NCBI GenBank assembly: GCA_947089145.1
Contig: CAMUJH010000025.1
Span: 1-60,643 of the forward strand
DNA from: an uncultured Hungatella sp.
GTDB taxonomy: Bacteria; Bacillota; Clostridia; Lachnospirales; Lachnospiraceae
Direction: 5' to 3'
DNA: 60,643 bases
The notes beneath the pieces were generated by a model. That model saw nothing but the letters and a program-made list of their open reading frames with translations. It was not told the origin of the DNA and searched no databases. Both the position numbers and the translations under genes were made by a program. Within the stretch, counting starts at the first letter, position 1; each line of letters starts with the position of its first letter. Positions 1-60,643 of this stretch are shown here, piece after piece.

Positions 1-854
1 TCAGTATCACGGATACGGCTCTCAGCAGCAGTGATGTTCTCAGATGTAACCTTCAAGTTGTTAATCGTATGCTCCAAACGGTTCTGAGCAGCACCGAGTT
101 TAGCACGATAGGTAGATACTACGTTAATAGCAGCGTTGATAACCTTGATAGCAGTATTTGCAGCTGCCTGGCTACCAATCATACCGTCAACCTTAGTTAC
201 TGGATCGGTATATTTGCTTCCACCCATACCTTTACTATGAAGCTGACGTACACCAATACCAGTGGAAGTCAGGTTCTGCTGATTTACCACGATTGTTTCC
301 TGAGCACTTGGGCCAATCTGGAATGTCATCTTCTGAACTGTAGCAGATGTAAGCTCAGTATCAGTAACAGTCGCCTTTTCATCAGTCTTTGTAGCCTCAA
401 TCGTTACCTTAGCATTAGGTGCACCAGTTGCTGCATTCTTAGAAGCCAATGGCTTGATACCGTTAAAGTCAGTGTAGTTAGCGATACGGTCGATTTCCTC
501 AATCAACTGATCAGCCTCAGCCTGAAGGTTAGCTCTTGCTATGGAGTTGTAAGTACCGTTAGCGGACTGGCTTGCCAGTGTAGTAAGACGCTGCAGCATG
601 GAATGTGTCTCTGTCAGAGCACCTTCTGCTGTCTGAATCAAACCTACGGCATCCTGTGCGTTCTTGGTAGCCTGGTTAAGACCATTGATCTGAGATCTCA
701 TAGCCTCGGAAATAGCAAGACCAGCAGCGTCATCGCCTGCACGGTTGATTCTATAACCGGAAGACAGTTTCTCCAAGTTCTTGTTCAAACCACTCTGGTT
801 AATTCCTAAGTTTCTGTAAGAGTTAATTGCCGCTATATTATGCTGTATAACCAT
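1..854 (-). CDS. Flagellin, partial (3' end beyond the window)
   Basis: Filament subunit exported through the flagellar type III apparatus. Starting at ATG 852-854 the frame is open to the window edge and gives 284 residues beginning MVIQHNIAAINSYRN, with the D0/D1 signatures LEKLSSGYRINRAGDDAAGL and SEAMRSQINGLNQ, and later TSENITAAESRIRDT, which normally lies about 40 residues before the C-terminus. So only the last D0 helix is missing. AGGAGG lies 8 nt before the start. Its leader holds a sigma-28 promoter and a CsrA-type hairpin (separate entries). It is a paralogue of the next flagellin, with a different central region. Being cut exactly in a repeated gene family may reflect a contig break. 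Confidence 0.95.
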   Translation of the reverse strand, partial: MVIQHNIAAINSYRNLGINQSGLNKNLEKLSSGYRINRAGDDAAGLAISEAMRSQINGLNQATKNAQDAVGLIQTAEGALTETHSMLQRLTTLASQSANGTYNSIARANLQAEADQLIEEIDRIANYTDFNGIKPLASKNAATGAPNAKVTIEATKTDEKATVTDTELTSATVQKMTFQIGPSAQETIVVNQQNLTSTGIGVRQLHSKGMGGSKYTDPVTKVDGMIGSQAAANTAIKVINAAINVVSTYRAKLGAAQNRLEHTINNLKVTSENITAAESRIRDT

Positions 855-889
855 AAAATGTTCCTCCTGATTCATGATTACTATTGCTT

Positions 890-911
890 CCAGGAACCTC
901 CCTGTCCCTGG
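890..911 (-). promoter_or_regulatory. Candidate CsrA-binding hairpin in flagellin leader
   Basis: In the mRNA sense the leader contains CCAGG, a 12-nt loop containing GACAGGGAGG, then CCTGG: a 5-bp stem presenting GGGA/GGAGG in its loop. The SD about 25 nt downstream reads TCAGGAGGAA, itself a good CsrA motif. Paired sites, one in a hairpin loop and one over the SD, match the known arrangement of the B. subtilis hag leader. fliW and csrA are present at 15925-16617. The hairpin is seen; the binding is inferred. Confidence 0.55.
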
Positions 912-981
912 TTTCTCCCCGAAGAGGGCCCTACTTCGGAAAGTCTGTAAAGTTTATATCTCACTTACCTTACATTCTCTT

Positions 982-1010
982 ATATCGTCAATATATTGAA
1001 AAACTTAAGT
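982..1010 (-). promoter_or_regulatory. Sigma-28 promoter of first flagellin
   Basis: On the minus strand the -35 is ACTTAAG and the -10 is GACGATAT, separated by 14 nt. This total length of 29 nt and pattern are shared with the promoters at 2059-2087 and 11069-11097. The -10 differs from consensus GCCGATAT at one base. It gives a leader of about 120 nt. Confidence 0.65.
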
Positions 1011-1053
1011 ACTTTTTTACTGTTTTTCTAAGTTTTGCCTTAACTGTTCGCAT

Positions 1054-1953
1054 CTACCTTAGAAGGTTCATCACCATCTCTGGAAGGGAATTAGCCTGGG
1101 CAGACATAGATGTAGCAGCCTGAAACGTAATGTTATTCTTGGTAAACTCTGTAAATTCCTCCGCCATAGGCGTATCCCGGATACGGCTCTCGGCACTGGT
1201 CATATTCTCCGAGGTAACCGTAATATTGTTGTGGGTATGTTCCAAGTGGTTCTGAGCCGCACCGAAATCCGCCCGGATATCCGCTACCGCTTCAATAGCG
1301 GTATCTATGTCGGTAATGGCATCATTGGCACTCTTAATGGTTTTAAAATCAACGCCGTTTAACGCCAGCCCATTAACCCCCAAGTAATATCTGGGCACAT
1401 CCAGAATCTCTGCGCTACTGTACCCAATCTGCAGACGGATATCATCAGACTTTACCGGAGGTTCAATCTTAGGAAGCCCCTTGGCATCTGTGGTATACTT
1501 TCCCTCTTTCTTAGCCGCCTCCAAAACTGCATCCTCGTCATCATCAAACAGCGGGATTTCATCAAAATTCGACGTTGAGCCAATGCGGTTAAGCTCGTCA
1601 CAAAGCTGTATCCGCTCTTCATCCAAATTAGCCCTGGCCAATGTAGTATAAGTGCCATTGGCAGACTGTACCGCCAGAGTCTTCATCCTCTCCAGAATAG
1701 AGTGCACCTCTGTCAGAGAGCCGTCACCGGTCTGAGTCATGCTGATACCGTCATTTACATTCCGGATAGCCTGATTTAAACCGCTGATCTGATTCCGCAT
1801 AAGCTCCGAAATAGCCAGCCCAGCCGCATCATCCCCTGCGCGGTTTATGCGGTATCCTGAGGACAGCTTTTCCAGGTTTTTCCTCATTTTGCCTTCTGAA
1901 ATGCTTTTATTGCGGGCCGAATTAATTCCCGCTATATTATTCTGAATTATCAT
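1054..1953 (-). CDS. Flagellin (second paralogue, complete)
   Basis: A 299-residue filament subunit with an intact N-terminal D0/D1 (MIIQNNIAGINSARN, LEKLSSGYRINRAGDDAAGL) and C-terminal D1/D0 (TSENMTSAESRIRDT, then FTKNNITFQAATSMSAQAN). Residues about 135-185 form a short variable region rich in Asp/Glu (LFDDDEDAVLEAAKK); there is no large D2/D3 domain. The start is ATG 1951-1953, preceded by AAGGAAGGATGG, which is both SD-like and CsrA-like. It has its own sigma-28 promoter and is probably a minor flagellin transcribed separately from its neighbour. Confidence 0.95.
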   Translation of the reverse strand: MIIQNNIAGINSARNKSISEGKMRKNLEKLSSGYRINRAGDDAAGLAISELMRNQISGLNQAIRNVNDGISMTQTGDGSLTEVHSILERMKTLAVQSANGTYTTLARANLDEERIQLCDELNRIGSTSNFDEIPLFDDDEDAVLEAAKKEGKYTTDAKGLPKIEPPVKSDDIRLQIGYSSAEILDVPRYYLGVNGLALNGVDFKTIKSANDAITDIDTAIEAVADIRADFGAAQNHLEHTHNNITVTSENMTSAESRIRDTPMAEEFTEFTKNNITFQAATSMSAQANSLPEMVMNLLR

Positions 1954-1963
1954 ATATCCGCAA

Positions 1964-2005
1964 CCATCCTTCCTTGCTATGTCGCGGCACTCTGACTCTC
2001 CTGTC
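1964..2005 (-). promoter_or_regulatory. GGA-rich leader, candidate CsrA sites
   Basis: The leader of the second flagellin has two GGA clusters in the mRNA sense: GACAGGAGAGTC (1994-2005), able to form a 3-bp GAC/GTC stem with AGGAGA in the loop, and AAGGAAGGATGG (1964-1975) where the SD should be. This is similar in layout, not in sequence, to the leader of the first flagellin. CsrA control is inferred. Confidence 0.4.
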
Positions 2006-2058
2006 GGAAAGCCGGACCGTCATATATCAACCATCCTTGGTCTTTGTTTCTGGTTAAT

Positions 2059-2087
2059 ATATCGGCAGATTTGACCGCTTCATAAGT
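2059..2087 (-). promoter_or_regulatory. Sigma-28 promoter of second flagellin
   Basis: On the minus strand ACTTATG, 14 nt, then GCCGATAT, a perfect sigma-28/sigma-D -10. It is identical in spacing to the promoters before the other flagellin and flgM. It lies in the 309-bp divergent gap 1954-2262, which otherwise holds the flagellin leader and the sigma-A promoter of the GT8 gene. Confidence 0.85.
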
Positions 2088-2193
2088 GTGAAGACTGATT
2101 TTCACATTTTTTTCACAGACTGCCGTTTACAATTTACCTAAGCAAGGTTTCCATTAAACCGCAGCAGCCTTGAAACAGCGCATCACAAAACAG

Positions 2194-2222
2194 TTGATTT
2201 TATTTTATTTTCTGACTATAAT
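2194..2222 (+). promoter_or_regulatory. Sigma-A promoter of GT8 gene
   Basis: TTGATT (2194-2199), a 17-nt AT-rich spacer, then TATAAT (2217-2222), about 40 nt before the ATG at 2263. Near-consensus housekeeping promoter, so this gene is not obviously under flagellar control. Confidence 0.75.
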
Positions 2223-2262
2223 ATGGCTATAAACAGCATAAATAAACCATGGAGAAAATCTA

Positions 2263-3264
2263 ATGAATACACAGCCGATCTCACCATCCCCTCAAAGCCA
2301 CTACAACATTTTAACCTCATCTGACAATACGCTGATTCCTCAATTAGCTGTATCCCTTACTGCCATGGCAAAAAACCTGGCCTGCGGCTTTATAGACTTT
2401 TACCTTCTTCACAGCCAGGTGACTCCGGAGAATCTTCATCTGCTCTCCGCTTTGTGTGCCGGATACGGGAATATTGCATTTCATGAAATCCAGATAGATA
2501 ATCCGGAAATATTCGACCCTCTTGTTCAGGCCGGCGGCTGGGTTCGGGAAACCTATTTTCCCCTTTGCGTCCATCAGCTGCTTCCAGATACAGTTGACCG
2601 TGCATTATATTTAGATGCCGGCGATGTCCTGGTTCTGGGAGACATCGCCCCCTACTACAACTGCGGTTTTGAAGATAATTTCCTCATTGTAACCGGTGAA
2701 AAGCATAAAGTAGAAAATAATTCATATAAAGAGTTCTCCCCTGATGATATAAAAAATCCCGATTTTCTTCCTGGTATTCTCAGCGGCCTTTTTAACTCCG
2801 GCTCCTATATGATTAACCTGCAAAAACTGCGGGAATCAGGCATTGATATTTCCTATTATTATTACCTTACAGAACAGCTTTGCAGCCTTAGGCCCAATGC
2901 AGCAAAAGAGGAATTTATCTATTTCGGAGATCAGGGACTCCTTTCTGCTGCATTTATTGGCAATATGAAATACTATGGTTATCCGCAGATACAGGAGTTA
3001 TGGTATTGCCCTTACAATTTCTGTCTTGGATATTATGACCACTTTGACCATAAGCCTAATTATCAGCCATCCATTCTTCATTTTGCAGGTGTTCCTTTCA
3101 AACCCTGGAGAGCCAATTATCCCGTATTCCCAAAGCGTTTTAAAACAGCAGGAGGCTCACTGCGGGAATTAAGTGAATTGAAGCCCTTGCAGCTGGAATA
3201 TTATTTTCTTTGGCTGGAATATTTATTTCTTACGGATAAAGCCTTAACCATACTGGGATTTTAA
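2263..3264 (+). CDS. Glycosyltransferase family 8
   Basis: A 333-residue GT-A-fold retaining transferase of the GT8 type, expected to use a UDP-sugar. Seen: the N-terminal nucleotide-binding start YNILTSSDN (14-22); the metal site region RALYLDAGDVLVLGDI (about 113-128), where the usual DxD reads D118-A-G-D121; FNSGSYMINL; DQGLLSAAF; and the C-terminal HFAGVPFKPW signature. GGAG precedes the ATG. Acceptor unknown. Its position between the flagellins and a GT2 gene suggests flagellin or wall-polymer glycosylation, but this is context only. Confidence 0.85.
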   Translation: MNTQPISPSPQSHYNILTSSDNTLIPQLAVSLTAMAKNLACGFIDFYLLHSQVTPENLHLLSALCAGYGNIAFHEIQIDNPEIFDPLVQAGGWVRETYFPLCVHQLLPDTVDRALYLDAGDVLVLGDIAPYYNCGFEDNFLIVTGEKHKVENNSYKEFSPDDIKNPDFLPGILSGLFNSGSYMINLQKLRESGIDISYYYYLTEQLCSLRPNAAKEEFIYFGDQGLLSAAFIGNMKYYGYPQIQELWYCPYNFCLGYYDHFDHKPNYQPSILHFAGVPFKPWRANYPVFPKRFKTAGGSLRELSELKPLQLEYYFLWLEYLFLTDKALTILGF

Positions 3265-3301
3265 GAGGAAATCTCGCCGTCATAAGAATTCTAATCAAAA
3301 A

Positions 3302-3342
3302 GCTGTGAAAAATGGAGCTGCAGATTCTCCGTTTATCACAGC
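3302..3342. terminator. Bidirectional terminator between convergent genes
   Basis: Imperfect 16-bp inverted repeat, GCTGTGAAAAATGGAG pairing with CTCCGTTTATCACAGC (14 of 16 pairs), in the gap between the plus-strand GT8 gene and the minus-strand GT2 gene. Confidence 0.75.
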
Positions 3343-3347
3343 CTTAT

Positions 3348-4427
3348 TTACCTGTTTATCTCCTTCAGCCTCTCCCTCGCCGGCCCATACCCCATCTTTG
3401 CTGCCTCCCTGTAATACTTTCCTGCCAGCTGCATCTGTCCTGACACCTCATACCACGCCCCCAGGTTATAAGCCGCCTTAAAGGAGCCTGTTCCCACCAC
3501 TCCTCCCAACTCCGGACGTTCTCCCAATTTTAAGCACTTCAGATAACACCTTTCTATATTAGGAAGCAAATCAATGTACCGCTCCACGTCAGACAGAACT
3601 CTTTTCATATAAAACAGGCCGCACACAAAGCAGAAATCCGACCAGTTTCCCAAAGCCGCCTGTTCCTTCTCCACAATCTCTGCCGCCTTGTCAAGGCATT
3701 CCCCTGTCCCCAGATCCAGAAGCGTATACAGGTAAAGCACCACTCCTCCCGAGCGATAGCCGCAGGAAGGTTCCGCCAGTCCATAGAATCTCCCAAAAGG
3801 CTCCAGGCTCTCCTTAAGCCTTTTCATATTCCGCAAAGTAGATGCCAGCTGAAACCAGTAGTAACCGTCAAGAGGATTCTGTCTCACCGCTTCCTGCAGA
3901 TAGGGAAGATTTCTCTCCCCCTTGTCCGCCACCAGATATCCGTCATGGTCAGCCGCCAGCGGCAGGCAGTAGCAGGGATAATCGCCTTTAGGCTGCTCAT
4001 GAATGATCCCCTCATACCTTATGCCTCTTGGCAGCAGTCTGGGGAGCACTGACGTGCTCTGGCTGATGCCCGCCTCGTCCTCATAGGAGTCATATCTGGT
4101 AATTCCTCCAAGCCATATTCCCTCCCGTTTTTTTAAGATCTTCTCTAAATCCCGCCGGCTGCAGGGCCTCAAATATTCGTCAGCGTCCAGCACCAGATTC
4201 CAGTCGCCGTCCGAATGATCCAGGGCAAAATTGCGGGCGGCGGAGAAGTCATTAACCCATGGAAAATCCATCACCAATGCTCCCATGGTTCTTGCTATCT
4301 CCGCCGTCCTGTCCGTTGAACCGGTATCCGCTATGATTATCTGGTCTACCAGAGGCTTTGCCGCTTTCAGGCACCGCCTCAGGGAACGCTCCTCATTCTT
4401 TACGATCATGACCAGGTTCAGCTTCAC
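3348..4427 (-). CDS. Glycosyltransferase family 2 with C-terminal TPR/Sel1-like repeats
   Basis: A 359-residue cytosolic GT2. The N-terminal GT-A domain shows LNLVMIVKNEERSLRRCL, ADTGSTDRT and DxD at D81-A-D83 in LVLDADEYL. The C-terminal half is helical with repeat-like segments, the last (AAYNLGAWYEVSGQMQLAG) resembling a Sel1/TPR unit. This class, GT2 plus TPR, is common in Firmicutes next to flagellin or surface-glycan genes. The start is GTG, and TAGTG overlaps the stop of the PilZ gene, with GAGGAG 7 nt upstream, so the two are translationally coupled. Role in flagellin glycosylation is inferred. Confidence 0.85.
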   Translation of the reverse strand: MKLNLVMIVKNEERSLRRCLKAAKPLVDQIIIADTGSTDRTAEIARTMGALVMDFPWVNDFSAARNFALDHSDGDWNLVLDADEYLRPCSRRDLEKILKKREGIWLGGITRYDSYEDEAGISQSTSVLPRLLPRGIRYEGIIHEQPKGDYPCYCLPLAADHDGYLVADKGERNLPYLQEAVRQNPLDGYYWFQLASTLRNMKRLKESLEPFGRFYGLAEPSCGYRSGGVVLYLYTLLDLGTGECLDKAAEIVEKEQAALGNWSDFCFVCGLFYMKRVLSDVERYIDLLPNIERCYLKCLKLGERPELGGVVGTGSFKAAYNLGAWYEVSGQMQLAGKYYREAAKMGYGPARERLKEINR

Positions 4428-5050
4428 TATATTCTCCTCTCCGGATTCTTCTGATTTTCAACCTGCTTTGCAAACACAAATTTGCGGATGGTAGCTTCCG
4501 TCTCCGGAAGGAGACGCACAAACTGGCATCCATATCCGAAGCCTCCGGTAGTAGCGCCTCTAGCCCGAAGAACTTTGGCATTGACCTTGCACAGCTCCCC
4601 GTCAAAGCGGTGGCTGAACGTAAACCTGGTATCAGGCTGCAGGGCTTTGGAAGTTACCAGGAAAATCCCTCCTGCGCTGATGTTCTTGATGCTGCCGGAA
4701 AAATACTCGCCGGTATCTGTAGTGAAACTGGTAGAAATATTCACCCTGACTCTAAGATCCTTCTGCCTCTGGAATACATCTGCCACTTCCAGCACCTTCA
4801 CGTCCGCCATCCACGGTTCCATCATATCCTTATTGGTGTTCTTGCGGATAACCAGCTCGCACCAGGTCCGCATAAGCCCCTGCTGCATATCATAGAAATC
4901 CACATAGGTCTTAAACCGGATATTGCGCAATTTATAATTATTGAAATACAAAGTTACCTTATCTTTCTCATCCGTCTGTACTCTGGCCCTTGACAGGGGT
5001 TTATTGTCTGTTCCATATACCATACAGGTTTCACAATCTCTAAATTTCAT
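4427..5050 (-). CDS. PilZ-domain protein (YcgR-like)
   Basis: A 207-residue cytosolic protein: N-terminal beta-rich domain (about 1-90, YcgR/PilZN-like) followed by a PilZ domain (about 92-195). The second c-di-GMP motif, NISAGG (N123, S125, G128), is intact. The Arg motif reads RQKDLRVRV (R95, R100), so the second Arg of the usual RRxxxR is Gln. Proteins of this class act as c-di-GMP brakes on the flagellar motor or on polymer synthesis. I chose ATG 5050, 10 nt after AGGAGGG; an upstream in-frame GTG at 5071 would place the SD inside the gene. Coupled to the GT2 gene. Confidence 0.85.
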   Translation of the reverse strand: MKFRDCETCMVYGTDNKPLSRARVQTDEKDKVTLYFNNYKLRNIRFKTYVDFYDMQQGLMRTWCELVIRKNTNKDMMEPWMADVKVLEVADVFQRQKDLRVRVNISTSFTTDTGEYFSGSIKNISAGGIFLVTSKALQPDTRFTFSHRFDGELCKVNAKVLRARGATTGGFGYGCQFVRLLPETEATIRKFVFAKQVENQKNPERRI

Positions 5051-5157
5051 GACTATGTAGCCCTCCTTCACGTCTGTCTACTCAATTTTTATGGGACATG
5101 TTCCAAAGCTTATGCAGCTATTTCCAAAACAGAGACATAACTGTCCCAAAGCCTGCG

Positions 5158-6093
5158 CTATATGACTACAGACCCCGCCGACCTGCTGGCATTCATCATC
5201 ATCTGAATCCGCAGAATCTCCACCAGGCTGGAAAAGCTTTCCTTATCCAGCGAAACCGTGTCTCCGCCCTCGTCCGCTGTGGCCGTTCCGAGAAGCATAC
5301 TAAGGCCATTGGTGCTGGTTCCGTAATAACTTCCCAGGCCGCTCATCCCCAGACCATAAGAACCCAAATTTCCAAGACCAGACAATCCAGGCTGCCGGCC
5401 ATAAGAGCCATACAGCCCGTCTGAGGAGGAAGATCCGCTGTCAAACATGCTTCCTACGCTTCCTCCGGAAACTCCGTACAGGCTCAAAAGCTGATCCGCC
5501 GAAAAACCGGACAGACTGCTGTTTCCAAATCCCAGCCCCCACTGGTTCCCAAACCCGCCGGTCTGCACCATTTTCCCGGCATAAATAGGCGAACCGTTCA
5601 TATAAGCATTTACGGTCTTTACATAATTCTGAGTCTCCTTATAAGGCGGAATGCCTCCATACTTCTGGACGCTGTTAGGCCCCGCATTGTATGCGGCTAC
5701 GGCTAAATTTACATTGCCCCCAAAGCGATCCAGGTTCTCCTTTAGATATTTGGCCCCGCCCATAATGTTCTGCCTTGCGTTGTAAGGATCGGAAACCCCC
5801 AGTGATCTTGCTGTGGCAGGCATAAGCTGCATTACGCCGATAGCGCCGGCCTTTGACACTGCGTTGGGATTAAAATTAGACTCCGCCTTTGCGACAGCCT
5901 TCAGCAGATTCACAGATACCCCATACCTGGCAGACGCCTCCTCAAATATGCTGTCCATACTCTCTGTGCCAATCCCTGCCGAAGCGCTTTGAAATGCATC
6001 CCGGAAACTTTCACTGGCTGCCTCTGTCTGAGAAACCTGCCGGTTCGGGGTACTGACGCTGCCTAAATCCGCCACTGATGTTACTAAACCCAT
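5158..6093 (-). CDS. Lytic transglycosylase (SLT domain), no Sec signal
   Basis: A 311-residue protein. Residues 1-45 are Ser/Thr/Ala/Gln-rich with no signal peptide. SLT domain about 46-165 with catalytic Glu in AKAESNFN (E71), GVMQLMPATA (86-95) and AYNAGPN (134-140). The tail (170-311) is Gly/Ser/Leu/Tyr-rich low complexity. It cleaves peptidoglycan glycan strands; in a flagellar locus without flgJ it probably opens the wall for the rod. Lack of a Sec signal suggests flagellar export, as for FlgJ. Start ATG 6093 with GAGGAG 7 nt upstream; a 22-residue upstream extension has no SD. Confidence 0.85.
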   Translation of the reverse strand: MGLVTSVADLGSVSTPNRQVSQTEAASESFRDAFQSASAGIGTESMDSIFEEASARYGVSVNLLKAVAKAESNFNPNAVSKAGAIGVMQLMPATARSLGVSDPYNARQNIMGGAKYLKENLDRFGGNVNLAVAAYNAGPNSVQKYGGIPPYKETQNYVKTVNAYMNGSPIYAGKMVQTGGFGNQWGLGFGNSSLSGFSADQLLSLYGVSGGSVGSMFDSGSSSSDGLYGSYGRQPGLSGLGNLGSYGLGMSGLGSYYGTSTNGLSMLLGTATADEGGDTVSLDKESFSSLVEILRIQMMMNASRSAGSVVI

Positions 6094-6215
6094 AGCTTTT
6101 TCTCCTCTTTTTCTTTCTTTTCCGTAACAAACGCTCTTTAAGCCGCCTCCCGGCTGCATGGCCGGAAGACGGCATTTCCCTTAGGACTTAAATTCCCTGC
6201 GGCTGTCCCTATCCT

Positions 6216-7427
6216 TTATTGGTATGCCGCCCCGTTGGCTCCGATGGTCCAGCCGTCAATTGATGCGTTTGTCACCATGCTTCCGTCATTGTTCAGGTAA
6301 TACCATACTCCCGAAACCATGACCCAGCCCCGCTGCATCTTTCCGTTGGCATCAAGGTAATACCACCGGCCGTTGACAAATGCCCAGCCGCGCTGCATAC
6401 AGCCGCTGCCGTCCAGATAATACCAGTCACCGGGACTTGGCTGAACCCATCCGGTACACATCTCCCCGCTGTCATTCAGATAGTACCAGGAATCTGCAGA
6501 AGGGTTAACCCAGCCGGTCTGCATGGCACCGCCGCTGCTCATAAAATACCAGTGATTGTTGATGAACTTCCAGCCCTTTGCCATGCTGCCGTTTTCATCG
6601 AAATAGTACCATCTGCCGGATACCTTTTTCCAGCTGTTTTTAGATTTCTCTCCGTCAGGCAGAACGTAGCTGCTGCCTCTGATGGAACCGCCGTCATCCG
6701 TATTGTCATTCCAGTTTTCGCTGTAATCATATTCATCTTCCGAAGATGCAACCGAAATGCCCTCTTTCAGATACTTCTTTTCCTCCGACGTAGTTGGAAT
6801 CGCCTTCACCTCAAAAAAGTAAGTCTTATCATCCGACTTCATAAAAGGCGCCATATCCAGGCTGGTTCCTTTCACCTTCTGGCGTTTCACCACCTTATTG
6901 TCGCCGTAAAGCGCTACCGAATATCCTGTGGCATATTTTACTGGTCTCCAGGTCGCTTTCTTTCTTTCCGTTTTGTCCCAGCCGGCCCATTCGGTGCCGC
7001 CTAAAACCGTAACCGGCGTATAGTCCACCTTCACCTGAAGCTTTGTATCCCCCAAAGCCCTGGCGGACACAAAGCTGGCGCCGGTAACCTTGCACTGAGA
7101 GCTGTTTAAGGATATGGGGAACACCTTCCCCTCGCCCGCTTCCACGGTAATGTCGATCCGCACTTTCTTGCCAGGCCTCCACCTGTCAATCTCCGTGCCA
7201 TACTGATAGTCGCCTCGATAGCAGTCTGTCCCGCTGACTGTTATCTCCGGTTCCAGAATCTCCTCCGCCTCACCATAGGAGCCGGTTACTGACACGGATA
7301 CACTTTCAATAACGCTGGAGTCCGCCCCGTAAGCTTCTGGGATTCCGGCCTTTCCCATGTTGGCAGCCATAAAACAGACTGCGCAGATGCCAATTGCCAT
7401 TTTCTTTACTTTGTTCCAAAGCCTCAT
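6216..7427 (-). CDS. Secreted cell-wall-binding repeat protein 1
   Basis: 403 residues. Signal peptide about 1-34 (basic start, hydrophobic core, cleavage near AYG-AD). Residues about 38-230 form two beta-rich domains: an N-terminal domain ending ASFVSARALGDTKLQVKV, then a fibronectin-III-like segment (GWDKTERKKATWRPVKYATG). Residues about 262-390 carry about six choline-binding-type repeats of the form GWxxxxxxWYYLxxxGxM. The repeats anchor proteins to wall teichoic acid or choline. It is a clear paralogue of the next upstream gene; the shared N-terminal pair of domains is not one I can name. Stop 124 bp from its paralogue, so a common transcript is likely. Confidence 0.8.
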   Translation of the reverse strand: MRLWNKVKKMAIGICAVCFMAANMGKAGIPEAYGADSSVIESVSVSVTGSYGEAEEILEPEITVSGTDCYRGDYQYGTEIDRWRPGKKVRIDITVEAGEGKVFPISLNSSQCKVTGASFVSARALGDTKLQVKVDYTPVTVLGGTEWAGWDKTERKKATWRPVKYATGYSVALYGDNKVVKRQKVKGTSLDMAPFMKSDDKTYFFEVKAIPTTSEEKKYLKEGISVASSEDEYDYSENWNDNTDDGGSIRGSSYVLPDGEKSKNSWKKVSGRWYYFDENGSMAKGWKFINNHWYFMSSGGAMQTGWVNPSADSWYYLNDSGEMCTGWVQPSPGDWYYLDGSGCMQRGWAFVNGRWYYLDANGKMQRGWVMVSGVWYYLNNDGSMVTNASIDGWTIGANGAAYQ

Positions 7428-7551
7428 ATTCCAACCTGCCTTTCATTTTACCGTCATATCCCCTCCGTGTCAATCAATTATCACCAATTGTCTCCAAGTA
7501 ACGGCCTGCCATTAACAGGAAGCGGATATAAAAGGTAATCCCAGCGCCGTA

Positions 7552-8937
7552 TTACTGTTTCCATACGCCGTCAGAGTCAAGATAAAATCCGTCAATCTCC
7601 GTATTATAAGCCATCTCTCCGGAACCGGGATAGAAATAATGCCACTGTCCGTCAATCTGGTACCAGCCTTCCACCATCTCGCCGTTGGAATCTGCAAAAT
7701 ACGTCTTTTCATCCCGCCGAATCCATCCGGTAAACATGGCTCCCTGAAGACCGTTATCCAGCGTATTGAGATAATACCAGTTATCATTCTCCCTCAGCCA
7801 TCCCGTAAAAATGCTTCCATCCTGGTTAAAGTAGTAATAATATCCTGCCACTACCCGCCACCCTGACGAGAACATGGACCCTTCCGGGTATATGCCTTCT
7901 TTTTCCGGACGGAAATAATACCATTTGCCGTCAATCCTGGTCCAGCCAAGGGCCATCTCCCCGTTTCCGTGAAGGTAGTACTGATATCCTCCTATGTTCT
8001 GCCAGCCTTTCAGCATAAGGCCAGTATTGTCAAAATAGTACCACTTGTCATTGATGCGCTCCCAGCCGTTTGTCTTATAAGCGCCGCTGGGAAAACGGTA
8101 CAGCCACTCAGCGCCCTGTTTGATCCATCCGACAGTATCCTCAGTTCCTTTGACCGCTGTGGATTTGGAATTCTGCTGTCCTTTGCCGTCAGAGACATAC
8201 CGTTCTGTGATGGACAATTGGCCTGACTCAAGCCACTCACTCTGTTTTGCATGGCTTTTCTGAAAATCCGTTCCCGGAATGGTTCGGATTTTAAACGAAT
8301 AATTGCCGGTCTGGGTCATATACGGATAAAAATTATAACTGGTGGAAGATGTCTTATCCACTTTAAATACATTTTTATTGCCGCGGAGAAGCTGCACTTC
8401 ATAGTAGCCTGAATCGTTCTCCGGTTTTTCCCATCTGGCCTCTCCCAGGTTTTTCTCATTCCAATACGCATCCCGGGGACTGTCATACTGGCCCCGTATA
8501 GGGTTGACCTTTACGGTTACCACCAGGTTGTCGCCCTCCCGCCTGGCAGAAACGAACGAGCCGCCGCTGACTTTCACGCTGGATGCCTTGTAATTGGCCA
8601 GGAAATAATACTCGCTGACATCATCCGGCTCAAGTATCAGGCTCATCCTGGGTTCGTCCGCTGCCACCGTCTCTTTTGCCGTGCTGTCAACCCATGTGGC
8701 TGAGATCACCGTAAAATGGCTCCCCTTCTCAGTCACTATGATCCCGTCCTCCGGCGCGCTGCCGCTGCCGATATCAATCTGGGGCAGCTTATTTCCCGCC
8801 TTCAGCTTTGATGATATACGGATGCTGATGGAATTCATGGGCTTTGTCGCTGCCCACGACTCCATGGGAGTTCCAGCCAGGCAAAGGAACGCAAGAACCA
8901 GGGCTGTCAGTCTTTTTATCTTTCCATTCATATTCAA
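7552..8937 (-). CDS. Secreted cell-wall-binding repeat protein 2
   Basis: 461 residues. Signal peptide about 1-29 (LTALVLAFLCLAGTPMESWAA). The N-terminal domain has GGSFVSARREGDNLVVTVKV, matching SFVSAR..GD in protein 1, then a fibronectin-III-like domain (ARWEKPENDSGYYEVQLL, YSFKIRTIPG). Residues about 265-460 hold seven to eight choline-binding-type repeats, two with insertions (PEKEGIYPEGSM, NTLDNGLQGAM). A TTG start at 8937 has AAGGAG at ideal 7-nt spacing; ATG 8931 is the alternative. Surface protein, ligand unknown; linked to flagellar genes by context. Confidence 0.8.
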   Translation of the reverse strand: MNMNGKIKRLTALVLAFLCLAGTPMESWAATKPMNSISIRISSKLKAGNKLPQIDIGSGSAPEDGIIVTEKGSHFTVISATWVDSTAKETVAADEPRMSLILEPDDVSEYYFLANYKASSVKVSGGSFVSARREGDNLVVTVKVNPIRGQYDSPRDAYWNEKNLGEARWEKPENDSGYYEVQLLRGNKNVFKVDKTSSTSYNFYPYMTQTGNYSFKIRTIPGTDFQKSHAKQSEWLESGQLSITERYVSDGKGQQNSKSTAVKGTEDTVGWIKQGAEWLYRFPSGAYKTNGWERINDKWYYFDNTGLMLKGWQNIGGYQYYLHGNGEMALGWTRIDGKWYYFRPEKEGIYPEGSMFSSGWRVVAGYYYYFNQDGSIFTGWLRENDNWYYLNTLDNGLQGAMFTGWIRRDEKTYFADSNGEMVEGWYQIDGQWHYFYPGSGEMAYNTEIDGFYLDSDGVWKQ

Positions 8938-9033
8938 TCATCATCTCCTTCTCCATCCGGCTGTAAAATCCAGCCGTTTTTCGCGCTTTGCAGGCTGCAT
9001 CCCTCCTCTGACGCCGGCATCCCATCCTGCCCC

Positions 9034-9372
9034 CTATGTCTCGTCAAAGTCTGTACTGGCACTGTCTGCGCCGTCAAAATCCTCTCCGGCCTTCTCGTCG
9101 GCACCGGGCACATATCCCAGAAAATATATGTAAATGTCCACAATCGCCTGATACAGTTCTATGGGAATCTCCTGCCCCAGTTGCAGCTGAGTCAGCAGGG
9201 TAGCCAGAGAGTCGTCCTCATAAACCGGAACTCCCGCTGCAAGGGCAGTCTCCGTGATCTTCTCCGCCAGATAGCCCATGCCGGAGGCCACGATGACCGG
9301 AGCTCCGTTCTTATCCGGATTATATTTTAATGCCACGGCTTTCTGCCGCATCAGCTCATCAAATTCTGACAT
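9034..9372 (-). CDS. FlhB-like export-switch domain protein (YlqH/FhlB family)
   Basis: A 112-residue cytosolic protein equal to the post-cleavage C-terminal part of FlhB. KAVALKYNPDKNGAPVIVASGMG (9-31) matches FAVALKYDPEKMGAPMVVAKGQ of this window's full-length FlhB, followed by VPVYEDDSLATLLTQLQLGQEIPIELYQAIVDIYIYFLG. The autocleavage NPTH and all membrane helices are absent. Such proteins (B. subtilis YlqH) accompany flagellar clusters and can in part replace the FlhB domain in substrate switching. An acidic tail (90-112) is extra. Overlaps the end of the upstream gene by 14 bp, implying coupling. Confidence 0.85.
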   Translation of the reverse strand: MSEFDELMRQKAVALKYNPDKNGAPVIVASGMGYLAEKITETALAAGVPVYEDDSLATLLTQLQLGQEIPIELYQAIVDIYIYFLGYVPGADEKAGEDFDGADSASTDFDET

Positions 9373-10780
9373 TGATCGTTCTCTCCCTCTCCCGTATCTC
9401 AGGGAATATCTCGTCCACCCGTCTGTCTTTCATATGGCGGCGTACCATAAGCTGGCTGAACCGGAGCCCGTTATTTTTCAAAATATCCGCCACATCCGAC
9501 TGAATCTTCTTATCCTCTTTCATCAGATGGGGAGGAACAAACAGCTGTATGGAAGCCTCCCTGTTCTGCAGGCCCATAACCAGTTCAAACTTGCCTACAT
9601 TCTGGATATCAAATTTTAAAAACAGCTTAATCCTTCTTGCGCCTTCCTGGTCGCCTCTGTCAGAATCCGGATCAACCCACATCTCTGACATCACATTGTT
9701 GTCCTCGTACTGGAAGGGCAGAATAAAATGAAGCAGCGGCATGTATACGCTTTCATTCATCAGCATGCCGTTCATAATATTATAAAACTGCTGAATATTC
9801 TCCAGACCCGCTTCGCCGTTGGCTCCCTTAAGAAGAAGCCCTGACAGCCCGTCCGCAAACCCTGACATGGGCCGGGCCCCGCTTCTGGAACTGGCGCCCA
9901 GAAGGCTTTCAAAGCTTTCCTGGGCATCCCCCTCAAAGACTCTGTCAAACTCCCTGTCACTGACCATCCCTTCAAAAAGCTTCCTCAGCCTTCCGATATC
10001 GCCGTCCTGATAACGGGCCGTGTGAAAGACGAGAAGCATGGTAGCCTCACGTACGGAGCCGTAGTCATGAGTCCTGGAGATATATTCGGAAAGGAACGGG
10101 ATCAGGCTTTTATTCAGCACCTGCGCATTTTGAACAGTCTCCCCATTGGGCGCCTGCCAGTCCATGGCCTTGGTCAGTTCCTTGAAATCGTCCCGATAGG
10201 ATCTCAGCAGCAGCTGTTCGATGTCATCTACCAGGGAATGCATCTGCTGCAGCAAATGTTCCCCTGACGAATAACTGTTATATCCCTTCAAGAAATCCAG
10301 AGCCGCCTCCTGCAGGCCTCTGGAAGTGCTTTGCAGAAGCATGGAGCGGAACTGATTGAAAAAAGTTCCCGAAAACTTGGCCTGCAGTCCGCCCTGCCCC
10401 TGCAGGTAGGTAAGAAGATCTTCCGGAGAATCCATGCGCATGGACATGAGGAACTTCTCCACCAGATCTGCCACCTCAACTTTGTCAAGACCGGCCATGT
10501 CCGTAAACAGCAGCCGCTCCAAAGCCTCCGCCAGACCGCTTCCCTCTCCCAGGATCTTGACGAATGCTCCGTAGTTGCTGTCATAATCCACTACGCTTAA
10601 AAGGGCGTCCTGGGTGTTCTTCCCCATCTGCTCTCCGTCACGTCCGTCCGTGCGCACTACCCTGGTAGGATCTGCCGGGTTGCGGACCGCCGGGTTGCCG
10701 GCTCCGTGCTTGGGATCTTGAGGATTGATCACATTTCGGTTATCAATATTAGGCGTTGTCACCTGCAAAATGTTCGCCAT
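9359..10780 (-). CDS. FliK/YlqG-like protein (putative)
   Basis: 473 residues, soluble. N-terminal 75 residues are Asn/Pro/Asp/Arg-rich and disordered; about 80-370 is helical; the C-terminal part (LKFDIQNVGKFELVMGLQ... KNNGLRFSQLMVRR) resembles the FliK C-terminal substrate-switch domain. In B. subtilis YlqG, which is next to the FlhB-like YlqH, has the same pairing, so a FliK-like partner of the downstream FlhB-like protein is likely. ATG 10780 follows AGGGGGAAGT; a 70-residue upstream extension is rejected as Arg/Cys/Trp-rich and lacking an SD. Heads a minus-strand run that may extend to the GT2 gene. Confidence 0.6.
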   Translation of the reverse strand: MANILQVTTPNIDNRNVINPQDPKHGAGNPAVRNPADPTRVVRTDGRDGEQMGKNTQDALLSVVDYDSNYGAFVKILGEGSGLAEALERLLFTDMAGLDKVEVADLVEKFLMSMRMDSPEDLLTYLQGQGGLQAKFSGTFFNQFRSMLLQSTSRGLQEAALDFLKGYNSYSSGEHLLQQMHSLVDDIEQLLLRSYRDDFKELTKAMDWQAPNGETVQNAQVLNKSLIPFLSEYISRTHDYGSVREATMLLVFHTARYQDGDIGRLRKLFEGMVSDREFDRVFEGDAQESFESLLGASSRSGARPMSGFADGLSGLLLKGANGEAGLENIQQFYNIMNGMLMNESVYMPLLHFILPFQYEDNNVMSEMWVDPDSDRGDQEGARRIKLFLKFDIQNVGKFELVMGLQNREASIQLFVPPHLMKEDKKIQSDVADILKNNGLRFSQLMVRRHMKDRRVDEIFPEIRERERTINVRI

Positions 10781-10938
10781 ACTTCCCCCTAATTTTTTCT
10801 GCCATTTTTCATTATATCTTTCATGCGCCCGGCTGCGGACGCACTGCCGCATATGAAAGCCCGGCGGGCGCACTTGCCATCTCTGCATCCCTGAATGCAT
10901 GACGCCTGCCCGGCTGCGGATTTTCACAATAATGTTAT

Positions 10939-10965
10939 ATATCGACGCCTCTGCTTTTTTTATTA
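10939..10965 (-). promoter_or_regulatory. Possible sigma-28 promoter for the accessory run
   Basis: Minus strand GTCGATAT preceded by 15 nt (seven A, then GCAGAGGC) and TAAT. One mismatch to the -10, and it lacks the CTTA(T/A)G seen in the three better promoters. Would put the YlqG-like/FlhB-like/wall-protein genes in the late flagellar class. Confidence 0.3.
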
Positions 10966-11068
10966 TATTATCTTTTTCCTTTTTGCACAAGTAGAATAAA
11001 ATAACATTATTTTTACGTCTTTATTAAATACCGCTATTGGATTTTCCTGCTTGAAAACATGGGCTTTT

Positions 11069-11097
11069 GCTTATGTTTGCAGGAAAAATGCCGATAA
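11069..11097 (+). promoter_or_regulatory. Sigma-28 promoter of flgM operon
   Basis: GCTTATG, 14 nt, GCCGATAA. The -10 is a perfect sigma-28 sequence; total span equals that of both flagellin promoters. Leader about 40 nt. It makes flgM through csrA late genes and gives FlgM autogenous control. Confidence 0.85.
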
Positions 11098-11145
11098 TTA
11101 TCCTATAAAGAGTGTATATCTGCAATTTTGAAGGGAGGTTGCTTT

Positions 11146-11439
11146 ATGAATATTACATTTCCATCTTTAAATACCTCTTATCGTTCCGCGGTTCCCGCAC
11201 AGCAGAAAACTATGCCCCGCAAAACGTCAGTAAAAGGGGATTATGATACTATTAATATCCGCAGGCCCAAGGCGGCAGACGATGATGAGACTTTTGCACG
11301 GATGCTGGCAAGGAAGGCCGCCTCACAGCTTGGCAGTGCCAGTTCGGAGCGGGTTTCAGAGCTGCGGGGCAGGGTTGCGGACGGCACCTATGTGCCTGAC
11401 CCTCAGCGGATCGCAGGAAGGATGCTGGGATTAGGCTGA
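11146..11439 (+). CDS. flgM: Anti-sigma-28 factor FlgM
   Basis: 97 residues. Disordered N-terminus (MNITFPSLNTSY), then the conserved C-terminal sigma-binding helices SERVSELRGRVADGTYVPDPQRIAGRMLG. FlgM binds FliA until the hook-basal body is finished, then leaves through the export channel. The start ATG 11146 lies 6 nt after GGGAGG; the in-frame TTG at 11128 precedes that SD and is rejected. First gene of a plus-strand operon whose order matches B. subtilis. Confidence 0.88.
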   Translation: MNITFPSLNTSYRSAVPAQQKTMPRKTSVKGDYDTINIRRPKAADDDETFARMLARKAASQLGSASSERVSELRGRVADGTYVPDPQRIAGRMLGLG

Positions 11440-11569
11440 GTGCTGCATGAAAGCATGGGCTGACGGTAATTGGGGCTGCTGCCCAGCACCGCTTTCAAGG
11501 TTCAGGCAGAGAAAAAGAGTTTTGCTGCCCCATCCCGGCTATAGACAGAAAGGAGTTCCTCTTAAATTT

Positions 11570-12052
11570 ATGGAACAGAAGACACAGGATTTATTTGATG
11601 ATTTTATTTCCGTTATTAAAGAAACCACGCTTTTGCTGGGTGATATCGCCCAGGTGGAAACAGATAAGGCGGAAGCCGCTTCCTTAAAGCAGCATCATCT
11701 GCTGGACGGCTATATTCAGGCAGAACAGGCTCAGATATTAAAGCTGAGAGGCCTGGAACAGCGCAGGCTCCGGCTTGCCAGAGAACTGGGCTGGGATTCG
11801 CTTACATTCCGTCAGATTCTCGTCTCGGCGCCATTAAGGCAGAGCGGGCGGCTGCGTCCCCTCTTTGAGGATCTGGAACAGCAGCTGATGCAGCTTCGGG
11901 ATTCCAGGATGGCTGCGGAGCAGATCATAAAGGTCAGGCTCCACGAGCTGGATGTGGCCCTTTCCGGACAGACGGGCAGTTCCTATGATAACTCGGGAAA
12001 TGTCAGTTCCGGTTCGGCGCTTCACCCGGCCATGCGGGATACTTATGTCTGA
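11570..12052 (+). CDS. flgN: FlgN-type chaperone
   Basis: 160 residues, all helical, with heptad-like stretches (AEQAQILKLRGLEQRRLRLARELG), ending in a Ser/Gly-rich tail. In the flgM-X-flgK position this is FlgN (B. subtilis YvyG), the export chaperone of hook-filament junction proteins FlgK and FlgL. ATG 11570 follows AAAGGAG at a long 13-14 nt spacing; the open frame upstream to 11447 is Trp/Cys/Arg-rich and unlikely to be coding. Confidence 0.75.
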   Translation: MEQKTQDLFDDFISVIKETTLLLGDIAQVETDKAEAASLKQHHLLDGYIQAEQAQILKLRGLEQRRLRLARELGWDSLTFRQILVSAPLRQSGRLRPLFEDLEQQLMQLRDSRMAAEQIIKVRLHELDVALSGQTGSSYDNSGNVSSGSALHPAMRDTYV

Positions 12053-12151
12053 GGCTTATGCCTCTCTTGTTTGACCCATGATGCTGTTTATATAAAGGAA
12101 GCGTATAGATATGCATCCTGTCTATTATAGAAAATATTGGAGGATATACTT

Positions 12152-14035
12152 ATGGTAAGAGCAACCTTTGCCGGTTTTTCTACGGCGTTTTCCGCCCTGC
12201 AGGCCAACCAGAAGCGGCTGGATATTACAGGGCAGAACCTTGCGAATATGAATACTGTCGGCTATACCAGGCAGCAGCTGCAGGTTTCCAGTTTAAATTA
12301 CACCAATCCTGTCTCCCACTATATGGGCAGTACGGAAGTGGTAGTAGGTTTCGGCGTGCATATGGATAAGGTCACCCAGATCCGCGATCCCTATCTTGAC
12401 ATTCAGTATCGGGATCAGATGCATAAGTCCGGTTACAGCAGCGCTTTGCAGACATCTTTTGACGAATTGTCTAACTTTTTGGATGAATCCCATATTGACG
12501 GTATTCATCAGGCATTTGTTGATATTCGGTCTACTCTGCTTGATATGCAGGATTTGTCAAAAAGTGATCCCGTCTATGAATCAGAGCTGCGCACCAGAAT
12601 ACAGTCCTTAACTAATCTGCTTAATGACAGTGCCAGACGCATCGACGAAGCGAAAAAGAACGAGTACAGCAGGCTGGACGGAACGGGAACCAGCGAGCAG
12701 GGCGCTGTCCAAAGGATCAATGATCTCCTGCAGCAGATCGGAAAGATGAACCGGCAGATCAAGCAGAATCAGATTTACGGCCAGCCCAGCCTTGAGCTGA
12801 TGGATGATCGGAATGTGCTGCTGGATGAACTGGCAAGTTATATCCCTATTGAGGTTACTTATTATAAGGATGCGGAGCATGATGGTCTTAACGCTGCTGG
12901 TAAGGAAGATCCTAATTTAAAAGGAGAAAAGTATCATCTTGACAGTTCCGGCAATGTTATTATGAAAAAGGAATGGCCCGACGATCTTCGTGTTACTATG
13001 TCTTATCTGGATGGTAAGGGCAATCCTCAGACCTTAGTTCTGGTAGAGGGGACTGTAGGAAACGGGAGTCAAAATTACGGAAGTCTTGAGATTCTGAATA
13101 GTGATGACATCAAAGCTGGTGCTGATCCCAGCGATTTGAAGCTCAAGTTTAATGGCTACGAAAGTACCTCAGAGCCAGGCAAATATGGTACAGCCAAATC
13201 TATAACTTTTGAAAAAGGAAAGGACAAAAATAATCCAAATGTAGTTAGTTTAACAAACCAGTTTTCCAATGGTTCTGGAGCGCTTCAGGCCAGTCTGGAT
13301 ATGTTGTGGAAAAATGGAACAGGCGTAGCACAATGGGATGCTGCAAATAGCGGAATTGTAACCAATACCACTACTGGTGATCCTGTATTAGTAAATAGAG
13401 TTAATGATGTAAAAGGCTATGATTATTACACGAATCAGCTAAATAATCTTGCAAAAACCTTTGCTGATGTTTTCAATACAATTAATAGCTATCACACGGA
13501 TCAAGGTGCGGTTACGCCTACTCCGCCAAAGGGTCAGCTTCTTTCCTATGAAGCCGATGATGCAGCAGCCTCCATTGGCATTAATCAGGATTGGATCAAT
13601 TCTAAAGATCCATATATAGGAGCAAAAGGTGATGATTTTAATGATACCATAATGGATTTGCTCGAGGCAATGAAAGCCACATATCGTGTAACCGATACGT
13701 CTAATTTCCTTGATGACAGCGGAAACCTTCGGCTTGAGTATGTTAAGTTTAAGGATTTGGATTTGGAAAACAACTCCTTCATCAATTTTATGAATCATGT
13801 ATCCACGGTTTTGGCTAATGATTCCTATGCCAACCAGAATACCTTAAAGACCAATGTCACGGTACTCAACGGCATCCAGAACTCCCGTGATTCTATATCC
13901 GGCGTCAGCCTGGATGAAGAGGCGTCCAATATGATGATGTACATGTCCGCTTATAATGCCGCATCCCGTCTTATGACTACTTTGGATCAGGCGCTGGATG
14001 TGTTGATTAACGGTACAGGTGTGGTAGGTCGATAA
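12152..14035 (+). CDS. flgK: Flagellar hook-associated protein 1 (HAP1)
   Basis: 627 residues. N-terminal rod-type motif FSALQANQKRLDITGQNLANMNTVGYTRQ and C-terminal helical D0 (SISGVSLDEEASNMMMYMSAYNAASRLMTTLDQALDVLIN) typical of FlgK. It forms the first hook-filament junction ring. GGAGG is 8 nt before ATG 12152. The middle (about 250-440) is the variable surface domain and its codons are more AT-rich than the ends, as is usual for surface-exposed parts. Confidence 0.95.
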   Translation: MVRATFAGFSTAFSALQANQKRLDITGQNLANMNTVGYTRQQLQVSSLNYTNPVSHYMGSTEVVVGFGVHMDKVTQIRDPYLDIQYRDQMHKSGYSSALQTSFDELSNFLDESHIDGIHQAFVDIRSTLLDMQDLSKSDPVYESELRTRIQSLTNLLNDSARRIDEAKKNEYSRLDGTGTSEQGAVQRINDLLQQIGKMNRQIKQNQIYGQPSLELMDDRNVLLDELASYIPIEVTYYKDAEHDGLNAAGKEDPNLKGEKYHLDSSGNVIMKKEWPDDLRVTMSYLDGKGNPQTLVLVEGTVGNGSQNYGSLEILNSDDIKAGADPSDLKLKFNGYESTSEPGKYGTAKSITFEKGKDKNNPNVVSLTNQFSNGSGALQASLDMLWKNGTGVAQWDAANSGIVTNTTTGDPVLVNRVNDVKGYDYYTNQLNNLAKTFADVFNTINSYHTDQGAVTPTPPKGQLLSYEADDAAASIGINQDWINSKDPYIGAKGDDFNDTIMDLLEAMKATYRVTDTSNFLDDSGNLRLEYVKFKDLDLENNSFINFMNHVSTVLANDSYANQNTLKTNVTVLNGIQNSRDSISGVSLDEEASNMMMYMSAYNAASRLMTTLDQALDVLINGTGVVGR

Positions 14036-14077
14036 TGATATCTGTTTTTTTAACTATATTTTTAGGAGGTAATACCC

Positions 14078-15262
14078 ATGCGTGTGACAAATGCATCAAC
14101 GTACAGAAATTTCACCACGTCAGTAAACAATGTACATCTTGCTTTAAATAAAAGCATGAATAAAATTTCCAGCGGCGAGGCTTATGAAAAGGCCTCTGAG
14201 GCACCTCTCTCCTATTATGAGGGCAAGAAGATTGACAATGAGTATCAGGAAGTCTTAAGCAAAAGTGCTATCATTAAGGATGTCAGCAATCGTGTCTATC
14301 AGCAGGAGTTAGGCGCACGTGCGATTCATGATGTCCTTTCCAAACCGGCAGGCGCCAAGAATCAGGTACAGTTCGCCCGCACCGACACAACTTCTCCGTC
14401 GGCACTGCAGACTACTATGGAGGATCTTCTTCAAAAAAGCCAGGAGATCGTGGATTCACTGAATACGCAGTATGAAGATTTCTTTGTATACGGAGGAAAT
14501 GATTACACTACCACCCCGTTTTCCCTTGATGTGGATTTAGAGAATAATAAAACATCTTTAACCTTCAATCATACATTTCCAGGGGATGATCAGGCCAGCA
14601 CGGTAGTTTTAAACTTAGTGTCAAAAGCGGATGGTTCCTATGGGTTCGAGATAGATCCTACCAAAACTGTATCACCTAATAATACTTTAACAGGTGCAGA
14701 GATCCTAAGAAAAGCCATGAACGAGGAAGGCCGTATGGATATTGGGTACGGTTCCTTGGCTCACCGCAATACCCTTATTGATACCTTTACCGGAGGTCTG
14801 AATATGCTCACCGGCATCACCTCGGCCAGCGTAGATTTGGATGCTAATCCTCCCACCCCCAGCGAACAGGAGATATTAGACGGCCTGAATAAAAGCGCTT
14901 TGGGCTTAGTGACTCAGTCTGTCCATGTTATAAATGACTTCATTAATCCACAGGCAGGTGCGACTCCTGACCGCGGGGTTATGCATGACCAGTTGGGAAC
15001 TATTTTGGAGGAGATGACTACTGCCGAGCAGAGGCTTAGTACCACCTACTCTGACCTGGGCAATAAATATCGTCTCCTGGAGACTACGACAACGAAGCTG
15101 AACGCTACTGCTGACTCCCTGAAGATTCAGTATAAGGATAAACTCGGCGCCGATCCATATGAGTCTATTATGGAGATGTACAACAATAATTACGCCTACA
15201 ATGCTGCTTTGAAAGTAGGCTCCCAGCTTATGAGTTCTTCTCTGTTTGATTTTGTGCGTTAA
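14078..15262 (+). CDS. flgL: Flagellar hook-associated protein 3 (HAP3)
   Basis: 394 residues, longer than the about 300 of enterobacterial FlgL but usual in clostridia. N-terminus MRVTNASTYRNFTTSVNNVHLALNKSMNKISSG is flagellin-like; TQYEDFFVYGGNDYTTTPF matches the FlgL NxxYLFGG region; the C-terminus is helical (YDKLGADPYESIMEMYNNNYAYNAALKVGS-type). Second junction protein between FlgK and the flagellin filament. AGGAGG is 8 nt before the ATG. Confidence 0.93.
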   Translation: MRVTNASTYRNFTTSVNNVHLALNKSMNKISSGEAYEKASEAPLSYYEGKKIDNEYQEVLSKSAIIKDVSNRVYQQELGARAIHDVLSKPAGAKNQVQFARTDTTSPSALQTTMEDLLQKSQEIVDSLNTQYEDFFVYGGNDYTTTPFSLDVDLENNKTSLTFNHTFPGDDQASTVVLNLVSKADGSYGFEIDPTKTVSPNNTLTGAEILRKAMNEEGRMDIGYGSLAHRNTLIDTFTGGLNMLTGITSASVDLDANPPTPSEQEILDGLNKSALGLVTQSVHVINDFINPQAGATPDRGVMHDQLGTILEEMTTAEQRLSTTYSDLGNKYRLLETTTTKLNATADSLKIQYKDKLGADPYESIMEMYNNNYAYNAALKVGSQLMSSSLFDFVR

Positions 15263-15292
15263 AAAATCATTCACAGAAAGGAGGGTTTGAGT

Positions 15293-15910
15293 GTGGAACC
15301 GCTTATTAAAATTACGACTGATCCCATACGCATAGAACATTTCCGGCAAAACGGACGTTTAGTAAATTCTAATAACGTTGACATAGAGCGAAGAAAGGCT
15401 TTGGCCAGACAGGCGTCATTCCGCAATTCTGTAGGCCAGGGACCTGTCTCTGTAGATGATATCAATAAGATAAACCGTGCTTTTTCAAAAAAGCAGGTAA
15501 ATTCACAGCCTTCAGATAACAGTTCTTCTTTCCAGCAGAAGTTAGCTTCCAGCCAGCTGCAGTCTCAGGCTCAGGTTTCTGCATCTGCTCCTGCCGTGGC
15601 GCAGAGTGCAGTTCCAGATACAGCATCTGCAGAAGTTGTTGCTTCTAGTATGGTTTCCAGTACTGTATCAACCGCTGCTTCCTCTCAGGCACCGGAAGTT
15701 CTGGATATTGCCTTGACAGCAAGTTCTTCCTATACTGCCCAGAGGGGTGCCTTTGAAATGCGGATTGCCAAGGGTGAATTGTCCTATCTGCCGCCTATGG
15801 TAATGACAGTTGTTACCCAAAGGCCTCAAGTTCATATTGAATATCTGGGCGGATTTAATTATGTTCCGCCTAGAGACGATTCCGGCGGCAATGTTAATCT
15901 ATTCACATAG
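15293..15910 (+). CDS. YviE-like (DUF6470) flagellar-operon protein
   Basis: 205 residues. N-terminus EPLIKITTDPIRIEHFRQNGRL is followed by a Ser/Gln/Ala-rich linker (about 70-150) and a conserved-looking end IEYLGGFNYVPP. Between flgL and fliW, B. subtilis has yviE, of similar length and similarly unknown function; the N-terminal style fits. GTG 15293 is 7 nt from AAAGGAGGG; the TTG at 15287 is too close to it. Function unknown. Confidence 0.6.
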   Translation: MEPLIKITTDPIRIEHFRQNGRLVNSNNVDIERRKALARQASFRNSVGQGPVSVDDINKINRAFSKKQVNSQPSDNSSSFQQKLASSQLQSQAQVSASAPAVAQSAVPDTASAEVVASSMVSSTVSTAASSQAPEVLDIALTASSSYTAQRGAFEMRIAKGELSYLPPMVMTVVTQRPQVHIEYLGGFNYVPPRDDSGGNVNLFT

Positions 15911-15924
15911 GAGTTATTGATATT

Positions 15925-16374
15925 ATGACGATACAAACTGATTATGGCACGGTGGAATATGCACCGGAAGATTTGATCACTTTTTCCGATGGGCTCTTCG
16001 GATTTCCGAAGCTGACCCGCTATCTTCTCCTTCGCATGAACGAGGGGGAAGATGATGATTCCATGCTTCTCATGCTGTCAGTGGAAGATCCGAATGTAGT
16101 GTTTGTCTTGATCAACCCATTCTTCCTCTGCCCTGACTATTCTCCCGTGCTGGCTCCCCAGGAGCTTTCCTGCCTTGACGCTTCAGACAGCGGTGATCTT
16201 TCCTACTATGTGATCTGCGTGGTTCGGAATGATTATTTGGAGAATACCGTCAATTTGAAATGTCCTTTAGCCATTAATCCACAGACACGGTGTGGAATCC
16301 AGCTTATTTTGGACAATACATCTTATGAGTATTGTCATAAATTAGGCTCATTTTCATCTGTAAATGAGGAGTGA
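15925..16374 (+). CDS. fliW: Flagellar assembly factor FliW
   Basis: 149 residues with ITFSDGLFGFPKLTRYLLL, EDPNVVFVLINPF, and PLAINPQTRCGIQLIL, all typical of FliW. It binds CsrA non-competitively and is itself captured by flagellin, so that flagellin mRNA is translated only when flagellin is being exported. AGGAG lies 11 nt upstream. Immediately upstream of csrA (6-bp gap). Confidence 0.93.
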   Translation: MTIQTDYGTVEYAPEDLITFSDGLFGFPKLTRYLLLRMNEGEDDDSMLLMLSVEDPNVVFVLINPFFLCPDYSPVLAPQELSCLDASDSGDLSYYVICVVRNDYLENTVNLKCPLAINPQTRCGIQLILDNTSYEYCHKLGSFSSVNEE

Positions 16375-16380
16375 TAAATT

Positions 16381-16617
16381 ATGCTGATACTTCGACGCAA
16401 AAAAAATGAAAGCCTCCTCATTGGTGATAATATCCGTATAACGGTTATTGAGTGTGCTGCTGACGGAGTTCGGTTAGCTATTGATGCACCAAAACAAATT
16501 TCAATTCTCAGGGAAGAATTGTCTGAGGCAGAGCAGACCAATAAGATGTCTCTCACTCCCAATAAAGATTCTGTCTGGGTGCTTCAGTCGCTTTTGCAGC
16601 ATAAAAAAGATACCTAG
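16381..16617 (+). CDS. csrA: Carbon storage regulator CsrA
   Basis: 78 residues: MLILRRKKNESLLIGDNI, AIDAPKQISILREEL with the RNA-binding Arg44 and L4/R6 present. The C-terminal extension (about 55-78) is somewhat longer than in most CsrA; such extensions contact FliW in Bacillus. It represses translation by covering GGA sites near SDs; the flagellin leaders here carry such sites. SD GAGGAG overlaps the end of fliW, so the two are coupled. Confidence 0.93.
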   Translation: MLILRRKKNESLLIGDNIRITVIECAADGVRLAIDAPKQISILREELSEAEQTNKMSLTPNKDSVWVLQSLLQHKKDT

Positions 16618-16624
16618 CAGACGC

Positions 16625-16667
16625 AATAAGAGACAGTTTAGCACAGAATGTTAAACTGTCTCTTATT
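16625..16667. terminator. Bidirectional terminator after csrA
   Basis: Perfect 16-bp inverted repeat AATAAGAGACAGTTTA / TAAACTGTCTCTTATT with an 11-nt loop, between convergent csrA and the nucleotidyltransferase-like gene. Confidence 0.85.
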
Positions 16668-16694
16668 ATTTACCTAAATAAATGATAAGGAATA

Positions 16695-17867
16695 TCACCT
16701 AACAAAAGATCTCCACCAAAGTCTAAGTCCTCTGATAAGCCAATACAGCGGAAGAAGAATAGGGATCTTTCCCACTATGGGGTATATGGAAGACATATAA
16801 TGGTAATCGGGAAATATCCATTTAAACTTTTTCTTCTGCTCTGCAAAAAATTTTTCCCGTCTTTCTTTCTTCAGACTATGTCCTTCTGCCCTTCTCTCCC
16901 TTTCAAGCTCCTTTTCAATCAGGCTCTGAAGCTTCATAGCCTGCTCATCGTTCTCCTTGACCATAATTCCTCTGGTCAGAATTCTCTCTTCCAGAGAGTC
17001 ATAGACAGACATGTCCTCATGCCGTTTCAGCAGATATGGATCGGATTTATCCCCATACCACATATAAGCGATCTCGAGAAGTTTTTCCGCCAAGCCGTCA
17101 ATTCTGAACTCTTCCAGCCTTTTCTGCAGCGCATCCTCCTCGATTTCATTTCGCCATTCCCTGTGATATAGAAACAGCTCCAGCATCTCTCTTAAAGTCA
17201 AATCGTCTGTCACGTATCGGTAGGCGGCTCCTGCAATGCGGTATGTCAATTCACTTTCTACTGGGAGCATCCAGATATTCTCATAGGGTTCCCGAATCTG
17301 AGCGCTTTCCAGGATTCTGACCATATATTTTTCATATTTGGAAGTTTTAAACGGAAGCTTATGGTATAGGATAATCGTAATGCTGTTTACCCTTTTCATC
17401 CGCTCCCCAAATCCCTTGAAGGTCTTATCGGTTTCAAATCCCAGATCTATTAAATATCCTTTTGCCAGATAATACTTATCCTCGTCTAAGAAAATCTGTA
17501 CTGGGCTGTTGTCCGCTGTTTCCGGAAGTTTATACAATCCGCGGATAGACTCTGATACCAAAACCGTACAGGAAATTTCCCTCATGTCCAGCCATGTAAG
17601 TACTTCTTTAAGAGCTTCCTCACAGCCTTCACCAAATGCTAAGGACTCTTGGTATCGCTGAAAGAAACGGTCCCGCCATTTATCCGGTACCGTTTCCCTA
17701 TGACCCAGAAGCCCTAAATATACGATATTTGCCACCTTGTGATAATCTGCCAGGCGGTACATCCTCTCCCAGTCCAGCCGGCTAAATGGAACATGTCCGT
17801 CGTCCTGCCGGATAACGGAAGCTACCATCTCTACCAGGGAACGTCCCTCAAACAATAATCGATTCAT
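16695..17867 (-). CDS. Nucleotidyltransferase-like protein (NTP_transf_5 type, putative)
   Basis: About 390 residues, soluble and helix-rich. FSRLDWERMYRLADYHKVANIVYLGLL, then FLDEDKYYLAKGYLIDLGFE and HKLPFKTSKYEKY recall the uncharacterised nucleotidyltransferase family often found near glycan or flagellar genes; the catalytic acidic pair is not clear here (FLDED), so activity is doubtful. C-terminal basic region and amphipathic/hydrophobic end (YPIVGKIPILLPLYWLIRGL). ATG 17867 has a weak GAGAG; a TTG at 17918 would overlap the upstream gene. Possible role in flagellin modification, unproven. Confidence 0.5.
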   Translation of the reverse strand: MNRLLFEGRSLVEMVASVIRQDDGHVPFSRLDWERMYRLADYHKVANIVYLGLLGHRETVPDKWRDRFFQRYQESLAFGEGCEEALKEVLTWLDMREISCTVLVSESIRGLYKLPETADNSPVQIFLDEDKYYLAKGYLIDLGFETDKTFKGFGERMKRVNSITIILYHKLPFKTSKYEKYMVRILESAQIREPYENIWMLPVESELTYRIAGAAYRYVTDDLTLREMLELFLYHREWRNEIEEDALQKRLEEFRIDGLAEKLLEIAYMWYGDKSDPYLLKRHEDMSVYDSLEERILTRGIMVKENDEQAMKLQSLIEKELERERRAEGHSLKKERREKFFAEQKKKFKWIFPDYHYMSSIYPIVGKIPILLPLYWLIRGLRLWWRSFVR

Positions 17868-17901
17868 AGCTCTCTCTTTTTCTTCCCATACTCTGTTAAT
17901 A

Positions 17902-18318
17902 TTATGTACGTCCAGCAAGCTCCCTGATTCTGTAATAGGACTTATCTCCTGCCAGTCTTTGATTCAGCCTTTGATCGCTTTCCTGCACCTGTTTCAGCAT
18001 GGTCTGAGTCTTCCGCCTGATTTCATAAATCTTTTCTTCTGTCTTAGTAGCTCCGACAGCCTCATTCGGATCAGATGTCACTAAAACACGCAGCTTCTCA
18101 TAAGTCTCCCTGTCACTCTCCCCCAACAGCCATATCTCCTCCATGCACTGTTCGGCTCTCTCCATCTCGTCTCCCCGCATCTGAAGAACCATGGCAGCGG
18201 AAACCCCATCGTTGCGCACCACCACTTCCTCCAGCTGCTTGGTAAGCCTTTGGATCTCCCGAACAGCGCCGTATTTTCTCTGAAGAAGAATCATAATCTT
18301 TTCCATGTCAAGTTCCAT
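17902..18318 (-). CDS. FliT-like chaperone (by position)
   Basis: 138 residues, entirely helical and charged (LQRKYGAVREIQRLTKQLEEVVV; TEEKIYEIRRKTQTMLKQVQES). Directly after fliD-fliS, the position of fliT in B. subtilis and elsewhere, whose product is the FliD chaperone. FliT proteins diverge greatly, so assignment rests on position, size and helicity. An alternative is a FlgN-like chaperone. Confidence 0.55.
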   Translation of the reverse strand: MELDMEKIMILLQRKYGAVREIQRLTKQLEEVVVRNDGVSAAMVLQMRGDEMERAEQCMEEIWLLGESDRETYEKLRVLVTSDPNEAVGATKTEEKIYEIRRKTQTMLKQVQESDQRLNQRLAGDKSYYRIRELAGRT

Positions 18319-18333
18319 AGCACCGCATCCTTC

Positions 18334-18738
18334 CTAGCCTCTTACCTCGGCTCTCTTTGCGATATGCATATCATTGACTTTTCTGCTTGCTCCATCGAAT
18401 CCCTCCCGCAATTCGGAAAGAATATGACGGATACGCCCAATTTCGTCCTGCCTTCTCTGCCGTCCGGCCATAACCCTGCTTAAGTCAAAAATAAGATATT
18501 CATAAATCCTTTTAAGATCCCAGCTGATTGGCTGTTCCATATCCAAAATATCCATAAGATACCGAACAATCCTGCTGACCCGGGTCAGACAGTCTTCAAA
18601 GTCTTTATAGTTCTTATCTTTCAAAGACTGTTCAGCTCTTGTCAGGCGTTTAATGGCTTCATCAAATAAAAGTAACAATTGTTCTGCTCCTGACATGGAA
18701 TAAATACTTTTTTCTTTATAATGGTTATATCCGTTCAT
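18334..18738 (-). CDS. fliS: Flagellin export chaperone FliS
   Basis: 134 residues: NHYKEKSIYSMSGAEQLLLLFDEAIKRL and LMDILDMEQPISWDLKRIYEYLI are FliS hallmarks. Binds the flagellin C-terminal helix in the cytosol and delivers it to FlhA. Downstream of fliD on the same strand, separated by 67 bp that contain a hairpin. Confidence 0.92.
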   Translation of the reverse strand: MNGYNHYKEKSIYSMSGAEQLLLLFDEAIKRLTRAEQSLKDKNYKDFEDCLTRVSRIVRYLMDILDMEQPISWDLKRIYEYLIFDLSRVMAGRQRRQDEIGRIRHILSELREGFDGASRKVNDMHIAKRAEVRG

Positions 18739-18765
18739 TTAATCCCTTCCTTAATAAAATTTCTG

Positions 18766-18793
18766 CTGCCGCCTTATGGTAATAAAGCGGCAG
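18766..18793 (-). terminator. Intra-operon hairpin between fliD and fliS
   Basis: CTGCCGC and GCGGCAG arms around a 14-nt AT-rich centre. No uninterrupted T tract follows on the minus strand, so it is more likely an attenuator or an RNA-processing/stabilising hairpin than a full stop. Confidence 0.4.
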
Positions 18794-18805
18794 CTAAATC
18801 CCTTT

Positions 18806-21712
18806 TTATGCTGTAAGCTGAGAAAGGTAGCTGGACTGGGTATTCATCTGGTTCAGCAAGGATTCCATGGTGGTAAACTGGGAAATATAGCGATCCTGCT
18901 CCACCTTCAGCTGATCCTGAAGCCTGTCTATAGTCTCCTGCATTTCTTTAAGCTGTTTGTAAATCTCGTTGTCCATAACCGTGCTGGGCTTCTTTTCGGA
19001 ACCTGCAATTTCAATCAGGCGTCCATAGGAACCCTTTCCGCCGCTGGCCCTGTTTTTGGAAGCGTATCTCGTTGCATATGGAGTAAAGGTTTCCTCAATG
19101 GTATCAATCAACCCCTTCTTCACGCTCCCGCCGCCAGTGAAAATGTTAGAAACCTTGTCAGGATCATTTTCCATGGCTGCCTTAAATTTGGCTTCGTCAA
19201 ATACCAAAGTACCCCCGTCGCCCCAATCCTCAGCGTAAGTAATGCCAATCTCCTTTAAATCTTCAAAGCTGGCGCCATTGTTCAGCATCTTTGTAAAGAC
19301 TCCCTGAATGTCAACGCTTAAATCACGTATAACAGAATCGCCGTAAAGCAATCCCTGCTTTGCTTTCTTCTCCCAGTTTTCGATAGAGGTTTCATCCATT
19401 TCTGCTTTCTGTTCATCCGTCAATGCACCATAATTGCTGTCAGGGCGAGTTTTGATCTGAGAGTCGATTTCTGTCACCAGAGCATTGTAGTCTTCAATGA
19501 ATTTCTTTACCTTCTCCAGGGCGCCGTCTACGTCAGCTTTGGCGGAGAATGTGACAGCCTCTGAAGTTTTATATCCTCCTGGCGCTGAAGCGTCCTTTTC
19601 ACCGAATGTTCCCGATACCGTAACATTGAGGCCCTCTAAATTAAATGTATTGGAAGATCTCTCCAATGTAACAGTTACGCCCTGGCCGTAGCTGACAGCG
19701 ATCTCTGCATTTCTTCCATCAGTAGATTTGGCGCCGTCCGCCTCCTCTCCTCCGAATAACTTCCAGGCCAAGCTATCCTTATCCTCATTTCCGTCCGCAT
19801 CCTTAGTTCCCAGCGTGATCTCCCGGCCTTTTCCTGTCTCCGACGCCACCAGCATGAACTGGCCTGTGGCATCCACATAAGTAGCTTTTACTCCAGCCGC
19901 CTTCGTAGAATTAATCTTTGACAAAATATCATTAATCGTGCTCTTCGTGGTCAGGCCTTTTATCTCCACTCCGTTAATGACAAGATCCAGGCTGCCGTCC
20001 GCTTTCGTATATTTTGACAGATCCTTTGTTTCATTTTCTCCCCATAGAGCATCCTGATCCAGTTTGCCGTTGACATTTATCTTATTGGATGCGCCATAAT
20101 CGATCCCCAGTGTATTCAGCAAAGCAGAATCGCCGGAAATAATCGATACCGTGGCAGAAGAGTTGCCGCTTGCATCTGTATTAAAGCTCAACTTACCGTC
20201 ATCGGAAATATTGGCTTTGACTGCATCCTTTCCAAAAGCCTGATCTAAACGATCCTGTATATTCACTTTGCTCAACTGGGCTTTGCTGATCTTTTCAAGA
20301 TCTCTCTCTAAGGATGCCTGCTCTGTCTCGAGCGCTTCCTTTTTTCCGTCAGCCAAAGCGGCATTCGCATCTGCCAGTTCAGACTCCAAATCGCTTTTTT
20401 GGGCATCCAGTCTGCCCATTTCGTTAGTGTACTGCTCTATCTCCTGCTGCAGATTCTCCTTATCAACACCAGTTGCACTGTCCAGTTTGGCTGTCAGGTC
20501 ATCAATCTTCTGCTGGAATTCGCCCCTTATTTTATCAATGCCTGCTATTTGTTTGTTTAACTGTTCCGGTTTTTCAAGAGCAGTCTTAATCTCGTTCAGC
20601 CTCTTGCTCAGGTCATTCTGCAGATCACTGAGCTTCGAACTTCCGTTATAGCTGCCTATATTTTCTATCTCGCCAGCCAGATCATCTCCTACCAGCATGC
20701 CCTTGATAGCATCCGCCTCTGCTTTTGTAATCAGCTTAATGGACTTTGAAGTTCCGTTATAGACAAATGTCACTTCTTTATTGGTAATGGCATCCAGATT
20801 ATTCTTCGTCCTTACCCCGGTTTTGCTGAAGGAAGTCGGGGTCTTTCCATTGATTTCGCTCAACTTAATATTCTCTGATCCATATCCAAAAGCTTCAGAT
20901 GTCACGTTCCCCTTCAGGCTGTATTCGCTGTTTCCTGTCTTAGAGCGGATCGTGATGGAAGGATTGTCAATATCCCTATTATACACAAACTCGATTTCCT
21001 CTGAAAGAGCCTTCTCTCCCAGCTTAACGTCAGATGCCTTCAGCTGCTCGTTCAAAGCTGTCTCCAATGCTATATAGTCTTCTTCAGTCTGAGGGGCATA
21101 ATTAATGGTAATCTTCTTTTTTCCATCAGGATCACTGGGATCTGTATATTTATCGCTAAAGGTAAACTGCACCGTGCTTAAAGGCTTGCCCTGATCATTC
21201 TTGGCCACCGACTCAAAGACAAGTTTTGAACCGGAACCCAGCACTGGTTCATAAGTGATATCGCACAGATTCCCCATGTTCAGCTGCAGCCCCTTGTCGC
21301 TTGTCTGCGTCTGCGACTGCCGCACTGCCGCAGAGGCGGTCTGGTTCACTGCCAGGATGGAAAGACTGTCTATGAGATCCGAACTTCCGTTGACACTGAC
21401 AAGGTTCTTGGAGTCTTCCTTGCCGTGAACCGTAATCTGATTTTTAGAAAACACTGTAGGATCTTTCAGGTTATTGCTGGAAGCGTAGCTGGCATACGTG
21501 TCGGACCAGTCAATGATCTTATCGCTGATGCCTCTGTATGCCTCCTGCTTCCACTGAAGCTCTGTAACCTTCTTTTTCTGATTATTAATCTTGGTGGTGG
21601 TACCCAGGGTCATCTTCTCGATAATGGAATCGCGGTCAATACCGGAAGCCATACCGCCGAAACCTCTGAGGGATGTGTTCCCTAAGCTGCTGGTACTGTT
21701 TATACTCGCCAT
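18806..21712 (-). CDS. fliD: Flagellar filament cap FliD (HAP2), with coiled-coil insertion
   Basis: 968 residues, about twice the usual FliD. N-terminus LRGFGGMASGIDRDSIIEKM is the FliD signature; the C-terminus (DNEIYKQLKEMQETIDRL...SLLNQMNTQSSYLSQL) is the expected coiled coil. Between about 359 and 482 lies a second long coiled coil (KLSDLQNDLSKRLNEIK, KENLQQEIEQYTNEMGRL, SDLESELADANAAL), inserted within the exposed domain region and followed by further beta-rich domains. Caps the growing filament; exposed, may also adhere. ATG 21712 has AAAGGAG 7 nt upstream. Confidence 0.92.
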   Translation of the reverse strand: MASINSTSSLGNTSLRGFGGMASGIDRDSIIEKMTLGTTTKINNQKKKVTELQWKQEAYRGISDKIIDWSDTYASYASSNNLKDPTVFSKNQITVHGKEDSKNLVSVNGSSDLIDSLSILAVNQTASAAVRQSQTQTSDKGLQLNMGNLCDITYEPVLGSGSKLVFESVAKNDQGKPLSTVQFTFSDKYTDPSDPDGKKKITINYAPQTEEDYIALETALNEQLKASDVKLGEKALSEEIEFVYNRDIDNPSITIRSKTGNSEYSLKGNVTSEAFGYGSENIKLSEINGKTPTSFSKTGVRTKNNLDAITNKEVTFVYNGTSKSIKLITKAEADAIKGMLVGDDLAGEIENIGSYNGSSKLSDLQNDLSKRLNEIKTALEKPEQLNKQIAGIDKIRGEFQQKIDDLTAKLDSATGVDKENLQQEIEQYTNEMGRLDAQKSDLESELADANAALADGKKEALETEQASLERDLEKISKAQLSKVNIQDRLDQAFGKDAVKANISDDGKLSFNTDASGNSSATVSIISGDSALLNTLGIDYGASNKINVNGKLDQDALWGENETKDLSKYTKADGSLDLVINGVEIKGLTTKSTINDILSKINSTKAAGVKATYVDATGQFMLVASETGKGREITLGTKDADGNEDKDSLAWKLFGGEEADGAKSTDGRNAEIAVSYGQGVTVTLERSSNTFNLEGLNVTVSGTFGEKDASAPGGYKTSEAVTFSAKADVDGALEKVKKFIEDYNALVTEIDSQIKTRPDSNYGALTDEQKAEMDETSIENWEKKAKQGLLYGDSVIRDLSVDIQGVFTKMLNNGASFEDLKEIGITYAEDWGDGGTLVFDEAKFKAAMENDPDKVSNIFTGGGSVKKGLIDTIEETFTPYATRYASKNRASGGKGSYGRLIEIAGSEKKPSTVMDNEIYKQLKEMQETIDRLQDQLKVEQDRYISQFTTMESLLNQMNTQSSYLSQLTA

Positions 21713-21805
21713 AGTTCTATCTCCTTTCATCTCATATGCAGCACATGCCTTTCTCTCCAGTTACTGTATCTTCCCTTTTTTACGGCCTAACTGCATCATA
21801 ATACC

Positions 21806-21833
21806 TTGAAAAAAATCATTTTTAATCTATACT
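21806..21833 (+). promoter_or_regulatory. Possible sigma-A promoter of parA-like operon
   Basis: TTGAAA, 16-nt spacer, TATACT, about 75 nt before the TTG start. Moderate match in an AT-rich divergent gap (21713-21911) that must also contain the fliD promoter; a GTCGATAA on the minus strand near 21838-21845 is a weak sigma-28 candidate for fliD. Confidence 0.35.
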
Positions 21834-21911
21834 TATTTATCGACATGATATATAATAAAAATAATATCTTAAAAATCATTTTTACTACTTTTTATATTTG
21901 GAGGTACCGTT

Positions 21912-22691
21912 TTGTCTATCATTATTACAGTATCCAATCAGAAAGGCGGCGTGGGTAAAACCACCACATCGGCTGCCCTTATATCGGGTCTGGACCGGGA
22001 AGGGAAACGGGTTCTGGGCATTGATCTTGATCCTCAGGGCAACCTGGGGTTCTGTCTTGGAGCCGGCATGGCTAACCCACACACGGTTCTTGATGTCATG
22101 AAAGGCACTGTCCCGGTTCACAAGGCACTTGTCCGCTGTGACTACGGTGATCTGCTGGTTTCCGATATTACCCTGAGCAACAACGGTCTGGATGGCATCC
22201 GCAGCAACCGGGAGTTTATTTTGAGAGACGCCATAAAGCCTGTTATGGATTTTTTTGATTATATTATCATAGACACCCCGCCGGCCCTGAACCTTTTGAC
22301 GGTGAATGCCTATTCGGTTTCCGACTTTTTGATCATCCCCATGGCTTCTGACATTTTGAGCCTGGTGGGACTTGCCCAGCTAAAGGAAACAATTGAATCT
22401 GTCCGCGGTTCCTTTAACCCCGGGCTTAATGTCCTCGGCATTCTTCTGACCAGGTACAATCCCAGGACGCTGCTGTCCCGTGATGTTCTTGAGATGGCCC
22501 AGCAGCTTGCCGGACAGATTAAATCCCGGGTCTTTGACGCCAAAATCCGCACCGGAGTCGCCATCGCCGAGGCGCCGGCTCACGGCGAAAGCATTTTCTC
22601 TTACAATCCCCGCTCTGCAGCGGTAAAGGATTATCAGGCGCTTATTGATGAAATTGCTCCTGATATCCACTTAAAGGAGGTATCACAGTAA
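21912..22691 (+). CDS. ParA/Soj-family ATPase (orphan)
   Basis: 259 residues. Deviant Walker A KGGVGKTT with signature Lys (K11) and catalytic Lys (K16), Walker A' DLDPQGN, Walker B IIIDTPPALN. It is of Soj type (VSNQKGGVGKTT) and has no MinD/FlhG-type C-terminal membrane helix. No ParB follows; the partner is a ComFB-domain protein read from TAATG. Such orphan ParAs position cargo (chemoreceptor arrays, flagella, carboxysomes) by nucleoid gradients. The start is TTG with GGAGG 6-7 nt upstream. Cargo here is inferred to be part of the motility machinery. Confidence 0.85.
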   Translation: MSIIITVSNQKGGVGKTTTSAALISGLDREGKRVLGIDLDPQGNLGFCLGAGMANPHTVLDVMKGTVPVHKALVRCDYGDLLVSDITLSNNGLDGIRSNREFILRDAIKPVMDFFDYIIIDTPPALNLLTVNAYSVSDFLIIPMASDILSLVGLAQLKETIESVRGSFNPGLNVLGILLTRYNPRTLLSRDVLEMAQQLAGQIKSRVFDAKIRTGVAIAEAPAHGESIFSYNPRSAAVKDYQALIDEIAPDIHLKEVSQ

Positions 22692-23695
22692 TGTCCAAAA
22701 AAACCAACAAAACGTCCCATGTCATGGATCTTCTGACCAATGGCGCTTCCACAGAAGCTGACGCCTCAGTGAATGAGGCCGTATCCGGTCAGGAAAAGAA
22801 AGCTGCCGATGTCCAGTCCCACACAGTCTCTCCGGCGAAAGTCACCGTTGTGGACGAGGGAAGCCGCAATGACCGCCTTTCCCAGGAGATTTTAGGCAAA
22901 CTCACTGAAGAGTTAGAAGAGGAAACCCGGCGGGAACTGGGCGCCCATGAATCGGAAAGCAAAAAGCCGGAGGCTGCAGAGCAGACAGCGGTTAATCAGG
23001 CGCCTCAAGGGGAAGAAGCAGGCGGTCAGGAACTTGAGACGGTCTCTCCGGATCTGGAAAGCCAGAATGAGCAGACCCAGGAAGAAACTGATTCCCTGGC
23101 ATCTCAGGAGTTCCAGGCAGACACGCCCCTGGCAGATCCGGCTGAAGCGGTTCAGGAATCCATGCATGACGCTTTCCAGCCTTTAGAAGGCAGTATCCAG
23201 GATACGGTTCCGCAGCCATCCCCAGAGCCTTCTCAGGGCTCCTCAGATGTGTCTGCTGCCTCACAGCTCCAGGAAGAAGCCCCGCAAGCAGCTGCGGCGC
23301 CTGTGCCTGACAGTTCTCCTTCCCAGCCCCAGGAAAACGCTGCGGCGCCCGGGAAAGCCCCTGCCCCCCATCCCATTATTCCGGAATCTCAGCTTAACAG
23401 CCGTTTTCAGGATAAAGAGTACCGTTTTATCAATGTTATGGAACAGCTTCTCATGCGTCAGAATCTTGAGGCCGTATTAACGCAGTATGAGGTATGTACC
23501 TGCCCCCGCTGTATGTCCGACGTATGTGCTCTGGCATTAACCGGGCTTCCTTCTAAGTACGTGGTAACCAGCAGGGATTCCATCTCCCCCCTTATCAGCT
23601 ACTATGAAAATAAATATAAGATATCTGTTTTAACAGAACTTATGAAGGCATGTAACAAGGTGCGGCAAAATCCGCGGCATAAAGTAGAAAAATAA
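22691..23695 (+). CDS. ComFB-domain protein with long linker, putative ParA adaptor
   Basis: 334 residues. N-terminal basic peptide plus a short conserved-looking segment (MSKKTNKTSHVMDLLTNGA, 1-19), a helix about 57-85 (NDRLSQEILGKLTEELEEETRREL), a Glu/Gln/Ala/Pro/Ser-rich disordered linker (about 90-228), then a ComFB domain about 234-325: FINVMEQLLMRQNLEAVL, Cys269-x-Cys271-xx-Cys274-xxxx-Cys279, LALTGLPSKYVVTSRD. ComFB proteins have been reported as cyclic dinucleotide receptors. Overlaps parA (TAATG) with AAAGGAGG upstream, so co-translated. Basic N-termini commonly stimulate ParA ATPase in adaptors. Confidence 0.75.
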   Translation: MSKKTNKTSHVMDLLTNGASTEADASVNEAVSGQEKKAADVQSHTVSPAKVTVVDEGSRNDRLSQEILGKLTEELEEETRRELGAHESESKKPEAAEQTAVNQAPQGEEAGGQELETVSPDLESQNEQTQEETDSLASQEFQADTPLADPAEAVQESMHDAFQPLEGSIQDTVPQPSPEPSQGSSDVSAASQLQEEAPQAAAAPVPDSSPSQPQENAAAPGKAPAPHPIIPESQLNSRFQDKEYRFINVMEQLLMRQNLEAVLTQYEVCTCPRCMSDVCALALTGLPSKYVVTSRDSISPLISYYENKYKISVLTELMKACNKVRQNPRHKVEK

Positions 23696-23699
23696 TCCC

Positions 23700-23744
23700 T
23701 CTCCTGAGATTCCGCTTTTTTCGGAATTTCAGGAGGATTTTTTG
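23700..23744 (+). terminator. Rho-independent terminator of parA-comFB
   Basis: Stem TCCTGAGATTCCG / CGGAATTTCAGGA with one G-T pair and a short T-rich loop, followed by GATTTTTTG. Confidence 0.85.
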
Positions 23745-23812
23745 TTCTCTGGAAAATTCCCTTTGCTCCAGAATATAGCCATGCCAGAGCCTTTAAAGCC
23801 TGGAAGATGAAA

Positions 23813-23856
23813 ACGACTCAAAAAACGGCATATTTCTCTGCCGCTTTTTGAGTCGT
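23813..23856. terminator. Hairpin terminator at end of the wall-protein gene
   Basis: 18-bp arms ACGACTCAAAAAACGGCA / TGCCGCTTTTTGAGTCGT with one mismatch and an 8-nt loop. Likely terminates the minus-strand fla/che-distal transcript and backs up the plus-strand terminator. Confidence 0.75.
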
Positions 23857-23886
23857 CTGCCTCATTCATATTGCCATGGCCCAAAC

Positions 23887-24801
23887 TTACTGCCACATCT
23901 TAATTTCCTCTTCATCAAGAATCAGATCCACCTGTACCTGAATATTCTCATCCGTTACAGGCAGGTAACCGCTTACGGGGGTATTGCCTCGTTCCTGTCT
24001 TGCCCTGCTCATAAACAGTTCCCAAGTCTCTCTGTCTTCCTCGTCCTCATTCATATAGTATCTGGGGTAACCATCCTGATCCATTTTCATGGTAAAGCTC
24101 CAGACATTGTCAAACAAGGTGGTTCCTTTCCTTAACTGAAAAAGGTTCATATCTCCGCTGGGTTCTGTCATCTCCAGCCAGACTTCCTCCCCCTCCGGGT
24201 CCAGGTACAAAGTGCTTTTCATCCCCTGATCCGGCGTGTCAAACTCGGCTGCCAGCTGCAGCTTTTTATCTTCTGCATCCCATATGGCAACCTTTAAAAG
24301 ACTTTCCGGCTCCTGCTCTCCGCACATTACCACCAGATCCCGGTATCCGTCCCTGTTTAAGTCCGTAACAAGAAAAAATTGCTGTGTCTGAGTGGCCGAT
24401 GCATCTTTCTTCTTGCTTTTTTTCTTAGAGGTGCTTTTCAGTTCAGATCTTATGGCCTTCCGGTACTTGTCATACTCTTCCATTCCGGTTCCGTCCGGCC
24501 CTACGTAGCGGCCATCCTTGGCGAAAGTGTTAAAGGCCATGGCTCCGTCCGGCCCCATGTAATACTTCTTGCCGTCCTCTTTGTTTGTAACCCAGCCCGT
24601 CTTCATGTAGCCCTTGGAGTCCACATAGTACACCTTATCTTCGTCTTCGATCCACTCATCTTTTGCCGGATCATCAGGGCTGTACATATACATCCAATAC
24701 TTTCCATTATCAGACAGAGTCCAGTCGTCAGCGTAGGATGTCACAGTACCCGCCGCCGCAATCAAAAGTCCGCATAAAATGCCTGTCAGCTGTCTTTTCA
24801 T
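23887..24801 (-). CDS. Secreted protein with short wall-binding repeat region
   Basis: 304 residues. Signal peptide about 1-24 (MKRQLTGILCGLLIAAAGTVTSYADD). Residues about 25-100 have choline-binding-type repeats (KYWMYMYSPDD, KVYYVDSKGYMKTGWV, GKKYYMGPDGAM). A Lys-rich linker (SKKKSKKKDAS) leads to a beta-propeller/VCBS-like segment FFLVTDLNRDGYRDLVVM and an acidic C-terminal domain. ATG 24801 is 9 nt from AAAGGAG; ATG 24810 abuts the SD. Last gene of the fla/che strand; function unknown. Confidence 0.7.
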   Translation of the reverse strand: MKRQLTGILCGLLIAAAGTVTSYADDWTLSDNGKYWMYMYSPDDPAKDEWIEDEDKVYYVDSKGYMKTGWVTNKEDGKKYYMGPDGAMAFNTFAKDGRYVGPDGTGMEEYDKYRKAIRSELKSTSKKKSKKKDASATQTQQFFLVTDLNRDGYRDLVVMCGEQEPESLLKVAIWDAEDKKLQLAAEFDTPDQGMKSTLYLDPEGEEVWLEMTEPSGDMNLFQLRKGTTLFDNVWSFTMKMDQDGYPRYYMNEDEEDRETWELFMSRARQERGNTPVSGYLPVTDENIQVQVDLILDEEEIKMWQ

Positions 24802-24870
24802 AGTCCGCATCTCCTTTCCCTGGGATTTTGTTTCTTCAGGGAGCACTCCAGCCCTTTGGCAGAGTCAGCC

Positions 24871-25815
24871 TTACTGGGCCTTCCCGCTCTGCCTTGCCTG
24901 CTCAAACCTCTCCAGAAGCTTATCAATCACATGAACCAAATTGCCGATCTCCGGCTTGGTCAGCTGCTCGTCAGCCCCCAGCTGTTCACCTTTAATTCTC
25001 ATCTGGTCATCAATCAGAGATGAGAAAATAACCACCGGAAGATGCTTCAACCTCGGATCATCTTTTACCAGTTTCGTGAGACGGTGTCCGTCCATCTCCG
25101 GCATCTCGATATCCGTCACAATAAGGTTAACCTTATCAAACAAATCAGAGTCGTGGCGAATCGAATCCAGATAATTCCAGGCTTCCTGGCCATTGTTGAA
25201 ATTGGTAATATTGGTAAAGCCTGCCGTCTGCAAAGAATCATCAATCATCTTCTGCAGAAGAATGGAGTCCTCAGCAATAACAATCGGGCTGTCGCACAGT
25301 GTCCTGTCGCCCATCTGCTCCACCTCGGATATCTGGATAGAGGTTTCCGGCGCAATCTCCGCCACAATGGCCTCAAAATCAAGGATGGTAACCAATTCCC
25401 CGGCACACTGGGCAATGCCTGTAGCCACGCCCTCTTCCCCGCGGCTTAAAGTCTTATCCGGCTTCTGGATATCCTTCCAGGAGATGCGGCTGATTCCCTC
25501 AATGCTCTGAACACGGAAGGCTACTGTCATCTTGTTAAAGTTTGTCACAATAAACAGATCCCTGGTCTGGTGTTCCAGATATTCGTTGGTCAGATAATAG
25601 CCCAGATCAATAACCGTGATCAGAAGATCCCTGGGTTTAAAAATGCCTTCTACTGCCGGATGGGCATGAGGCATGGCCTTTACCTTGGCAGCCATCATGA
25701 TCTCTTTTACCTTAGCAACATTGATTCCGTAGAATTCCCCCTGAATGGTAAACTTCATAATCTCAATCTCATTGGTACCTGATTCCAGAAGGATTCCCTC
25801 TTTTTCTTTCACCAC
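24871..25815 (-). CDS. cheV: Chemotaxis coupling/adaptation protein CheV
   Basis: 314 residues: CheW-like domain (about 10-165; KFTIQGEFYGINVAKVKEIM) and C-terminal receiver (about 175-300) with E182/D183, phospho-acceptor D235 in VTDIEMPEMDG and Lys in LTKPE. Couples receptors to CheA and adapts on phosphorylation. GTG start 25815 with GAGGAG 9 nt upstream. cheA, cheW, cheB and cheR are not in this window, so they lie elsewhere. Confidence 0.93.
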   Translation of the reverse strand: MVKEKEGILLESGTNEIEIMKFTIQGEFYGINVAKVKEIMMAAKVKAMPHAHPAVEGIFKPRDLLITVIDLGYYLTNEYLEHQTRDLFIVTNFNKMTVAFRVQSIEGISRISWKDIQKPDKTLSRGEEGVATGIAQCAGELVTILDFEAIVAEIAPETSIQISEVEQMGDRTLCDSPIVIAEDSILLQKMIDDSLQTAGFTNITNFNNGQEAWNYLDSIRHDSDLFDKVNLIVTDIEMPEMDGHRLTKLVKDDPRLKHLPVVIFSSLIDDQMRIKGEQLGADEQLTKPEIGNLVHVIDKLLERFEQARQSGKAQ

Positions 25816-25831
25816 TTTTATCTTCTCCTCT

Positions 25832-26323
25832 CTAGAGATGCTTTTCCGGCCTTCCCACCGTACGTATGATCACGTCGCCGTTTGAAACATCAATCAACAT
25901 TGTTCTCGCATAACTGCCGCCTATGTCTTCGGCTGCAATGCGCAGCCTTTCATCCATCAGAACCCGTTTCACCATGGTGGCATTCCTCTGGCCGATGTTG
26001 CCGAAATCCGATCCGCCGCTTCCCTTCATCTCGAACATCTTGGCGCCGCCGGCTATCTTTACGATGGTCCGGCTCTTCACCAGGCCGAAAGCAGTAAGCT
26101 TGCGCAGCGTCTCCCGAATCCCGCTGTCCGCATATTTGAAAACCCTTGGATCATTGGGGTCTACCCTTGCCGGAAGCATAATATGCAGAAGGCCTCCCAG
26201 CTTAATGAGAGGATCATAAAACGTAATCCCGATACATGACCCCAGAGCATATGTAATAACGCGGCTGTCACCCCTGGCAAACTTCATGTCGCCAATCCCT
26301 ACTTTTATTTCCTTCTCAGACAT
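25832..26323 (-). CDS. cheD: Chemoreceptor glutamine deamidase CheD
   Basis: 163 residues with the Cys-His pair in context: ALGSCIGITFYDP and GGLLHIMLP, plus KIAGGAKMFEM. Deamidates receptor Gln residues and binds CheC, which in Bacillus links receptor activity to CheY-P level. The start overlaps the stop of cheC by one base. Confidence 0.95.
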   Translation of the reverse strand: MSEKEIKVGIGDMKFARGDSRVITYALGSCIGITFYDPLIKLGGLLHIMLPARVDPNDPRVFKYADSGIRETLRKLTAFGLVKSRTIVKIAGGAKMFEMKGSGGSDFGNIGQRNATMVKRVLMDERLRIAAEDIGGSYARTMLIDVSNGDVIIRTVGRPEKHL

Positions 26324-26943
26324 TATGAAACACCTAATTTCTCTAAGATACTGTTAAGCGACTCAATATCAGGAAGCATTAACAGTCCGTCAGAAAGCCG
26401 TTTGCCGTCCACAATAAATTCTGCATTGATATACATCAGCTTATCTGTTACGTAGCCGTATTCCGCCATGGGAACCGTCAGGACGCCGCCCAGCATATTC
26501 ACCGTGGAGCTGGGAACGGACAAATCAATCTCCACCCCTACCAGCTGGGTAAAGGCATTGACATAAGAACAGATAATGATATTGCCCACTTCCTCCAACG
26601 CAGAATAGGCCAATTCATCCAGCTCTTCAAAAGAATCATACTCCTTACCAATGAGTTTCCCCAAAACAGCATTGGCCAAGTCCATTTTAAATACGAACAG
26701 CATCAGACCGTTTATTTCATTGGACATCCTAACAAGAGTGGCAGTCACAAGCTCCTCAATATCTCCCAGCCTGTCTACGGTTTCCTCATACCCCAGAATA
26801 CTTACCTCCGGAATAGAGATCCGAATCTCCTTTTGGAGAAGCTTTGACAAAGCGGTGGCAGCATGGCTGGTGCCGATACTGCTGATCTCTTTCATCACAT
26901 CCAGTTCCTGAAGGTTCATATCCTCGTATTTTTTCAGTCTCAT
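26323..26943 (-). CDS. cheC: CheY-P phosphatase CheC
   Basis: 206 residues from ATG 26943 (GAGGTG just upstream; an upstream ATG 26964 lacks an SD). CheC has two pseudo-repeated active sites, each E-x-x-N. The second is intact (EEVGN, E118/N121). The first reads EISS (E19, S22), so its Asn is replaced by Ser and it is probably inactive. Dephosphorylates CheY-P and is stimulated by or sequesters CheD. Confidence 0.92.
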   Translation of the reverse strand: MRLKKYEDMNLQELDVMKEISSIGTSHAATALSKLLQKEIRISIPEVSILGYEETVDRLGDIEELVTATLVRMSNEINGLMLFVFKMDLANAVLGKLIGKEYDSFEELDELAYSALEEVGNIIICSYVNAFTQLVGVEIDLSVPSSTVNMLGGVLTVPMAEYGYVTDKLMYINAEFIVDGKRLSDGLLMLPDIESLNSILEKLGVS

Positions 26944-26975
26944 AGTCACCTCATATCCTCGCATTCATTCTATGG

Positions 26976-27773
26976 TTATCCCCTTAGGGAATTAATCGTA
27001 GACTCAATCTCGTCTGATGTGATCACCATCTTTAGGGCATAGCTGTAGGCCCGCTGGCATTCGATCATCCGCACCATCTCCTTGGCCAGATCGGTTCCGG
27101 AACGCTCCAGTGCGCCGCTCTGAATCTTGGGCGACTGCACCAGGACAGGCTCCATGTTTTCAGGCGCCGCATACTCGTTGGCGCTGACGCTTACAAGACG
27201 GCTGGGATTGGAAAACGTATACAGGCTCAGGCGCGGGCTGTCGTCCTCCTCGTCCTCGTCAAGCTCATCTTCTTCCTCTTCCTCCTCAGGCTCGTAATCC
27301 TCCTCCAGCATTTCAAGCATATGCTCAATATCCGGCACCTCCGCCCTGAGAGGCTCTCCGTTCTGATCCAGCACCAGCTTTCCCCCGTCTGTCATCAGAT
27401 AATAGCCGTCCTCCATCTGAGAGCGGTAAAAATGGCCGCCTCTGGTATACGTGATCTGCCTGGTAACAGGGTCCTGCAGCATAAAAAACGCATTTTCATC
27501 TAAAATAGCAAAGTCAATATCGCTGTTGGTGGTGGTGAAAGGCTCCGTGCTGTATCTGGAATAGGTTCTCTGCATCCTGACGCCATTGCCTGACATAAGT
27601 TCGGTCACTGCATTCTCGGAGTCGTTTAAATTATAATTCAAAAGGTCTGAAAACGCCGCCGTCTTCGGCTTAAAGCCGTCATTGTTGATATTGGCCAGAT
27701 TGTTGGAAATGACGCTCATCTTTGCCGTGCAGGTCCCGGCGCCTAATGCGCCGGTATAAAATGACTGATACAT
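26976..27773 (-). CDS. FlgF/FlgG-type basal-body rod protein with acidic loop (distal copy)
   Basis: 265 residues. N-terminal rod motif MSVISNNLANINNDGFKP, beta-rich centre (FAILDENAFFMLQ, YTRGGHFY), C-terminal TDLAKEMVRMIECQRAYSYALKM. Residues about 152-179 are almost solid Glu/Asp (EPEEEEEEDELDEDEEDD). One of two tandem paralogues equivalent to B. subtilis FlhO/FlhP; the exact FlgF or FlgG identity cannot be fixed by eye. Forms part of the distal rod. Confidence 0.88.
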   Translation of the reverse strand: MYQSFYTGALGAGTCTAKMSVISNNLANINNDGFKPKTAAFSDLLNYNLNDSENAVTELMSGNGVRMQRTYSRYSTEPFTTTNSDIDFAILDENAFFMLQDPVTRQITYTRGGHFYRSQMEDGYYLMTDGGKLVLDQNGEPLRAEVPDIEHMLEMLEEDYEPEEEEEEDELDEDEEDDSPRLSLYTFSNPSRLVSVSANEYAAPENMEPVLVQSPKIQSGALERSGTDLAKEMVRMIECQRAYSYALKMVITSDEIESTINSLRG

Positions 27774-27791
27774 ATCGTTTTATTTCCTCCC

Positions 27792-28604
27792 TTACAATCT
27801 TCCTACATCTGTTACGGCCTTGCTCATAATCTGGTCGTACATTTTCAGCACCTGGGCAGCGCTCTGCAGCGCCCTCTGGGAAGTCATCATAGAGGTCATC
27901 TCTTCCACCATGTCCACATTGGATTTCTCCACTGACTGCCATAAGAGAGAAGGCGATTCCACCTCCTGGGGAGCCTGGCCTGTGGAAAACAGACCGTAGT
28001 CCTCCTTATGAAGCTGCTCATAGTCTGCAAAGTCTACAATGCGCAGAGTGCCCAGTATTTCCTCCTGTACCTCCGTCTCTTCATCATCATACCCATAGTC
28101 GTCTTCATCATCAGACTCCGGCTGAAGCCGCACGCTGATAACTCCCTGGCTGTTTACCTTAAAATCCTCGCTGGTAATGGCAATAGGGCCGCCGTCCTTC
28201 CCCATGACCCGACCCAAATTGTTTAAGGCAAGATATCCTTCATCATCCACGCGGAAAGAGCCATTTCTGGTATAGCGAATCCCCTGGGGGGTATCGATGC
28301 AGAAAAAACCTTTGTCCGTCAGAGCAAAATCCAGAACCCCTTCAGTCAGGTCATAGCTTCCCTGCTCATAATTCACATAGGTCCTGTCAGCGGATCGGAT
28401 CTTAGAAGTAGTTGCCAACGGTTCCGGATTATCCTTGTAGCGCCGTCCGGTGCGGTACAGCATCTCCTCCTGGAACGTGGTGCTGACCATTTTATCCCTC
28501 TTATATCCCGGAGTCTGGATATTGACCATATTATTACTGATTACATTCAGATTCCTGCTCTGAGTCAGCATCCCTGACGTCAGGTTATAAAATCCCTGGT
28601 ACAT
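27792..28604 (-). CDS. FlgF/FlgG-type basal-body rod protein with acidic loop (proximal copy)
   Basis: 270 residues from ATG 28604 (8 nt after GGAGG; ATG 28610 abuts the SD). LNVISNNMVNIQTPGYKRDKM at the N-terminus, FALTDKGFFCIDTPQGIRYTRNGSF in the centre, VDMVEEMTSMMTSQRALQSAAQVLKMYDQ at the C-terminus: a rod protein. Residues about 163-182 are acidic (ESDDEDDYGYDDEETEVQEE), at the same place as in its neighbour. Follows fliA in the operon. Confidence 0.88.
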   Translation of the reverse strand: MYQGFYNLTSGMLTQSRNLNVISNNMVNIQTPGYKRDKMVSTTFQEEMLYRTGRRYKDNPEPLATTSKIRSADRTYVNYEQGSYDLTEGVLDFALTDKGFFCIDTPQGIRYTRNGSFRVDDEGYLALNNLGRVMGKDGGPIAITSEDFKVNSQGVISVRLQPESDDEDDYGYDDEETEVQEEILGTLRIVDFADYEQLHKEDYGLFSTGQAPQEVESPSLLWQSVEKSNVDMVEEMTSMMTSQRALQSAAQVLKMYDQIMSKAVTDVGRL

Positions 28605-28700
28605 GCCCATCTCCTCCTTTCTCTATATATCCATTTCGGCGGTTTTAAATAATTTCTTATGTAAAAGCCTAAAATAATATGTCTCTGCAGTTTCCAAAGC

Positions 28701-29474
28701 TTACTGCACATAACTGCTCATATGGGCCTTCAGCTTGCGGATGGCCGAACTGTGGATCTGGGAGATCCGAGGTTCGCTTACCCCCAGTACCTGGGCGATC
28801 TGCCCCATATTAAGTTCTTCCATATAGTACAGGGATATGACCATCTGCTCTTTTTCCTTCAGCCCTTTTATGGCCTCCGCCAGAACCTGGCGGGATTCGA
28901 TCTTTAAAAACGCCTTCTCCGGCTGGGAATCCGCATCGCCGCTGGAAAGCTGCAAAGACTGATGCTCTCCCTCGTCGTCGGTTATCATGTCCAAAGAAAG
29001 CACGTTCATCATAACGCTCATGCGCTGAAGCTTCCGGTACTTCCGGATATCCATCCCCAGAGCACCGGACACCTCCTCGTCTGTGGGAAGACGCCCCAGG
29101 CTCCGTCCCAAAGACACCTGCAGATCCTCCATGGTTTTTACCTGCTTCCTGAAGTCCCGGGGCATCCAGTCATTCTTCCGCACCAGGTCAATGATCATCC
29201 CTCTGATGCGCCTTGATATAAATGTCTCAAACTTATTATCTCGCTCCGGGTCGTATCTGTCAATACCCTTCATGATAGCAATCACGCCTTCATTAATAAT
29301 GTCCTCCATCTGAAGGGAGCCGGTATAGACATTGCGCATCTGAGATGCAATGGCCTTTACGATGTAGAGGTAGCGAAGAACCAGGGCCTGCTTAACTTCC
29401 AGCTTTCCCTCTGCCCGGTACATCTCCAGAAGCTCTTCATTGGTCTTTTCTTCTAAATAATCTGTCTGAACCAT
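28701..29474 (-). CDS. fliA: Flagellar sigma factor FliA/SigD (sigma-28)
   Basis: 257 residues with region 2 (MEDIINEGVIAIMKGIDRYDP, FETFISRRIRGMIIDLVRKNDW), region 3 (LGRLPTDEEVSGALGMD) and region 4 helix-turn-helix (LGVSEPRISQIHSSAIRKLK). It reads the GCCGATA promoters before flgM and the flagellins and is inhibited by FlgM. It follows flhA directly; flhF and flhG, usually between, are absent. Confidence 0.95.
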   Translation of the reverse strand: MVQTDYLEEKTNEELLEMYRAEGKLEVKQALVLRYLYIVKAIASQMRNVYTGSLQMEDIINEGVIAIMKGIDRYDPERDNKFETFISRRIRGMIIDLVRKNDWMPRDFRKQVKTMEDLQVSLGRSLGRLPTDEEVSGALGMDIRKYRKLQRMSVMMNVLSLDMITDDEGEHQSLQLSSGDADSQPEKAFLKIESRQVLAEAIKGLKEKEQMVISLYYMEELNMGQIAQVLGVSEPRISQIHSSAIRKLKAHMSSYVQ

Positions 29475-29498
29475 TCTGCATCAATCCTTTTTATGGCT

Positions 29499-31649
29499 TT
29501 AAGCTCCTACTCTCCCGCGGTTTTCCAAGGTCAGGCTGCCAATCGACTGAATCTGCACATTGTTGGAGATCTCGTTAAAAGACAGAACCCTTACATTAGG
29601 ATAAAACTGATCAATCAGCCGGTAAAAATGAACTCTCATAACCTGGGAAGTCAATACAACAGGACTTTGGGAAAGGCTGTTAAACTTCTTTAACTGGCCT
29701 GTCAGCTGGTTGATCACGCTCTGAAGCACATCAGGGCTTAACGCCAGGTAGTATCCCCGCTCGCCTTTAGACAGGCAGCCTACCATGGTCCGCTCCAGCT
29801 CCGAATCCAAAGTGATAACCTTCATGCTGCCGTCCTCGCAGTACATGCGGGTAATGGTGCGTTTTAACGCAGTCCGGATATTTTCAATCAGGCCGTCCAC
29901 ATCCTTGACCGGAAGCCCTGTATCCGACACGGTCTCAAGAACCGTTTCAATAATTGTCTCCAGATCCTTAATGGGCACACCTTCTTTCAGAAGGCTTGTA
30001 AGAATCTTTTGGAACATGCTGTAAGAAATAAAGTTGGGAAACGCCTCTTCTATAAGTTCAGGCGAAATCTTTCTGGTGTTCTCCACCAGGTGAATCACTT
30101 CCTGCCTGGTAATCAGCTCATGGGCATGCTGTTTCACCACCTCAGACAGATGGGTTACCAGCACTGACAGAGGATCAATAACCGTATATCCGTAAATTTC
30201 CGCCTTCTCCCTGTCTTCCGGCCGTATCCACCGGCTAGGGATACCGTAGGCAGGCTCAATGGTTTCAATGCCGTCGATCTCCACTTCCGGATTCTCCGGT
30301 TCCAAAGCCAGGAAGTAATCAATAAGCAATTCTCCCTTTGCCACTTCCTCGCCCTTTATCTTAATGCAGTACTGGTTGGTGTTAAGCCCGGAACTGTCTC
30401 TTAAGCGGATAGACGGGATTACAAACCCCATATCCTGGGCATACTGTCTTCGGAAGATAATAATACGGTTAATCAGGCGTCCGCCTACTGACTCATCTAC
30501 CAGAGGAATCAGGCTGTAGCCGAATTCCATCTCAATGGCTTCCACTGACAGCAGGCTGTACACATTGTTGACGTCTTTGTAAAATTCTTCCTCGCTGACC
30601 TGCTTGGGCGCCTCCGGCTCCTCCTCCTCCCCTTCCGGTGAAAAGTTCCGAAGAGTGGTTCCTCCCGGACCGCCTACGCCGCCTCCTGCCAAGGCAAGCT
30701 TTGGTTCCTCCTCCATGCGTCTGTACAGATAAAAGCCTGCCCCTACCAGCCCTACGGACACAATGGCCAGCTGCAGGACCGGCATGCCTGGTATTACCGC
30801 CAGAACTGCAATCACGATGCCGCTTATCATAATGGCAACAGGCTGGGCCATAAACTGTCTGGAAATATCCTCGTTTAAGCTTCCCTCGGATACGGCTCTG
30901 GTAACGATCATGCCCGTGGCAACAGAGATCAAAAGAGAGGGAATCTGACCTACCAAGCCGTCGCCTACGGTTGCAATGGAATACGTGTTCAGCACCGCGC
31001 CGATGGACTGCCCTGACTGAAGGATGCCAATAATGCTTCCGCCGATAAGGTTGATGGCCGTGGTAATCAGGGACATGACGGAATCCCCTTTTACAATCTT
31101 GGTGGCACCATCCATAGAGCCATAGAAGTCTGCTTCCCTCTGAATCTTCTCACGGCGCACTTTTGCTTCCTGCTCGTCAATAAGCCCTGAATTCAGATCC
31201 GCATCAATGGCCATCTGCTTTCCAGGCATGGCATCCAGGGTAAATCTGGCCGCAACCTCAGATACACGTTCAGCACCCTTGGTAATAACCAAAAACTGCA
31301 TCAATACGATGATCATGTAGATAACGATACCTACCACCACATTGCCCTGAAGGATAAAGTCACCGAAAGCCTTGATAATCTTTCCGGAAGAACCTCCGCT
31401 GGTCAAAATGTTTCTTGTGGTAGAAACATTGATGCCAAGCCGGAACAAGGTGGTAACCAGCAAAAGGGACGGAAATATGGAAAATTCTAAAGCGTCCTTA
31501 ATGGTCATGGTAATGATCAGGATCATCAGCGACAAGGACATGTTGATAATGATCGCCACGTCCACCATAGCTTCCGGAAGCGGTATGATCAATAACAGAA
31601 TAATTGTTAATACAAACAGCACTATGGAATAGCTCAGCAACTTTTTCAT
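29499..31649 (-). CDS. flhA: Flagellar export gate protein FlhA
   Basis: 716 residues. Eight predicted membrane helices in about the first 330, with the FHIPEP-type signature VAARFTLDAMPGKQMAIDADL, then a cytosolic domain that docks chaperone-substrate complexes (ending NRGRVGA). A Pro/Glu linker (SPEGEEEEPEAPKQ) joins them. ATG 31649 is 7 nt after TGGAG; the upstream 8 residues are not needed. Confidence 0.96.
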   Translation of the reverse strand: MKKLLSYSIVLFVLTIILLLIIPLPEAMVDVAIIINMSLSLMILIITMTIKDALEFSIFPSLLLVTTLFRLGINVSTTRNILTSGGSSGKIIKAFGDFILQGNVVVGIVIYMIIVLMQFLVITKGAERVSEVAARFTLDAMPGKQMAIDADLNSGLIDEQEAKVRREKIQREADFYGSMDGATKIVKGDSVMSLITTAINLIGGSIIGILQSGQSIGAVLNTYSIATVGDGLVGQIPSLLISVATGMIVTRAVSEGSLNEDISRQFMAQPVAIMISGIVIAVLAVIPGMPVLQLAIVSVGLVGAGFYLYRRMEEEPKLALAGGGVGGPGGTTLRNFSPEGEEEEPEAPKQVSEEEFYKDVNNVYSLLSVEAIEMEFGYSLIPLVDESVGGRLINRIIIFRRQYAQDMGFVIPSIRLRDSSGLNTNQYCIKIKGEEVAKGELLIDYFLALEPENPEVEIDGIETIEPAYGIPSRWIRPEDREKAEIYGYTVIDPLSVLVTHLSEVVKQHAHELITRQEVIHLVENTRKISPELIEEAFPNFISYSMFQKILTSLLKEGVPIKDLETIIETVLETVSDTGLPVKDVDGLIENIRTALKRTITRMYCEDGSMKVITLDSELERTMVGCLSKGERGYYLALSPDVLQSVINQLTGQLKKFNSLSQSPVVLTSQVMRVHFYRLIDQFYPNVRVLSFNEISNNVQIQSIGSLTLENRGRVGA

Positions 31650-31734
31650 GTAAAAACTCCATTCACTTATCACTTGCCGTCAGCCGCCCGGCTGATGGCT
31701 GCCGGCCATGGCGGCGCCTGCTTTTATACTTCCT

Positions 31735-32817
31735 TTATCGGAACATATCTTCCCGATGGTTCACTCTGTAAATATATACCAGAAGTTCCGCCACTGCCCC
31801 GTAAAATTCCGCCGGAATCTCCCGGTCCACCTCGCAGGAGGCATACAGCGCCCTGGCCAGAGGTTTGTTTTCCGTGATAAACACTCCGTTTTCCTCACCC
31901 AGCTGCACGATCCGCAGGGCCAGATGATCCTGGCCTTTGGCCACCACCATAGGCGCCCCCATTTTCTCCGGGTCGTATTTCAGCGCTACTGCAAAGTGGG
32001 TAGGGTTCCTTACGATGACGTCCGCCTCGGGAACCTGCTGCATCATCCTGGCCATGGCCATCTGACGCTGGATCTTCCGGATTCTGCCTTTGATCTCCGG
32101 ATTTCCCTCAGTGTTTTTATACTCCTCTTTAACCTCCTGCTTGGTCATCTTAAGGTTGTTCTTGTGATCCCATCTCTGGTAAAGATAATCAAAAAATGCA
32201 ACAACGGCAAAAGCCATGCTTACTTTTACCACAAGATCCATCACCAGTTCCATCATATGCCCAGCAGATACGTAAATATTCATGTCGATCATGCGGGCTA
32301 CCTGAACCAGATCGTCTTTTAACAGATTATACAACAAAGCCAGCAACAGTGCAATCTTTATCAGGTTCTTGGCCAAATCTACCAGCTTTTTTATTCCGAA
32401 CATTTTCTTAATTCCATTAATGGGATTCATTTTGCTGAATTTTGGCTTCAGCAGATGAAAGCTGATATTGAAGCGGGTTTGGATGCCATGTCCCAGAATT
32501 CCCAGAATCATGGACATCAGAAGAACCGGCATAGTGCACTTAAGCATGGCTATGCACATATAGAGATAAATACTCGGCGAGGCAGACAGGGCATTATCCG
32601 TTACAGCCCTGGAAAAGAAATGAACGCTTACATCCCTGGCAGTCTTGTAAATATGAGGAGTCATAAGCTTCACCATATAAAAGACGCCAAGAAGCATTAC
32701 CACCGTAACTACATCCTTGCTCTGGAAGACATTACCTTCCTTTCGGGCATCCCTCAGCCGTTTCCCGGTTGGCTGTTCGGTCTTTTCCTGTCCGTTAGAC
32801 TCTGCCAAGTTCACCAC
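31735..32817 (-). CDS. flhB: Flagellar export switch protein FlhB
   Basis: 360 residues: TEQPTGKRLRDARKEGNVFQSKD at the N-terminus, four membrane helices, and a cytosolic domain with the autocleavage NPTH (VIVRNPTHFAVALKYDPEKMGAP). Cleavage switches export from hook to filament substrates on the FliK signal. Start uncertain: GTG 32817 or 32814 sit very near GGGAG; TTG 32808 has better spacing. Confidence 0.95.
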   Translation of the reverse strand: MVNLAESNGQEKTEQPTGKRLRDARKEGNVFQSKDVVTVVMLLGVFYMVKLMTPHIYKTARDVSVHFFSRAVTDNALSASPSIYLYMCIAMLKCTMPVLLMSMILGILGHGIQTRFNISFHLLKPKFSKMNPINGIKKMFGIKKLVDLAKNLIKIALLLALLYNLLKDDLVQVARMIDMNIYVSAGHMMELVMDLVVKVSMAFAVVAFFDYLYQRWDHKNNLKMTKQEVKEEYKNTEGNPEIKGRIRKIQRQMAMARMMQQVPEADVIVRNPTHFAVALKYDPEKMGAPMVVAKGQDHLALRIVQLGEENGVFITENKPLARALYASCEVDREIPAEFYGAVAELLVYIYRVNHREDMFR

Positions 32818-32844
32818 TCCCTTCGCATCACGTCAAAAACCTCT

Positions 32845-33597
32845 TTACCCAAGAAGTGCGATTAATCTCTGCATGTATAGGAACATATCATCCAGAATCA
32901 TATAGATCCTGTCAGACATAGGGCTGAACATATATACCAGCATCATCAGTCCCACCATGATCTTTAGCTGGAAATTAACGGCAAACACATTTATCTGCGG
33001 AATCATCCTCATAAGAATGCCCACAGCAGCTTCCGTTACCAGTTCCATGGCAATAATGGGAAATGCAAACTGCAGCCCTGTAACAATATTCGTCTTAAAT
33101 ATTTCCAGCATCATCTGCGAAACCTGAGGCCCGAACTGCACCTGGCCAAAGGGAATCAGCCGCACTGACGCAAAAATCAAGCCCAGGAAACGCACATGGC
33201 CGTCTCCTGCCAAAAACAAAAGAAATAAAAATGTATAAAACAAGCCGGATGAAACCGTCATCTGCGTACTGGTAGTCGGGTCGTAGGACTGAGCCATGGA
33301 CAATCCCATGGTGTGATCCATAATGGAGCATGCAAACCGGATTATCATAAAAAACAGCTCCATGGAAAATCCCAGCACAAACCCCACCAAAAGTTCCTGG
33401 ACCAGCATGATTCCATACTCCAGCATAGTGGACGGTTCATGTTCCAAAACTCCTTCCACTCCCACGTACATCATAAGGCTTAAGGCAAAGATCAGCGCGC
33501 CTTTATAAGATCTCGGAAGGTTGGTTCTTCCAAGCACCGGATTAAACATGACTGCCCCGGTCATCCGCATGAAAATCAGCGCAAACAGAATAAACAT
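32845..33597 (-). CDS. fliR: Flagellar export gate protein FliR
   Basis: 250 residues, strongly hydrophobic, with FMRMTGAVMFNPVLGRTNLP near the start and MGLSMAQSYDPTTSTQM, then a further run of helices. Part of the FliPQR core channel. GGGGAG 8 nt before ATG; 4-bp gap to fliQ. Confidence 0.94.
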   Translation of the reverse strand: MFILFALIFMRMTGAVMFNPVLGRTNLPRSYKGALIFALSLMMYVGVEGVLEHEPSTMLEYGIMLVQELLVGFVLGFSMELFFMIIRFACSIMDHTMGLSMAQSYDPTTSTQMTVSSGLFYTFLFLLFLAGDGHVRFLGLIFASVRLIPFGQVQFGPQVSQMMLEIFKTNIVTGLQFAFPIIAMELVTEAAVGILMRMIPQINVFAVNFQLKIMVGLMMLVYMFSPMSDRIYMILDDMFLYMQRLIALLG

Positions 33598-33601
33598 AAG
33601 G

Positions 33602-33865
33602 CTAACTCCCCACGATGATCGTTAACATATTCCGGAACAAATCCTGCAAAGTGCCCAGGAGCGTACTTCCCAGAAGTCCCATTACCACTAAAATAGCCAG
33701 GAATTTGGGAACAAATGTCAAGGTCTGCTCATTAATCTGGGTAGCCGCCTGAAAAATGGCAATGACCACGCCTACCACCATGCTGACCAGCAGAAAAGGC
33801 ATGGTCAGCTTAACTGCCGTCTGAAAGGTTTGATACATAATATCAAGAATCTGAAGCTCTGTCAC
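33602..33865 (-). CDS. fliQ: Flagellar export gate protein FliQ
   Basis: 87 residues, two membrane helices, with VVGVVIAIFQAATQINEQTLTFVPK. GTG start, AAGGAG 8 nt upstream. Core channel subunit. Confidence 0.95.
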   Translation of the reverse strand: MTELQILDIMYQTFQTAVKLTMPFLLVSMVVGVVIAIFQAATQINEQTLTFVPKFLAILVVMGLLGSTLLGTLQDLFRNMLTIIVGS

Positions 33866-33887
33866 TGGTCATTCTCCTTCTCCCAAA

Positions 33888-34544
33888 TCAATGGAAGCTC
33901 TGCACAATACTGGAAAATAAAAGCTCCCAACCGTCGACGGTTACAAACAGCAAAAGCTTAAACGGCATGGAGATCATAGCAGGCGGCAGCATTACCATAC
34001 CCATGGACATCAGCGTAGTAGACACGATAACGTCCACCAGCAGAAAAGGAAGGTAGATCAAAAAACCTGCCGTAAAGCCTCTCTTTAATTCGCTTGTCAT
34101 AAACGAAGGAACGATAACCGTTAAAGGATAATCTATGGCCTGCTCCTCCTGAGGCGTATTGGACATTCTCACGAAATTATCCAGTGTGCTTTTATAAGTA
34201 TTGCGGACCATAAACTCTTTTAAAGGTACAGCCGCCCTCTCTAGCGCCTCCTCCTGGGTAATCTCCTCATTCAGGTAAGGCTGATACGCCTCCTGATTGA
34301 TCCTCTGTATAACAGGATTCATGATGTACAGCGTGAGAAACAAAGTGATGCCCACCATAACCATATTAGGCGGAGCCTGCTGGACTCCCATGGCGTTTCT
34401 TGTAAAAGAAAGGATGATGATTGTCCTGGTAAATGAGGTCATCATCACCACAATGGAGGGAATCAGCGCCGCAAAGGTCAGCAGCATCAATATATCAAGT
34501 GTAGGAACGCTTCCTCCGTTTAACTGCGTCAGAAGGTCGCTCAT
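33888..34544 (-). CDS. fliP: Flagellar export gate protein FliP (short N-terminus)
   Basis: 218 residues. LMLLTFAALIPSIVVMMTSFTRTIIILSFTRNAMG and QQAPPNMVMVGITLFLTLYIM are the FliP signatures; C-terminal helices PFLLVDVIVSTTLMSMGMVMLPP. It lacks the cleaved signal peptide and leader of many FliP proteins (about 245 residues). ATGA overlap with fliO; AGGAGG upstream. Confidence 0.95.
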   Translation of the reverse strand: MSDLLTQLNGGSVPTLDILMLLTFAALIPSIVVMMTSFTRTIIILSFTRNAMGVQQAPPNMVMVGITLFLTLYIMNPVIQRINQEAYQPYLNEEITQEEALERAAVPLKEFMVRNTYKSTLDNFVRMSNTPQEEQAIDYPLTVIVPSFMTSELKRGFTAGFLIYLPFLLVDVIVSTTLMSMGMVMLPPAMISMPFKLLLFVTVDGWELLFSSIVQSFH

Positions 34545-34897
34545 TTGTCTTCCTCCTTCTTGTTCTGATGGGGCGCCAGATATTTATTCAAAACATCACG
34601 GAAAGGAAGCTGGGTCAAAGGCTCCGGCTTTAATGGTTCTGCCGCCTGAAACTCACCTTCCACTTCCGCCAGCATCTGTACGCCAGCCTGGCTTACTCCT
34701 ATCAGATAATTGGTATCCCCCACCTTTAACAGAAGGATTTTCTGGTTCTGGCTTAACTGAATCTGCTCAATGATCTGCAGACTGCCGTTCCCATTCCCTC
34801 TCACCCACTGCTTTGCCAGCAGGCGGCTGCACCAATATGCAAGCAGCAGTACGATTGCTACGGTCAATACTGCGCGGAACAATGTCAAGTCTCCCAT
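34541..34897 (-). CDS. fliO: Flagellar biosynthesis protein FliO
   Basis: 118 residues: one N-terminal membrane helix (VLTVAIVLLLAYWCSRLLAKQW), then the small FliO domain (GNGSLQIIEQIQLSQNQKILLLKVGDTNYLIGVS). Assists FliP assembly. One base after the fliY stop and overlapping fliP by 4 bp. Confidence 0.9.
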   Translation of the reverse strand: MGDLTLFRAVLTVAIVLLLAYWCSRLLAKQWVRGNGNGSLQIIEQIQLSQNQKILLLKVGDTNYLIGVSQAGVQMLAEVEGEFQAAEPLKPEPLTQLPFRDVLNKYLAPHQNKKEEDK

Positions 34898-34898
34898 G

Positions 34899-36419
34899 CT
34901 ACAGACTTTCCGGGTTTAATTCCCTTGTAACGATCTCTGTAATACGGATGCCGAAGTTATCCTCCACCACAACAATGTCGCCTTTTGCGATACACTGCCC
35001 ATTGACAAACAGATCCACCTGCTCGCCGGCCATCTTGTCAAGAACTACCAGCGTACCCTGGGTAAATTCCAGAATATCACGCACCAGCCTTTTCGTCCTT
35101 CCGATTTCCACTGAGATCTCAAGAGGCACCTTCATCAGCATCTCCTGATTGGTCTTATCTTCCTCTCCGTCACCTGACTCGTCTTTAATAGGCGATGACT
35201 TTAAAGGCTTGATAATCGAACCGCCTCCTGATGGCTGGTTCTGGGAAGGCGCAGGCTCTGCCGGCTTTGCGGAGACAGATTTCATCATTTCCATCATCTG
35301 GAGCTGAGTCTGCTGCATTTGGGTGAAAAGCTGCATAACCATAGGGTCCATCCCCATGGAAGGGTACGGAGCCCCATAATAAGGCGGCTGTCCTGCCTGC
35401 ATCTGAGGCTGAGGCATAGGTGCCGGTGCTGGGGCCGCCGGGGTTGGGGCCGGGGCTGATGCTCCTGAAAGCATGGCATTGATCTCGTCCTGGGACATGG
35501 TGCCTCCCGATGAAGGCGCTGGGGCTGGGGCCGCTGCCGGGGCTGATGCTCCCGCAAGCATAGCATTGATCTCGTCCTGGGACATGGTGCCTCCCGATGA
35601 AGGCGCTGGGGCTGGGGCCGCTGCCGGGGCTGATGCTCCCGCAAGCATAGCATTGATCTCGTCCTGGGACATGGTGCCTCCCGATGACGAAGGAGCCTCC
35701 GCTGCCGGAGCCGGGGGAATTCCCGGAAGTCCTGCAAGCATGGCATTGATCTCATCCTGAGATATGGTGCCGTTGTCAGCCGGAGCTGGGGCCGGAGCCG
35801 GTTCAGAAACTGCGCCTGCCGCCGCAAAGCTTTCTTCAAAGGGCTCTAAAAGACGTTTAGCAAGTTTAATGGACATGATATTCATAAACTCGCTGTTCAT
35901 CTTATCCGCAATCTCCAGGCGGAAACGAACCACCACCATGCCGTCCTTTTCCGGAAAATATTTAACTTTAAAATCCTCTGGATCTCCGATGTCAAAAGAC
36001 TTTGGAGTGGAAATATTAACAATGGTGCCTAAAAACTCAGACAACGCCGTGGCTGATGACCCCATCATCTGATTCATGACTTCGCAGATGGCGCTGATAT
36101 GGATCTCATCCATCTCAAAATCCGTATTCATCGGATCTTCGCCAAGCAATGTGCCTACGATCACCCCTACGTCTTCACGGCGGAACATCATGATATTTTT
36201 GCCGTCCAGACCTTCTACATATGCGATCTCAACACCAATTGCCGGCTCCATGCGCCTGAATTCAAATTCGTCCCGGGTCAGAACGGAAACCACCGGCGTG
36301 GTGATATTCACCAAGGTACCAAGCATTGTGGAAACTGCTGTCGCTGAGGCGCCGAGACTTATATTCATTATTTCGCCTATGGCGTCCAGTTCCATTTCGT
36401 TAAAGCTGCTAGCGCCCAT
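34899..36419 (-). CDS. fliY: Flagellar switch protein FliY (CheC-FliN fusion) with four CheY-binding-type motifs
   Basis: 506 residues. CheC-like phosphatase domain (about 5-195) with both E-x-x-N sites present (E16/N19, E113/N116). A 230-residue linker follows, rich in Ala/Pro, with four copies of SQDEINAML (220-228, 251-259, 280-288, 309-317), matching the FliM/FliY N-terminal CheY-P-binding consensus SQxEIDALL. Then a Met/Gln-rich stretch and the FliN domain (about 430-506; VPLEISVEIGRTKRLVRDIL, GEQVDLFVNGQCIAKGDIVVVEDNFGIRI). In B. subtilis a single motif sits at the N-terminus; here the N-terminus starts at the CheC domain. C-ring component and CheY-P phosphatase. Confidence 0.95.
   Translation of the reverse strand: MGASSFNEMELDAIGEIMNISLGASATAVSTMLGTLVNITTPVVSVLTRDEFEFRRMEPAIGVEIAYVEGLDGKNIMMFRREDVGVIVGTLLGEDPMNTDFEMDEIHISAICEVMNQMMGSSATALSEFLGTIVNISTPKSFDIGDPEDFKVKYFPEKDGMVVVRFRLEIADKMNSEFMNIMSIKLAKRLLEPFEESFAAAGAVSEPAPAPAPADNGTISQDEINAMLAGLPGIPPAPAAEAPSSSGGTMSQDEINAMLAGASAPAAAPAPAPSSGGTMSQDEINAMLAGASAPAAAPAPAPSSGGTMSQDEINAMLSGASAPAPTPAAPAPAPMPQPQMQAGQPPYYGAPYPSMGMDPMVMQLFTQMQQTQLQMMEMMKSVSAKPAEPAPSQNQPSGGGSIIKPLKSSPIKDESGDGEEDKTNQEMLMKVPLEISVEIGRTKRLVRDILEFTQGTLVVLDKMAGEQVDLFVNGQCIAKGDIVVVEDNFGIRITEIVTRELNPESL
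35476..35780 (-). repeat. In-frame tandem repeat inside fliY (87-bp units)
   Basis: Motif copies begin at 35476, 35563, 35650 and 35743, with periods 87, 87 and 93 bp. The units 35476-35562 and 35563-35649 are identical base for base, and identity continues 38 bp into the third. Each unit encodes 29 residues, one CheY-binding-type motif plus Ala/Pro linker. The perfection at silent positions shows recent duplication. Confidence 0.95.
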
Positions 36420-36461
36420 TTTTTAATCTCCTTTATCTTATTTTTTCAATCGGCCCGGACA

Positions 36462-36911
36462 TTATTTGCCAATATCCAGTGCCTTCTGCGCCATCAGCTT
36501 CATTGCGTTCAAAGCCGTAACGTTTGCTTCATAAGACCTGGTGGCAGACATACTGTCAACTGTCTCTTTCAGCAAATCCACATTGGGCAAAGTCACAAAA
36601 CCATTTTCATCCGCATCGGGGTGATTTGGATTATACACCTGCTTCATTTCTCTGTCGTCCTCGACAATATTAGCCACGCGGACTCCCGCCGGGCTGCTGG
36701 TAAAGCCTTTTCCCCTTAAAGCATTTCGCATTGCCTCCCGGAATGAGTCTCCGCCGTAGCTTTCAAAAACCACGTCTTTCCTGCGGTAAGCCCCGCCGCC
36801 TTCTGTTCTGGTAGTGTCGATATTGGCAATATTTTCGGCGGCAATATCCATTCTCATGCGCTGGGCGCTCATACCGGATGCACTGATGTCAAACGAACTT
36901 AAAAAGGCCAT
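36462..36911 (-). CDS. flgC: Basal-body rod protein FlgC
   Basis: 149 residues: SSFDISASGMSAQRMRMDIAAENIANIDTTRTEGGGAYRRK and NVDLLKETVDSMSATRSYEANVTALNAMKLM are FlgC signatures. Proximal rod. It is out of its usual place: flgB is followed directly by fliE at the operon start, and flgC sits between cheY and fliY instead. Confidence 0.94.
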   Translation of the reverse strand: MAFLSSFDISASGMSAQRMRMDIAAENIANIDTTRTEGGGAYRRKDVVFESYGGDSFREAMRNALRGKGFTSSPAGVRVANIVEDDREMKQVYNPNHPDADENGFVTLPNVDLLKETVDSMSATRSYEANVTALNAMKLMAQKALDIGK

Positions 36912-36936
36912 TTTCCTCTCTCCCTCCTGCCCGGTA

Positions 36937-37299
36937 CTAGTTTCCTAAAATTGTATTTACGGTCTGAACAATACGGTCAGCGTTAAAAGGTTTTACAATA
37001 AAATCCCTTGCGCCGGATTTAATGGCATCAACCACCATTCCCTCCTGACCCATGGCAGTACACATAACGATCTTTGCATCAGGATGAGCCTCTCTGATTT
37101 TCTTAAGGGCCTGAAGACCGTCCATGTTGGGCATGGTAATATCCATAATGACCATGTCAGGGCTTTCTTCTTCATATTTCTTTACAGCCTCTGCTCCGTC
37201 CTGTGCCTCTACAAAGTTATCATAACCGCTTTTTGTCAAAGCATTCTTAACCATCATCCTCATAAACGCGGCATCATCAACCAACATAATTTTAGCCAT
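36937..37299 (-). CDS. cheY: Chemotaxis response regulator CheY
   Basis: 120-residue single receiver: D8/D9, phospho-acceptor D53 (MDITMPNMDG), T81, K103. CheY-P binds the EIDALL-type motifs of FliM and FliY to control rotation. Embedded between fliM and flgC-fliY, unlike Bacillus where fliY precedes cheY. Confidence 0.95.
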   Translation of the reverse strand: MAKIMLVDDAAFMRMMVKNALTKSGYDNFVEAQDGAEAVKKYEEESPDMVIMDITMPNMDGLQALKKIREAHPDAKIVMCTAMGQEGMVVDAIKSGARDFIVKPFNADRIVQTVNTILGN

Positions 37300-37370
37300 T
37301 GTTTTTCCCTCTCTTTTCTAAAAACATATTTTTATTTTCTTAATTTTTATGTTGACGCAGCTTCCTGCCG

Positions 37371-38456
37371 TCATACCTCTGCAGTTCCTGCCTGGGACAG
37401 GTTCTCTTCGGACAAAGCTTCCTCCTCTTCCTCTTCCGGGTAAAGGCGTCTGTTTATCCGGACAGCCACATTCTTTTTGTACACACCCATCTTGCCCATA
37501 AACCATGGCTGCTTCTCTATATACAGCTTTACTTCTTTATCTTTGCCCTTGCTCATGTCAATGACATCCCCTACCTTCAGATGGTAGATATCGCTTAGGT
37601 CAAGGAATACCGTGCCAAGCTGGCCTGTAATAGAAAGCTGTGACTGACGGATGTTATCAAGGATCGTTTCTTTATTGTCCTCAAATGCATATCCTCTTGC
37701 TATATGCTTGCGGCTGTCAATTACCTGGAATATATTCTCAAGCAGTGTTCCCGGCAGGCATATCTTGATCCGTTCCACTGCGAGACCCGTCACATCCACG
37801 TTCAGATGGACGATTACAACTGTCTCATCAAGGCCAACGTCCTGGATCATGCTGGGATTGTCTTCCATCCTCTGAGCCTTGAAGTCTATATTAATATAAT
37901 TGGAGAATCCATCTTTTAGTGCCTGAATCAGGTATGACAGTACTCTGCGGTACAGTGCGATTTCCACATCTGAATACCGGTACCCGTCTTTTACCTTCAC
38001 CACCTCTTCCCCGCCGCCCAGCATCCTCTCAATAAGCGTAATCACCATGCCGGGAGTCACATACATCATAAGGGGAACCAGGTTTTTGGTGTTGTCAGGA
38101 ATAATGGCTTCCACCAAAGTAACCATATCATTTTCATTAAGAGAGTTTACATACTCATAGTAACGCCGCTCCTGAACTTCCATCACCGTAATGTCAGTCA
38201 TAACCCGGAATACGCCGTTGACCTGAGATGTAATGATCCGCGCATAATTTTCAAATACGCTTGAGAGGATCTTCATCTTATCTTTTGTAAACTTCCTGGG
38301 GCTGTAAAAGTCATACTTGCTGTACTTAACCTGCTCTGTCTCTGCTTTCTTCTCCTCCACAGGGCTGCTGCTTGTGCTGGCTGCCGGTTCTGAAGAAGGA
38401 TTCTGCATGGACTTTAAAAGCGCGTCTATCTGACTTTGGGATAATACGTCTGCCAT
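37371..38456 (-). CDS. fliM: Flagellar motor switch protein FliM
   Basis: 361 residues. N-terminal CheY-P-binding motif LSQSQIDALL (5-14), disordered linker, CheC-like middle domain (YSKYDFYSPRKFTKDKMKIL, YYEYVNSLNENDMVTLV), C-terminal FliN-like SpoA domain (VFLDLSDIYHLKVGDVIDM). C-ring scaffold. No fliL precedes it. Confidence 0.95.
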   Translation of the reverse strand: MADVLSQSQIDALLKSMQNPSSEPAASTSSSPVEEKKAETEQVKYSKYDFYSPRKFTKDKMKILSSVFENYARIITSQVNGVFRVMTDITVMEVQERRYYEYVNSLNENDMVTLVEAIIPDNTKNLVPLMMYVTPGMVITLIERMLGGGEEVVKVKDGYRYSDVEIALYRRVLSYLIQALKDGFSNYINIDFKAQRMEDNPSMIQDVGLDETVVIVHLNVDVTGLAVERIKICLPGTLLENIFQVIDSRKHIARGYAFEDNKETILDNIRQSQLSITGQLGTVFLDLSDIYHLKVGDVIDMSKGKDKEVKLYIEKQPWFMGKMGVYKKNVAVRINRRLYPEEEEEEALSEENLSQAGTAEV

Positions 38457-38483
38457 TTCTAAAAGCCACCTCTTCTCAAATTC

Positions 38484-39455
38484 TTATTCTGCCGGCACAT
38501 TTGCAGCCCCCTGGTTTCCTGCACCAGGAGCCTGGCCTGCTCCGTCCGCGCCCTGCGCATCCCCGCCGGATGAAACGTCTGATTCGGGAATCATGCTGGC
38601 AGCTCCCTCCATGTTTTCCTCCTCTACGGGAGCAAATCCGTCAGCGTCCTGGTTGCCTTTTCCGGTTATGGTTACGGCTCCCTCATCCACTCTGCTGTAA
38701 TACTCGTCATAATAGTCATTCATGGATTTAATATCCGCCCCTGCGTCTACGATCAAAAATTCCACACGCCGGTTCCTGGCTCTTCCTTCTGACGTGGCAA
38801 ACGTATCCACTGGCCGGAACTGACCGTAGCTGATCCCCACCAGTTTGCTGGGATCTATAATATTTTTGTTGGTAATGTAGGCCGCCACCTCAGCCGAACG
38901 CATGGCGGAAAGCAGGCGGTCGGTTCTGGGATTGTTGGGATGGTTGGGATCTGCCTGGGCCGTATGGCCCATGATCTCGATCTGGGAAATCTTATCTACC
39001 TCTGGGGCAATGATCTCACAAAATATATCTAAAAGCTCTGTAGCCTCGCTGGTCAGCGCTGAACTGTCTCCGGCAAAAAAGGCATGATTTTCAAAAGCCA
39101 CGAAGGTGTATCCCTCTCCCTGGGACACTGATACGTCCTCCACGCCTTTTTCATTTAATTTATCCACAATGGTAAGCCAAAGCTCATCCAGATCCTCCGG
39201 CAGTTCCACGTCTGTCTCCAGATTTCCGGATACGTCAAATTCCCCTTCTGAGATGTTCTCATTAATGGCTACCTGCTCCACATCGCCGGAATTGGGAAAA
39301 ATACTTTTTACAAACATTTCCCATTTCTGCTGGTTAATGTCAGACATGGAATACAGCATGACGAAAAAACACAGCAGCAGTGTCACCATGTCACCATATG
39401 TATCCATCCAGCTTCCGCAATCTTCACCGCCTCCGCCGGCTTTCTTCCTTCCCAT
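38484..39455 (-). CDS. motB: Stator protein MotB with long C-terminal tail
   Basis: 323 residues. One membrane helix with the proton-carrying Asp (D22, WMDTYGDMVTLLLCFFVMLYS), a plug/linker, OmpA-like peptidoglycan-binding domain (about 120-236; IMGHTAQADP, RSAEVAAYI). Residues about 237-323 are an extra acidic, Gly/Ala-rich tail (YYDEYYSRVDEGAV... GADGAGQAPGAGNQG). Anchors the stator to the wall. Its ATG overlaps the motA stop (TGATG). Confidence 0.94.
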   Translation of the reverse strand: MGRKKAGGGGEDCGSWMDTYGDMVTLLLCFFVMLYSMSDINQQKWEMFVKSIFPNSGDVEQVAINENISEGEFDVSGNLETDVELPEDLDELWLTIVDKLNEKGVEDVSVSQGEGYTFVAFENHAFFAGDSSALTSEATELLDIFCEIIAPEVDKISQIEIMGHTAQADPNHPNNPRTDRLLSAMRSAEVAAYITNKNIIDPSKLVGISYGQFRPVDTFATSEGRARNRRVEFLIVDAGADIKSMNDYYDEYYSRVDEGAVTITGKGNQDADGFAPVEEENMEGAASMIPESDVSSGGDAQGADGAGQAPGAGNQGAANVPAE

Positions 39456-40267
39456 CAGCCCTCACCTCCGTTACCGCTGCTCTTGGCGGCCTTGAGAAGA
39501 AGTTTCTTCTGCTGGGACTGCTTCATACAGGACAGAAGCTGCTCTCTGAGCATCTGCGGGTTTACGCCTGCCTGGATGGCCATAACGCCTTCCACGATGG
39601 TGCTGCAGTAAAGCTCCTCTTCCGCCTGGCGGACTCTCAGCTTCTTGGCAATTGGCTGGAAAAGCACGTTGGCAAGCGCACTGCCGTAAAACGTAGTAAT
39701 CAAAGCCACGGACATATCCTGGCCTAAGTTGCTGGCGCCGCCGCTGTCCCCCAGATTCATGCCCTTCAACATATTAATCAGACCTACCAGGGTACCGATC
39801 ATACCAAATGCCGGCGCATAGGCGGAACCCTTCTCATAAATTCCTGCGCCCTCGTCATGTCTGGCGGCCATATCATCCAATTCCTTTTCTAACATCTCCC
39901 GAACCTTGTCCGGGTCATTGGCATCCACGATTTTTAAGATGCTCTGCTTAAAAAACGGGTCTTTGATCTCTTCTGCTTTTTCTTCCAGAGCCAGAAGACC
40001 GCTCTGCCTGGCCAGCATGGCCAGATCCACCAGCTGATCTACCAGCTTGGGGACATTGTATTTTCCTCCGCGGAAGCATATGAGAATGTGTTTCGGCACC
40101 TCTTTTAAAATGCGGAAGGGATAGCTGGCAATCAGCGCCGCTACGGCGCCGCCCAAAACGATAGCCAAGCTTTGCAGATCCCAGAAGTTTCCCAGCTTTT
40201 CAAAACCAATACCCCAAACAATCAAACCTACGGCCATGATCCAGCCTATAAGTGTTGATATATCCAT
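39455..40267 (-). CDS. motA: Stator protein MotA
   Basis: 270 residues, four membrane helices (DISTLIGWIMAVGLIVWGIGF; GGAVAALIASYPFRIL), the cytosolic loop with FRGGKYNVPKLVDQLVDLAMLARQSGLLALE, and PAFGMIGTLVGLINML. Proton-type stator from sequence appearance. Encoded within the fla operon, with GGAGG upstream. Confidence 0.95.
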   Translation of the reverse strand: MDISTLIGWIMAVGLIVWGIGFEKLGNFWDLQSLAIVLGGAVAALIASYPFRILKEVPKHILICFRGGKYNVPKLVDQLVDLAMLARQSGLLALEEKAEEIKDPFFKQSILKIVDANDPDKVREMLEKELDDMAARHDEGAGIYEKGSAYAPAFGMIGTLVGLINMLKGMNLGDSGGASNLGQDMSVALITTFYGSALANVLFQPIAKKLRVRQAEEELYCSTIVEGVMAIQAGVNPQMLREQLLSCMKQSQQKKLLLKAAKSSGNGGEG

Positions 40268-40309
40268 TGTTATTTCCTCCCTGCTTTAAAATTAATGATA
40301 CCGCTCATT

Positions 40310-40507
40310 TTATCCTTGTCCTTCCGGAGCTGCAAAATCTTTTAAAAGTGTTCGAATCTGTGCTAAAACCGAATCTGCGGAATCTTTCACAAGGAAGTAA
40401 TAGCCATTCATCATTTTAATCTTGGTCTCAGGTATTGATTCCATTGATTCAATCTGAAAAATATTCAAATATAAAACTTCGCCGCTTAGCCGCGTCACTT
40501 TTATCAT
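40310..40507 (-). CDS. flbD: FlbD-family flagellar protein
   Basis: 65 residues, MIKVTRLSGEVLYLNIFQIESMES at the start, as in the short FlbD/YlzI proteins found next to flgE or motA in Firmicutes; role uncertain. ATG 40507 has GGAGG 7-8 nt upstream. The frame is open 74 residues upstream but that stretch is Arg/Lys-rich and has no SD. The gap 40508-40798 also contains a 30-codon frame (MAALDKMTEFG, about 40672-40764) without an SD, not called as a gene. Confidence 0.8.
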   Translation of the reverse strand: MIKVTRLSGEVLYLNIFQIESMESIPETKIKMMNGYYFLVKDSADSVLAQIRTLLKDFAAPEGQG

Positions 40508-40798
40508 TCTATTTCCTCCAGTCGGTTCATCCTGGCTTACTCCGCTTTGGGCGGAAAGATCGTAATACTCCCGCTTTCTCTCCCCGCTTATTCTTTCTTT
40601 GCGCGCCTGTCTGGCTCTGTCCATGATCTTCTGGTCATTGCTTTTTCGCCGTCTCATAATTTGTTTACCGCTTTGATGCTTTTCTTGCGGCCTGCATGGC
40701 TGTCTGGAACCGTTTCTGTGCCATTCCAAATTCTGTCATTTTATCCAAAGCGGCCATGCACAGCCGGATTGTTTCATAAACTAAGATACTATAATTCC

Positions 40799-41830
40799 TT
40801 AACGCTTCATGGATACCAGGTCAGACAGCATTTCGTCGCTGACCGTAATCATCTTGGAGTTGGCCTGGAAGCCTCTGTGGGTGGTGATCATGTCGGCAAA
40901 TTCCTTGGCAAGGTCTACGTTGGAGGCTTCGATAAAGCCGCCCATAAGGGTGGAGGTACCTGAATCGCCTGGAACGGTTGCAATGCTTTGACCGGTATTG
41001 TCGCCTTTCTTAGCCTTGTAGTAATTACCTCCTGCTTTTGTCAAACCGTTAGGGTTCTGGAATGTTACAAGTGCAACCTTCCCGATGGAGATTACCTTAC
41101 TGTCCTTATCCGGCACTGCAGGGGCAGTTGCAGTCCCCTTATCATATCTGACTGTAGCTGTGATTTCACCTACATTATTAATCTCAATGGTAATTGACTG
41201 TGATGCCTGGCTTTCACCTGCTGTATCATTAATAGCGCAACCTGTGATCTTTCCGTCTTTATCTGCCTCAACCTTCGGAACACGTAAAGGCTGAAGAATC
41301 GCCTTTTCGTACTCTACATTACCGATTTCACCGTTAGCAACATTATAATTATTTACTCTGAATCCATATACATAATTTCCGTTAGCGTCAACAACATACC
41401 CTTCACTGTCTAATAAAAACTGTCCCACTCTGGTATAATCAAAATCCTCACTTTTAAAATTGTTAACACTAACCCCTTGGGTTGTTACTCCAGTACCAGC
41501 AACATTACCCAGTTTTGAAGGCGCAGTGGCAAAGAAACCTTCCCCATCAATACTGGCATTAAACCCACCTACATAAGATGGTGTACTAGCCGTCATATCC
41601 ATTCCGATGCTTCCCATCAAAGTACCATAACCAAACTGAGCCGCATTGACACCACCGGTATTGCCGCCTCCTGTAGACGCGGTGGAAGTCTGATACATGG
41701 CCTCCTTAAAGGTATAGGTCTGCGCTTTAAAACCAAAGGTATTCACATTCGCAATATTGTGTCCCACCACATCCATCTTGTTCTGGTGGGACCGAAGGCC
41801 TGCCACCGCTGAATCCATTGCTCTTAACAT
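40799..41830 (-). CDS. flgE: Flagellar hook protein FlgE
   Basis: 343 residues. AVAGLRSHQNKMDVVGHNIANVNTFGFKAQ N-terminus; FGYGTLMGSIGMDM; C-terminal GGFIEASNVDLAKEFADMITTHRGFQANSKMITVSDEML. The centre (about 165-260) is the surface domain and is more AT-rich. The order flgD-TIGR02530 gene-flgE-flbD identifies it as the hook rather than a rod protein. Confidence 0.94.
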   Translation of the reverse strand: MLRAMDSAVAGLRSHQNKMDVVGHNIANVNTFGFKAQTYTFKEAMYQTSTASTGGGNTGGVNAAQFGYGTLMGSIGMDMTASTPSYVGGFNASIDGEGFFATAPSKLGNVAGTGVTTQGVSVNNFKSEDFDYTRVGQFLLDSEGYVVDANGNYVYGFRVNNYNVANGEIGNVEYEKAILQPLRVPKVEADKDGKITGCAINDTAGESQASQSITIEINNVGEITATVRYDKGTATAPAVPDKDSKVISIGKVALVTFQNPNGLTKAGGNYYKAKKGDNTGQSIATVPGDSGTSTLMGGFIEASNVDLAKEFADMITTHRGFQANSKMITVSDEMLSDLVSMKR

Positions 41831-41905
41831 CTTTTCCTTTTCCTTTCTCTGTCCCTTCCCCTGCCTGTCAGGCAGGGGAATCTAACATCCTCAGCCGAGG
41901 TCCTG

Positions 41906-42286
41906 CTACATCAGGACAGCACTGTCAATATTTGTAAAGACCCGCTCTTTCATATCGCTTTGGGCCATGGTGGTAACCACCGTGTTGTTGGGCACGTTGA
42001 CAATAAAAACTCCCTGGGAGCCGATTATGGCCACGTCCTTTGCGCCTTTCTTTCTGGCGCCTTCCACGGCGTGTTCCAGATCATGCATCAACTGATTGTC
42101 AACCGAAATGCCTCTTTCATTCATTCGCTTTGCGGCATGTTTGGAAAAATTCAGGCCCACTTTCGCCCGCTCCTGGAGAAGCGTCTTAAAACCTGTATCA
42201 TTCCCCCCCGTTCCAGGTGCTGCGGTGTTCTGGCCGGGGATGCCGGATAGTCTTCGCTCAAAAGAGCCTACCCCATTTACTCCCAT
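41906..42286 (-). CDS. Flagellar operon protein, TIGR02530 family
   Basis: 126 residues. The conserved part is LNFSKHAAKRMNERGISVDNQLMHDLEHAVEGARKKGAKDVAIIGSQ split over residues about 39-90, followed by FIVNVPNNTVVTTM. This family sits between flgD and flgE in many Firmicutes; possibly a hook-assembly or T3SS accessory, no established function. Confidence 0.85.
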   Translation of the reverse strand: MGVNGVGSFERRLSGIPGQNTAAPGTGGNDTGFKTLLQERAKVGLNFSKHAAKRMNERGISVDNQLMHDLEHAVEGARKKGAKDVAIIGSQGVFIVNVPNNTVVTTMAQSDMKERVFTNIDSAVLM

Positions 42287-42326
42287 ATTACTTCCCTCTT
42301 TCCAAATGCCTTTGCCTCAAATCATA

Positions 42327-43142
42327 TTACCGGGTAATGGTGAGATCCGGAATCTGAGACGGGCTGGTAAACGCACCGCTGCTGGCCAGCTCTTTAATGG
42401 TCTTCCTGCTCTCCCTGAGGCTCTCCATGTCCGCCCCGGATAATCCGGACAGTTCTGCCAGATTCGCTGCCGCTGCCATGGCTGCCCCCCGGCCTGTATT
42501 GCCAGTCCTTTTTGGTTCTTCGGAGTCATCCACATATCCTGCCACAGGCGGCCTTGAACTGTAGCTGGCTTCTGATGCCATCCGAGAAGTAATCTTCGGA
42601 TCTGTTCCGCCCTCTTCACTATCCCCGCTATTATCTGTGTCAGTTCCGGAAGATTCCCCTGTCTTATCCGCAAACGGGTTGGGAACTCTTCCCATGCCTA
42701 CCAGATGGGTCAGAGAATATTCCTTATCATCATCCTTCAGCTTAATCGTGGGATCGCCTGACGTGAAGTTCACCCACTCCACTGTAGAGTATTTTACATC
42801 CACTGGCGTCTCTTGTCCATAGGAATTTTCCTTTGTCACTGCCATAGTAACTTCCTGCCCTACTAAACTGGCCGCATAAGTCTGGGTCGTAACCGCAGTG
42901 GAGTTTTTCATGGACTCTGTCATGGATGTCACTGCCTGCACCATGGCCATCTGAGTCATCTGTGCCATCAGTTCGCTGTTGTCCATGGGATTGCTCATAT
43001 CCTGGTTCTGCAGCTGTGTGGCCAGAAGCTGAAAATACCCTGTCATGGACAGTGTGTTTTTATCATTCTGTTCTACCGTGTAGGAACCTGTTTTGTAGGG
43101 ACTGTCAGTTCCGCTTACCTTCCCTAATAAACTGTCTGCCAT
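42327..43142 (-). CDS. flgD: Hook-cap scaffold protein FlgD
   Basis: 271 residues; the N-terminal block YFQLLATQLQNQDMSNPMDNSELMAQMTQMAMVQAV is typical. C-terminal half (TDTDNSGDSEEGGTDPKI onwards) is an unusual Ser/Asp/Arg-rich extension instead of the Ig/Tudor domains of enterobacterial FlgD. ATG 43142 is 5 nt after AGGGAG and clears the overlap with fliK. Confidence 0.92.
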   Translation of the reverse strand: MADSLLGKVSGTDSPYKTGSYTVEQNDKNTLSMTGYFQLLATQLQNQDMSNPMDNSELMAQMTQMAMVQAVTSMTESMKNSTAVTTQTYAASLVGQEVTMAVTKENSYGQETPVDVKYSTVEWVNFTSGDPTIKLKDDDKEYSLTHLVGMGRVPNPFADKTGESSGTDTDNSGDSEEGGTDPKITSRMASEASYSSRPPVAGYVDDSEEPKRTGNTGRGAAMAAAANLAELSGLSGADMESLRESRKTIKELASSGAFTSPSQIPDLTITR

Positions 43143-43158
43143 AATTTCTCCCTTTCTT

Positions 43159-44457
43159 TTACACAAGACCTAACCGGAGCTGCTGGGCAAATGATTCCGC
43201 ATCGCCATGGCCGTCTTTCCTGGCCTGACGCTTTTCTTCCTGCCCCTGCTGCTGTCCCTGCCCGCCCTGGTGGTTTTCCTCCGGATTCTCCTCCTGGCTT
43301 TCCTGCTGGGCCTCCTGCGTGTAAATAATGGTTTCCTGCCCTGTCTTTTCTTCCAGGATATTTGCAATCTCCGCCGCCTTCTGGTTTAAGATCTCCAAAG
43401 TCTTGGGATTGGTGGCTATAATGGACACTGCCGCCCGGCCAGCCTCATAAACCATCTTAATCGTAAGTTTGCCTAGATTTGCAGGCTCCAGTTCCATAAC
43501 AAGTTCTCTGCCGCCTCCCGGAAGTTTTGCCGCCAAGGTCCTGCCCAGATCCTGAGGCAGCGTATCCTGGCTGGTCTTCATGGGAACTGTCTCTGTCCTC
43601 TGATCGCTAAAGATATGTTCCGCCTGCTCCCCGCCGTTTTTTACCGGAGCCGCTCCGAAAAGGCTCTCCTGAGCGTCCGTCTTTTCCTGGATCTGAACCT
43701 TCTGTTCAGCTCCTGTCACTGCCGGCCGGCTCTCAGAAACCTGGACTTCCGGCTCACTGTCAGAAGCCTTACTTCCCTGAAATCCCTCAAAGCCTTTAAA
43801 GCTATACTCCGAATCCTGTGCCGCTTCCCCGTCTGTTGAGGCTTTCGACTCCTTTGGCTGTTCCGGCTTTCTCACCTCTTCCTGCGGCTGCACAACCGCA
43901 CTTTCCGGCTGCACCTGGTTTTCTTTGGAAACGGTTTCCGCAGACACGTTCTGCTGCACTGCGGCGCCGGACACGTCTGCATTCTGTACCGGCTCAGTCT
44001 GCAGGGAAATATTCTGCAATAGAGGTTCTTCCGACAGCAAAACTCCACTGTCAGCGGTAATCTCAGCCGGCTCTCCTGCCTGTTCCTGCTTGGGAGGCTG
44101 GGGCTGCACAACGATTCCTGCCATCTGCGCCAAGGTCTGCTGCATAGCAGCCTGCAAAAGGGCATCCTGCTCCTCAGAAGCGCCTGGAACAAGAATCTCT
44201 TCCTCCGTATCCTGGATGTGATCCTTCTTGCCCTCAGCCGTATCCTTTACCTGCTCCCCGCTGTTTTCGCTGCCTTTCTTTTTCACATCCGCATTTTGGG
44301 GCTGTGTCTGTTCTTTCTTTACCGGTTCCTTCTGCACCTGATCATTCTTCACCTGGAGAAGCTTCTTAAATTCATCTCCCCCTTTAGACGCATCCGCTGA
44401 CACGGTACGCATCTGGCTTTTCACCTGCGAAGTACTGGGCACTTTTACTGCTTCCAT
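43159..44457 (-). CDS. fliK: Hook-length control protein FliK
   Basis: 432 residues. Long Gln/Glu/Pro/Val-rich N-terminal ruler (1-310), then the C-terminal switch domain (LPGGGRELVMELEPANLGKLTIKMVYEAGRAAVSIIATNPKTLEIL, about 315-375), and a Gln/Glu-rich tail. Measures hook length and signals FlhB. Confidence 0.92.
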   Translation of the reverse strand: MEAVKVPSTSQVKSQMRTVSADASKGGDEFKKLLQVKNDQVQKEPVKKEQTQPQNADVKKKGSENSGEQVKDTAEGKKDHIQDTEEEILVPGASEEQDALLQAAMQQTLAQMAGIVVQPQPPKQEQAGEPAEITADSGVLLSEEPLLQNISLQTEPVQNADVSGAAVQQNVSAETVSKENQVQPESAVVQPQEEVRKPEQPKESKASTDGEAAQDSEYSFKGFEGFQGSKASDSEPEVQVSESRPAVTGAEQKVQIQEKTDAQESLFGAAPVKNGGEQAEHIFSDQRTETVPMKTSQDTLPQDLGRTLAAKLPGGGRELVMELEPANLGKLTIKMVYEAGRAAVSIIATNPKTLEILNQKAAEIANILEEKTGQETIIYTQEAQQESQEENPEENHQGGQGQQQGQEEKRQARKDGHGDAESFAQQLRLGLV

Positions 44458-44535
44458 GTTTCTCTCCCTCCTTTCTTAATAGAATATCTATAATCAACAG
44501 CTTTTGGCTGTGATTATCCAAGCCATTCTTCCCTC

Positions 44536-44994
44536 TCACCCTCTGTGCTGATGGCGTATGCGCAGGGAAGTATTGGAGACAAACTCCTCAATAAACGTCT
44601 CGTCGGCCTTTGCCGCCTCTTTCTGATACTCTCTGTATTTCTTATCCTTCAGTCTCTCAAACTTGGAGGTATCCACCTTCGCAGTAATCACTTCCTGCTT
44701 TTTCTCCTCCTCTTTCTTCCTAAGAACCTTCAGCCGTTCCTTCTCCTCGTCAATGATCTCTTCCATGCGCCCGATGCACATGTCAAATAGCCGGTAGTTC
44801 TGTATGGTGGCACCGGCCTCTTTCGTTCTGTCAAATTCGCTTTGTATTCCAGTCAGTTCCCGGTTTAGGCCGCGGATCTCTTCCTGTTTCTGATTTACGC
44901 TCTGGATAATCACCGCATGTTCGGATTTCAGATTATCCAGAACCTGAGTCTTGTAGTCCAGCACGGTTTCCAATCTATATTTAAACTGTTTCAC
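44536..44994 (-). CDS. fliJ: Flagellar export protein FliJ
   Basis: 152-residue antiparallel coiled coil beginning FKYRLETVLDYKTQVLDNLKSEHAVI. Stalk of the FliI ATPase complex. Between fliI and fliK, the normal place. Confidence 0.9.
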   Translation of the reverse strand: MKQFKYRLETVLDYKTQVLDNLKSEHAVIIQSVNQKQEEIRGLNRELTGIQSEFDRTKEAGATIQNYRLFDMCIGRMEEIIDEEKERLKVLRKKEEEKKQEVITAKVDTSKFERLKDKKYREYQKEAAKADETFIEEFVSNTSLRIRHQHRG

Positions 44995-45017
44995 CTAAAG
45001 TCCCTCCAGTATCAGAG

Positions 45018-46319
45018 TCAGCCTGTTATGGCTCTAATTCGCTGCACAGTCTCCTCATAACTGAAACTCTCTCCGATCCCCTGCTGCAAAAACCCGTTTA
45101 CAGCATCGATCTTGGAAACCGCTTCATCCAATGCCGGATTATTTCCCCGCTTATATGCGCCGATGGAAATCAAATCTGCATTTTTCTGGTAAATTCCCAG
45201 AAGGTTCCGGAATCTGGAGGCAGCTTTCTGATGCTCCCCCGGCACAATCTCCACCATAAGACGGGAGATGCTTGCTCCGATGTCTATGGCCGGAAAATGG
45301 TTTTCATTGGCCAGCTGGCGGCTTAAAACGATATGGCCGTCCAGAATGCCTCTGACCGTATCGGAAATAGGCTCATTGGTATCATCGCCTTCCACCAAAA
45401 CCGTATAAACTCCTGTAATGGACCCTCTGTCAAAATTGCCGCTGCGCTCCAGAAGCTTGGGAAACTCCGCATAAATGGACGGGGTATACCCTCTGGCGAT
45501 AGGCGGCTCCCCGATGGCAAGGCCAATCTCCCTTTGAGCCATGGCGTACCTGGTAAGGGAGTCCATCATCAGCAGCACGTCATATCCCTGGTCTTTAAAA
45601 TATTCGGCAATGGTAGTGGCGACAAGAGGACATTTCATCCTCAGCATGGCCGGCTGGTCAGACGTGGCAACCACCAGCACGGAGCGTTTCATGCCTTCCT
45701 CTCCCAGATCCTTCTCTATAAACTCCAGAACCTCCCGGCCTCGCTCTCCTACCAGGGCAATAACGTTGATATCAGTCTTTACATTCTTGGCAATCATGCC
45801 CATAAGGGTACTCTTTCCCACGCCCGAACCGGCAAAAATCCCGATCCTCTGTCCCTTTCCGATGGTATTAAGGCCGTCAATGGCTTTGACGCCGAACTCC
45901 AGCCTTTCCCGGATAGGCGGACGGTTCAAAGGGTTGATGTAAGGGCTCTGAACCGTGTAGTGTTTCGCCGACTGGAACTGGGGGCCTCCGTCTATAGGTT
46001 CTCCCAGGGCATTGATGATCCTGCCCCGCAGGAAATCTCCCACCGGGACTTTCAGCCTGTGGCGGGTATTGCGCACAAAGCTGCCGGAGGAAATGCCGCT
46101 GGTAGCTTCATAGGTCATAAGCTGAATCTTGCCGTCCTTAAATCCTACCACCTCTGCCGGCATCTGCCGGTTCTGCTCCTCATTGTATATCATAACAATA
46201 TCGCCGATGCTGGAACGTCCGCCGGAAGCCTCCATAGACATTCCCACTACGTTTTCAATTTTTCCGATATGGCTGATAGTCTCTGATTTGGCAATCAGCT
46301 GTGGTATCTTCTCAAACAT
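45018..46319 (-). CDS. fliI: Flagellar export ATPase FliI
   Basis: 433 residues: Walker A IFAGSGVGKSTLMGMI, VALVGERGREVLEFI, Walker B VLLMMDSLTRYAMAQREI, and GSITGVYTVLVEGDD. F1-beta-like ATPase that unloads chaperones at the export gate. Confidence 0.96.
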   Translation of the reverse strand: MFEKIPQLIAKSETISHIGKIENVVGMSMEASGGRSSIGDIVMIYNEEQNRQMPAEVVGFKDGKIQLMTYEATSGISSGSFVRNTRHRLKVPVGDFLRGRIINALGEPIDGGPQFQSAKHYTVQSPYINPLNRPPIRERLEFGVKAIDGLNTIGKGQRIGIFAGSGVGKSTLMGMIAKNVKTDINVIALVGERGREVLEFIEKDLGEEGMKRSVLVVATSDQPAMLRMKCPLVATTIAEYFKDQGYDVLLMMDSLTRYAMAQREIGLAIGEPPIARGYTPSIYAEFPKLLERSGNFDRGSITGVYTVLVEGDDTNEPISDTVRGILDGHIVLSRQLANENHFPAIDIGASISRLMVEIVPGEHQKAASRFRNLLGIYQKNADLISIGAYKRGNNPALDEAVSKIDAVNGFLQQGIGESFSYEETVQRIRAITG

Positions 46320-46345
46320 CTGAGGCTCCCTGCTTTTCCTTAAAT

Positions 46346-47248
46346 CTATATCCTGATATTTTCCAGTATATCCTTAATGTTCTCAATCTGTGTATTAACG
46401 CTGACATCCACGATTTCTTCCGGCATTTCTATAATGCAGCTTCCCCTGTCTTCTTTGTCCATGACAATAAACTTAATGTTATCCGACAAATGGGAAAGCT
46501 CGTCAATAACCCCTGCATCCGCCTCCATCATCATGTCATAGTCGTATTTGTCCATATAAATCTTTACCCATGCGGTTTTCTTCAGCTTCTCCGTGGCGGA
46601 GATAATCATCTGCTTGATCACTTCCCCGCTGGAGCGCAGGCTGATATGAATCACCTTCTCTCCTATGGCGATGGCACAGTCTTTTAATTCTTCCAAATAG
46701 GTATGAAGGCAGTTCTTTCTGGCCGTGTCCACAGCATCCAGGGCTTTTCTCATGTCCTCCTGAAATTCCAGAAGATGGTCTTCAATCTCATTGCGGAATT
46801 CCCCTTCCGCCTGCCGTCTCCCTTCCTCATATCCCTGGGCATAACCTTCCCGGCGGCCTTCCTCCGCAGCCCGCTCCCGCTGCTCTCGTGCCTCCTTTTG
46901 GGCTTCATCCAGAATCCTGACGGCTTTCTGTCTCGCTTCCTCTAAAAGTCTGGACTCCTCCTGCTTCCACTGCTCTAACATCTGCCGTTCCCTGGCAAAC
47001 TCATCCTGCTCGGCCGGTTCGCCGCTGCCGTCCTTTTGCTGCGTCTCCTGCGCCTGGTCAATCTCTTTAAAAGGAATCTTCCGTTCCGCCTTTTTCTCCC
47101 CCTCATTGGTATATTGGGGAAACACCGGCGCCTGAAGCACAACCTGGCTGCTGACAAACTGTTCCACAGGAAGCAGGTAATCCTCTATTGCCAGGGTGCC
47201 TGATGCCTCCGGGCGCTTGATGACTCGCTTAGAGGATGATGTCATCAT
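46346..47248 (-). CDS. fliH: Flagellar export regulator FliH
   Basis: 300 residues. A disordered N-terminus, a long charged coiled coil (about 80-160; QMLEQWKQEESRLLEEARQKAV, EGRREGYAQGYEEGRRQAEG with GxxxG-type spacing) and the FliI-binding C-terminal domain (KVIHISLRSSGEVIKQMI). Start overlaps the end of fliG by 20 bp. Confidence 0.93.
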   Translation of the reverse strand: MMTSSSKRVIKRPEASGTLAIEDYLLPVEQFVSSQVVLQAPVFPQYTNEGEKKAERKIPFKEIDQAQETQQKDGSGEPAEQDEFARERQMLEQWKQEESRLLEEARQKAVRILDEAQKEAREQRERAAEEGRREGYAQGYEEGRRQAEGEFRNEIEDHLLEFQEDMRKALDAVDTARKNCLHTYLEELKDCAIAIGEKVIHISLRSSGEVIKQMIISATEKLKKTAWVKIYMDKYDYDMMMEADAGVIDELSHLSDNIKFIVMDKEDRGSCIIEMPEEIVDVSVNTQIENIKDILENIRI

Positions 47249-48296
47249 CCGCGCCTCCCTTCTTGATGATCACTTCGCCCTGATCCTCCAGCCTTCGGAT
47301 AATGTTAACAATACGCTGCTGGGCTTCCTCCACGTCTTTTCTCTTTACGTTGGTAGTGATCTCCAAGTCGGCCCGGACGGACTCCGCCATACGCTTTGAC
47401 ATATTCCGGAAGAAAATCGCCTTCATATCGTCAGACGAACCCTTCAGGGCAAATACCACGTCCTTGCTGTCGCACTCCCTGACAAAGCGCTGTACGGATC
47501 TGTCGTCCATATCTATAATATTCTCGAACACAAACATCTTCTCCCGGATGCTCTGTGACAGTTCCGGATTCTTTTTGTCCAATTCCTCGAAAATCTTCCG
47601 CTCGCTTCCGCGGTCAATATGGTTCATCATGTCAGCCACATAATCTACGCCGCCCAGGTTCATGTTGTCCTCGCTGGTAATGATGGTGGCAAACTTCCGT
47701 TTCATCTCCTCCTCCACAATGGCGATGGCTTCCGGGGAAACGCGATCCATGCGGGCCATGCTTTCCACTGTCAGAATACGCTTTTCATCAGGAAGCTGTT
47801 CCAGCACCTGCGCCGCCTGTTCCGCTTCCATATATGCCATAATCAAAGCAATAACCTGAGGCCTTTCATTCTGCAAAAGAGACAATAATGCTTTCGGATC
47901 GCCCTTCATGAAGAAATTAAACGGCTTGGACTGCAGCGTCTTAGACACTTTCTCCAAAAGATTCCTGGCAGTGGATTCGCCGAAGGCCTTCTCCAGAACG
48001 TTCCTGGCGTAGTCCAGTCCGCCGTCTGTCATCATCTTATGCGTCAGACACAATTTATAGAATTCGTCCAGGGTGGATTCCACCTGGGTATTGCTGGTCT
48101 TCCCCAGTTTCGCCACCTCGTATGTAAGCTCCTCGATATCTTCCTCGTTTAAGTACTTATAGATCTGGGATGCCCTGTCTGCTCCCAGAGATACAACCAC
48201 CAAAGCCGCTTTGCTCTTTGAGTTGGTTATCGGAGCATCGCCTTCCGGCTTCGCCAAATTACTTACTTCTGCCGGCACGTTTACCTCTGCTGCCAT
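47229..48296 (-). CDS. fliG: Flagellar motor switch protein FliG
   Basis: 355 residues: SKAALVVVSLGADRASQIYKYLNEEDIEEL, QNERPQVIALIMAYMEAEQAAQVLEQLP and the C-terminal torque domain FVFENIIDMDDRSVQRFVRECDSKDVVFALKG. ATG follows GAGGAGG at 10 nt and overlaps fliF by 38 bp. Confidence 0.96.
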   Translation of the reverse strand: MAAEVNVPAEVSNLAKPEGDAPITNSKSKAALVVVSLGADRASQIYKYLNEEDIEELTYEVAKLGKTSNTQVESTLDEFYKLCLTHKMMTDGGLDYARNVLEKAFGESTARNLLEKVSKTLQSKPFNFFMKGDPKALLSLLQNERPQVIALIMAYMEAEQAAQVLEQLPDEKRILTVESMARMDRVSPEAIAIVEEEMKRKFATIITSEDNMNLGGVDYVADMMNHIDRGSERKIFEELDKKNPELSQSIREKMFVFENIIDMDDRSVQRFVRECDSKDVVFALKGSSDDMKAIFFRNMSKRMAESVRADLEITTNVKRKDVEEAQQRIVNIIRRLEDQGEVIIKKGGADDDIIL

Positions 48297-50013
48297 CGCC
48301 GTCCGCCTCCTCTCCTCTTAACCAGGTCTGTACCAGTTTAGCCGCTATCTGCGGATTCTGATCAACAAACTCTCCGATATTCTGTTTCAGACGCAGGCTG
48401 CGCTGCATCCGAAGGTTCATGATCTCCTCGTTCTTTGCAAACTCGTCTTCTTCCTCGTCCATGCCGGAAGCCGGTGTCATGCCGGCACCCTCCTCCGCAA
48501 GGGCCAGATTCTCTCCGCCTGCTATGTCATCCGCTGACAGCATATCTCCATCTATGAAATCGCCGCCTTCCATAACGATTTCCCCTCTTCTGTGTTTTCC
48601 TCTTCTCACAAGGAGCAGAATCAGAAGAAGCAGGAGCAAAAGAATCCCTGCGCCTATGGCTATCAGGATGGGCAGAGGCACAGTCTCGATAACCGCCGTA
48701 ACGCCGCCTGAAGTTTCCTCGTCCTCAGGTTGCTGCGGTACATCCACCACCACGCCGGAATCACGGATAATGGTTATCTTATCCGCCGCCGTATCCACCG
48801 GTATGCCGGCAGAATTGGCAACCAGCCGGATCAGCTGTTCCTGAGTCGGGGCGTCGGTCCTGTCCGTAATGACCACCACGCCGATGGAGGTGTCTTCCAG
48901 AATGCCGGGATCGATCTGGCGCTGTTCCTTCAAAACGTTAAACAGCCATTCCCTGGAAGCGGTATAGTTGCTGTATGCGTCCTGAGCGGCATTGGTTCCG
49001 TCCTCATTGGTATATCTGGGCACATCCGCATTGGCGTCGGCTCCCACCAGTCCGCCTGCGTTTTGGTTGGCTGCAGTGCTTCCCTCGCTGGTTATATCTT
49101 CCCTCTCCAGAAGCCCTGACTTGTCTTCCTCGTTAATCTTCTCCGGCGTAGAGTACTGAGTGCTCTCCTGAATCAGCCGCTCCATATTCAGAGTTCCCTT
49201 TACGGACACCGCCACGTTGCCTGCGCCGTAAAGCTTTTCCAGAACCCTTCTTACATTGCCGGCAATGCTGTTCTCCACCATGTTCGTAAGGCTGGCCAGA
49301 TCGGAGGCGGCGCTTGTGGAACTGCTGCCGTCCCCGGTACCGTCCACCTCCATCATAGTCTCGGCGTCAAACACTGCTACGTTGGTGAAATTCATGCCCT
49401 TTACAGCATGAGAAATCAGGTTCTTAACCGCCTGGGCTTTATCCGCTGTCAGGGAACTTCCCTTTTTCATGGTTACCATGACAGAGGCGGACGCATCGGC
49501 TCCGGAATCGTCTTCCCAGGCATACAAAGCCTCCGTCCCTTCGGTAATGGTAACCTTCGCGTCCTGTACGCCGTCAAACATCCTGATGGTGGCTCCCAGG
49601 CGATCCTGCAGCTCAAACCGGGTAATCAGCTTTTTATCTGATTCCGTAGTCATGAGTCCCGTATTGTTTAAGTACATATCGTAAGCAAACCCGCTTTTGG
49701 GATATCCTTTGCTGATAAGGCTTACCCTGGTCTGCTCCACCGTAGCTTCCGGAACCCGTATGGCTCCGCTGTTTGCATCATAACGATACTCGATCTCTTC
49801 ATCCTGGAGAAGTCCCACGACCTCCTGCGCTTCCTCCTGGCTCAGTCCTGTGAACAGCGTAGAATAATCCGAATCGCCGCTGAAAACAAACAGCGCAAGA
49901 ATCGCAACGAAAGCAATCGCAGCAGTTCCCCCTGCGATTGCTTTAATAATCTTCTGGGTCTTCTCCGGGACTCCTTGCCAGCGTTCTTTTAACTTATCCA
50001 CTTCTTCATCCAA
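48259..50013 (-). CDS. fliF: MS-ring protein FliF
   Basis: 584 residues, two membrane helices (about 27-47 and 440-465), ring-building motifs between (YSTLFTGLSQEEAQEVVGLLQDE, PEATVEQTRVSLISKGYPKSGFAYDMY) and the FliG-binding C-terminus (QNPQIAAKLVQTWL). Base of the flagellum. Confidence 0.96.
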   Translation of the reverse strand: MDEEVDKLKERWQGVPEKTQKIIKAIAGGTAAIAFVAILALFVFSGDSDYSTLFTGLSQEEAQEVVGLLQDEEIEYRYDANSGAIRVPEATVEQTRVSLISKGYPKSGFAYDMYLNNTGLMTTESDKKLITRFELQDRLGATIRMFDGVQDAKVTITEGTEALYAWEDDSGADASASVMVTMKKGSSLTADKAQAVKNLISHAVKGMNFTNVAVFDAETMMEVDGTGDGSSSTSAASDLASLTNMVENSIAGNVRRVLEKLYGAGNVAVSVKGTLNMERLIQESTQYSTPEKINEEDKSGLLEREDITSEGSTAANQNAGGLVGADANADVPRYTNEDGTNAAQDAYSNYTASREWLFNVLKEQRQIDPGILEDTSIGVVVITDRTDAPTQEQLIRLVANSAGIPVDTAADKITIIRDSGVVVDVPQQPEDEETSGGVTAVIETVPLPILIAIGAGILLLLLLLILLLVRRGKHRRGEIVMEGGDFIDGDMLSADDIAGGENLALAEEGAGMTPASGMDEEEDEFAKNEEIMNLRMQRSLRLKQNIGEFVDQNPQIAAKLVQTWLRGEEADGDGSRGKRAGRSK

Positions 50014-50086
50014 CCTTTTGTCATATTTTCTTTATGGCAGCCTGCGGCTGCTGGCGCTTAACCGGAAATGTGCTTCCTGTCAGACA

Positions 50087-50410
50087 TTAAACATTCATCT
50101 TGATCAGTTCATTATAAGATTCCAATGTTTTGTTGCGCAATGTTATGAGCACATCAAGACTAAGGCTGGCTTTCGCCTCCGCAATGGGCAGGGTGTGAGC
50201 GTCATTAAGCTGGCCCGTGCTTAACAGGTACTGCTTATACTCCACATCCGCCTGGGTTTCCTTCACCTGATTGACGGCATTTTTGAAGACATCTTTAAAT
50301 AAAGAAGCCTCCGCATTCAGCGAGGGCATGGTCTGAGTCTCCTCCAGCCCTCCTCCAATCCCGCCTATGTTCCAAAGCTGCATAGGCGTTATAAATGATA
50401 CTCCCTCCAT
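50087..50410 (-). CDS. fliE: Hook-basal body protein FliE
   Basis: 107 residues: FKDVFKNAVNQVKETQADVEYKQYLLSTGQLNDAHTLPIAEAKASLSLDVLITLRNKTLESYNELIKM is FliE throughout. Joins the MS ring to the rod. Follows flgB directly, 76 bp apart, with no flgC between. Confidence 0.94.
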   Translation of the reverse strand: MEGVSFITPMQLWNIGGIGGGLEETQTMPSLNAEASLFKDVFKNAVNQVKETQADVEYKQYLLSTGQLNDAHTLPIAEAKASLSLDVLITLRNKTLESYNELIKMNV

Positions 50411-50486
50411 GATTTTCTTCTCCCCATCCTGTTATCTCAGTTTTTACGTCCTGTCATCTGTAAATCCAGCTTCCTAAAACCAAACG

Positions 50487-50882
50487 TCAGAAGCTCCGGG
50501 CCGCATTCTTGAGCCGGGTTATATCGTTATTCAAGGAGTTCAGCATATATTGATATTCATAAGCAGACCTGACAATCTCCACCTGCTCCTGATCCATATC
50601 CACATTGTTGCCGTCCAGCCTGCTGGACTCATCCCATGTGGTGTTCAGCCATGACCGTGAATCTCCGATGGCTTCATACACCGTATGTCTGGGAGAACGT
50701 TTGGTCTTGTTAGCCTCTGAAATTCTTTTTCCAAGTTCCTCTTCAAATGTTATGTACTGGGATTTAAACCCTGGCGTATCAACATTGGCCACGTTATTCA
50801 GGGATACTGTCTGTCTCTGCCACAAGAAATCAAGCACTTTCTCTGTCAGCGCAACTCCGTTGCCGTACATCTCGGACATCAT
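50487..50882 (-). CDS. flgB: Basal-body rod protein FlgB
   Basis: 131 residues: LTEKVLDFLWQRQTVSLNNVANVDTPGFKSQY and NNVDMDQEQVEIVRSAYEYQYMLNSLNNDI. First gene of the long fla operon. GGAGAGAAGGT precedes ATG 50882; ATG 50879 follows at once. Confidence 0.95.
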   Translation of the reverse strand: MMSEMYGNGVALTEKVLDFLWQRQTVSLNNVANVDTPGFKSQYITFEEELGKRISEANKTKRSPRHTVYEAIGDSRSWLNTTWDESSRLDGNNVDMDQEQVEIVRSAYEYQYMLNSLNNDITRLKNAARSF

Positions 50883-50973
50883 ACCTTCTCTCCTCTCTCT
50901 TTCTATTTTCCACTAAACCTCCGCCCTTTGCAATAGTAAAATACTGGGTATCAGGGCAAAGCACATCGAAATT

Positions 50974-51002
50974 ATAATAACACCTTTTCTCTTGAAAATC
51001 AA
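50974..51002 (-). promoter_or_regulatory. Possible second fla operon promoter (P2)
   Basis: Minus strand TTGATT, 17 nt, TATTAT; a TATAAT overlaps by shifting 3 nt. It would give a leader of about 85 nt that lacks the GC-rich hairpin. Confidence 0.45.
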
Positions 51003-51080
51003 TCTTAAATTCTGCTGCAAATGTCTTTCCTTTTGAAAGTGTCTGCGCTGCCGCAGCAGAGTTTTAACTTCTGTATGTTA

Positions 51081-51109
51081 ATTATGCACTATAGAATTTT
51101 TTATGTCAA
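51081..51109 (-). promoter_or_regulatory. Sigma-A promoter of the fla operon (P1)
   Basis: Minus strand TTGACA (51104-51109), 17-nt spacer, CATAAT (51081-51086). Leader about 190 nt to flgB. This is the analogue of the sigma-A fla/che promoter of B. subtilis. Confidence 0.75.
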
Positions 51110-51352
51110 TTAGTTTTCGGTATTTTTTGATGATTTTTACCTGTTTTTGTTGTTTTTTAGCAAAATATATATGGAGGGCGATTTACTGTCTCCAGCATTT
51201 TTCAGTATATATATTATATTTTTTAGACGGCGTCTGTCAAGAATCCTCAAACGACTTACATGCCCGCCTTGCAGGGGCTGCTGCAAACTGTATATGCAGG
51301 GACAGAGGCCCAAGCGGGGGCAGATCCCTGCTTTAAGCAGCTCCCCGCAAGC

Positions 51353-51375
51353 AAAAAGCAGGGGAAATCCCCTGC
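51353..51375 (-). terminator. Terminator of galE
   Basis: Minus strand GCAGGGG, ATTT loop, CCCCTGC, followed by TTTTTGC. Classical rho-independent terminator about 50 bp past the galE stop. Confidence 0.9.
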
Positions 51376-51425
51376 CCTGCTTTAATCCTGTTTTTCGCGT
51401 TTTGCAAAAGACATTGGCCTTTTGA

Positions 51426-52445
51426 TCACTCCTCATACCCTGCCGGGTTATTCTTCTGCCATCTCCAGGAATCCTGGCACATCTCCCGGATGCCGCGCTT
51501 TGCAACCCAGCCCAGTTCCGCTTTTGCCTTGGCAGGGTCTGCATAGCACTGCGGCACATCCCCTGCCCTTCTCTCTTTAAATACATAGTTGATCTTTAAT
51601 TCATTTACTTCCTCAAAGGCATTGATCACGTCCAGGACGCTGTATCCTGTGCCTGTGCCCAGATTGTAGATCCATACGCCGCCCTGGCTCTTCTCCAGCT
51701 TCTGAAGCGCCTTCACATGGCCGTCTGCCAAATCCACCACATGGATATAGTCCCTGACGCAGGTTCCGTCCGGGGTATCATAGTCATTTCCAAAGACTCC
51801 CAGGCATACCAGCTTGCCTACGGCCACCTGCGTGATATACGGAAGCAGGTTATTGGGAATGCCTTTGGGGTTCTCCCCGATTCTTCCAGACTCATGGGCT
51901 CCGATGGGGTTAAAATAGCGCAGAAGCATAACCTGCCACTCCGGGTCAGCCGTATGAAGGTCTGTCAGAACCTGCTCCAGCATGCCTTTGGTTCTTCCGT
52001 ATGGGTTGGTGATCTCGCCTTTAGGGCATTCCTCGGTAATCGGCACAAATGCCGGGTTGCCGTAAACCGTGGCTGAGGAGCTGAACACGATGCTCTTAAC
52101 GTTGTGCTTTCTCATCTCGTCGCACAGGATCAAGGTTCCCGTCAGATTATTATGATAATATTCCAAAGGCTTATACACGGATTCGCCCACTGCCTTTAAG
52201 CCTGCAAAATGAATCACCGACTCAATCTTCTCATTGTCAAACACCTGTTTTACCGCCGGCTGATCCAGAAGATCCGCCTCATAGAAGGTTACCTTCTTTC
52301 CCGTGATCTCCTCAACTCTATTTACGGATTCCCTGCAGGAATTGCACAGATTGTCCAAAACAACCACGTCGTACCCCGCATTCAACAGTTCCACACAGGT
52401 GTGGCTTCCTATATATCCGGCGCCACCAGTTACCAAGATTGCCAT
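51426..52445 (-). CDS. galE: UDP-glucose 4-epimerase GalE
   Basis: 339 residues. Rossmann [15 protein letters not shown] at the start, SSATVYG and the catalytic Tyr-xxx-Lys in [23 protein letters not shown]. Interconverts UDP-glucose and UDP-galactose, supplying UDP-sugars for surface glycans. ATG 52445 is 7-8 nt after GGAGG; 12 upstream residues in frame are not needed. Confidence 0.96.
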
Positions 52446-52480
52446 ATGATTTCCTCCATTCTCGCATTTCATGAACCACA

Positions 52481-52515
52481 AATGCCTTCCCCTTTATTAT
52501 AAAGGGGAAGGCATT
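52481..52515 (-). terminator. Strong hairpin between PTS operon and galE
   Basis: Perfect 16-bp arms AATGCCTTCCCCTTTA / TAAAGGGGAAGGCATT with a 3-nt loop. No long T tract follows and galE starts only 35 bp on, so it may be a terminator/attenuator that lets some readthrough. Confidence 0.6.
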
Positions 52516-52550
52516 GAAATACAATGTTATTTTGTACACTTCACTTGTAA

Positions 52551-54005
52551 TTATTTGCACAGCTTTTTAAATTCGTCGGCCACAAACTGTACCTGGGTTC
52601 CAACGATAACCTGAACCGAAGTCTTTCCTGGCCGGATGATGCCTGCAATGCCTGCGGACTTGATCTTCTTCTCGTCCACTGCCGTGTAATCCTTCACTTC
52701 CAGACGAAGCCTTGTGATGCAGTTGTCAATGGAGGTTACGTTGGCCGCACCGCCTACGCCTTCCAAAATAATAGCCGCAACCTGGGTAAAGTCATTATTA
52801 GCCAGAACCACCTTAGTCTCATCGTCGTCGTCTTCCCGTCCGGGAGTCTTCAGATCAAACTTGGTAATTACAAACCGGAACACTACATAGTAGATAACGC
52901 CAACCGCAAGGCCTACAGGAATCAGAAGCCACGGATTCTGAGCCAGCGGGGTGAAAGAGCTGAGAACCATATCTACTGCGCCGCCTGAGAACGAGAACCC
53001 TGCCCGGATGGGAAGCGCCACCGTAATGCCTGCCGTAATGCCTGCCAGAAGGGCATGGACTACGTAAAGTCCGGGAGCCAGGAACATAAATGCAAATTCA
53101 ATGGGCTCTGTAACGCCGGTAAAGAAGGAACAGAATGCCGCAGATACTAAAAGGCCGTAAGCTACCTGCTTCTTTCCTGGTTTTGCGGTCTGGTACATGG
53201 CCAGACATGCTGCCGGAAGGCCAAACATCATAAACGGGAAGAATCCTGTCATGTACATGCCGGTCTGTCCGAATACGCCTGTATTGCCCCAGAAGTTGCC
53301 CAGATCGTTAATGCCTGCCACATCAAACCAAAATACGGAGTTAAGTGCATGGTGAAGGCCGAAAGGAATCAGCAGACGGTTGAAGAATGCGTAGATTCCT
53401 GCACCCAGAGCGCCCATGCCGATAAATGCCTTGCCCATGGCCACCAGGGCGCCGTATACCACTGGCCATATGAAAAACAGGACCAGCGCAGCCACGATGG
53501 AATAAAGAGCCGTAAAGATTGCAACTGCCCTTCTGCCGCTGAAAAATGCCAGGGCATCCGGAAGCTTTATGCCTTTGTACTTATTGTAGCAGGTTGCTCC
53601 GATGATACCGGAAATAATGCCGACAAACTGATTTACGATCTTTGCGAACGCAGGGTCAGCCTCTTTGCCTGTAATGCCTGCCACGGTTCCGCTGCTTAAC
53701 AGGGTGGTAATCATGTACATGGATACCAGGCCTGCCAGGCCTGCCGCGCCGTCGTTGTCATCGGACATGCCCACTGCCACGCCGATGGCAAACAGCCACG
53801 ACATATTGTCAATCAATGCGCCGCCGGCTTTAATAAGGAACAAACCTACGCTGTAGGCGAATCCTCCCGCCGTAAAGCCCTGAACTTCGCCTGCCATGGC
53901 TGCCGGCGCCAGTATGTAGCCGACACCCATTAAAATGCCGCATATTGGCAGACATGCTACGGGGAGCATCAACGCTTTGCCAAGTTTTTGGAAATACTTC
54001 ATCAT
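52551..54005 (-). CDS. PTS enzyme IIBC, glucose/N-acetylglucosamine class
   Basis: 484 residues. EIIC (about 1-380) is all membrane helices with GLHHALNSVFWFDVAG and FFTGVTEPIEFAFMFLAPGLYVVHA. A charged linker (GREDDDDETK) leads to EIIB (about 405-484) with phospho-Cys C429 in SIDNCITRLRLEV. The EIIA is a separate gene upstream. Substrate not fixed; the class transports glucose, GlcNAc or related sugars. AAAGGAG precedes the ATG. Confidence 0.9.
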   Translation of the reverse strand: MMKYFQKLGKALMLPVACLPICGILMGVGYILAPAAMAGEVQGFTAGGFAYSVGLFLIKAGGALIDNMSWLFAIGVAVGMSDDNDGAAGLAGLVSMYMITTLLSSGTVAGITGKEADPAFAKIVNQFVGIISGIIGATCYNKYKGIKLPDALAFFSGRRAVAIFTALYSIVAALVLFFIWPVVYGALVAMGKAFIGMGALGAGIYAFFNRLLIPFGLHHALNSVFWFDVAGINDLGNFWGNTGVFGQTGMYMTGFFPFMMFGLPAACLAMYQTAKPGKKQVAYGLLVSAAFCSFFTGVTEPIEFAFMFLAPGLYVVHALLAGITAGITVALPIRAGFSFSGGAVDMVLSSFTPLAQNPWLLIPVGLAVGVIYYVVFRFVITKFDLKTPGREDDDDETKVVLANNDFTQVAAIILEGVGGAANVTSIDNCITRLRLEVKDYTAVDEKKIKSAGIAGIIRPGKTSVQVIVGTQVQFVADEFKKLCK

Positions 54006-54069
54006 AATAAAAACTCCTTTCTTCCGGCCATAAGGCCGTTTGACTGTTCTATTTAAACCCGCTGCGGGT

Positions 54070-54333
54070 CTAAATCATGCTGCCGTTTACTGCTTTTTCC
54101 ACCTCTTCCAAAATCTCCCGCTCCCTGGGCCCCTGGGCTGTCACCGTAATCTCGGCGCCGTACCGGGCGTTTAAAGACATCAGTTCAAGAATATTTTCTC
54201 CGTCCGCTTCCCTGTCCCCGCAGCAGACGGTTACCTTTACGGCTCTGCACTTCTGCACCGCCATGACTATTTTTGCCGAATTTCTGGCATGCAGCCCTTC
54301 CAGATCCTTTAAAACAAATGTTTTTCTTTCCAT
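54070..54333 (-). CDS. HPr-like phosphocarrier lacking the regulatory serine
   Basis: 87 residues. Active-site GLHARNSA has His15 (and Arg17), where most HPr have GLHARPA. The regulatory region, normally KS46IMGVMSL, reads ENILELMSL, so the Ser46 position is Asn. Thus it can carry phosphate from enzyme I but should not be a target of HPr kinase. It is embedded in a PTS operon, so it is likely a dedicated copy. ATG 54333 with AGGTGA 6-7 nt upstream. Confidence 0.88.
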   Translation of the reverse strand: MERKTFVLKDLEGLHARNSAKIVMAVQKCRAVKVTVCCGDREADGENILELMSLNARYGAEITVTAQGPREREILEEVEKAVNGSMI

Positions 54334-54408
54334 ACTGTTCACCTGCACAAACTGCACTTACAGCGTATGTGGGCAAATCCTCTGCACTGCCGCACGCCGG
54401 TCTTTGCT

Positions 54409-54900
54409 TTACAGCTCGATAATTGGGTCCAAAGCCTTCACGTCCATGCCGCTATGGCAGACCATGTTGGGAAAATTGGGCGTGTTGCAGATAACGATAG
54501 GGGTGGTCACGTCGTACCCGGCCTCTTTTACCTTTTCCAGATCCACTTCCACCAGCTTATCCCCTGCCTTCACCCTGTCGCCCTGGGCCACGCAGGCGTT
54601 AAAATACTGTCCCTTTAAATTCACCGTGTCCATGCCGATGTGGATGATAAACTCGGCGCCGCAGTCCGCCTTAATGCTTACTGCGTGCTTTGTCTCGAAC
54701 ATCACTGCCACTTCCCCTGACGCCGGAGCCACGAAAGTCCCTGAATCCGGCACAATGGCCACGCCTTTGCCCAGGATCTCCTGGCTGAACGTGGGGTCAG
54801 CCACCTGGCTCATGGGAATGGCCTTCCCTGAAACCGGTGCCAGGATCACCTTCTTCTCTTCCTGGCCTCCGCCGAACAATTTTTTCAAGTTTCCAAACAC
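54409..54900 (-). CDS. PTS enzyme IIA, glucose class (Crr-like)
   Basis: 163 residues: APVSGKAIPMSQVADPTFSQEILGKGVAI, then phospho-His in GAEFIIHIGMDTVNLKGQYF, and a second conserved His in ETKHAVSI. Passes phosphate from HPr to EIIB. Stands between licT and the HPr gene. Confidence 0.94.
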   Translation of the reverse strand: MFGNLKKLFGGGQEEKKVILAPVSGKAIPMSQVADPTFSQEILGKGVAIVPDSGTFVAPASGEVAVMFETKHAVSIKADCGAEFIIHIGMDTVNLKGQYFNACVAQGDRVKAGDKLVEVDLEKVKEAGYDVTTPIVICNTPNFPNMVCHSGMDVKALDPIIEL

Positions 54901-54987
54901 ATAACCGCCTCCTTTTCTTTCCAGGGGGCAGGCTTTTGCGCGCCCCCGCTTCTTTCATTTTCTTTGCAGCAGCATACTCGGAATGTC

Positions 54988-55815
54988 TTAAGTGCGCACC
55001 CGCTTGATATGTACTGCCAGGTACGCCACTTCCTCGTCTGTCACATGATGCTCATAAGATTTGCGGATATAATCCCGGATCTTGAGACTGCACCGGTATT
55101 CCTCAGGGTAAAGCTTTGCAATCATCTGACTGAATTCCGGGCTTCCGTCATCCAGCAGTTCTTTGCAGTAAATCCTTTCCGCCAGGAACCGTACATGGGT
55201 AATCAGCCTCTCGTAGCTGATGGAGTTCTCCGCAAGCCCCATCTGGAAATACTCCTCAATAAGGCCTAAGACTTCCTGGATCAGGTTGGTGATGTCAATG
55301 GTATCCCGCATCTTGATGTTGTATTCCGCATTAACGATATGAAGGGCAATGGAAGCCGCCTCGTCTGACGGGAACCGGATTCCGATCTTCTTCTCCACCA
55401 AGGCTATGGCATACTCTCCCACCAGGTACTCCTCTTTATAGAAGCTTTTCACTTCCCGGATCAGAGGATTGTGGAACATCATCTTTTTGCGGTAGCGCTC
55501 AATAGAAAAATTGATATGATCCGTCAGGGTCAGATAAATGTTCTCATTCAGTTTCCTGTTGAGTACATTCCGGGCATAATCAATGATTTCCGCCGAAATC
55601 TCCAGGTGTTCCGGAGGTATCTTTTCCAGAAGGCTTCCCAGCTGGCCGGCAGTTCCCGGATTCTCCAGGCGGAAAACTTTTTCAATCTTTTCCCGGGGGA
55701 TCTCCATCCCCTGCTTCATCCGGTAGCCGATCCCCCTGCCCATGGCCACCACTTCGGTCCCATCTTTGTCCATGGCGCTTATTACGTTGTTGTTGATTAT
55801 TTTTTCAATTCTCAT
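54988..55815 (-). CDS. Transcription antiterminator, BglG/LicT family
   Basis: 275 residues: RNA-binding CAT domain 1-56 (MRIEKIINNNVISAMDKDG, VVAMGRGIGYRMKQG), PRD1 (about 65-165; LTDHINFSIERY) and PRD2 (about 170-275; ERLITHVRFLAERI, ending YEHHVTDEEVAYLAVHIKR). Binds the RAT RNA just upstream and prevents termination when sugar and HPr phosphorylation are favourable. ATG 55815 has a poor SD but starts exactly where CAT domains start. Confidence 0.93.
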   Translation of the reverse strand: MRIEKIINNNVISAMDKDGTEVVAMGRGIGYRMKQGMEIPREKIEKVFRLENPGTAGQLGSLLEKIPPEHLEISAEIIDYARNVLNRKLNENIYLTLTDHINFSIERYRKKMMFHNPLIREVKSFYKEEYLVGEYAIALVEKKIGIRFPSDEAASIALHIVNAEYNIKMRDTIDITNLIQEVLGLIEEYFQMGLAENSISYERLITHVRFLAERIYCKELLDDGSPEFSQMIAKLYPEEYRCSLKIRDYIRKSYEHHVTDEEVAYLAVHIKRVRT

Positions 55816-55861
55816 ATTACTGTTTTGCACCACATCCCCTGATTCGGGGCTTTTTGAAAAT

Positions 55862-55914
55862 AAAAAAGCCAATTTCGAAATGACAGACTTTTATTAAGTG
55901 TCATTCAAAACTGG
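55862..55914 (-). terminator. Conditional terminator of the licT-PTS operon
   Basis: Minus strand CCAGTTTTGAATGACA pairs imperfectly with TGTCATTTCGAAATTGG across a 13-nt loop and is followed by CTTTTTT (T tract 55862-55867). Its 5' arm overlaps the last bases of the RAT, the standard arrangement for antitermination. Confidence 0.9.
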
Positions 55915-55940
55915 TTTTGCCTGCTTGTCAGTAACAATCC
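55913..55940 (-). promoter_or_regulatory. Ribonucleic antiterminator (RAT) site for LicT-type protein
   Basis: Minus strand begins GGATTGTTACTG and ends GCAGGCAAAACC, 28 nt, an almost exact LicT/SacY-class RAT. It lies between the promoter and the terminator, upstream of licT, so the operon is autoregulated. Confidence 0.93.
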
Positions 55941-55969
55941 AACTTTTATTCTTTTGTTCTGATATACAT

Positions 55970-55998
55970 AGTTTAACAGATAGGGATGATTATGTCAA
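55970..55998 (-). promoter_or_regulatory. Sigma-A promoter of licT-PTS operon
   Basis: Minus strand TTGACA (55993-55998), 17 nt, TAAACT (55970-55975), about 25-30 nt before the RAT. Confidence 0.85.
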
Positions 55999-56100
55999 TA
56001 AGTATTTTATATTTTGTTTATATTTTATTTATAAATTTTCCGTTAGCGGAAAAAATTTCTTTCATAGCTTTAAACATCAAAACTTTAAAGTGCAAAAGCG

Positions 56101-56129
56101 TTGACAAATTCTTTCCCATGGCTTAAAAT
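56101..56129 (+). promoter_or_regulatory. Sigma-A promoter of aroF-tyrA-aroA
   Basis: TTGACA (56101-56106), 17-nt spacer, TAAAAT (56124-56129). Leader about 50 nt, too short for a T-box or leader peptide, so control is probably by feedback on the enzymes. Confidence 0.85.
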
Positions 56130-56187
56130 GAGTAATGCGTTTATTTGCAATTAAAATCAAACTATACATTCAGGAGAGATTGCTGCC

Positions 56188-57201
56188 ATGATTATTATTA
56201 TGAAACCTAATGCTTCCGACGAAGCAGTTCAAAAAGTAACCCGTATCATCGAGTCCAAAGGGCTTCAGCCCCATCTGTCAAAAGGCGATCAGGTAACCAT
56301 TGTGGGAGTTGTGGGCGACAAGTCAAAGCTTCACGGCTCCAACATCGAGATCTCCGAGGGCGTTGACAAGGTTGTCAATGTGACAGAGTCCTACAAGCTG
56401 GTCAACAAAAAGTTCCATCCGGAAGACTCCACGATCCCTGTAGGCACCACTGCCATCGGCCCGGGCAATGTGACAGTTATGGCCGGGCCGTGCGCCATTG
56501 AAAGCAGAGAGCAGCTTATGGAAACCGCCGCCGCCGTGAAGAAGGCTGGAGCCACTTTCCTGCGGGGCGGCGCCTATAAGCCCAGAACTTCCCCCTACTC
56601 CTTCCAGGGCCTGGAGGAAGAGGGGCTTAAATATATGAAAGAAGCAAGAGAGGCCACGGGCCTTAACGTAATCTGCGAAGTTACCAGCGCCCACGCCATT
56701 GAGGCTGCCGTAAAGTATGTGGACATGCTTCAGATCGGCGCAAGAAATATGCAGAATTTTGAGCTGCTGAAAGAGGCCGGCAAATCGGGTGTTCCGGTTC
56801 TCTTAAAAAGAGGCTTGTCAGCTACTATTGACGAGTGGCTTAATGCGGCGGAATACATTATCTCTGAGGGCAATCCCAATATCGTGCTGTGCGAGCGGGG
56901 CATCCGCACTTATGAAACCAGCACCCGCAACACCCTGGACATCAGTGCTGTCCCTGTTATCCGGGCCAAAAGCCATCTTCCTGTTATCGTAGATCCAAGC
57001 CATGCCACGGGAGTCCGGGCCTACGTGGAGCCTTTGGCCAAAGCCGCCGTGGCCGCCGGCGCAGACGGGCTGATGATCGAGGTCCATCCATGTCCTTCCT
57101 GCGCTTTGTCAGACGGCCCCCAGTCACTGACGTTTCAGCAGTTTGAAACCCTTATGGAGGATCTAAGGCCATTTGCCGGCCTGGTGGGAAGGAGCATGTA
57201 A
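56188..57201 (+). CDS. aroF: DAHP synthase (type I-beta)
   Basis: 337 residues. N-terminal ferredoxin-like regulatory domain (about 1-70) and TIM barrel with [77 protein letters not shown]. Condenses PEP and erythrose 4-phosphate, the first shikimate step. The N-terminal domain is the type that mediates Tyr/Phe feedback in Thermotoga. AGGAG before ATG. Confidence 0.95.
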
Positions 57202-58295
57202 TGGACGAGTCTTGCGTTGCCTTTATTGGGCTTGGTCTTATAGGCGGCTCCATCGCCCGGGGGATCAAGCGTTCCAGCCCCCATGTTACCGTAATGGCGT
57301 ACATGCGCACCAAGACAAAACTGGAGCAGGCTAAACAGGATGGAATTGTGGATGTGATTCTTGGCGGCATCGGGGATCAGCTGCGGATCTGCGATCTGAT
57401 TTTTCTGTGTACTCCCGTGGAGTACAATGCGGCTTATTTGGAAAAGATCCGGCCGTATCTGAAGCCCGGAGCCATTGTGACAGACGTGGGGAGTACCAAG
57501 GCGGATATCCATAACCATGTGATCCGCCTGGGGATGGAGGACGTGTTTGTTGGCGGGCATCCCATGGCAGGCTCAGAAAAAACCGGGTATGAACACTCTT
57601 CTGACCGGCTTCTGGAAAACGCCTACTATATTATTACGCCTACTGCAAAAAGCCGCCAGGAGAATGTTGACCGGCTGGTGGCAGTGGCCTGCGCCCTGGG
57701 TTCTATTCCCATTGTCCTGGATTATAACCGCCATGACCAGATTACTGCCGCCATCAGCCATCTTCCCCACATTGTCGCTTCCGCCCTGGTGAACCTTGTC
57801 CGGGACAGCGACGGGGAGGACGGGCTTATGAACCGGCTGGCCGCCGGAGGGTTTAAAGACATTACCAGGATCGCCTCCTCCTCTCCTCAGATGTGGGAGC
57901 AGATCTGCATGACCAACAGCGAAAATCTGGCTGATATCCTCAGATTCTATATAGGGACTCTTGAAAAAGCGCTGGTGCAGCTTGAGAAAAAGGATTCTGC
58001 GGGAATCTATGAACTGTTTGAAAGTTCCAGAGATTACCGCAGTACGTTTTCTGAAAAAAGGAAAGGGTCTGTCATACCAGAGTACAGCTTCACAGTGGAT
58101 ATTGCCGATGAGGTAGGTTCCATATCCACCATCTCCGTGATTTTGGCTGCAGGGGGGATCAGCATTAAAAATATCGGCATTAACCATAACAGGGAGCAGG
58201 GAGAAGGGGCTCTGCGCATTGACTTTTATGACAGGGAATCCATGGAAAAAGCCTGGGAACGATTGGGAAAATATCATTACGAACTAAGCTGCTGA
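57201..58295 (+). CDS. tyrA: Prephenate dehydrogenase TyrA with C-terminal ACT domain
   Basis: 364 residues. NAD-binding GLGLIGGSIARGIK, CTPVEYN, GSTKADIH, catalytic-site GGHPMAGSEKTGYEHS, then the helical dimer domain and an ACT domain (about 295-364; YSFTVDIADEVGSISTISVIL). Makes 4-hydroxyphenylpyruvate for tyrosine. TAATG overlap with aroF. Confidence 0.94.
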   Translation: MDESCVAFIGLGLIGGSIARGIKRSSPHVTVMAYMRTKTKLEQAKQDGIVDVILGGIGDQLRICDLIFLCTPVEYNAAYLEKIRPYLKPGAIVTDVGSTKADIHNHVIRLGMEDVFVGGHPMAGSEKTGYEHSSDRLLENAYYIITPTAKSRQENVDRLVAVACALGSIPIVLDYNRHDQITAAISHLPHIVASALVNLVRDSDGEDGLMNRLAAGGFKDITRIASSSPQMWEQICMTNSENLADILRFYIGTLEKALVQLEKKDSAGIYELFESSRDYRSTFSEKRKGSVIPEYSFTVDIADEVGSISTISVILAAGGISIKNIGINHNREQGEGALRIDFYDRESMEKAWERLGKYHYELSC

Positions 58296-58333
58296 CACCT
58301 GCAAAACCATATAACCAGAAAGGCCTAAACATT

Positions 58334-59611
58334 ATGAAATTTACCAGAGCAAAAAGACTTCATGGGGAGGTTGCCGCCCCAGGCGACAAATCCATTTCTC
58401 ACCGGGGCGTTATGTTCGGCTCCATTGCAAACGGCACCACGGAGATCCGCCATTACCTCCAGGGGGCTGACTGCCTGTCCACCATCTCCTGTTTCCGAAA
58501 CATGGGGATTGACATTGAAAATAGGGGAGATGCGGTTCTGGTTCACGGGAAAGGCATGAGAGGGCTTGCCTGCCCCCGTGCCCCTCTTGACTGCGGCAAC
58601 AGCGGAACCACTGTCAGGCTTCTTTCCGGCATCCTGGCGGCCCAGAATTTTAAAGTGACCCTGACAGGAGACGCCTCCATCCAAAAGCGGCCTATGAAAC
58701 GGATTATGGAGCCTCTGACGCTTATGGGCGCCTGCATAAAAAGCATACGCGGCAATGGCTGCGCGCCGTTGGAAATCACAGGCAGCCCTCTCAGAGGGAT
58801 TCACTATACCTCGGCCGTGGCTTCCGCTCAGGTAAAGTCCGCCATTCTTCTGGCAGGCCTTTATGCCGACGGCCAGACCAGCGTGACGGAACCTTATTTG
58901 TCCAGGAATCACAGCGAGATTATGCTGAAGCATTTTGGAGCCCATGTGCACACGGAGGGAACCACTGCCGTTATCTCTCCTGCACAGGAGCTTCATGGAA
59001 ACCTGATCCATGTGCCGGGAGACATTTCCTCTGCAGCTTATTTTATCTGCGCCGGGCTTATGGTTCCAAATTCTGAGATCCTCATTAAGAATGTGGGGAT
59101 CAATCCTACCAGGGCAGGCATTCTTCAAGTCTGCCAAAGCATGGGAGGGCGGATCTCCGTTTTAAATGAAACATGGGATTTCGGGGAGCCGACAGCGGAT
59201 ATTCTGGTCCGCTCTTCCTCTCTTCACGGAACCGTGATCGAGGGCTCTCTGATCCCCGCTTTGATTGACGAGCTGCCCATGATTGCCGCCATGGCCTGCT
59301 TTGCAGACGGAAAAACCGTAATCCGAAACGCCGGGGAACTGAAGGTGAAGGAATCCAACCGCATAGAAGTTATGGTTCAAAATCTTTCCGCCATGGGGGC
59401 TGATGTTGCCGAGACAGAGGACGGCATGATAATCCATGGAGGGAAACCGCTCCACGGAGCCGTCATTGACAGCCGCCTGGATCACCGCATTGCCATGACA
59501 TTTGCCGTTACCGGACTGTGCGCAGAGGGAGAAACCCAGATCCTTGGAGCGGAGTGCGTCAAGATCTCTTATCCGGAATTTTATGAAACCCTGGAAAACC
59601 TTATGAGGTAA
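58334..59611 (+). CDS. aroA: EPSP synthase AroA
   Basis: 425 residues: PGDKSISHRGVMFGSIA, LDCGNSGTTVRLLSGIL, QKRPMKRIMEPL, and the C-terminal IDELPMIAAMACFADG, KESNRIEVM. Transfers enolpyruvate to shikimate 3-phosphate. Follows tyrA by 38 bp. Confidence 0.96.
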   Translation: MKFTRAKRLHGEVAAPGDKSISHRGVMFGSIANGTTEIRHYLQGADCLSTISCFRNMGIDIENRGDAVLVHGKGMRGLACPRAPLDCGNSGTTVRLLSGILAAQNFKVTLTGDASIQKRPMKRIMEPLTLMGACIKSIRGNGCAPLEITGSPLRGIHYTSAVASAQVKSAILLAGLYADGQTSVTEPYLSRNHSEIMLKHFGAHVHTEGTTAVISPAQELHGNLIHVPGDISSAAYFICAGLMVPNSEILIKNVGINPTRAGILQVCQSMGGRISVLNETWDFGEPTADILVRSSSLHGTVIEGSLIPALIDELPMIAAMACFADGKTVIRNAGELKVKESNRIEVMVQNLSAMGADVAETEDGMIIHGGKPLHGAVIDSRLDHRIAMTFAVTGLCAEGETQILGAECVKISYPEFYETLENLMR

Positions 59612-59706
59612 GGGCAATAAAAGTGTGCGTCCCGACCCGCGCCGGAGCGCGGCTGCGGCAGAAGCCATTTCCCTTATGCGCGCAGTGCGCACCCACCGAA
59701 GGTTTC

Positions 59707-59739
59707 TTGCTTTATAGGACGCAATTTCCTATAAAGCAA
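59707..59739. terminator. Bidirectional hairpin after aroA
   Basis: Perfect 13-bp arms TTGCTTTATAGGA / TCCTATAAAGCAA with a 7-nt loop in the convergent gap 59612-59802. Confidence 0.6.
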
Positions 59740-59744
59740 AGAAA

Positions 59745-59779
59745 GGCTGCTGCGGGAAAGTCCTTTCCCTGCAGCAGCC
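59745..59779. terminator. GC-rich terminator hairpin
   Basis: Arms GGCTGCTGCGGGAAAG / CTTTCCCTGCAGCAGCC with one bulged base and 2-nt loop, followed on the plus strand by CTTATCTTTT. Second hairpin of the same convergent gap. Confidence 0.75.
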
Positions 59780-59802
59780 CTTATCTTTTAAGTCTTCTTT
59801 TC

Positions 59803-60441
59803 TTACAGCGCCGAATACCCGAATGCATTTACCAGGGCGTCTAATTTCTGCTTCTGCTTGCACAGAGGGCACTCCCGGTAATCATAGGATTCATAATCCG
59901 GCAAATCCTTCTTTCCGAACACTGCCTTAATGGGCACTCCGTCCACCTCGTCCACGGCGCCGAAGATTGCCGACACACCGGTCATGATCCCGTTGTAGTA
60001 CAGGATGCTCTCAATAACCTTATTTACCGTCAGGCCCGTGGTGGCGGAAGATACCAGCACCAGCACATGCTTGTCTTCGATCATGTGGATCAGGTTATCC
60101 CGGAAAATAATCTGGCTGTTGTTGTTAAACTCAGGCCGAACCACGTAAATGCTCTTATGGCGGTTCATGGACATAAAGCCGCCTTTTGACAGCTCGTCAG
60201 ACAAGAAGGCCCCGATCACCTCCATCCCCTCCATGCACACAATGGTATCCACAACCGTATCAAAGAGATATAATCCTGCCATAACCTTGGCAATGGCTTT
60301 GGCTTCGCTGGTCCTGCTTTTTAGCATGGTCAGATCCAGATAATAATTGATGTGGGCATGGTTAGTAGCAAAATGACCCGGGATTACCCTCATCTGGGCT
60401 GTGGTGCCGACTGTTCCGATTTTTCTTATTCTGGTCTTCAT
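59803..60441 (-). CDS. Phosphoribosyltransferase-like protein
   Basis: 212 residues. HVLVLVSSATTGLTVNKVIESILYYNG resembles the PRPP loop of type I PRTases (orotate PRTase-like), but the acidic pair before TTG is replaced by Ser-Ser-Ala, so PRPP binding is uncertain. MTGVSAIFGAVDEVDG follows. C-terminus has YRECPLCKQKQK, a possible half zinc site. ATG 60441 follows GGGGGATTTTGCTAT. Role unknown. Confidence 0.6.
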   Translation of the reverse strand: MKTRIRKIGTVGTTAQMRVIPGHFATNHAHINYYLDLTMLKSRTSEAKAIAKVMAGLYLFDTVVDTIVCMEGMEVIGAFLSDELSKGGFMSMNRHKSIYVVRPEFNNNSQIIFRDNLIHMIEDKHVLVLVSSATTGLTVNKVIESILYYNGIMTGVSAIFGAVDEVDGVPIKAVFGKKDLPDYESYDYRECPLCKQKQKLDALVNAFGYSAL

Positions 60442-60588
60442 ATAGCAAAATCCCCCTTGTTGGTTAATAAGCACTCCCGGCGGCTGTCTGACTGTAAATT
60501 CAGCCTCCCCAAATGCCCTTGACGTATTTTAAATCATCCGCTGTGAATATTATACTAGATTTCCCGGATTCACACAACCATTTTCACT

Positions 60589-60643
60589 ATGTTTCTGCAT
60601 AGATGTTTCTGCATAGATGTTTCTGCATAGATGTTTCTGCATA
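60589..60643. repeat. 14-bp perfect tandem repeat at window end
   Basis: ATGTTTCTGCATAG occurs four times head to tail (60589, 60603, 60617, 60631), the last one base short at the window edge. It lies upstream of the PRTase-like gene. May continue beyond the window. Confidence 0.95.

Follow-up and report, generated by a model that had tools for sequence, protein, structure and literature searches.

The window, by which we mean the whole stretch of 60,643 nucleotides that was analysed, belongs to a Hungatella-like Lachnospiraceae draft genome of 4.46 Mb with 87% completeness; among named relatives, an uncultured Hungatella MAG is the closest. From upstream to downstream, the window presents fliM, cheY, flgC, fliY, fliO and an ORF that, by its position and sequence, is read as a putative fliP. 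The fliY ORF starts with ATG, and its product reaches 307.6 bits against the NCBIfam model of the flagellar motor switch phosphatase FliY (NF005995; curated cut-off, 218); Pfam recognizes CheC (PF04509) in two stretches, followed by FliMN_C (PF01052). The protein is thus laid out as a CheC-like part, a long Ala/Pro-rich linker and a FliN domain. The relevant features are as follows.

37371..38456, minus strand: fliM (ORF, Pfam and NCBIfam)
38415..38444, minus strand: the one docking motif of FliM, LSQSQIDALL, at its N terminus (FliM-derived motif matrix)
36937..37299, minus strand: cheY, encoding one receiver domain and most similar, among solved structures, to Thermotoga CheY (domain and structure-profile comparison)
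34899..36419, minus strand: fliY, encoding a flagellar motor switch phosphatase of 506 aa that bears the linker motif array (ORF, Pfam and NCBIfam)
35820..36419, minus strand: CheC-like phosphatase part, residues 1-200 (Pfam CheC; high-confidence fold in the model)
36363..36374, minus strand: first ExxN phosphatase site, EIMN, residues 16-19 (sequence)
36072..36083, minus strand: second ExxN phosphatase site, EVMN, residues 113-116 (sequence)
35736..35765, minus strand: linker motif 1, ISQDEINAML, residues 219-228 (model helix 221-229)
35643..35672, minus strand: linker motif 2, MSQDEINAML, residues 250-259 (model helix 252-259)
35556..35585, minus strand: linker motif 3, MSQDEINAML, residues 279-288 (model helix 281-288)
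35469..35498, minus strand: linker motif 4, MSQDEINAML, residues 308-317 (model helix 311-314 only)
35449..35687, minus strand: 87-bp tandem DNA repeat under motifs 2-4 (2.7 copies, 98% matches)
35274..35348, minus strand: Met/Gln-rich linker segment, residues 358-382 (predicted helix 359-382)
34929..35141, minus strand: FliN (FliMN_C) domain, residues 427-497, expected ring anchor (Pfam)
24871-25815: CheV-like gene with a CheW and a receiver domain, in the flagellar cluster

As regards the neighboring genes, flgC (36462-36911, minus strand) sits between cheY and fliY, and flgB and fliE adjoin each other without flgC (50087-50882, minus strand). An ORF with choline-binding repeats (23887-24846, minus strand) stands beside the CheV-like gene.

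The linker motifs of the window FliY

A first-pass annotation of the sequence had placed four copies of SQDEINAML in the FliY linker, and we confirmed their presence between the CheC and FliN domains, with the serine at residues 220, 251, 280 and 309, together with both phosphatase sites that it had described as intact. As it had also reported, the N terminus (MGASSFNEMELDAIGEIMN...) carries no EIDAL-type motif. The N-terminal motif of Thermotoga FliY is not known to be required for CheY-P binding or phosphatase activity. By profile comparison, the CheC-like part of the window FliY matches Thermotoga maritima FliY (4hyn) with an E value of 9.7e-47 and also matches T. maritima CheC (1xkr, 2f9z).

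The likeness of SQDEINAML to the docking motif of FliM and FliY, also claimed at first pass, holds on a matrix derived from FliM N termini only (28 distinct decamers from 138 FliM proteins), on which each linker copy in the window scores 15.1 bits and the window FliM scores 33.1 bits. The pattern L-S-Q-x-x-I-D-x-L-L, present in the window FliM, is common to the linker copies; however, the FliM motif is strict, with D always in position 7 and L always in position 9 in the 138 FliM proteins, whereas linker copies are looser, with mostly E, D, N or Q in position 7 and L or M in position 9. The five sites per FliM-FliY pair that had been counted stand as a number of motifs (one plus four) and not as proven binding sites.

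Matches of at least 8 bits amounted to 201 in the linkers of 259 FliY proteins, a few of which fall on Met-rich segments instead of motifs; shuffling of the linkers left 0.35 matches on average, and the pattern found four times in the window linker occurred in none of 20,000 shuffles of the same linker. A chance origin of the linker motifs is excluded. In the 4.46-Mb draft, the back-translated motif was found at the four FliY sites, at the FliM N terminus and in two unrelated places, and a reversed control pattern gave two matches. Furthermore, in 2212 ORF segments from 79 named loci of relatives, 233 matches of at least 12 bits were distributed among FliY (150), FliM (77), truncated FliY proteins (4) and other places (2), the motif being nearly confined to FliM and FliY in these loci.

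FliY by itself was modeled with AlphaFold2 from 50 sequences (mean pLDDT, 69; pTM, 0.51). Confidence is high for the fold of the CheC-like part, below a pLDDT of 50 over most of the linker and poor for the FliN part; of the helices predicted in the linker, as given above, four coincide with the motifs, the fourth being short, and a longer one with the Met-rich segment. Such a form is what would be expected of tethered docking helices, and it is silent on the partner.

One of two reported partners of this class of motif, the other being FlhG, is CheY, both for FliM and for Bacillus subtilis FliY (PMC6946799, PMC8809382, PMC7355467). B. subtilis FliY, described as a CheY phosphatase at the switch (PMC340952) and as provided with a CheY-binding motif (PMC8809382), shares the CheC-like and FliN domains with the window FliY. 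However, it has one motif, at its N-terminal end, whereas all four motifs of the window FliY are in the linker, which makes the latter a FliY of different layout, not of the B. subtilis type. Thermotoga FliY has been reported, in a review, to show no preference for activated CheY (PMC7355467). Full or degenerate EIDAL motifs occur sporadically in FliN and FliY, according to a paper whose accessible part mentions neither tandem linker copies nor relocation (PMC6946799). The motif class, the phosphatase role of FliY and the N-terminal motif of B. subtilis FliY are already established. Tandem linker motifs, their relocation and a link to FlhF/FlhG were found described nowhere in a literature search that had most subscription papers, two main ones on FliY included, beyond its reach, and a full-text search for EIDALL returned unrelated work only.

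Motif position across related FliY proteins

FliY sequences were gathered from the genus (10 of 26 genomes matched), from the named loci, from the family and from the class. The named set consists of the best 79 loci of 507 relatives, retrieved via six peptide patterns, and favors linker types because one of these patterns contains the motif. The family and the class were searched irrespective of the motif, with matches in 162 of 299 and 86 of 196 genomes, respectively; the top 30 and 60 more were taken from the former (29 picked for a missing N-terminal part or an unusual match), and the top 30 and 40 regions from the latter. After the removal of 17 duplicates and 14 sequences without the first-site pattern from 276 two-domain loci, 245 distinct FliY proteins were scored, and since the sampling was partial and selected, the resulting counts (142 with the motif at the N terminus only, 83 in the linker only, 20 in neither and 0 in both) are no natural frequencies. 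Hand correction, by which the linker call of L151 and one copy in L053 turned out to be Met-rich segments and L267 and L225 to be N-terminal types (L225 is truncated by the end of its contig, which leaves the motif partly visible), brought these figures to 144, 82, 19 and 0. Among the 82 corrected linker types, 18 have one copy, 27 two, 23 three and 14 four. The 14 set-aside proteins comprise nine with an N-terminal motif (weak in L274), one with a degenerate motif (L261) and four without any; the linker motif is absent from all 14. A Met/Gln-rich segment, searched with a loose pattern, was observed in 67 of 83 linker types, 11 of 20 motif-less proteins and 19 of 142 N-terminal types.

In a tree built by a quick method on the CheC-like and FliN parts, with the linker left out, a branch with an SH-aLRT value of 99 separates all 83 linker types and 14 motif-less proteins from all 142 N-terminal types and six others, the labels being those of the uncorrected scoring; long branches were flagged in this tree, which leaves the position of the motif-less f49 rows unsure. 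The survey of motif number and position recommended at first pass thus reveals that, across a whole clade, the linker motif replaces the N-terminal one. Conversely, a lack of conservation with no copy retained, regarded at first pass as evidence against its reading, was found, after hand correction, in 15 of the 97 linker-clade rows and not in the other 82, which keep one to four copies. Linker-clade proteins without a recognizable copy include L038, L050, L051 and L093, and the distinction between having and lacking the array requires 12 changes on the tree (uncorrected scoring).

Motif-bearing linkers occur across genera and families, and G458, an order-mate outside the family, has an array of at least three copies distributed over two contigs. 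An assembly artefact was rejected, as the array recurs in many assemblies; in G003, G025 and G458, a contig ends within the array or next to it, so that copy numbers in drafts may be underestimates. Altered motifs with P for Q were noticed in the linkers of L034 (three tandem copies of LTPDEIAAMV) and L040 (one LSPEEIAALV), which could possibly represent a drifting or retargeted docking site.

The linker has a median length of 197 residues in linker types, compared to 81 in N-terminal types. The N-terminal motif lies a median of 30 residues from the first ExxN site, and the first linker motif a median of 32 residues from the end of the CheC domain, so that the two tethers are of similar length; a median of 106 residues separates the last motif from FliN. 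Both ExxN sites are present in all 245 proteins, the first site being itself a selection criterion. The simplest reading of these observations would be that a hook for CheY, tethered at a short distance from the phosphatase domain, is maintained by selection, whether it precedes or follows that domain.

Selection on the array and its proposed function

Between successive copies within 64 genes, pN/pS was 0.124 in the motifs, 0.58 upstream and 0.51 downstream, with similar pS, in a comparison where the picking of copies by motif score favors a low pN in the motifs. For this reason, the test was repeated on orthologues, with positions set by one reference, and the motif again scored lower than the spacer in the genus (0.125 vs 0.370), in a Lacrimispora group (0.094 vs 0.481) and in a Lachnotalea-like group (0.186 vs 0.470); the CheC domain ranged from 0.082 to 0.096 in the three groups. 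The linker motifs are under purifying selection, and the spacers drift. Moreover, position 7, which is variable, is identical among the copies of one gene in 60 of 64 genes, as expected if all copies face one partner.

We propose, with a probability of about 0.6, that FliY in this clade would act as a C-ring phosphatase in which the motif for CheY docking moved from the N terminus to the tether and multiplied there, so as to hold CheY-P for hydrolysis. Each linker copy would bind the alpha4-beta5-alpha5 face of CheY, probably of CheY-P, like the FliM N terminus; with FliY anchored on the ring by its FliN domain, the array would keep several CheY-P molecules in reach of the two CheC active sites, there to be hydrolysed. 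The strict motif of FliM would remain the switch input, and the linker copies, in which E, N or Q may stand in the place of D and M in that of L, would presumably be weaker one by one and act by number, so that copy number could set the amount of CheY-P held and removed at the motor. The first-pass idea that one subunit could hold several CheY-P while hydrolysing it is partly supported by the motif match, the purifying selection, the predicted helices and the closeness of the array to the CheC domain, and the cooperative or fast-adapting switching that it suggested would be a further possibility. Against the proposal speak the reported indifference of Thermotoga FliY to the activation of CheY and the apparent dispensability of its N-terminal motif, the shortness of the predicted helix at motif 4, and the linker-clade proteins that retain no copy. 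The series of one to four copies beside a phosphatase would make a role of valency in the capture or removal of CheY-P at the motor measurable.

A rather unlikely alternative is that the motifs bind CheY-P mainly for switching, which would become more sensitive or more cooperative as extra sites bring CheY-P to the ring, while hydrolysis would hardly be affected. This would agree with the motif class being the switch input of FliM, and with the FliN side of FliY belonging to the base of the ring. Indeed, FliM keeps its own motif in 77 of the 77 FliM proteins with a start inside the named loci, including those beside motif-less FliY proteins. On the other hand, the linker motifs are looser than that of FliM, and they lie nearest to the phosphatase domain, at the median distances given above. 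FliM beside a linker-type FliY mostly reads LSQSQIDALL, and beside an N-terminal type mostly LSQ[NSD]EIDxLL, and these differing sequences indicate that each kind of FliY has its own FliM variant.

It appears still less probable that the motifs dock another partner or C-ring surface (FliM, the CheC-like domain, CheV or another receiver protein), with a role in assembly or autoinhibition. CheY is a candidate on the basis of sequence, the window encodes the CheV-like receiver protein listed above, and the array is adjoined by the helix predicted for the Met-rich segment, all of which would leave room for such a partner; against it, the motifs match the CheY-binding motif of FliM, and 76 of the 79 named loci have a cheY close to fliY. 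The CheY of the window is nearest to Thermotoga CheY, including the chain of PDB 4iga, an entry that presumably contains a FliM peptide.

It is very improbable, finally, that the array is a functionless, neutral expansion of a GC-rich repeat: the near-identical 87-bp tandem units and a copy number that varies from 0 to 4 with repeated losses would suit such an origin, but it was rejected because the motif codons are constrained and the intervening spacers drift at similar synonymous change, and motif-bearing linkers are spread over genera and families.

Returning to the proposed trapping of CheY-P, the window genome has one CheA. CheA was not found in 4 of 24 genomes searched (G186, G040, G172 and G173), the FliY proteins of which are motif-less. 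A simple rule is contradicted by the FliM of G186, which retains its motif, and by G071, which has a CheA match above the cut-off (31.1 bits) and a FliY without motif. Six further motif-less genomes of the linker clade keep CheA (G307, G143, G110, G063, G138 and G102). Since motif-less relatives keep CheA, the array is not essential for chemotaxis, and it looks like a dispensable tuning device. The FliY-like proteins of G040, G071, G172 and G173 (L166-L169 and L308-L311) are divergent Lachnospiraceae proteins devoid of the motif, and the second FliMN_C protein of these genomes is motif-less as well, that of G071 starting near LDQEALTELL (4.3 bits); the proteins taken as FliM in these four genomes match FliMN_C only and not the Pfam FliM domain, and are therefore no firm control.

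FlhF, FlhG and a proposed history of the motif

FlhG has been reported to bind FliM via the FliM N terminus in monotrichous species and to bind FliY in B. subtilis (PMC12826062), from which we infer that it uses the N-terminal motif of B. subtilis FliY. While B. subtilis has FlhG as a partner of FliY, neither FlhG nor its own partner FlhF was found in the window genome, a draft that is 87% complete: no FlhF exceeded the cut-off, and the best FlhG match, of 88.6 bits, is at the level of MinD.

Several genomes in the FlhF/FlhG comparison are incomplete drafts. In a first set, 38 genomes with the N-terminal motif were searched for FlhF, and 37 exceeded the curated cut-off, the 38th having a partial match (170.5 vs 174.15 bits); the 31 genomes that belong to the linker clade, 28 in number, or to the basal motif-less group gave no FlhF above it. 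In a second set, from which G291, counted before, and G192, in which FliY was not found, were omitted, FlhF is present in all but one (G403) of 16 genomes that have the N-terminal motif, and in 3 of 11 without it (G126, G357 and G067). With the partial match counted, FlhF accompanies the N-terminal motif in 53 of 54 genomes, compared to 3 of 43 genomes lacking that motif. As for FlhG, scores from 210 to 347 bits were obtained in 37 of 37 genomes with the N-terminal motif; in 32 other genomes, the best match reached 96 bits, again the MinD level, and FlhG was not found in any of 29 linker-clade genomes. Where neither FlhF nor FlhG was found, the motif of FliM is retained, and that of FliY is confined to the linker, if there is one at all.

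On the tree, this association corresponds to two changes of FlhF and four of the motif (independent-pairs sign test, which took in two genomes without an FlhF search, p 0.5), and with so few changes it is not established over independent events.

Docking of FlhG, a MinD-like ATPase, during C-ring assembly would be suggested by its reported interactions with the FliM N terminus and with B. subtilis FliY (PMC12826062), but FlhG as partner of the linker motifs is largely excluded and close to refuted by the failure to find it in 29 of 29 linker-clade genomes, or FlhF in 28 of 28 and in the window genome. The linker motifs persist and multiply where FlhG is not found, and hence they hardly serve FlhG, CheY being the best candidate for their partner.

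It is possible to hypothesize that the use of the FliY N terminus by FlhG in assembly once pinned the motif there and that, without FlhF and FlhG, only CheY docking would have remained, leaving the motif free to move and multiply. We advance only tentatively, as a proposal that could well prove wrong, that the N-terminal EIDAL is a dual-use site held in place by FlhG, the release of which gave rise to a trap-and-hydrolyse array whose valency, from 0 to 4, would act as a dial for the lifetime of the signal at the motor. The clade offers a natural experiment that separates the two proposed uses of the motif, assembly via FlhG and signaling via CheY. A second, separate case is represented by G331 and G363, which lie inside the N-terminal clade and have neither the N-terminal motif nor FlhF.

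In the window, a ParA/MinD-like ATPase gene that is absent among the FlhG matches listed lies beside fliD, and the gene after it encodes a ComFB domain (21912-23695, plus strand).
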